The notes beneath the pieces are model-generated. The model had not been told where the DNA came from. It did no database searches and saw only the letters and a list, made by a program, of their open reading frames with translations. From a virus, in IMG/VR virus record IMGVR_UViG_3300031706_000047, positions 1 to 23,499 of that record: a stretch of 23,499 bases of DNA. One strand, 5' to 3'. Below are positions 1-23,499 of the stretch, in pieces. How positions within the stretch are numbered: the stretch's first letter is position 1; every line of letters begins with the position of its first letter. A program made the position numbers and the translations under genes.

Positions 1-15
1 GTATATGAAACTATT

Positions 16-23
16 TATAAATA
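16..23 (+). promoter_or_regulatory. T4-type late promoter element (TATAAATA)
   Basis: The octamer TATAAATA matches the T4 late promoter consensus recognised by the phage sigma factor gp55, which is encoded in this window. It lies about 40 bases ahead of the lipase start, with a ribosome-binding site (TGGAGCTAGT) between them. Assignment is by sequence match and position only. Confidence 0.55.
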
Positions 24-62
24 ATAACTGAACACAATTGTATATATCCAAATGGAGCTAGT

Positions 63-809
63 ATGAAACAACAAGTACAATTTGATGATGTAAAAGGTGA
101 AGCCATTCTCAAAGCAGAAATGGCAAAAATAGCATACGAAGATGGTCCTACTGCAAAAAAACATTTTAAAGCATTAGGCTATACCGGTCATAAGTTTATT
201 GACCACGACGGTGCACAAGCACACTGCGTATGGAACAAAGAAGAATTTGTTTTATGCTGTAGAGGAACTGAACCAACAGAACTTAACGATCTTAAAGCAG
301 ACTTGAATATTTGGCCTGATAAAGCTCAAGTTGGTGGATGGGTACACAATGGATTCCAAACAGAAATCGATGATATTTGGAAAGATATAATTAAAGTATT
401 CTCAAAGCACGTTGATAAGAGGATTAGTATATGTGGGCATTCATTAGGCGGAGCCATGGCAACAATTGCTGGTTCTCGATTAATACAATACAAGCCTATT
501 CTATATACCTTCGGATCACCAAGAGTTGGTAACTCAACGTTTGTGAAAGAATGCGAAGATTTAGAACATTATCGTTTCGTAAATAATAACGATCTTGTAA
601 CTGTTATACCACCTTGGTTTATGGGATACCGTCATCATGGGCAAGTTATGTATTTTAACTATAATGGTATCATTAAGAACCTTGCTTGGTGGAGAAAACT
701 GAAAGACAAATTAAGAGGTATCGTTACTTCGTGGATAAAGTTGAAGCCTTTTGACGGACTTACTGACCACTCAATGGATAACTATACAAAATATACTAAG
801 GATAACTAA
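63..809 (+). CDS. Class 3 lipase (alpha/beta hydrolase)
   Basis: Predicted serine hydrolase of the fungal-type class 3 lipase family, which cleaves acyl esters of glycerides or phospholipids. The nucleophile elbow GHSLGG places the catalytic serine at residue 127. FGSPRVGN follows at about 150-157, the likely catalytic aspartate is D177 in NNNDLVTVIPP, and the likely histidine is H236 in DHSMDNY, so the triad looks complete. The oxyanion-side motif CCRGTEP is at 65-71. No signal peptide is visible, so the protein is probably made in the cytoplasm. The start has a GGAG ribosome-binding site nine bases upstream. The next gene overlaps its stop codon by one base (TAATG). A late promoter element lies upstream, which suggests a role late in infection, perhaps in membrane damage or release; that role is inference. 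Confidence 0.85.
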   Translation: MKQQVQFDDVKGEAILKAEMAKIAYEDGPTAKKHFKALGYTGHKFIDHDGAQAHCVWNKEEFVLCCRGTEPTELNDLKADLNIWPDKAQVGGWVHNGFQTEIDDIWKDIIKVFSKHVDKRISICGHSLGGAMATIAGSRLIQYKPILYTFGSPRVGNSTFVKECEDLEHYRFVNNNDLVTVIPPWFMGYRHHGQVMYFNYNGIIKNLAWWRKLKDKLRGIVTSWIKLKPFDGLTDHSMDNYTKYTKDN

Positions 810-1180
810 TGGACATATTAGAGAGACTAACCGACGATACACTATGGATCTATACAGCAATCCTTGGGTCAATCACTGGTGCCGCATTCCTATTTTGGTT
901 TAAAGATACAAGAGCTGCTCAATGGGGAGTTGCCAAGTTTGATTCCTTTTTAGAGATGCTAGCAATTCGCTGGGGTTGGACTTGGTTACAAACAGATCCT
1001 GAGTTATGGAGAAAGAAATATCCTAAGGTTGTTTCAAAGATTGATGAACTCGAACAAAGAATCCAATTCCTCGAGATAGATTCCCATCCGCCTATTGAAG
1101 CAGGCGGCGCAACTGAACTCAAGGAATTAATCACTGGTATCAGTAAAAGACTTGATACAATTGAAAAGAAACGGAAGTGA
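809..1180 (+). CDS. Single-pass membrane protein with C-terminal coiled coil
   Basis: Unrecognised protein of 123 residues. One hydrophobic segment at about residues 13-31 could anchor it in the inner membrane. It is followed by a tryptophan-rich stretch (RWGWTWLQ, about 54-61) and a charged, probably coiled-coil region (KVVSKIDELEQRIQFLEI; then LKELITGISKRLDTIEKK at the end). It starts within the lipase stop codon (TAATG) and its own stop overlaps the GTG of the next gene, so all three are translationally linked. The pairing with a lipase suggests a membrane-associated partner or a lysis-related role, but the sequence alone does not show this. Confidence 0.75.
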   Translation: MDILERLTDDTLWIYTAILGSITGAAFLFWFKDTRAAQWGVAKFDSFLEMLAIRWGWTWLQTDPELWRKKYPKVVSKIDELEQRIQFLEIDSHPPIEAGGATELKELITGISKRLDTIEKKRK

Positions 1181-1494
1181 ACTTAACTGATGCAGCAATA
1201 TCTCAAGCGACTAAGAAAGCAGCGGCAGATGGCAAAAAATATATTAGAATTGGTATTAAGCCTAGTGGCTGTAATGGTTACGAGTATCTGTTTGATTGGA
1301 CTGACGCACTTAGTAACGATGATACTATAATATCCTACGGGAAATTTAAAATCGTTATTGATTCAGAAAGCAAGCCTTACTTTGAAAACGCTACGATAGA
1401 TTTTGTGAAGGAAGGTTTTAGCGAACAGTTTAAAATCATTAATCCGCTCGAGGAAACTCAATGCGGTTGTGGTGTATCTGTTGGTTTTAAGTAA
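1177..1494 (+). CDS. A-type iron-sulfur carrier-like protein (IscA/HesB family)
   Basis: Resembles the IscA/SufA/HesB family, small proteins that hold and pass on iron-sulfur clusters. The three family cysteines are present: C32 in PSGCNGY and C96 and C98 in the C-terminal CGCG motif. Length (105 residues) is normal for the family. Translation starts at a GTG whose last two bases form part of the preceding TGA stop (GTGA), so it is coupled to the upstream membrane protein gene. Homologues occur as accessory genes in marine T4-like phages. A role in maturing an Fe-S enzyme of phage or host during infection is inferred. Confidence 0.85.
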   Translation: MNLTDAAISQATKKAAADGKKYIRIGIKPSGCNGYEYLFDWTDALSNDDTIISYGKFKIVIDSESKPYFENATIDFVKEGFSEQFKIINPLEETQCGCGVSVGFK

Positions 1495-1495
1495 A

Positions 1496-1588
1496 ATGGC
1501 GAGAGTTAAAAACTACGGATATTATATATTCCGTAAATACGGATACCGAAACTCCAGAATAGGAACTAAGGTAGACATATATGTATAA
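1496..1588 (+). CDS. Possible small basic protein (30 aa)
   Basis: A 30-codon open frame begins one base after the IscA-like stop codon. It encodes a basic, tyrosine-rich peptide (starting MARVKNYGYYIFRKYGYR). No good ribosome-binding site is visible, so expression would rely on coupling to the gene before it. It is retained because it fills the gap between two genes in an otherwise gapless operon, but it could be non-coding. Confidence 0.35.
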   Translation: MARVKNYGYYIFRKYGYRNSRIGTKVDIYV

Positions 1589-1613
1589 ACAACAATAAAA
1601 AGGAGGTGATCAA

Positions 1614-1769
1614 GTGGATTTTATTAAAGCAAGATTGAAAGAAAGGACTTCATTAGATGGAGCGGTTGCTATTGGCGGAGGTATTGTTATGATATTAATA
1701 CCAACGTCTTTAATTGGCTGGGGTCTTATTGCGTACGGTGCATGGACTATATGGAAGAAGGAAGACTAA
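1614..1769 (+). CDS. Small membrane protein (51 aa)
   Basis: A GTG start is preceded by a strong ribosome-binding site (AAGGAGGTGATC). The 51-residue product has a basic N-terminus (KARLKERTSLDG) followed by a glycine-rich hydrophobic stretch of about 30 residues and a charged end (WKKED), consistent with one or two membrane passes. The LKERTSLDGAV start followed by a hydrophobic region is a layout I recall from small proteins of many marine myoviruses; its function is unknown. Its TAA stop overlaps the ATG of the next gene (TAATG). Confidence 0.75.
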   Translation: MDFIKARLKERTSLDGAVAIGGGIVMILIPTSLIGWGLIAYGAWTIWKKED

Positions 1770-2089
1770 TGAGTGTAGAACTAGAAAATAAAACTCATCC
1801 AGCCGATACTAATGGCGATGGCAAAGTATCAAAAGAAGAACAGGATATGTATCTAGAGTTTAAAAGAAAAGAACTCGACGATGCAGATGCAATGCGAGAT
1901 GCACAACGTAAGATGACATGGTTTGCATTAGCTGGATTATTACTATATCCATTCGCAGTAGTACTTGCGTCATTAGCCGGATTGAATGAGGCACAAGCAA
2001 CTCTTGGCTCAATGGCACCAACATATTTTGTTGCTGTTGCTGGTATTGTTGCCGCGTTCTTTGGCGCTCAAGCTTATTCAAAGAAATAA
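1769..2089 (+). CDS. EF-hand membrane protein
   Basis: Protein of 106 residues. Residues 13-24 (DTNGDGKVSKEE) are a complete canonical EF-hand calcium-binding loop with acidic or oxygen ligands at positions 1, 3, 5 and 12 and glycine at 6. A charged helix follows, then two hydrophobic segments at about 51-71 and 84-102. This ATG is chosen over an in-frame ATG 27 bases upstream because it gives the tight TAATG overlap with the preceding gene and avoids a long overlap. It is the last gene before the terminator. Function is unknown; a cytoplasmic calcium-binding head on a membrane anchor is what the sequence suggests. Confidence 0.75.
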   Translation: MSVELENKTHPADTNGDGKVSKEEQDMYLEFKRKELDDADAMRDAQRKMTWFALAGLLLYPFAVVLASLAGLNEAQATLGSMAPTYFVAVAGIVAAFFGAQAYSKK

Positions 2090-2091
2090 AA

Positions 2092-2110
2092 AAGGGGCGC
2101 AATGCCCCTT
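2092..2110. terminator. Bidirectional terminator between converging operons
   Basis: A perfect 7-bp stem (AAGGGGC/GCCCCTT) with a 5-base loop sits between converging genes. An A-run precedes the stem on the + strand, giving a U-run for leftward transcripts, and a short T-rich stretch follows it. It can serve both operons. Confidence 0.75.
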
Positions 2111-2129
2111 CTCTTACCGTAATGGGATA

Positions 2130-2423
2130 TTAGAATCCATCACCGATTTTGCTGCTATCTCCCAACCAGGGATTTAGTATAGTTACAGTTGTGGTGTCAT
2201 TATAATCGCCATTCTTGAAATCTCTAATTGAAACTTCTTTATGGTGGTTACCATTTACCATACTGTAGTTAGTAATTTCTTTGCGAAATACTCCGTCCAT
2301 TTTATCCAACACAGTCTTAAATGGACCTGTTGAATTTGCAGTGTACGGTTCTGCTTCTGCTTTGGCCATTCTATCTAAGAGTGCCACTTTAGCTGGTGTT
2401 TTGATTTCAATTTTTTGCTTCAT
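2130..2423 (-). CDS. Hypothetical protein (97 aa)
   Basis: Not recognised. The product is hydrophilic with no membrane segment. The start at 2423 is chosen because it has an AGGA ribosome-binding site and leaves a short gap to the gene before it; a longer in-frame version would overlap that gene. It is the last gene of the leftward operon that carries the tail-fibre-like gene, so a virion-related role is possible but unproven. Confidence 0.65.
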   Translation of the reverse strand: MKQKIEIKTPAKVALLDRMAKAEAEPYTANSTGPFKTVLDKMDGVFRKEITNYSMVNGNHHKEVSIRDFKNGDYNDTTTVTILNPWLGDSSKIGDGF

Positions 2424-2436
2424 AATATTATTCCTG

Positions 2437-3144
2437 TTATGATGGATCTGGATCCAGTTCTTCTTCACTACTAACAATTTCTGTTTGTACGTGTTTTGTT
2501 AATTTTAAGCTTGAATTGCCAAGCGTATGTTCTATAACTGCGGTTGCTACGACGACAGTATTATTTGCGGAATCTGTAAGGAGAGATTCTGGAATGATAG
2601 TATTATTTGCAGAACCTTCGATAACGGTTCCTGCGAGAGCAATTCCTTCGCCTCTAGCAAATCGAGCATTTTGAATCCACTCTGGATTGTTTTCTACTAC
2701 GTCGTCATATACTGTTTTAATATGATCGTGAAATGCTGTACCTGGCCCTTGCGTTTGAAAGTCCCAAGTAACAAAATTTACTTCATCCCAAAATGTTTCT
2801 CTTGCCGTATGATATACATCAGAGTACATAAAAGATTTGCTGCCTGCCTGATTTCTACCTATTAGTAACATGTGGCCTTCGAAATGAGTTCCATTTACAA
2901 AACCGCTAGAAATCGTTAATGCGTATCCATCTTCAGAACATACAAAGACAACTCCGTTCGCAATATTAATGAATTCCTGAAAGCATGTTTTAATATAAAC
3001 TCTCTTTTCTTCGTTAGTACCTGTTACTACAGGAGTTATTTCCCAAGGATACGAACCCGCGTTCATATTATCAATACAGTCGTTAAACATACGATCAAAC
3101 TCTATGTCGTTGATCTCTGTTATCATATCATATCTAATTGTCAT
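2437..3144 (-). CDS. Hypothetical protein, possibly virion-associated (235 aa)
   Basis: Not recognised. The first ~155 residues look like a compact mixed domain rich in aromatic residues. The C-terminal third is different: alanine-, asparagine- and threonine-rich with two SANNT repeats (around 176-194), then an acidic tail (SSEEELDPDP). Such an extended low-complexity end is common in phage structural proteins. It starts 12 bases after the tail-fibre-like gene, with an AGGATT ribosome-binding site, which supports co-expression and a tail- or fibre-associated role. That role is inferred from context. Confidence 0.65.
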   Translation of the reverse strand: MTIRYDMITEINDIEFDRMFNDCIDNMNAGSYPWEITPVVTGTNEEKRVYIKTCFQEFINIANGVVFVCSEDGYALTISSGFVNGTHFEGHMLLIGRNQAGSKSFMYSDVYHTARETFWDEVNFVTWDFQTQGPGTAFHDHIKTVYDDVVENNPEWIQNARFARGEGIALAGTVIEGSANNTIIPESLLTDSANNTVVVATAVIEHTLGNSSLKLTKHVQTEIVSSEEELDPDPS

Positions 3145-3156
3145 TATATAATCCTA

Positions 3157-3666
3157 TTATGTCCATCTTCCTGAAGTGTTACCGGCGCCATTCATCATCT
3201 GAGCCGCTGTTATGGTTTTAAGCCACAGCGTGGATCCGCTATATGATCTAGTAAAAGAGCCGGAGGTATGAGTGGTCCCGCCGACTCTTACACTATTAAA
3301 CCAATTAGCAGCCCTGTTGCCTTGGAATCGTACTATTAGAAGACGCCCAACGCTTCCTTTAACAACAAAATAAGAGGTGTAAATAGCTAAGCATTGCACG
3401 CCACGCCAATACTCGGCACCGGATATACTTCCATAGTTGCCGCCCACGCGACTATAACCATAGTTGGTGCCAGAAGATCCCTCATCAATAACGAAATTGG
3501 CATTACTTGCACCATACCATTCATTAAACCCCATGCTTGCGCCAGAGCCTTTGCCGATCAGAGCTCGGACATCTGCATCGTTAATACCTACGCTGCCACC
3601 GCTTGGGCCGCCAGCTTCACGATGTATAGCGTTTAGATCTATTGCCCCGGATGTTGGTAATGCCAT
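3157..3666 (-). CDS. Tail fibre-like structural protein
   Basis: The N-terminus (MALPTSGAIDLNAIHREAGG) is of the type 'P-x-SG-x-I-S/D-L-x-x-I-x-x-E-x-G' that opens many phage tail-fibre and other virion proteins. The rest is glycine-, serine- and tyrosine-rich with short hydrophobic beta-like stretches, as in fibre or adhesin tips, and ends in a glycine/asparagine-rich segment. At 169 residues it is short for a full fibre, so it may be a tip or accessory piece. An AAAGGAAA ribosome-binding site precedes the start, and a GATAAATA late-type element lies 25 bases upstream, fitting late expression. Specific fibre identity cannot be assigned. Confidence 0.7.
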   Translation of the reverse strand: MALPTSGAIDLNAIHREAGGPSGGSVGINDADVRALIGKGSGASMGFNEWYGASNANFVIDEGSSGTNYGYSRVGGNYGSISGAEYWRGVQCLAIYTSYFVVKGSVGRLLIVRFQGNRAANWFNSVRVGGTTHTSGSFTRSYSGSTLWLKTITAAQMMNGAGNTSGRWT

Positions 3667-3690
3667 TATACTTTCCTTTTGTTAATAAAC

Positions 3691-3698
3691 TATTTATC
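3691..3698 (-). promoter_or_regulatory. Late promoter-like element (GATAAATA)
   Basis: Read leftward, GATAAATAG lies 25 bases before the tail-fibre-like start codon, leaving room for a short leader with a ribosome-binding site. It differs from the T4 consensus at one base. It overlaps the last codons of the upstream gene. Confidence 0.5.
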
Positions 3699-3900
3699 AG
3701 TCTACTAACAGCTGGATGATACCATTATTCCAGTTTTCACAAACGTCATTTACATACGCTATATTTTTACCAGGAAGTTTCCTTGATTCTACAACCTGTC
3801 CATCTTCTATTAGGTCAACTACATACATTGTATCAGGTCCGCTACTTTCATTAGTAACTCCTGCAGCCGGCACTTTTCTAACACTTGTTTCTCTACTCAT
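3697..3900 (-). CDS. Hypothetical protein (67 aa)
   Basis: Not recognised. A small hydrophilic protein with a central stretch (YVVDLIEDGQVVESRKLPG) that could form a beta-sheet fold. Its ATG overlaps the end of the upstream membrane-protein gene by 8 bases, with an AGAGGAA ribosome-binding site inside that gene. It is the last member of a tightly overlapped set of four small genes. Confidence 0.65.
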   Translation of the reverse strand: MSRETSVRKVPAAGVTNESSGPDTMYVVDLIEDGQVVESRKLPGKNIAYVNDVCENWNNGIIQLLVD

Positions 3901-4084
3901 TTTCCTCTATCTCCAAATCGCTTTCGCGAATTATAATACCATGCTCAGATGTTCCGATTACGGGATCGCTTTCGAACGCGCCTAACACTACGATTCCGAA
4001 TATGACTACCCAGAACGCAACTCCTACATACACAATTGCCATTATAGACCATTCTTGAAGTTGGTCTAAAATTTTATCAATCAT
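3893..4084 (-). CDS. Small single-pass membrane protein (63 aa)
   Basis: Not recognised. Residues 14-36 are strongly hydrophobic (IMAIVYVGVAFWVVIFGIVV), followed by a charged, acidic C-terminus (DLEIEENE), so it probably spans the membrane once. Its ATG overlaps the stop of the gene before it (ATGA), and its 3' end overlaps the start of the next, which supports it as a real operon member. Confidence 0.65.
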   Translation of the reverse strand: MIDKILDQLQEWSIMAIVYVGVAFWVVIFGIVVLGAFESDPVIGTSEHGIIIRESDLEIEENE

Positions 4085-4284
4085 GATTCTAACACAGGTA
4101 TCTCTACCTTTCGTTTTACTAACTCTTTACGAACTTTTTGGCGCATCTTAGGTTCAGTACGTGTCGCCGTATATACATCCAACAATTCTTTTAAAGGTGT
4201 TGATTTCATATAAAAGTTTAGAGTAGTTTTTTTGCCTGTGGCTCGATCTACGGTGACTTGAGTTTCTTTAAATTTAATTGGCAT
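4081..4284 (-). CDS. Hypothetical basic protein (67 aa)
   Basis: Not recognised. A lysine- and arginine-rich protein (PKMRQKVRKELVKRKVEIPV near the end) with no membrane segment. It starts 11 bases inside the end of the upstream gene behind a GGGAAT ribosome-binding site and overlaps the next gene by ATGA. The charge could suit nucleic-acid contact, but nothing more specific can be seen. Confidence 0.65.
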   Translation of the reverse strand: MPIKFKETQVTVDRATGKKTTLNFYMKSTPLKELLDVYTATRTEPKMRQKVRKELVKRKVEIPVLES

Positions 4285-4582
4285 AATCCATATTCCCTAC
4301 GTGTTGGATGATTCTATCAGCATCAGGATCTCTAAGAAATCCATAGATTCCTGGGTCTCCCTTCTTAGGTGAATAATCTTCCAATATTGTTAATAAATCA
4401 TAATCAGTAGTGTCTGTGAACTCACCATCTTTATTTATGATCGCTAATTCCCACAGACCTCTTTTGTATCCGTAAGAACCTGTAAACTTAACTAACGAAA
4501 TTGTATATCCGTTATCAAAGTTAAATTCTTTTCTCTCGCCGTCATGGTGAGGTTTGCTTTCTGGCCATTTAGGCATATACAT
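4274..4582 (-). CDS. Hypothetical protein (102 aa)
   Basis: Not recognised. A soluble protein with a mix of beta-like segments (YTISLVKFTGSYGYKRGLWE) and acidic stretches (DTTDYDLLTILEDYSPKKG). It is the first gene of the overlapped set that runs to 3697. Two start codons lie two codons apart (4582 and 4576); AAGG upstream fits the first. Layout suggests expression from the host-type promoter at 4921-4949 together with the gene before it. Confidence 0.65.
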   Translation of the reverse strand: MYMPKWPESKPHHDGERKEFNFDNGYTISLVKFTGSYGYKRGLWELAIINKDGEFTDTTDYDLLTILEDYSPKKGDPGIYGFLRDPDADRIIQHVGNMDYAN

Positions 4583-4611
4583 TTACCTTTACCTTTGTTT
4601 GATGTTGGACA

Positions 4612-4887
4612 TCAAGCTGTTGTTGATACATTGCCTAATGCCCATCCGATTACAGTGTCTAAACGAAAACTTCTCCAAGCTTCCTTATCAATTGCCCAAG
4701 CCGCGAAGTGTTCTGTATCTAAATCAATATCCTTCACCATTGGTTTAACACCAGCATCGACCAATGTTTGTTCATTGATAGTGCAAGGCATAATACGAAT
4801 CTCCTCCGAACCAATCTTTTTAAATGTAACTGTTACTACACCTTCTTTAAGAGCTGCAAGTAGAGTAGCTTTTTCTGTTGTTTCCAT
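4612..4887 (-). CDS. Small phage protein, possible SH3-like beta-barrel (91 aa)
   Basis: The stretch LKEGVVTVTFKKIGSEEIRIMPCTINEQ (in part) resembles the widespread phage family described as Sm-like/SH3 beta-barrel ('WYL_2' type), whose members share L-x-x-G-x-V-x-V-x-F-x-K and a following C-T-[IL] motif. The resemblance is from memory, not from a search. The start at 4887 has an AGGAAT ribosome-binding site; an earlier in-frame ATG lies close to the promoter and lacks one. It is the first gene after a consensus promoter, so it should be expressed early. Function unknown. Confidence 0.7.
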   Translation of the reverse strand: METTEKATLLAALKEGVVTVTFKKIGSEEIRIMPCTINEQTLVDAGVKPMVKDIDLDTEHFAAWAIDKEAWRSFRLDTVIGWALGNVSTTA

Positions 4888-4920
4888 AATATATATTCCT
4901 AGTTTGATTTTCAATTGTCT

Positions 4921-4949
4921 ATTATAACAAACTTCTTATCACTTGTCAA
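4921..4949 (-). promoter_or_regulatory. Sigma-70 promoter for the 4887-3697 gene set
   Basis: Leftward TTGACA (4949-4944), 17-bp spacer and TATAAT (4926-4921), both hexamers perfect. The -35 box is preceded by the recurring CTA sequence (CTATTGACA). It sits directly after the tRNA-Arg(ACG) 3' end. Confidence 0.85.
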
Positions 4950-4964
4950 TAGTTTCTTTAACAG

Positions 4965-5041
4965 TGGCGCGGCTGATAGGAGTCGAACCTATGACCTTCG
5001 GTTTCGTAGACCGATATTCTATCCAGCTGAACTACAGCCGC
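4965..5041 (-). tRNA. tRNA-Arg (anticodon ACG)
   Basis: The reverse strand folds into a full cloverleaf: acceptor stem GCGGCTG/CAGCCGC, D arm GTTC/GAAT, anticodon stem TCGGT/ACCGA with loop CTACGAA giving anticodon ACG, T arm ATAGG/CCTAT with loop TTCGACT, discriminator G, and encoded CCA. A34 would need deamination to inosine to read CGU, CGC and CGA. It begins five bases after the stop of the 94-residue membrane protein gene, so it is probably cut from that transcript. Confidence 0.93.
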
Positions 5042-5046
5042 TTGCC

Positions 5047-5331
5047 TTAAAATATAGATGACCAATAAGCCATCCAATAACTTCCATGTAATTTAACAAT
5101 ACCAACACATAGCATTGTAAATCCAACTCCATTTAATAGTACCAATGCACGGTCTTCCCATAATAAAGATACCCATAACCATAATGCAATACCGGTTGCA
5201 CTAAAATATAAATCAAGTAAATGGTAGTCTTGACCTGCTGAACGGAATATGATTGCCGATAGAACAAGGACAGATGCTGCCCATTTAACATACCAATCTA
5301 ATTTTCTTTCACCTCTATCAGAACGAATCAT
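5047..5331 (-). CDS. Small multi-pass membrane protein (94 aa), paralogue of the 6216-6614 product
   Basis: Three hydrophobic segments at about 15-30, 38-58 and 63-80 predict a small inner-membrane protein. It shares D-x-YVKW, SAG and a W-V-x-x-x-W-x-D-x-A pattern with the C-terminal half of the product encoded at 6216-6614, so the two look like paralogues. The start follows the stop of the preceding gene at once (TAATATG). Function unknown. Confidence 0.7.
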   Translation of the reverse strand: MIRSDRGERKLDWYVKWAASVLVLSAIIFRSAGQDYHLLDLYFSATGIALWLWVSLLWEDRALVLLNGVGFTMLCVGIVKLHGSYWMAYWSSIF

Positions 5332-5332
5332 A

Positions 5333-5515
5333 TTAACCTATTACCGTTTCCGTTAGAATGTTAGCAGTAGGGAAATCAACAACATAATCATCAATTCTTT
5401 TAATGTAAGTTCTTTCCTCGTGGTGATCGCCGCTAGGCATAACATGTTCTTCGCCAACTACTTCTAATGTTCTATCGGCATCTGTTTCGTGTGTGTAAGT
5501 TATTCTCTTTTTCAT
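5333..5515 (-). CDS. Hypothetical protein (60 aa)
   Basis: Not recognised. A hydrophilic protein with a histidine- and acid-rich centre (PSGDHHEERTYIKRIDDY). Its ATG overlaps the stop of the phosphomannomutase-like gene (ATGA), with a GGAGG sequence 13 bases upstream, so it is coupled to that gene. No motif suggests a function. Confidence 0.65.
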   Translation of the reverse strand: MKKRITYTHETDADRTLEVVGEEHVMPSGDHHEERTYIKRIDDYVVDFPTANILTETVIG

Positions 5516-6219
5516 AGTTGTTTTAAAACCTCCCAGGTTTCTTTGTAAGATTCAACGGGATATGCTGTTCCCATTTTACCAATTGTTATTGTAGTAGCAA
5601 GAGGGTAATCATTGCCACCGTACTCCATATTATCTCCATAGAAATGAATATGGTCGTATTGTTTATTTAGGATATCTGCGACTTGAGACTTATTATTTGA
5701 TCTCGGAGCAACATCAATACTAATCTGTCCACCAACTGAAGCTAATAGCTTTGGGTATTCGTGGTTGATCTGTTCACAAAGTAAAGCGCGTTCGTGGTAT
5801 TTCTGATCCCATTTGTAATACTCTTCTCTCTGTTCTAATGTTGCACCACGTCCTACTGTAGAAAAGTTTAACATCCCGGTTCTTTCTTCAATATGAGAAC
5901 CTGTCTTAATTGGATATCTGCTTGATACTACAATGTTCTTAAGAAACTTTGTAAACTCGTAATCAGCTTTAAAGTCATTCTTTGGACCACGGCTTGATCC
6001 TTCCCAGAATTCGTTACCGTTACATTGCCATACTCCTTTACAAGCCTCGTAAAGTTCAAAGCCTAATTGTTCAAAGGTCTTAAGACGATCGGATCCTGTA
6101 ACAAGGAATACATCATTGCTCTCTATGAATTTCAACATAAACGATTTGAACTCTGAATCTATTTTCTTTCTTGGTTCTGTTAACGTACCATCTACGTCAA
6201 ATACAAATACTTCTTTCAT
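5512..6219 (-). CDS. HAD-superfamily phosphomannomutase-like enzyme (eukaryotic PMM type)
   Basis: Resembles the eukaryotic-type phosphomannomutase family (PMM1/PMM2), HAD enzymes that interconvert mannose-6-phosphate and mannose-1-phosphate for GDP-mannose synthesis. Family signatures appear in order: FDVDGTLTEPR (7-17; nucleophile D8 and acid/base D10), TGSD (41-44), RTGMLNFSTVGR (113-124, substrate-binding), GGQISIDVAP (163-172), K177, and FYGDNMEYGGNDYP (193-206, metal and phosphate end). Length (235 residues) is close to the human enzyme. A GGAG ribosome-binding site sits eight bases before the ATG, and both ends overlap neighbours by ATGA. A related sugar-phosphate phosphatase activity is possible. 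How it serves the phage is unknown; glycan modification is one inference. Confidence 0.85.
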   Translation of the reverse strand: MKEVFVFDVDGTLTEPRKKIDSEFKSFMLKFIESNDVFLVTGSDRLKTFEQLGFELYEACKGVWQCNGNEFWEGSSRGPKNDFKADYEFTKFLKNIVVSSRYPIKTGSHIEERTGMLNFSTVGRGATLEQREEYYKWDQKYHERALLCEQINHEYPKLLASVGGQISIDVAPRSNNKSQVADILNKQYDHIHFYGDNMEYGGNDYPLATTITIGKMGTAYPVESYKETWEVLKQL

Positions 6220-6614
6220 TGAATATACTCCGTTAAGCTTAATAGAACCGCAGTTCCTGTAATTGCACTGCCAATCATAATTGCTTTATCATTCCAAACA
6301 TGACCAACCCAAGTCCATGCAATTGAACTCAAAGCATATGCAATTTTACCCATAAAAATAAAACCTGCGCTTTGAGTAAATACTCCAAACACGGCAAGTG
6401 ATGTAGCAATCCATTTAACATAACTATCAATAGTACCTGTAGGTGTAGCCGGACTAAGATCTTCAACCTGTACTTGAAGTTCTTCCATCTCTTGTCTCAA
6501 TCGAGCCTTTTCAGCAGATAGCTCCATCGCAAGACGGCCGGTCTTAGACATAGCACTATCTTTGTACTGTTCCTTTATGTCTGCCTTAATTTGTTTTGTT
6601 AAATCATCGTTCAT
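6216..6614 (-). CDS. Coiled-coil plus membrane protein (132 aa)
   Basis: The N-terminal half is charged and helical (ELSAEKARLRQEMEELQVQV, about 32-51), probably a coiled coil. The C-terminal half has three hydrophobic segments and matches the 94-residue protein encoded at 5047-5331 in DSYVKW, SAG and W-V-x-x-x-W-x-D-x-A. It therefore looks like that membrane module with a coiled coil added. The start at 6614 lies just after the preceding gene's stop; a longer in-frame start would overlap that gene by 59 bases. Its stop overlaps the phosphomannomutase-like start (ATGA). Function unknown. Confidence 0.7.
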   Translation of the reverse strand: MNDDLTKQIKADIKEQYKDSAMSKTGRLAMELSAEKARLRQEMEELQVQVEDLSPATPTGTIDSYVKWIATSLAVFGVFTQSAGFIFMGKIAYALSSIAWTWVGHVWNDKAIMIGSAITGTAVLLSLTEYIQ

Positions 6615-6624
6615 TTTACATTGC

Positions 6625-6834
6625 TTACGATAAGTAATCCTCAAGCTTTGGTTTCTCTGTTGAACTGAATATGTAATCGGCATAATCTTTATACATTTTG
6701 GTATATAAAGGCGATTTGTGTTGGTGGAGAAGCTGCGATTCTTTTGAACCTTTTGTCCAGGCTCTATGATCGTCAGAATAGTTGTATGTCCAATCGTGGT
6801 CAGTTAACAGTTTAAAAAATTCTACAGTATCCAT
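6625..6834 (-). CDS. Hypothetical protein (69 aa)
   Basis: A small protein with the pattern FKLLTDHDWTYNYSDDHRAW near its N-terminus, a layout I recall from small proteins of many myoviruses (HDWTY...SDD...W). The rest is polar and tyrosine-rich. A strong ribosome-binding site (TAAGGAG) lies in the last codons of the preceding gene. Function unknown. Confidence 0.7.
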   Translation of the reverse strand: MDTVEFFKLLTDHDWTYNYSDDHRAWTKGSKESQLLHQHKSPLYTKMYKDYADYIFSSTEKPKLEDYLS

Positions 6835-6837
6835 TAC

Positions 6838-6966
6838 TTACTCCTTAACATGCCTTTTATATTTGTCGTATCCACGTGCTGCCGCTTTCTTACGGTCCAC
6901 ATGTGTGGCTGGTTTATTGAACTTGTTACAGTTCTTCGCAACTGGATTTGACTTTATCTTTTCCAT
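6838..6966 (-). CDS. Small basic phage protein (42 aa)
   Basis: A 42-codon gene behind a good ribosome-binding site (AGGAGAA, spacing close). The product is basic and contains NPVAKNCNKFNKPATHVDRK, similar to a family of tiny proteins found in many T4-like phages with the pattern NPVAK...NKFNK..TH.DRKK. It begins 41 bases inside the end of the upstream gene in another frame, a longer overlap than others here. Function unknown; the charge would suit nucleic-acid binding. Confidence 0.75.
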   Translation of the reverse strand: MEKIKSNPVAKNCNKFNKPATHVDRKKAAARGYDKYKRHVKE

Positions 6967-7108
6967 TTCTCCTAAACCTTTTATTATACTTTTTCTTAAT
7001 TGACTTCGCAACACCTGAACGAGTTAGATATACATACCACTTTCTGGCGCTAGTTAAGGCATCGTATTCATCTCCGCCTTTTAACGGTATTCTTTCTTTC
7101 TTTGACAT
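6926..7108 (-). CDS. Small basic protein (60 aa)
   Basis: Not recognised beyond resemblance to small basic phage proteins with EYDALT...YNKR-R motifs. The middle is strongly basic (SIKKKYNKRFRRNGKDKVK, about 36-54). An AAGGATT ribosome-binding site and an AATAAATA late-type element lie upstream. Its last 41 bases overlap the next gene in a different frame and carry that gene's ribosome-binding site. Confidence 0.65.
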   Translation of the reverse strand: MSKKERIPLKGGDEYDALTSARKWYVYLTRSGVAKSIKKKYNKRFRRNGKDKVKSSCEEL

Positions 7109-7127
7109 TGCACTAATCCTTTTTGAC

Positions 7128-7135
7128 TATTTATT
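7128..7135 (-). promoter_or_regulatory. Late promoter-like element (AATAAATA)
   Basis: Read leftward, GAATAAATAG lies about 20 bases before the start codon at 7108, leaving room for a ribosome-binding site (AAGGATT). It matches the T4 late consensus at 7 of 8 positions and sits between the tRNA-Arg(TCT) gene and the next coding gene. Confidence 0.45.
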
Positions 7136-7142
7136 CGTTAAT

Positions 7143-7219
7143 TGGTCGACCCACCAGGAATCGAACCTGGAACCTACAGCTTAGAAGGCTGTTGCTCTAT
7201 CCTATTGAGCTATGGGCCG
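7143..7219 (-). tRNA. tRNA-Arg (anticodon TCT)
   Basis: The reverse strand gives a full cloverleaf: acceptor stem CGGCCCA/TGGGTCG with one G-U pair, D arm GCTC/GAGC, anticodon stem ACAGC/GCTGT with loop CTTCTAA giving anticodon TCT, T arm CCAGG/CCTGG with loop TTCGATT, discriminator A and encoded CCA. It reads AGA and AGG, which are frequent arginine codons in this A+T-rich sequence. It lies 11 bases after the stop of the metalloprotease-like gene. Confidence 0.93.
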
Positions 7220-7230
7220 TTCATTTCCAA

Positions 7231-7656
7231 TTAACCAACCTCAAACTCTGTAATGTATTGGACCATTAATTTTTTCTGTAACTTTCGAGCTTCCTTCTCC
7301 CAGGGCTGCTCCCAATATTTTGTAGAGGAATGATCCTTGCCTTTCCAATACTGTAAATTATCACTAAGTTCACCTCGAGCAAACTGTTTCACGTGAACTA
7401 ACTCATGTGCTAGAGTCGACATCCAATTCCCATATAACGCGATGTCTATAATAAAATTTCTCGAATCCACGGACTCACAAAGTCCTTCACTGTGGGAGTT
7501 GTCTAAAAAGAGCTTGTGATGTAACTTAATTTGAATAGTGGTACGGAGTCGATTGATCTTAAGTTGTTTAGCAAAGTAATCAACTGCCATCATTGCCGAA
7601 GCCTGTAGATTCAAATTTAGTCGGCCGTCACGTGGACCCGAGAAAAAAACTTTCAT
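7231..7656 (-). CDS. Putative zinc metalloprotease (HExxH, SprT-like)
   Basis: Residues 84-88 (HELVH) form a zinc-binding HExxH motif within TLAHELVHVKQ; H84 and H88 are metal ligands and E85 the catalytic base. A downstream PWEKEA at about 118-123 can supply the third ligand, an arrangement seen in small SprT-like phage proteins. Length is 141 residues, without signal peptide or membrane segment, so it should act in the cytoplasm. Substrate is unknown; DNA-bound proteins are a typical target of SprT-family enzymes. The start has an AGGTTA ribosome-binding site. Confidence 0.75.
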   Translation of the reverse strand: MKVFFSGPRDGRLNLNLQASAMMAVDYFAKQLKINRLRTTIQIKLHHKLFLDNSHSEGLCESVDSRNFIIDIALYGNWMSTLAHELVHVKQFARGELSDNLQYWKGKDHSSTKYWEQPWEKEARKLQKKLMVQYITEFEVG

Positions 7657-7665
7657 AGTAATAAC

Positions 7666-7815
7666 CTATGTTAGTGAGACGATAACTATAATCATTAGAA
7701 TTAATAACAACCAAACGTAGTTCCAAATAAATTCTAACGTTCCTAATAAAAATTTAACAGCTGCAAAAAATATCACGACCATTACGAATAAGTAAAATAG
7801 AGCTGCTAGTTCCAC
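7666..7815 (-). CDS. Small membrane protein (49 aa, GTG start)
   Basis: A 49-codon frame starts at a GTG inside the last codons of the preceding gene, with GGGAA upstream. The product is almost wholly hydrophobic, with two likely membrane helices (LFYLFVMVVIFFAAVKFLL; then WLLLILMIIVIVSL). A shorter version from the internal ATG at 7782 (38 residues) is possible. It fills the only gap between two genes of this operon. Function unknown. Confidence 0.6.
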   Translation of the reverse strand: MELAALFYLFVMVVIFFAAVKFLLGTLEFIWNYVWLLLILMIIVIVSLT

Positions 7816-8048
7816 TCAGGAAAATTCCCACCTTCATCATAAGAAGGTTTCAAGTTAAGTTCTGAACTAGCATCAAACTTATCATCTGAATACAATGAAA
7901 ACCCATCACGTAGCTTAGCCAACTTAGCAACCGCACGTTCGTTCTTTGCTATTTCTTTACGTTCTTTTGTAGCTTCTACCTTGTCGTACTGCTTCTTCAT
8001 TTTGGTCAATTCTTTCATGACCTTTTCGTATGATGTTAATTTTTTCAT
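7806..8048 (-). CDS. Coiled-coil hypothetical protein (80 aa)
   Basis: Not recognised. The first ~48 residues are lysine- and glutamate-rich with heptad-like spacing (KVMKELTKMKKQYDKVEATK), predicting a helical coiled coil. The C-terminus is acidic and aromatic (PSYDEGGNFPEW). The ATG directly follows the stop of the gene before it (TAGATG), with GGAGA upstream. Function unknown. Confidence 0.65.
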   Translation of the reverse strand: MKKLTSYEKVMKELTKMKKQYDKVEATKERKEIAKNERAVAKLAKLRDGFSLYSDDKFDASSELNLKPSYDEGGNFPEWN

Positions 8049-8390
8049 CTACACAGTCTCCATCATATTATCAAAGTATTGTTGGACATAAGCAGCAACG
8101 ATCACACGATCACCACCAATATGCCATCTGTAATCAGTTTGAGTTTCAGCAGTAAAACCACCGTCGTAGTCTTTCCAATTATAAATGGTTAATGGAGAGA
8201 TTGAATTGAAGTCGTAATCTTCTACTTGAAGTTCCCACTCAATGTCGACCTTGCCATCACCAGATGTTTCTGTTGATTGAGGTTTTCCGAAGACTTCTAC
8301 CAAATCTGCATAGCTTGCAGTGATATAGCCTTGAAGACTTGTTGATACCCAGTTTGATCTAGGCTTGATTTTATAATTCTCTGAATTCAT
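8049..8390 (-). CDS. Conserved phage protein of unknown function (113 aa)
   Basis: The pattern LVEVFGKP...SGDGKVDIEWEL...TIYNWKDY...WHIGG recurs in a family of small proteins I recall from many T4-like and other phages; no function is established. No membrane segment is present. The start at 8390 is chosen because GGGAG lies seven bases upstream; an ATG four codons earlier has no such site. The gene stands directly behind a perfect sigma-70 promoter, so early expression is expected. Confidence 0.75.
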   Translation of the reverse strand: MNSENYKIKPRSNWVSTSLQGYITASYADLVEVFGKPQSTETSGDGKVDIEWELQVEDYDFNSISPLTIYNWKDYDGGFTAETQTDYRWHIGGDRVIVAAYVQQYFDNMMETV

Positions 8391-8421
8391 AACAACTCCC
8401 ATTGTTTTAATTTATACAACC

Positions 8422-8450
8422 ATTATACCATAGTTTCTTTATGATGTCAA
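8422..8450 (-). promoter_or_regulatory. Sigma-70 promoter for the 8390 gene set
   Basis: Leftward TTGACA (8450-8445), 17-bp spacer and TATAAT (8427-8422), both perfect. CTATTGACAT precedes, and TATAATGGTTGT follows the pattern of two rightward promoters in the window. Confidence 0.87.
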
Positions 8451-8453
8451 TAG

Positions 8454-8624
8454 TTATTTTAGATTAATTTCATTTATTTCATTTTCGTGCTCAACCTGAG
8501 TTAAGATATCTTCGTCTGTTCGGCCTTGTTCATCAGCAAGGTCAATTGCGATGATTTCGTTAACTGCGTCTACTGCGTCTATCCACCGAGTCATGCGATT
8601 TGACGGTCTTATTCTTAAATCCAC
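8454..8624 (-). CDS. Small acidic hypothetical protein (56 aa, GTG start)
   Basis: A 56-codon frame begins at a GTG with AAGGAACA nine bases upstream and lies behind a consensus promoter. The product has a short basic start (DLRIRPSNRMTRWIDAVDAV) and an acidic remainder rich in Asp, Glu and Asn, without membrane segments. Promoter, ribosome-binding site and frame agree, which supports a real gene. Function unknown. Confidence 0.65.
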   Translation of the reverse strand: MDLRIRPSNRMTRWIDAVDAVNEIIAIDLADEQGRTDEDILTQVEHENEINEINLK

Positions 8625-8654
8625 GATCTGTTCCTTTTATCAATTTATAGTACT

Positions 8655-8683
8655 ATTATATACAGTATCATAAAGAAAGTCAA
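8655..8683 (-). promoter_or_regulatory. Sigma-70 promoter for the 8624 gene
   Basis: Leftward TTGACT (8683-8678), 17-bp spacer and TATAAT (8660-8655), one mismatch in the -35 box. The start codon is about 31 bases downstream of the -10 box. Confidence 0.8.
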
Positions 8684-8740
8684 TAGATATCTTACTTATT
8701 GTTAGAACAAAAAAGAATATCCATATAACCTAATAATATA

Positions 8741-8932
8741 TTAGACTCCGCAGGTCATATGTTCGTATGCGTCAGGACAGATATTGACATTGTCTCCACA
8801 ACCGCAGAGTTGATCCTCTTCAATTGATGGTGCTCCAACCATATCCCTAATTTGCGATTCAGTATACCTTTGTTTGCCACCTACGGTGGATTGCTTCGCA
8901 AGCAATGTTATTTGTTCATTTGTTAATCCCAT
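8741..8932 (-). CDS. Small cysteine-containing protein (63 aa)
   Basis: Not recognised. The N-terminal two thirds are polar and helical (LTNEQITLLAKQS). The C-terminal third carries four cysteines (CGCGDNVNIC, then C61), a set that could bind zinc or an iron-sulfur cluster. An AGGAGAAAA ribosome-binding site precedes the ATG, and the gene has its own promoter at 8976-9004. Single-gene transcription from a strong promoter suggests an early function. Confidence 0.65.
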   Translation of the reverse strand: MGLTNEQITLLAKQSTVGGKQRYTESQIRDMVGAPSIEEDQLCGCGDNVNICPDAYEHMTCGV

Positions 8933-8975
8933 AATTTTCTCCTTTATCTATTTGTGTTTTCGATTTGATAAATCT

Positions 8976-9004
8976 ATTATAACTGGTTAGACTGCAGATG
9001 TCAA
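8976..9004 (-). promoter_or_regulatory. Sigma-70 promoter for the 8932 gene
   Basis: Leftward TTGACA (9004-8999), 17-bp spacer and TATAAT (8981-8976), both perfect, with the recurring ACCATTGACAT flank. It diverges from the rightward topoisomerase promoters. Confidence 0.87.
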
Positions 9005-9008
9005 TGGT

Positions 9009-9030
9009 TTTCTGAAATTATTTTCAGGAA
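9009..9030. other. Inverted repeat between divergent promoters
   Basis: TTTCTGAAA and TTTCAGGAA are arranged as an imperfect inverted repeat around a TTAT centre, up to 9 bp of pairing with one G-T. It lies just upstream of the leftward -35 box at 8999-9004 and about 50 bases before the rightward promoter. It could be an operator or a weak hairpin. Confidence 0.35.
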
Positions 9031-9080
9031 ACGACTCCTTATACAATATATAGATGGTTGAGGTACCACGAAAATAATGG

Positions 9081-9109
9081 TTGACATTCACAAAGAACTA
9101 TTGTATAAT
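9081..9109 (+). promoter_or_regulatory. Sigma-70 promoter P1 of the topoisomerase operon
   Basis: TTGACA (9081-9086), 17-bp spacer and TATAAT (9104-9109), both perfect. A transcript from here has a leader of roughly 90 bases before the topoisomerase gene and reads through the second promoter. Confidence 0.85.
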
Positions 9110-9167
9110 GGTATCATAACGAATTGATTGAGAAGGTTATAGCCTTGAGATTAAATTTAAATAACCA

Positions 9168-9196
9168 TTGACATCGACAGCAAACTGTGTTATAAT
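9168..9196 (+). promoter_or_regulatory. Sigma-70 promoter P2 of the topoisomerase operon
   Basis: TTGACA (9168-9173), 17-bp spacer and TATAAT (9191-9196), both perfect, with the ACCATTGACAT flank. Transcription would start near 9203, only about 4 bases before the first usable ATG. Confidence 0.87.
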
Positions 9197-9206
9197 GGTT
9201 GCTAAT

Positions 9207-11051
9207 ATGGAGAACAATGATTTGACTAAACAAAATGAACAGTTCAGAATTCTTACTGCTCGACAGCATGTTCGAGAAAGGATTGGTATGTACATGGGTT
9301 CAAGTTCTAAGGAAGAGATCGAAAGATTCGTTCTTGGAGAATGGACTAAAGCAACATACGTTCCTGCACTATCAAAAATGGTTGACGAAATTCTCGACAA
9401 CTCAATTGATGAAGCAATCCGTACTAACTTCAAGTTTGCTAACAAGATTAATGTATCTATTAATAGCAACGAAATTACCGTCACTGATAACGGTCGAGGT
9501 ATTCCTCAAGATAAGATCTTTGACGAAGCAATGCAAACTAATATATTACGACCTGTAGCTGCTTGGACAAAAGTTAATGCAGGCACATCGTTTGATGATG
9601 AACGTGTTACGATCGGTACTAACGGCGTCGGTTCAGCTGCAACCAATTTCTTATCTAAATCATTCACAGGTAAAACATGGTCTAATAAAAAGTCAATACA
9701 ACTTGACTGTAGAGACGGTGCTGATACAATGAAAGTTAAGACAGGATCTAAAGTAGGTAATGGTACTGAGGTATCCTTTATACCAGACTTTGACTTGTTT
9801 GAAGTAGATTCATTGGACCAACTTGATACGATCACATTAATTGAAGATCGTCTTATCAGTTTACAGATGGCATTTCCTGAGATACAGTTTTCCTTTAATA
9901 AAAAGAAGGTTGCTATTAATGATTTCAAAAAGTACGTTGCTATGTTCTCTGACATATCCATTATGGAAAAGACAAACAATCTGTCTTACTTCATTGCTCC
10001 TTCGGAAGATGGGTTCAGAACTAACAGTTACATTAATGGAGTAAACACCAGACAGGGTGGTACTTATGTTGATTACTTTATGAATCAGATTATTGATACG
10101 TTAACCGTAAAGATTAAAAGACGTCATAAGGTTGAAGTATTAAAGACTACGATTAAGAGTGGTATTACATTTGTTATGTTTGCTAGGAACTTTGTTAATC
10201 CTAAGTTCGATTCTCAAACAAAAGAACGTCTAACGAATCCTTTTGGTAATGTAAAGGAACACCTAGATATCTGTAGAGTTCGTGATGCTGAATGGCTTGC
10301 TAACAAGATTCTAAACACTCCTGAAATTATTGACCCAATTATCGAGGCTCAGTTAGCTAAGAAGGCAGCCGCGGATAAAAGAGCTGCTACATTGGCTCAA
10401 AAGAAACTTCGTAAGGTAAAGGTTGCTAAACATATATCTGCTAATAAAGATAATGCTACGTTAAAAATTGTGGAAGGAGATTCTGCAATGGGATTCCTAT
10501 TAAAGGTTAGAGATCCTGATACTGTTGGAGCTTTTCCATTACGTGGTGTCATTATGAATACTTGGGATATGAAACCTGCAGAAGTATTAAAGAACAAAGA
10601 ACTATCGGAATTAGTAGCGGTTCTAGGACTAGACATCAACGATAAAGACAGTGTGGACAATATGACATACAAATATATTGCTACCTTAACAGATGCTGAC
10701 CATGACGGTATAGGACATATATCACCATTGTTAATTGCGTTCTTTTACAAATTTTGGCCTCGACTGTTATTAGAGAATCGTGTTCAAATTACAAGAACAC
10801 CAATTATGATCTCCACATTTAAGGATAGAGTTGAGTGGTTCTATACTTACGAAGAAGCATCTGAGTTCAAGCAAAAAAATTCAAATTGGAAACATCGTTA
10901 CATTAAAGGCTTGGGCAGCCTTCAAGAAGACGAATATCATGTTATTATTAACAAACCAATATATGACACGGTTACAGTTGATGATGCTTCTGTATTTCAG
11001 ATGATGTTCGGAAAAGATTCAAGTTTAAGAAAGGAGTATATGTTCGCATGA
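9207..11051 (+). CDS. 39: DNA topoisomerase II large subunit (gp39/gp60-type)
   Basis: Phage type II topoisomerase ATPase and TOPRIM subunit, which with the gp52-type product relaxes and passes DNA duplexes during replication. GHKL ATPase motifs DNSIDEA, DNGRGIP and GTNGVGSAATNFLS occur in the first 160 residues; the TOPRIM motifs EGDSA and TDADHDG follow in the C-terminal part. In T4 these parts are split between gp39 and gp60; here one frame of 614 residues carries both. Starts further upstream lie inside the promoter. ATG at 9207 has no ribosome-binding site; an in-frame TTG at 9222 with GGAG nine bases before it would begin closer to the T4 N-terminus and is a real alternative. The 3' end overlaps gp52 by ATGA. 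Confidence 0.95.
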   Translation: MENNDLTKQNEQFRILTARQHVRERIGMYMGSSSKEEIERFVLGEWTKATYVPALSKMVDEILDNSIDEAIRTNFKFANKINVSINSNEITVTDNGRGIPQDKIFDEAMQTNILRPVAAWTKVNAGTSFDDERVTIGTNGVGSAATNFLSKSFTGKTWSNKKSIQLDCRDGADTMKVKTGSKVGNGTEVSFIPDFDLFEVDSLDQLDTITLIEDRLISLQMAFPEIQFSFNKKKVAINDFKKYVAMFSDISIMEKTNNLSYFIAPSEDGFRTNSYINGVNTRQGGTYVDYFMNQIIDTLTVKIKRRHKVEVLKTTIKSGITFVMFARNFVNPKFDSQTKERLTNPFGNVKEHLDICRVRDAEWLANKILNTPEIIDPIIEAQLAKKAAADKRAATLAQKKLRKVKVAKHISANKDNATLKIVEGDSAMGFLLKVRDPDTVGAFPLRGVIMNTWDMKPAEVLKNKELSELVAVLGLDINDKDSVDNMTYKYIATLTDADHDGIGHISPLLIAFFYKFWPRLLLENRVQITRTPIMISTFKDRVEWFYTYEEASEFKQKNSNWKHRYIKGLGSLQEDEYHVIINKPIYDTVTVDDASVFQMMFGKDSSLRKEYMFA

Positions 11052-12391
11052 ATTTAGAAATGTTTACTGAAGAGCTGAAAGGCAATAACTATCCAATCTC
11101 AAAGGTTGCTGCTAACGAATGGAAAGCATTCGCAATGTATACTGTTGAGAGTCGAGCAATTCCTAATATGATTGATGGTCTAAAACCAGTTCAAAGGTTC
11201 TACCTCTATTCATCGTTAGTTAATAGCAAGAAGGATTTTAAAAAGGTATCGGCTGTCTCAGGTATTATATCTGACTACGGTTATAACCACGGAGAATCTT
11301 CTGCTGCTGGTGCAGGTCAATTAATGGCAGCCACTTGGAATAACAACATATGTCTTATTGAAGGTAGAGGATCGTTTGGTACTCGGCTTGTTCAAGAAGC
11401 TGGTGCTGCTCGTTATGTCTACTCAAGAGTTCACGATAATTTCAGTAAGTACGTTAAAGATATTGATCTGAGTCCTATTCACGAAGATCCTGAACACGAA
11501 CCGCCTTCATTCTATTTACCAATCATCCCTATGGTACTTGTAAATGGAACCAAAGGTATTGCTACAGGATTCGCAACAAACATCCTTCCACATAACCCTA
11601 GTGATCTAAAGAAGGCCTGTTTACAATACATTAAGAATGGTAAAATACAAACATCATTAGGAATTAAGTTTCCTGATTATACTGGTGAGGTTGAACAAAG
11701 CGAAGAAGACCCAACCAAATACGTTTCGTATGGTACCTTTAAACGTTCTGGTAAAACTGCGGTATCTATTACAGAAGTACCATACGGTTTTGACCGAGAA
11801 GGATATGTAAAGGTTCTCGATAAGTTAGAAGAAGAAGGTGATATCGTATCTTACGAAGACAAATGTAATAAAGATGGATTCCACTTTGAGGTTAAACTCA
11901 AACAATCTTCGGTTAAATGGAACGATTCTAAGCTCATTGCCAAATTCAAGCTAAGTAAGCCATTCTCTCAAAACCTAACAGTTATTGATTTTGATGGCAA
12001 ACTCCGCGAATACTCGTCCGCTAAACAACTTGTAAAGGACTTTTGTGACTACCGCAATGGTATCCTGCAGCAGAGAATTGACGCCAGAGTAAATGAATTC
12101 ACAGAACAAGTTCGATGGCTTAATGTCAAAATGGAGTTCGTTCAAGCAAATGTTGATGATCGTATTGTGTTTAAGAATAATAATAAAGCACAGGTCGTTA
12201 AACAAATAATGCAAGAGACATCGGCACTAGGAGGTGATACAAACCGATTGCTCGCATTAAGTTTCTTAAATTGTACAAAAGAGGAAATTGTAAACCTTAA
12301 GAAACAGATTGCTGACGCTACTGAGACATTAAGCTTCTGGCATACAACCTCACCACAAGAACAATTCATAACAGACTTGGAGAACATATAA
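11048..12391 (+). CDS. 52: DNA topoisomerase II medium subunit (gp52)
   Basis: GyrA/ParC-type DNA breakage-reunion subunit, partner of the preceding large subunit. Visible motifs are MIDGLKPVQR (41-50), YNHGESSAAGAGQLMAATW (79-97, in part) and IEGRGSFGTR followed by AARYVYSR, where the catalytic tyrosine is probably Y123. The isoleucine/glycine-rich NGTKGIATGFAT stretch matches the gyrase A tower region. Length (447 residues) is close to T4 gp52. The start overlaps the upstream stop (ATGA), so the two subunits are made together. Confidence 0.95.
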   Translation: MNLEMFTEELKGNNYPISKVAANEWKAFAMYTVESRAIPNMIDGLKPVQRFYLYSSLVNSKKDFKKVSAVSGIISDYGYNHGESSAAGAGQLMAATWNNNICLIEGRGSFGTRLVQEAGAARYVYSRVHDNFSKYVKDIDLSPIHEDPEHEPPSFYLPIIPMVLVNGTKGIATGFATNILPHNPSDLKKACLQYIKNGKIQTSLGIKFPDYTGEVEQSEEDPTKYVSYGTFKRSGKTAVSITEVPYGFDREGYVKVLDKLEEEGDIVSYEDKCNKDGFHFEVKLKQSSVKWNDSKLIAKFKLSKPFSQNLTVIDFDGKLREYSSAKQLVKDFCDYRNGILQQRIDARVNEFTEQVRWLNVKMEFVQANVDDRIVFKNNNKAQVVKQIMQETSALGGDTNRLLALSFLNCTKEEIVNLKKQIADATETLSFWHTTSPQEQFITDLENI

Positions 12392-12735
12392 TGGGATGGA
12401 AAAGTAATACAACTCAATTAGAAATTGATACATCAGCGTACATATGCGAGAGAGGTGTTGAAGTTTCTGTCTATATTGGCGCAGACACATGTGAACCTTC
12501 TATTGAAACAGTCTTTGATTTTGAAAATTTGATTGAGAACCACTTTGAAAGTTATACAATAGGTGATATGATTCGACCTATAGATATTCCTGATGCAGAA
12601 CTTTTAGTTATTAAACTCGAGCAGATGGCAAAGTATGCACGTAACATGCTTCAAGATTATGCAGCACAAGGAGAAGAAGATGAAAAGCTTCGAGGTGAAA
12701 CAGATACTACTCCTGATACAAAGTATTTCACGTAG
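12391..12735 (+). CDS. Hypothetical protein (114 aa)
   Basis: Not recognised. A soluble acidic protein with a beta-like N-terminal half (VEVSVYIGADTCEPSIETVF) and a helical second half (LLVIKLEQMAKYARNMLQDY), ending in a polar, acidic tail. Its ATG overlaps the gp52 stop codon by one base (TAATG), so it is translated with the topoisomerase genes and probably early. Confidence 0.7.
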   Translation: MGWKSNTTQLEIDTSAYICERGVEVSVYIGADTCEPSIETVFDFENLIENHFESYTIGDMIRPIDIPDAELLVIKLEQMAKYARNMLQDYAAQGEEDEKLRGETDTTPDTKYFT

Positions 12736-12747
12736 GGATAAATAATA

Positions 12748-12909
12748 ATGAACAAACTTAAATTGATTTGGAAATACTCACTAGGTGGTTTCTCTGATGA
12801 TAAGACCGAACCTTATGACGACTATGTTGTGTTGCTAAGGACGATTATTGTTGGTGTAAACTTTTTAACGTGTTTCTTTATTATGGCAAATACGATAAGG
12901 CATTGGTGA
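12748..12909 (+). CDS. Small membrane protein (53 aa)
   Basis: A 53-codon gene with AGGGAT about ten bases before the ATG. The start is basic and aromatic (NKLKLIWKYSLGGFSDDKT), followed by a hydrophobic segment at about residues 27-47 (VVLLRTIIVGVNFLTCFFIM). It probably spans the membrane once. Its TGA overlaps the ATG of the methyltransferase gene (TGATG). Similar short proteins occur in other T4-like phages; function unknown. Confidence 0.7.
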   Translation: MNKLKLIWKYSLGGFSDDKTEPYDDYVVLLRTIIVGVNFLTCFFIMANTIRHW

Positions 12910-13637
12910 TGAGCAGAAAAGAAGATTACGAAAGAATGGATACTAACAAGTATCTTAACTTGAATTTAAAAACAGACGGGTTACCTTTACCGGATATTAA
13001 CGCGCAATTTATTGAATTCTTTCACAGAATGGATTACAAGTGGTGGAGAGATGTTGAAGAAGGTGATGTTGTTGTTGATATTGGTGCCTGTGTTGGGTTC
13101 TTTGTCTGCCATGCTCTTGATCGTAAAGCTTCTCGTGTATTTGCTATCGAGCCTTCTAGGCCTCATCTCAAAACTCTTATCCAAAATATTTCGGATCATT
13201 ATATTGACAATAGTACTACTCCTGTCATTCCTATCGAAGCAGGAATAGGATCAACGTCAAACCATTTTAATAATGTCTTTTCAGAATATTCAGATTTTAA
13301 AAGAATGTCTTTTCTCGATCTTGTAGTTGATTATAATATACCAAAAATTGATTACCTCAAAATTGATTGCGAAGGTGGAGAGTATGGTATATTTACTGAC
13401 ATCAATATGGAATATCTAAAAACAAATGTTAAGCACATGGCCGTAGAGTTTCACTTAAGCTGTTATGGCGGAGCTGCAAAACAATGGATAAAGATAAGAG
13501 ATTCATTATTGCCTCAATTCAAAAAAGTACGATGGATGGATACGAAGCATCAGGCTTTAGCACACAACGACCAATGGTTAAACGAAGGTGATTGGTCTAA
13601 GTGTTGTGCATTCATGGTATATATCACTAACGAATAA
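12909..13637 (+). CDS. FkbM-family SAM-dependent methyltransferase
   Basis: Predicted methyltransferase using S-adenosylmethionine. The SAM-binding motif VVDIGACVGFF is at about 55-65, the acidic strand FAIEPSRPH follows, and the FkbM signature IDYLKIDCEGGEYGIF lies at about 145-160. Family members methylate sugars or small molecules, often in glycan assembly. The ATG at 12909 is chosen over an ATG 39 bases upstream because it gives the TGATG overlap with the small membrane protein gene. The substrate cannot be read from the sequence. Confidence 0.85.
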   Translation: MSRKEDYERMDTNKYLNLNLKTDGLPLPDINAQFIEFFHRMDYKWWRDVEEGDVVVDIGACVGFFVCHALDRKASRVFAIEPSRPHLKTLIQNISDHYIDNSTTPVIPIEAGIGSTSNHFNNVFSEYSDFKRMSFLDLVVDYNIPKIDYLKIDCEGGEYGIFTDINMEYLKTNVKHMAVEFHLSCYGGAAKQWIKIRDSLLPQFKKVRWMDTKHQALAHNDQWLNEGDWSKCCAFMVYITNE

Positions 13638-13655
13638 TTCTTACCGACTCAATTC

Positions 13656-13664
13656 TAATAAATA
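13656..13664 (+). promoter_or_regulatory. Late promoter-like element (TAATAAATA)
   Basis: TAATAAATAG contains ATAAATA, the core of the T4 late promoter, and lies 25 bases before the tail-tube-like start codon with a CAGGATT ribosome-binding site between. It fits a switch to late transcription for a virion gene lying among early genes. Confidence 0.5.
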
Positions 13665-13689
13665 GAAATATACAAACAGGATTGAGTCG

Positions 13690-14178
13690 ATGCCAGAAAT
13701 TATTAACAATTACTTATCTCCAACTAATTTTACGATTAGTATAGAGAAACTCCCGAACGTAGAATTCTTTACACAGAAGCTGCAAATTCCAGATGTCACT
13801 GCAACTGCCACATCGTTAGGTACTCCTTTATCAACCCTATACGAATATGGGGATCGTATTGAGTACGGTGAAATGACGACTACAATGATCCTCGATGAGA
13901 ATATGAATAACTATAAAGAAATTCTCAATTGGATGGAAGGCTATGCAGCTCCTGAAAGATCAACACAAAACAAAATATACACCGCAACTGGTCATGAGTC
14001 CGATATCATTGCGACCATTACCAACTCTCACAAAAATCCAAACATAAGATTCGTATTTAAGAATTGCTTCCCAACCGCTTTGGGTGGTGTTTCTCTTGAT
14101 GTTAATGTTACTGATGTGGCATATGCAACAACGACAGTTACCTGGAGATACGATACCTTTACGATGGAACAACTATAA
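13690..14178 (+). CDS. Tail tube-like protein (gp19-like)
   Basis: Resembles tail-tube-type proteins of marine T4-like phages. The start SPTNFTISIEKLPNVEFFTQ followed by PDVTATATSLGTP and DRIEYGEMTTTMILDE is the pattern of this beta-rich fold, and the length (162 residues) is close to T4 gp19 (163). No membrane segment or signal peptide is visible, as expected for a virion protein. A late-type element precedes it. The gene could instead encode a tube-related baseplate protein (gp54-like), since the fold is shared. Confidence 0.7.
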   Translation: MPEIINNYLSPTNFTISIEKLPNVEFFTQKLQIPDVTATATSLGTPLSTLYEYGDRIEYGEMTTTMILDENMNNYKEILNWMEGYAAPERSTQNKIYTATGHESDIIATITNSHKNPNIRFVFKNCFPTALGGVSLDVNVTDVAYATTTVTWRYDTFTMEQL

Positions 14179-14193
14179 GATAAACCTTTTATT

Positions 14194-14805
14194 ATGAATT
14201 ATGATTTTATTGAAGTGGGTACATCTGATTTTGATACCCTTATACAAGACGCAACTGATAATTGTATTGGTCTGTGCATTGAACCAATCAAGTTCTATTT
14301 AGATCGACTACCAAACAAACCAAACGTTAAGAAAATCAATTCTGCGATTTCTTTTGATGGAAAGGTAGGTCGTGATAAGGTTTATTATATTCCTCTTGAG
14401 ACAATTCAGAAACACGATATGCCTCTTTGGATTCGTGGCTGCAATTCAATGGGTGACTATCACTATCAACACAAAAAGAATAATCTTCAATCAGTTGTAG
14501 AAACAGTTGATGTTGATACAATACCTTTAGGTGATATCTTTGATCAGCACGACGTTGATACACTTACTATATTAAAGATAGATACAGAAGGCGGAGATTG
14601 TTTTATATTAAATTCCTTTCTTCCTTTTCTTGAATCCAATGAGAAAGAACGTTGGCCTTCATGGATTGAATTTGAAACAAACATCTTAACACCAAAAGAG
14701 ACGGTAGACGATACAATTCGTAAATACTGTGATCTTGGTTATACAGTGGCAAGACGTGGGGTTGGAGAACAGAATTCAATCTTAAAAAGCCCTTTATGTA
14801 AATAA
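14194..14805 (+). CDS. FkbM-like methyltransferase (second copy)
   Basis: Protein of 203 residues with a short N-terminal strand (YDFIEVGTSDFDTL) that replaces the usual SAM-binding motif and a clear FkbM-type core LTILKIDTEGGDCFIL at about 125-140. It probably belongs to the same superfamily as the 12909-13637 product but is diverged and shorter. Ribosome-binding site is weak. It follows the tail-tube-like gene by 15 bases and so may share its late expression. Substrate unknown. Confidence 0.75.
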   Translation: MNYDFIEVGTSDFDTLIQDATDNCIGLCIEPIKFYLDRLPNKPNVKKINSAISFDGKVGRDKVYYIPLETIQKHDMPLWIRGCNSMGDYHYQHKKNNLQSVVETVDVDTIPLGDIFDQHDVDTLTILKIDTEGGDCFILNSFLPFLESNEKERWPSWIEFETNILTPKETVDDTIRKYCDLGYTVARRGVGEQNSILKSPLCK

Positions 14806-14808
14806 CCA

Positions 14809-14837
14809 TTGACATTCACAATGAAACCTGTTATAAT
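14809..14837 (+). promoter_or_regulatory. Sigma-70 promoter of the uvsY-uvsW operon
   Basis: TTGACA (14809-14814), 17-bp spacer and TATAAT (14832-14837), both perfect, preceded by AATAACCA as in two other promoters here. It begins three bases after the preceding stop codon. Confidence 0.88.
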
Positions 14838-14868
14838 TGTAATGAATTTAAAGTTTATGGAATAGATT

Positions 14869-15306
14869 ATGGATACAAATGATATATCAGTAATATGGGC
14901 AGCTGATTCACCAATAGACGAAACAAACCTCTTAGGTGAAAGTAAAAGAATCCCGTCGTTACACAGTAAGTACTATAACCTTTATTATAGAGAAGTCTTG
15001 CGTGTTAAAAAGTTAAAGGCCGAATATAAAGAATTGGAAATGGACAAACGTAATTGGTACGATGGTTCTATGGCTGAAGAAGATCTGAGAGAAAAAGGAT
15101 GGAAGCCGTTTCAAAGAAAGGTAATAAGAAACGATTTGGATAAACATATTCAAGCAGATAAGGATGTTATTAAATTAAGTCTTACGATTGATTTCCATAC
15201 TGCCAACGCAAACTACCTCGAAGATATTATTAAAACAATACATAGCAGAAACTTCGTCGTTAAGAATATGATTGATATATTGAAGTTTCAGTCAGGAGAT
15301 TATTAA
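14869..15306 (+). CDS. uvsY: UvsY recombination mediator
   Basis: Matches the T4 UvsY family, which loads the UvsX recombinase on single-stranded DNA coated with gp32. Length is 145 residues (T4: 137). The aligned features are a Y-x-x-x-x-x-RV-K-L-K/E region with many lysines, the Y(D/S)G block (RNWYDGS), and the conserved ADKDVIKLSLTIDF stretch (about 103-116) followed by the IKTIHSRNFVVKNMIDILKF end. The neighbouring uvsW supports the call. GGAATAGATT serves as the ribosome-binding site. Confidence 0.9.
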   Translation: MDTNDISVIWAADSPIDETNLLGESKRIPSLHSKYYNLYYREVLRVKKLKAEYKELEMDKRNWYDGSMAEEDLREKGWKPFQRKVIRNDLDKHIQADKDVIKLSLTIDFHTANANYLEDIIKTIHSRNFVVKNMIDILKFQSGDY

Positions 15307-15524
15307 TGGATTGGTTAACAAAGTTTTGGAGAAAGCCTGAAGTTCAGCAACAGGAAACTCTTGTCATAGACATGATGAAGGACGATGTCGACCCCCAAGA
15401 ACTAACAATTGAAAACGCATATAAGACAAGATGGATTTGGTACCATACAATATTAGCAATAGGTATCTTTTTCACTAATGTATTATTAATCGCAATACTT
15501 TTATTATTAGCAATTAAATTGTGA
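15306..15524 (+). CDS. Small membrane protein (72 aa)
   Basis: Polar N-terminal two thirds and one strongly hydrophobic segment at about 48-71 (TILAIGIFFTNVLLIAILLL), predicting a C-terminal anchor with the N-terminus in the cytoplasm. The ATG overlaps the uvsY stop (TAATG) and its TGA overlaps the next GTG. In T4 short genes also lie between uvsY and uvsW, but I cannot show these are the same. Function unknown. Confidence 0.7.
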   Translation: MDWLTKFWRKPEVQQQETLVIDMMKDDVDPQELTIENAYKTRWIWYHTILAIGIFFTNVLLIAILLLLAIKL

Positions 15525-16012
15525 AGATGCATACATTAACAGATGGTAGAATCATTAGTGATAACAAAGCGCGGTTTATTATCTACGAAGCCTTTAATCA
15601 TATTAAGGTTATAGAAGGTTTGCCGATACGAAATAAAGTAAGAGCATTCGAAGAAATAAAAGGAATGATTCCAGGTTGGCATGTTGTTGGTATAACAAAA
15701 GATGCATTGGAAGTATTCAGAAAATTAAATTACAAACGTCCTCCGGGTCGTGGCGAAGATGGTGTAAATAGATCTCATCAATATTCTAGATCAGCAACAT
15801 ATAAAAGTATGTTTGAAAAGTACGATTGGTCTTTTAAAGAATTTTGGGATTTTATTGATGAAAGAGATAATACTGTATTAGCAACGACAAAAGAAAACTA
15901 CTCTAAAGGCAAAGAGCTCTCAGCTTACGATGTACCAGAAGGTTTATTCGAATCTTACGGTTTTGCTTATAGAGTTAACGAAAGGGAAATCCAATTTCTT
16001 AAAAGCTTATGA
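15521..16012 (+). CDS. Hypothetical protein next to uvsW (163 aa)
   Basis: Not recognised with confidence. It starts at a GTG overlapping the previous stop (GTGA) and ends overlapping uvsW (ATGA), so it is coupled to both. The centre is basic (YKRPPGRGEDGVNRSHQYSR) and the stretch DNTVLATTKENYSKGKE resembles the W/L-x-T-x-x-EN-x-x-x-K element of HNH-type nucleases, but no convincing HNH metal site can be drawn. A DNA-related role is only suggested by the company of uvsY and uvsW. Confidence 0.65.
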   Translation: MKMHTLTDGRIISDNKARFIIYEAFNHIKVIEGLPIRNKVRAFEEIKGMIPGWHVVGITKDALEVFRKLNYKRPPGRGEDGVNRSHQYSRSATYKSMFEKYDWSFKEFWDFIDERDNTVLATTKENYSKGKELSAYDVPEGLFESYGFAYRVNEREIQFLKSL

Positions 16013-17502
16013 GTGAAAGAATAGAAGTAGAATTAATTGATTCAGTATATATGCGCATTAAAGCGGATGCTGGATTAAAAACAGAGTTGTCTGATTTCTT
16101 TGCGTTTAAACCAGAAGGTTATCAGTTCAGCCCAAAATATAAAGCAAGAGTATGGGATGGGACCATTCGGTTGTTTCAAGCAATGCGTCCTGTATTATAC
16201 GTCGGCCTATATCCGCATCTAAAAAAGTTTTGTGAACAAAGAGATTATGTTTTAGAAGCACCAGCGTCAATAGCAGAACAGGAGAATATCGAAGATGGCT
16301 ACGTTGAAGAGTTGGCTGAAGAAATTAATTGTAAGTTTAAACCAAGAGACTACCAAATCGAGTATATCAATAACGCTCTGCGTAACCGTAGATCTTTATC
16401 TCTATCACCGACATCATCTGGTAAGTCTTTAATTATTTACCTGATACAACAACATTACTATCGAGCACTTGGTTTAAGAACGTTAATTATTGTTCCTACT
16501 ATATCTTTAGTACATCAGATGTCTGGCGACTTTGTTGATTACGGTTGTGATGAAAACGATATCTATAAAATACAAGGTGGTGTTGATAAGAATACGAAAG
16601 CAGCTATTGTTATATCCACATGGCAATCTTTAGTGAAACAAGATAAGGATTGGTTTGGTCAATTTGGTTGTGTGATGGGTGATGAAGCTCATACCTTTCA
16701 AGCAAAGTCTTTAACAACCATTATGCATAAACTCGAAGATTGCGAATTCCGACATGGATTTACTGGTACTCTAAAGTCTGCTGAAAGCAAGACACATAGA
16801 TTAGTACTCGAAGGTTGTTTTGGAGAAGTAAAAAGAATCGTATCTACAAAGAAATTAATGGACGAAGGTACGGTTGCAGATTTTGAAGTTAAAGCGATTG
16901 TATTGAATCATAGTAATGAAGCGAAGGCTGCGTTTAAAAAGGCAATGGGACAAGTGAAAGAAGCAGTTCGTAAATGGCCTGCTGAAAGAGAATTCATTGT
17001 TAATCATGTAGGAAGAAACAATTTTATAAAGAATTTGGTTTGGTCTCTGAAAGATCAGAATAACTTGATTCTATTTGACTTGGTAGAAAAGCATGGTAAG
17101 GTACTTGCCCCTCTGTTAGAAAAAGAAGGACGTGAGCTACATTTTATATACGGTAATACAAAAGGAGAAGAACGTGAACGAATTCGACATTTGGTTGAGA
17201 ACGACCCGCTTAAGCAACATAACATCCTTGCATCCTATGGAGTTTTTAGTACTGGTGTTAACATTAAAAGACTTGATAACGTAATCTTTGCTTCTTCATC
17301 TAAATCTGAGATTAAAGTATTACAATCAATTGGTAGAAGTTTACGTAAAGCTGAGGACTCGCAGAAAGCGGTCCTCTATGATATCGCTGATGATTTGTCG
17401 GTAGGTAGTTACGAAAACTATACATTAAAACATTTTAAGTCGAGAATCGAAATCTACTCTTCAGAGGAGTTTGCATTTAAGATCTTTACAATTGATATCT
17501 AA
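16009..17502 (+). CDS. uvsW: UvsW-type DNA/RNA helicase
   Basis: Superfamily 2 helicase of the T4 UvsW type, which remodels recombination intermediates and stalled forks and unwinds R-loops. Length is 497 residues (T4: about 500). Motif I SPTSSGKS is at 133-140, motif II DEAH at 225-228, motif III GFTGTL shortly after, and in the second RecA domain ILASYGVFSTGVNIKRLD and QSIGRSLRKAE give motifs V and VI. The N-terminal ~110 residues match the extra UvsW DNA-binding domain position. Last gene of its operon. Confidence 0.95.
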   Translation: MSERIEVELIDSVYMRIKADAGLKTELSDFFAFKPEGYQFSPKYKARVWDGTIRLFQAMRPVLYVGLYPHLKKFCEQRDYVLEAPASIAEQENIEDGYVEELAEEINCKFKPRDYQIEYINNALRNRRSLSLSPTSSGKSLIIYLIQQHYYRALGLRTLIIVPTISLVHQMSGDFVDYGCDENDIYKIQGGVDKNTKAAIVISTWQSLVKQDKDWFGQFGCVMGDEAHTFQAKSLTTIMHKLEDCEFRHGFTGTLKSAESKTHRLVLEGCFGEVKRIVSTKKLMDEGTVADFEVKAIVLNHSNEAKAAFKKAMGQVKEAVRKWPAEREFIVNHVGRNNFIKNLVWSLKDQNNLILFDLVEKHGKVLAPLLEKEGRELHFIYGNTKGEERERIRHLVENDPLKQHNILASYGVFSTGVNIKRLDNVIFASSSKSEIKVLQSIGRSLRKAEDSQKAVLYDIADDLSVGSYENYTLKHFKSRIEIYSSEEFAFKIFTIDI

Positions 17503-17533
17503 TCGTACTATATACCTTAAAGGCGATAACCTT

Positions 17534-17562
17534 ATTATACAAGGACTTTCATCTAATGTCAA
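17534..17562 (-). promoter_or_regulatory. Leftward sigma-70 promoter with no gene, antisense to uvsW
   Basis: Leftward TTGACA (17562-17557), 17-bp spacer and TATAAT (17539-17534), both perfect, with the CTATTGACAT flank shared with the promoters at 4944 and 8445. Transcription would begin near 17527 and run antisense into uvsW. No leftward gene of useful length lies downstream. Confidence 0.75.
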
Positions 17563-17599
17563 TAGTTTTTTTCATATTTGTGAAAATAAATTTAAACCA

Positions 17600-17628
17600 T
17601 TGACATATAAGAGTAAATAGATTATAAT
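17600..17628 (+). promoter_or_regulatory. Sigma-70 promoter of the gp55 operon
   Basis: TTGACA (17600-17605), 17-bp spacer and TATAAT (17623-17628), both perfect, with the ACCATTGACAT flank. It is divergent from the leftward promoter at 17534-17562, with 37 bases between the two -35 boxes. Confidence 0.88.
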
Positions 17629-17664
17629 AACTACAATATTTAAACAAAGGAGTTTGTATTTGAA

Positions 17665-18198
17665 ATGGCTAAGAAAAAGAACTACGTAAATAATAAAGAT
17701 CTCCTTGCCGCATTAATCGAATATAAGAGTAAGTGCGTTGAGGCAGAAGAATGTGGAGATAAGAATCCACAAGTACCCGACTACATTGGCAAGTGCATTA
17801 TGTTAATTGCACAACGATTAGCAACACGACCAAATTTCAGTGGATACATGTATAAGGAGGAAATGGTCTCAGACGGAATCGAGAACTGTCTACAATATAT
17901 ACATAACTTTAATCCAGAGAAATCGCAAAATCCGTTTGCTTACTTCACTCAAATCATTTGGTATGCATTCCTCCGTAGAATCTCGAAAGAGAAGAAGCAG
18001 ATGTATATTAAATTCAAAGCATCACAAAGACAAATGTATGACAACGAAGTATTTGATTCTACTGGTGATGCTGTGACCGCTAATATATTACCTGATTACA
18101 TTAATGAATTCATTGATGATTTTGAAGGCAAGCTTAAAAAGGCAAAAGAAAAGAACGCTGCTGAGGCAGAAGAAAAGAAGAATAACGCAGCAGAGTAA
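17665..18198 (+). CDS. 55: Late-transcription sigma factor gp55
   Basis: Matches the T4 gp55 family, the small sigma factor that directs host RNA polymerase to late promoters with the sliding clamp as activator. Length is 177 residues (T4: 185). The SGYMYKEEMVSDGIENCLQ region followed by FNPEKSQNPFAYFTQIIWYAFLRRI is the sigma region 2-like core and helix. The C-terminus is rich in lysine and glutamate. AAGGAG lies 12 bases before the ATG. Its presence gives a reason to expect ATAAATA late promoters in this genome. Confidence 0.92.
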   Translation: MAKKKNYVNNKDLLAALIEYKSKCVEAEECGDKNPQVPDYIGKCIMLIAQRLATRPNFSGYMYKEEMVSDGIENCLQYIHNFNPEKSQNPFAYFTQIIWYAFLRRISKEKKQMYIKFKASQRQMYDNEVFDSTGDAVTANILPDYINEFIDDFEGKLKKAKEKNAAEAEEKKNNAAE

Positions 18199-18203
18199 AA
18201 GTT

Positions 18204-18596
18204 ATGTTTGATTATGATAAGGCTTTTGACTATAAGAAGCCCTCAATTCAGATTATAGGTAAATGGCAACCCTGGCACCAAGGTCATACAAATTTATTCA
18301 AAAAGGCCTTGACATTCACAGGACAAGTTGTTATAATAGTTAAAGATGTATACAAATCGGAAGGAGAAGACTCTCCATTCGGTGAGATTGATGTTATTAA
18401 CCAAATAACAATATCATTAGAAAAAGAAGGCTACTATGATGGACAGCAATATATTATTGTATGTACTCCAAATATAGTAGGGTCTCTCAGCGGACCTGGT
18501 AATGGAATATCTAACTATGATATGAAATCGTCAGGTCTAGATTATATTATGTCAAGTGAAATTAGAGAACAATTGAGAAAAGAAGGTAAATTATGA
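18204..18596 (+). CDS. Nucleotidyltransferase of the cytidylyltransferase/adenylyltransferase fold
   Basis: Small enzyme with the HIGH-type nucleotide-binding motif as WHQGHTNLF (about 24-32), the early beta-strand IQIIGKWQPW, and a C-terminal MSSEIREQL stretch matching the ISSTxIR element that binds the triphosphate. Members transfer CMP or AMP to phosphorylated substrates such as glycerol-phosphate, pantetheine phosphate or nicotinamide mononucleotide; which one cannot be told here. Length is 130 residues. It overlaps the deformylase gene by ATGA and contains a promoter within its reading frame. Confidence 0.85.
   Translation: MFDYDKAFDYKKPSIQIIGKWQPWHQGHTNLFKKALTFTGQVVIIVKDVYKSEGEDSPFGEIDVINQITISLEKEGYYDGQQYIIVCTPNIVGSLSGPGNGISNYDMKSSGLDYIMSSEIREQLRKEGKL
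18309..18337 (+). promoter_or_regulatory. Internal sigma-70 promoter within the nucleotidyltransferase gene
   Basis: TTGACA (18309-18314), 17-bp spacer and TATAAT (18332-18337), both perfect, lie inside a coding frame. TTGACATTCACA is identical to the -35 regions of two intergenic promoters. It could supply deformylase, gp47 and gp46 with transcripts independent of gp55. Confidence 0.7.
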
Positions 18597-19195
18597 AACT
18601 AGTATCTAACAAAGATCCAATTCTATTAAAGGTATTGGAAGATATCAATATTGAGAATCCTCAGATTGATTTAAAGCAAACCAAAGACGAAATGATAGAG
18701 CTGATGGTATCTAAAAGAGGTCTAGGGTTGTCTGCTTGTCAAGTCGGTATAGATTATAAATTGTTTATTATCGGTGAAGATAAAGACACTACAATGATGT
18801 TTGTTAATCCTCAGGTTATATCTGTATCTGAAGAAACAGAACTTGACTTTGAAGGTTGTCTTAGTTACCCTGATGTATTTCTCAAAATGCATCGACCAAC
18901 ATCTGTTGAAGCTTCATGGTATGACGAAGACGGTAACGCACAAACCGGAAACTTTGAAGGTTATACTGCAAGATGCTTCCTACACGAATTTGACCACCTA
19001 TATGGAGTTGTATTTTCAGATAAAGTATCTCGACTCAAATGGGAAAGGGCGTTAAAGAAGAAGCAAAAAATTACAAAGCAAAGAAACCAATTAACGGCTT
19101 ATATGCAAAATGCTCAAATAGCAATAGACAACGCAAAAGATGCTGGTGCTAATGCTCAAATAGCAATAGACAACGCAAAAGCCACCCAGGAGTAA
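18593..19195 (+). CDS. def: Peptide deformylase with C-terminal repeat tail
   Basis: Metal-dependent peptide deformylase, which removes the formyl group from new proteins. The three family motifs are present: GLGLSACQVG (43-52, usual GxGLAAxQ), EGCLS (87-91, cysteine metal ligand) and HEFDH (131-135, two histidine ligands and catalytic glutamate). After the catalytic domain a polar, helical tail of about 50 residues begins near KKKQKITKQRNQ and ends with two copies of NAQIAIDNAK. The family does not need this tail. It overlaps the nucleotidyltransferase by ATGA. Confidence 0.93.
   Translation: MKLVSNKDPILLKVLEDINIENPQIDLKQTKDEMIELMVSKRGLGLSACQVGIDYKLFIIGEDKDTTMMFVNPQVISVSEETELDFEGCLSYPDVFLKMHRPTSVEASWYDEDGNAQTGNFEGYTARCFLHEFDHLYGVVFSDKVSRLKWERALKKKQKITKQRNQLTAYMQNAQIAIDNAKDAGANAQIAIDNAKATQE
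19109..19180 (+). repeat. Two exact 30-bp direct repeats in the deformylase 3' end
   Basis: Positions 19109-19138 and 19151-19180 are identical over 30 bases (starting AATGCTCAAATAGCAATAGA), spaced 42 bases apart start to start. Being a multiple of three, the duplication keeps the reading frame and repeats NAQIAIDNAK in the protein. Confidence 0.95.
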
Positions 19196-19196
19196 T

Positions 19197-20258
19197 ATGA
19201 AAATCGCGATCGTTACCGATATTCACATCGGTTGTCGAGGAGATAGTAAAGTATTTCACGAAGTACAAAGAAAGTTTTTTGAAGAAGTATTCTTTCCGTA
19301 TATTGACGAACATGATATTAAGGTTGTATTTGACCTTGGTGATACATTTGACCGTCGTAAATATATTAACTATGTATCTCTTTCGGCTGGTAAATCATTC
19401 CTCTTTGATAATTTAGTAAAACGTAATATAGATTTCCATGCACTGATTGGAAACCATGATACTTATTACGCAAGTACTAATGAAATCAATAGTATGAATC
19501 TATTAACACAAGAGTATCCTCAGTTTACTTTATACCAAGATAAAGGCGTAGAATTGGAAATTGGTTCAACTAAATTCCTTATGCTACCATGGCTCAATAA
19601 AGAAAACGGTGAAGAGAATTTAGAAATTGTAAAGAACTCTAATGCTAATATATTAATGGGACATCTTGAAGTAAAAGGTTTCGAGATGATGAAAGGTGCG
19701 CTGTGTACTCACGGTGTTGATATGAACGTGTTTAAGAATTTTGAATCTGCGTTCTCTGGTCATTTCCACCATCCTTCAAGATATGGCAACGTAGAATACC
19801 TTGGATCTCCGTATGAAATGACATGGTCTGATTATAAAGGTAGTCGAGGTTTCCATGTATTCGATACTGAAACTCGAGAGATGATTAAGATCGAGAATCC
19901 TAATCGTGTATTTTATAAAGTATTCTACGACGATGAAAACTGGACAGTTGATGATGTTGCTAATTATGACGTAGATCAATATCGAGACAAGTTCGTTAAA
20001 GTAATTGTACAGAATAGAACTAATGCATATCTTTACGATATGTTTATGGGTCGTATGTCTGAATGTGGTGCGGTTGATGTTAGAGCTGTTGATGACCATT
20101 TAAATTTAGACGCAGAAGGTGTCGATGAGATACTTGATGAAACAAAAGATACGACAGAAATATTATCACAATACATTGATGGTCTTGAGACTACAATTGA
20201 TAAGGTTAAAGTAAAAACTGTATTGGATGATTTATATCATGAGGCACTTAGTTTATGA
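19197..20258 (+). CDS. 47: Recombination endonuclease subunit gp47 (Mre11/SbcD-like)
   Basis: Metallophosphoesterase nuclease subunit of the gp46-gp47 complex, which trims double-strand ends for recombination-dependent replication and host DNA breakdown. Motifs in order: TDIHIG (D8, H10), DLGDTFDRR, IGNHDTYY, and GHFHHP, all metal- or phosphate-binding. Length is 353 residues (T4: 339). An AGGAG ribosome-binding site overlaps the deformylase stop region. The 3' end overlaps gp46 by ATGA. Confidence 0.95.
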   Translation: MKIAIVTDIHIGCRGDSKVFHEVQRKFFEEVFFPYIDEHDIKVVFDLGDTFDRRKYINYVSLSAGKSFLFDNLVKRNIDFHALIGNHDTYYASTNEINSMNLLTQEYPQFTLYQDKGVELEIGSTKFLMLPWLNKENGEENLEIVKNSNANILMGHLEVKGFEMMKGALCTHGVDMNVFKNFESAFSGHFHHPSRYGNVEYLGSPYEMTWSDYKGSRGFHVFDTETREMIKIENPNRVFYKVFYDDENWTVDDVANYDVDQYRDKFVKVIVQNRTNAYLYDMFMGRMSECGAVDVRAVDDHLNLDAEGVDEILDETKDTTEILSQYIDGLETTIDKVKVKTVLDDLYHEALSL

Positions 20259-21967
20259 GAATTAACTTTGAGAAGGTTAAATATAAAAACATACTATCGA
20301 CAGGAAACGTATTTACAACCGTAGAACTAAATAACGTTCCTAGTACATTAATCGCAGGATCAAACGGTTCAGGTAAAAGTACATTGCTTGATGCAATTGT
20401 ATTTGGTCTATACGGCCGACCTTTTCGTAATATCAATAAAGCGCAGTTAGTTAACTCGATTAATAATAAAGAACTGATCGTAGAATTGTATTTCTCTGCG
20501 GGTGGTGATAAGTACAAAATCCTTCGTGGTATCAAACCTAATCTTTTTGAGATCTGGAAGAATGGTGCAATGATTAATAAAGATGCATCTATTCGAGATT
20601 ATCAAGGATTCCTCGAAGACGATATTCTAGGTATTAACTTTAAGGCATTCAATCAAATCGTAGTACTTGGTTCTGCTACTTATATTCCTTTTATGGAATT
20701 AAGAGCATATCAACGTCGAGAGATTATTGAAGACTTGTTAGACATCCAGGTATTCAGTGTTATGGGTACATTGGCAAAAGAACGTATGTCAGGTATTAAG
20801 ACTGATATCAACGAAAACAAATACGATATAGAAATGGTTGAGAGTAAAATTGTATCACAAGAAGATAGTGATGCAGCAATACGAAATCTTAAATCTATTG
20901 AAGTTGATAAGATCAAAGATAAGATGACTGGTCATATCGACGAAATCGAAACAAAGAACACAACGATTGATTCTCAAGATGAAGCAATCAAAGTTCTATA
21001 TGATGATATAGCTGATAAACCTGAAGAAAAGAAAAAGTTTCAAGAAGCAACCGAGAATCGCGCTGAGCTTGAAAGAAATCGTGTTGCGTTTGAAAAAGAA
21101 CTATCGTTCTACGAACACAATGATGATTGCCCAACGTGTAAACAGGGTATTGCCCACGACTTCAAACAAGAACAAATTATAGATAAGAATCAACAGAAGG
21201 CTAAGATTGAGAAAGGTCTTGTTGATATAGCAGACGTACTTACAACTCACCAAACACGTTTAGGTTCTATTTCAAAAATTGAAGAACAGATTCAATCGGT
21301 TAACTTCAAGATCTCAGAGATCCGAGCTGAAATCAAAATGTCCAAGAATGCTCTAATGAGTTATAAGAAGGAACTTGATAATGCTCAAAAGGAAGTTGCT
21401 GAAATTGATACTTCTAAACTTGAGAATCTGCAAAACAGAATAGATACTCTAACTACGACTCGTACTGAACTTCTTGATGAACACGAAGTACTCAATATTG
21501 TTCAATTGATATTGAGAGACGGTGGTATTAAGGCAAAGATTATTTCTCAGTACATTCCAGTAATTAATAAACTTATCAACAAGTATCTTGCTGCGTTTGA
21601 TCTGTTCGTTGACTTTCAACTTGATGAAGAGTTCAATGAAGTAATACGTTCAAGGTTCAGAGACAAGTTCACCTATGCTAGTTTTTCTGAAGGAGAGAAG
21701 CTACGTATCACATTATCAATTATGTTGGCTTGGAGATCGGTTGCTAAACTAAGATCCTCTGTTTCAACGAATCTATTGATACTTGACGAAACACTCGACG
21801 GCGCCTTGGATGGAGTTGGTATTGAGAGTTTGATTGAAACACTGCATGGTTTGAACAACGATGATAATATCTTTGTCATATCACATCGTGGTGATCAGTT
21901 CGCTGAAAAGTTTGAGAACAACCTCAAGTTTGAGAAAATCAAGAACTTCTCGGAGTTAGTACAATAA
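20255..21967 (+). CDS. 46: Recombination endonuclease subunit gp46 (Rad50/SbcC-like)
   Basis: ABC-type ATPase with long coiled coils, partner of gp47. Walker A GSNGSGKST is at 35-43, the zinc-hook CPTC at 292-295 in the middle of the coiled coil, the signature FSEGEK at about 477-482 and Walker B LLILDET about 25 residues later. Length is 570 residues (T4: 560). Coiled-coil stretches flank the hook on both sides. It starts inside the gp47 stop (ATGA), so the two subunits are coupled. Confidence 0.95.
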   Translation: MRINFEKVKYKNILSTGNVFTTVELNNVPSTLIAGSNGSGKSTLLDAIVFGLYGRPFRNINKAQLVNSINNKELIVELYFSAGGDKYKILRGIKPNLFEIWKNGAMINKDASIRDYQGFLEDDILGINFKAFNQIVVLGSATYIPFMELRAYQRREIIEDLLDIQVFSVMGTLAKERMSGIKTDINENKYDIEMVESKIVSQEDSDAAIRNLKSIEVDKIKDKMTGHIDEIETKNTTIDSQDEAIKVLYDDIADKPEEKKKFQEATENRAELERNRVAFEKELSFYEHNDDCPTCKQGIAHDFKQEQIIDKNQQKAKIEKGLVDIADVLTTHQTRLGSISKIEEQIQSVNFKISEIRAEIKMSKNALMSYKKELDNAQKEVAEIDTSKLENLQNRIDTLTTTRTELLDEHEVLNIVQLILRDGGIKAKIISQYIPVINKLINKYLAAFDLFVDFQLDEEFNEVIRSRFRDKFTYASFSEGEKLRITLSIMLAWRSVAKLRSSVSTNLLILDETLDGALDGVGIESLIETLHGLNNDDNIFVISHRGDQFAEKFENNLKFEKIKNFSELVQ

Positions 21968-21970
21968 CCA

Positions 21971-21999
21971 TTGACATTTCACCTGAACTATGGTATAAT
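21971..21999 (+). promoter_or_regulatory. Sigma-70 promoter of the DNA polymerase gene
   Basis: TTGACA (21971-21976), 17-bp spacer and TATAAT (21994-21999), both perfect, with the AATAACCA flank and the TATAATGGTTG downstream sequence. The ATG lies about 20 bases after the likely start site. Confidence 0.88.
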
Positions 22000-22024
22000 G
22001 GTTGTTCAAATATAAAAAGGCGTT

Positions 22025-23499
22025 ATGGCATTGACTAAATTCTATACATCCGTTGAAAGATACGGAAATAATATTCTACATCGAGGTTACGAAAACGGTA
22101 AACGATTCTCGTATAAGGTACCTTTTCAGCCTACACTATTTGTCCATACACCAAAGTCAGGAGCAGAAGGTTATCATTCACTAGAAGGTAACTTACCTGT
22201 ATCTCCACATAAGTTTGGTGATATGCGGGAAGCAAAGAACTTCATCGAAGAATACAAAGGTGTTCACGGTATGAAGACGTTTGGTTCTACAAATTACGTT
22301 ACACAATTCATTCAAGAAGAATACCCAGGTAAGATTACATACGACGTATCCAAGGTTAATATCGTATCGTTTGATATTGAGGTTGACATCAGTGACGGTT
22401 ATCCGAATATGGATACTGCTGATAAACCAATTACATCTATTGCCTATCACAGTTCTCGAGATAATGTATATTATGTTTTAGGACGCAAAGATTACGACAA
22501 GACCAAAACAGTTACTGATATTCCTCAGGACAAGATTCAGTTCGTATTGTTTGATGGTATTGATGGTGAACGTGCTTTACTTCAATACTTTATGAAATTA
22601 TGGACAACTGATTATCCTGATGTTGTAACTGGTTGGAACGTTGAATACTTTGATATTCAATACATCGTAACTCGTATCATCGCGTTACTTGGTGAAGAAA
22701 CCGCAAAGCGTTTATCTCCGCACAAATCAATTAAACAATCCTCTCGAGAGATCTTTGGTAAGGTTGCATCAACCTATCGTATTATGGGTGTTGCTGTTAT
22801 TGATTACATGGACTGTTTCAAGAAGTTTGGTTATAAGTACGGTCCTCAAGAATCATACAAGTTAGATCATATTGCTTATGCAGTACTTGGTGAAAAGAAA
22901 ATTGATTACTCTGAATATGGTTCGCTGACTGGATTATGGGAAGAGAATCCTCAATTGTATCTTGACTATAATTTAAAAGATACTCAACTGATTGCTCGTC
23001 TTGAAGAAGAAACAGGATTGCTTGCGCTAGTTATGACAGTTGCATATGATGGTGGTGTTAACTACTGCGATGCGTTTGGTACAGTTGGTATATGGGAAGC
23101 AACCATATATCGTAAACTGATGAAAGATAAAATTGTTCCTCCACTTAAAGGTGGACCAGGAATGATTGCTGGTGATCTTGTTGGTGGTTATGTTAAAGAT
23201 CCTAAAGTTGGAATGCATCCTTGGGTTGTATCTTTTGACCTTAACTCTCTATACCCTCACTTGATGTTACAATATAACATGTCACCAGAAACATATATGC
23301 CTAATGATCGTGAATACGTGACTCAAGACATGGTACTGAATCGTGAATACAAGAATGATCGTCCTAATGTATCAGTGGCTGCTAACGGTGTTTGTTTTTC
23401 AAATAAGAAGCAAGGAATCATTCCTGAAATTATTGATGAATACTATAATAACCGTGCTGTCATTAAGAAGCAGATGATCCTTGCCGAGCAACAAGAACA
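22025..23499 (+). CDS. 43: DNA polymerase gp43, family B (5' part, truncated by the window)
   Basis: Replicative family-B polymerase with proofreading exonuclease. The first 491 residues are present. Exonuclease motif I is FDIEV (D117, E119), motif II GWNVEYFDIQYI (203-214), motif III YNLKDTQLI (315-323), and polymerase motif A DLNSLYP begins at D405, close to D408 of T4 gp43. AAAAAGG precedes the ATG at seven to eight bases. The rest of the palm, fingers and thumb lies beyond the right edge. Confidence 0.97.
   Translation, partial: MALTKFYTSVERYGNNILHRGYENGKRFSYKVPFQPTLFVHTPKSGAEGYHSLEGNLPVSPHKFGDMREAKNFIEEYKGVHGMKTFGSTNYVTQFIQEEYPGKITYDVSKVNIVSFDIEVDISDGYPNMDTADKPITSIAYHSSRDNVYYVLGRKDYDKTKTVTDIPQDKIQFVLFDGIDGERALLQYFMKLWTTDYPDVVTGWNVEYFDIQYIVTRIIALLGEETAKRLSPHKSIKQSSREIFGKVASTYRIMGVAVIDYMDCFKKFGYKYGPQESYKLDHIAYAVLGEKKIDYSEYGSLTGLWEENPQLYLDYNLKDTQLIARLEEETGLLALVMTVAYDGGVNYCDAFGTVGIWEATIYRKLMKDKIVPPLKGGPGMIAGDLVGGYVKDPKVGMHPWVVSFDLNSLYPHLMLQYNMSPETYMPNDREYVTQDMVLNREYKNDRPNVSVAANGVCFSNKKQGIIPEIIDEYYNNRAVIKKQMILAEQQE

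Follow-up and report, generated by a model that had tools for sequence, protein, structure and literature searches.

Between the genes uvsW and gp55 of a T4-like phage lies a leftward promoter that has no gene, called PL here. The reading that we favour, with a probability of about one half, is that PL works as an early promoter, conserved and non-coding, under the control of a repressor-type protein, and that its firing tunes the timing of late genes through gp55 and uvsW. Several elements can be read directly from the DNA: the promoter and its conservation, an inverted repeat at its start site, the sharing of this putative operator among cyanophage promoters and its concerted change there, and an overlap with the promoter of gp55. 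For the candidate regulator, phrog_661, an AbrB-type fold is predicted. How early, middle and late expression is timed in cyanophages and related marine T4-like phages, which lack MotA and AsiA, has been called unknown (PMC2984593).

A promoter without a gene beside gp55

The window, i.e., the whole 23.5-kb viral contig analysed here, belongs to a T4-like phage, a distant kin of the cyanophages and of the Methylophilales and Stenotrophomonas T4-like phages, and carries uvsY, uvsW, gp55 and gp47-like genes. PL reads TTGACA-ttagatgaaagtccttg-TATAAT, in agreement with the sigma-70 consensus of TTGACA and TATAAT placed 16 to 18 bp apart. The initial annotation had described this promoter, and the perfect rightward one standing back to back with it and serving gp55, exactly as they appear when the sequence is re-read (Table 1). 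The window contains 10 perfect TTGACA-N15-19-TATAAT sites against 0.05 expected from shuffles; nearly all the others precede a gene on the same strand, and PL does not. The absence of a gene had also been correctly recognized: there is no leftward ORF of at least 60 aa between uvsY and PL, the longest one there (56 aa) lies within uvsW, and the nearest leftward gene found by a simple gene caller is 8.6 kb away.

Table 1. Coordinates of the features discussed (window positions unless a genome is named)
Feature	Position	Strand	Basis or remark
Orphan leftward promoter PL	17534..17562	-	TTGACA-N17-TATAAT
Predicted PL transcription start (A, seventh base after TATAAT)	17527	-	sigma-70 geometry alone
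Inverted repeat adjoining the PL -10, putative operator	17520..17533	-	AAGGT TATC GCCTT, -6 to about +8
A+T-rich spacer separating the PL and PR -35 boxes	17563..17599	.	37 bp; sequence
Rightward promoter PR for gp55, divergent from PL	17600..17628	+	TTGACA-N17-TATAAT
gp55, late-transcription sigma factor	17665..18198	+	phrog_234, E 6.5e-64
uvsW helicase, 3' end antisense to the predicted PL transcript	16009..17502	+	phrog_16 and others
uvsY	14869-15306	+	downstream of early promoter 14809
Early consensus promoter ahead of uvsY, read-through into uvsW possible	14809..14837	+	sequence
Only other window-clade consensus promoter with a start-site repeat; drives a leftward early operon	8976..9004	-	repeat AGATTTATCAAATC, 8961-8975
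Predicted PL start in Syn9	about 123,698	leftward	
Non-PL operator-promoters	Syn9 52741+; G006 53334+; G007 48992+, 14252+		genome scan

Two observations concern other perfect promoters of the window. The one at 18309-18337 (+), in sense orientation within an NMN-adenylyltransferase-like ORF, is also perfect in the relatives G001 (24086-24114) and G005 (7757-7785) and probably drives deformylase and gp47/gp46. Tandem promoters at 9081-9109 and 9168-9196 (+), with a conserved leader between them, precede the topoisomerase II large subunit; the longest ORF begins at a TTG that belongs to the -35 box of the second promoter, which makes ATG 9204 the more probable start codon of this subunit.

By its sequence, PL is a real, non-coding promoter under strong purifying selection. 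From viral contigs, 130 loci around gp55 and uvsW were retrieved, and 60 distinct relatives were compared together with the window. All 61 distinct uvsW-gp55 intergenic regions have PL at the same place, with a perfect -10 in 59 cases and TAGAAT in two, and the promoter is retained down to about 70% uvsW identity; its loss in close relatives, which the initial annotation had named as the observation that would speak against it, was looked for and not seen. Over these 61 regions, pairwise identity averages 1.000 in the -35 and 0.989 in the -10 but 0.56 in the 17-bp spacers; the spacers come in 40 different versions, 16 or 17 bp long. Of the 61 gp55 promoters, 51 are perfect.

PL extends well beyond the window clade. 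A leftward TTGACA-17-TANNNT is present in 80/80 cyanophage-type gp55 loci (44/44 distinct), and most Methylophilales-phage-type loci have TTGAC(A/T)-17-TATATT/TATAAT; Melnitz was scored without a -10 when paired to a TTGACA -35. Besides P-SSM4, PL was found in 13 cyanophages or marine single-cell viruses, as well as in Stenotrophomonas phage DLP6, each time between the GC139 gene and gp55; in cyanophages it thus lies after this ('methylamine utilization') gene and not directly after uvsW. In the near-complete genomes G006 and G008 (176 and 179 kb), PL is the only reverse-strand TTGACA-N16-18-TANANT, and in G007, also near-complete, one of two. In 67 of the 80 cyanophage loci, PL and the gp55 promoter overlap at their -35 boxes by 16 or 7 bp, so that polymerase can hardly occupy both and mutual exclusion is expected. 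In T4 and RB3, gp55 is found in a different gene context and no equivalent of PL was detected.

The inverted repeat and its copies elsewhere in the genome

The repeat at the start of PL and its sharing in cyanophages were absent from the initial annotation. Nearly all relatives present the same -10/repeat architecture, with variants that include AAGGTT-ATC-AACCTT, AGGCT-ATC-AGCCT, CTCAT-TT-ATGAG, AGCC-TTAT-GGCT and, in DLP6, TCAGG-TGTCG-CCTGA. In most cases the arms begin with the first base after the -10, and the predicted +1 falls in the middle of the repeat, i.e., a palindrome covers the start site, as looked for in a repressor operator. Arm complementarity in the window clade is above that obtained by permutation (p<0.0005, 20 distinct arms) and exceeds that of 213 control promoters, with p about 1e-13 when related sequences count as independent. 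The 5' arm of the repeat lies upstream of the expected start, which favours reading the repeat as a DNA site; a 5' RNA hairpin of the PL transcript was rejected as the main reading, this arm being at -6 to -2. Most mismatches between the arms are X.G, T.G and A.G alike, and therefore give no proof of an RNA strand. An intrinsic terminator of uvsW was also rejected (no U-run, weak stem), as was a short rightward ORF starting at ATGTCAATAG, which is not conserved.

In the window clade, the repeats of PL and of the promoter at 8976 carry different arms within one genome, except in L105, where the 8976-type repeat (AGATTTATCGAATCT) is 13/15 identical to the PL repeat. A further copy at 9133 of the window (AAGGTTATAGCCTTG, 13/15) is probably a coincidence: the relatives have a longer AAGG...CCTT stretch and no operator.

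In cyanophages, the PL operators, e.g., AACACTGTCAGGGTT-type sites, are shared with other promoters. Scanning whole genomes of about 175 kb for promoters followed by the repeat gave two sites in Syn9, two in G006 and three in G007, PL being among them, and in each of these genomes the second operator copy is identical to that of PL or differs by one base. The PL operator is likewise shared with a further promoter in ACG-2014b, S-RIM2, S-RIM8, Sf-FR1, DSL-LC02 and Sf-FS3, and the sharing was seen by eye in P-SSM4 and DLP6. The arms are of type AACAC in Syn9, G006 and ACG-2014b, AACCA in G007 and S-RIM2 (AACCA/AACCT in S-RIM8), AACTC in Sf-FR1, DSL-LC02 and Sf-FS3, and AAACC in P-SSM4. In this last phage, a promoter with AAACCTTGTAAGAGGTT, of AAACC type like PL, lies upstream of the phrog_661 gene (NC_006884.2, about 51125-51170; L398:826-872). 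PL and the second site carry operators of the same type in 8 of 10 genomes. By permutation p is about 1e-4, but the phages are related and not independent, so the agreement speaks for concerted change without giving a clean probability. A single diffusible DNA-binding protein is suggested by the persistence of one variant at sites about 70 kb apart. The complete genome of S-CRM01 has PL and its repeat, and no second operator copy was found in it within 3 mismatches.

A third operator-promoter directly precedes a CpeT-like gene (ACG-2014b 12569, S-RIM2 13313, G007 14281; L365, L369), which resembles by eye the CpeT-like gene of Syn9 and, with this promoter, would join the same regulon. As a side observation, the second operator-promoter of Sf-FR1 (PV340855, 45510-45530, minus strand; L378) has no clear ORF downstream and is possibly another orphan regulated promoter.

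phrog_661, a candidate regulator

In Syn9, G006, G007, ACG-2014b, S-RIM2 and S-RIM8, the second site drives the genes phrog_718 - phrog_707 - phrog_661. An operator-promoter stands upstream in 51 of the 57 phrog_661 operons with at least 700 bp of upstream sequence, mostly about 690 bp ahead. phrog_661 is a protein of 56 residues. Its match to the Pfam MazE/AbrB family PF04014 (E 2.5e-4) reaches 21.4 bits, below the curated cut-off of 24.7, and its match to TIGR01439 scores 14.0 against a cut-off of 28.3; a sequence-profile search of the PDB gave no match. The AF2 model, built as a monomer, has a pLDDT of 85.7 and a b-b-a-b-b order, and the top PDB matches in Foldseek are SpoVT, MazE and AbrB (prob up to 0.99, TM up to 0.74, best E 0.14), weak E-values being expected for only 56 residues. 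By its modelled fold, phrog_661 is AbrB-like, outside curated family membership.

The protein was found in 318 phage records, P-SSM4 included, and also in DLP6 and in G002, a distant relative of the window. It was not detected in the complete genomes of S-CRM01 and Melnitz-2, which counts against a circuit built on it, and was not found in the close window-clade contigs, all of them partial; nor did these yield any regulator gene for the repeat of that clade. In cyanophages, phrog_661 is the best candidate for the regulator of PL, whose operator it would bind. With the swapped-hairpin regulators AbrB, MazE and SpoVT and the autoregulated antitoxin operons it has in common the predicted fold, the small dimer-type regulator and a palindromic operator on its own operon; unlike antitoxin operons, it has no recognised toxin partner and would have an additional, unlinked target at gp55.

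A possible timing circuit and the alternatives

We propose that PL would be read by the host sigma-70-type RNA polymerase and that a dimeric repressor-type protein would bind the inverted repeat centred on its start. In cyanophages this protein may be phrog_661, which, through the same operator on the promoter of its own operon, would repress both itself and PL. As long as it fires, PL would compete with the divergent gp55 promoter, given their overlap in most cyanophages, and/or its antisense transcription would enter the late module at the uvsW end. Accumulation of the regulator would then switch PL off and release the expression of gp55 (and uvsW), helping to set the early-to-late switch; occlusion or antisense, either would delay functions that are made late in T4. 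A distance of 36-75 bp separates the -35 boxes in the window clade; occlusion would therefore be weak, and antisense transcription, collision or supercoiling would be needed. The antisense idea stays alive there because uvsW, which lacks a promoter of its own, is situated downstream of the early promoter 14809. We infer that phrog_661 is the binder, that its binding represses and that the timing of gp55/uvsW is the purpose. More tentatively, the circuit can be formulated for marine T4-like phages lacking MotA and AsiA in general: an early, self-repressing, AbrB-type phrog_661 might silence a non-coding promoter that excludes gp55 transcription, and thereby time the passage from early to late expression.

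What such a circuit offers is an operator that can be named, a widespread protein family as the source of a candidate regulator, few targets in each genome and a connection with the late sigma factor. The open-access papers searched gave no description of the PL element (subscription papers, e.g., the Syn9 transcriptome, were outside the scope), and what we regard as new is the circuit, a variant of divergent promoters under repressor control. Among its closest known kin is the lambda PR/PRM type, which shares with PL/PR the back-to-back sigma-70 promoters, an operator over one start and, probably, autoregulation of the regulator; unlike in lambda, the phage is lytic and T4-like, the regulator AbrB-type, one promoter gene-less and its partner that of a late sigma factor.

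The initial annotation had proposed an antisense brake on early uvsW. In its strict form, where cis-antisense RNA or convergent polymerase collisions would specifically lower early uvsW and gp55 would not be a target, this proposal seems to us rather unlikely. The brake itself is conceivable: PL is conserved and antisense to uvsW, it points toward uvsW in every clade, and uvsW in the window would be within the transcript of promoter 14809, with no late motif just upstream. In L088, L123 and L127, the interval between PL and gp55 holds an inserted rightward methyltransferase-like gene, which occurs in two different versions, and PL is still about 30 bp from the uvsW end, which counts against the role at gp55. 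Moreover, T4 expresses UvsW from a late promoter, and the protein unwinds the R-loops of origins (PMC3016281). What is weakened is uvsW as the specific target, since the PL transcript of cyanophages first crosses GC139, for about 0.45 kb, and the synonymous sites in the last codons of uvsW are unconstrained (entropy 0.78-0.92 vs a mean of 0.68). There is therefore no conserved RNA structure at this 3' end; complementarity itself needs no constraint, so these sites leave the antisense reading standing. A comparable case of non-coding antisense transcription in a T4-like cyanophage is the CfrI RNA of S-PM2 (PMC2984593, PMC5931967), that of PL being predicted; CfrI covers the antisense strand of psbA and of a homing endonuclease gene, whereas PL is located at gp55/uvsW and has an operator.

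It is improbable that the PL transcript serves as RNA primer at an R-loop replication origin, in the manner of oriF of T4. Both are promoter-dependent elements near uvsY-uvsW, oriF consists of a promoter with a sigma-70-type -10 and an A+T-rich unwinding element (PMC3016281), and PL is nearly the sole leftward consensus promoter in all-rightward genomes; for Syn9, a single origin was predicted, its place not being given (PMC2984593). However, GC skew shows no extremum at PL, the detrended minimum being about 22 kb from it in G006, G007 and Syn9, in a skew dominated by gene direction, and an origin does not explain an operator common to PL and ordinary gene promoters. In addition, oriF differs from PL by its MotA middle promoter and has no described operator repeat.

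We consider a short trans-acting small RNA very improbable: PL is non-coding and its 5' region is conserved in part of the window clade (TAAGGTATA), but Rfam gave no match, the downstream sequence is not conserved across clades, and a start at +1 leaves the 5' arm of the repeat out of the RNA. Finally, the second suggestion of the initial annotation, a relic of a lost leftward gene, or else mere chance, can practically be discarded in spite of the lack of a gene downstream, since no relative has a leftward gene there and PL is conserved in all of them with perfect hexamers.
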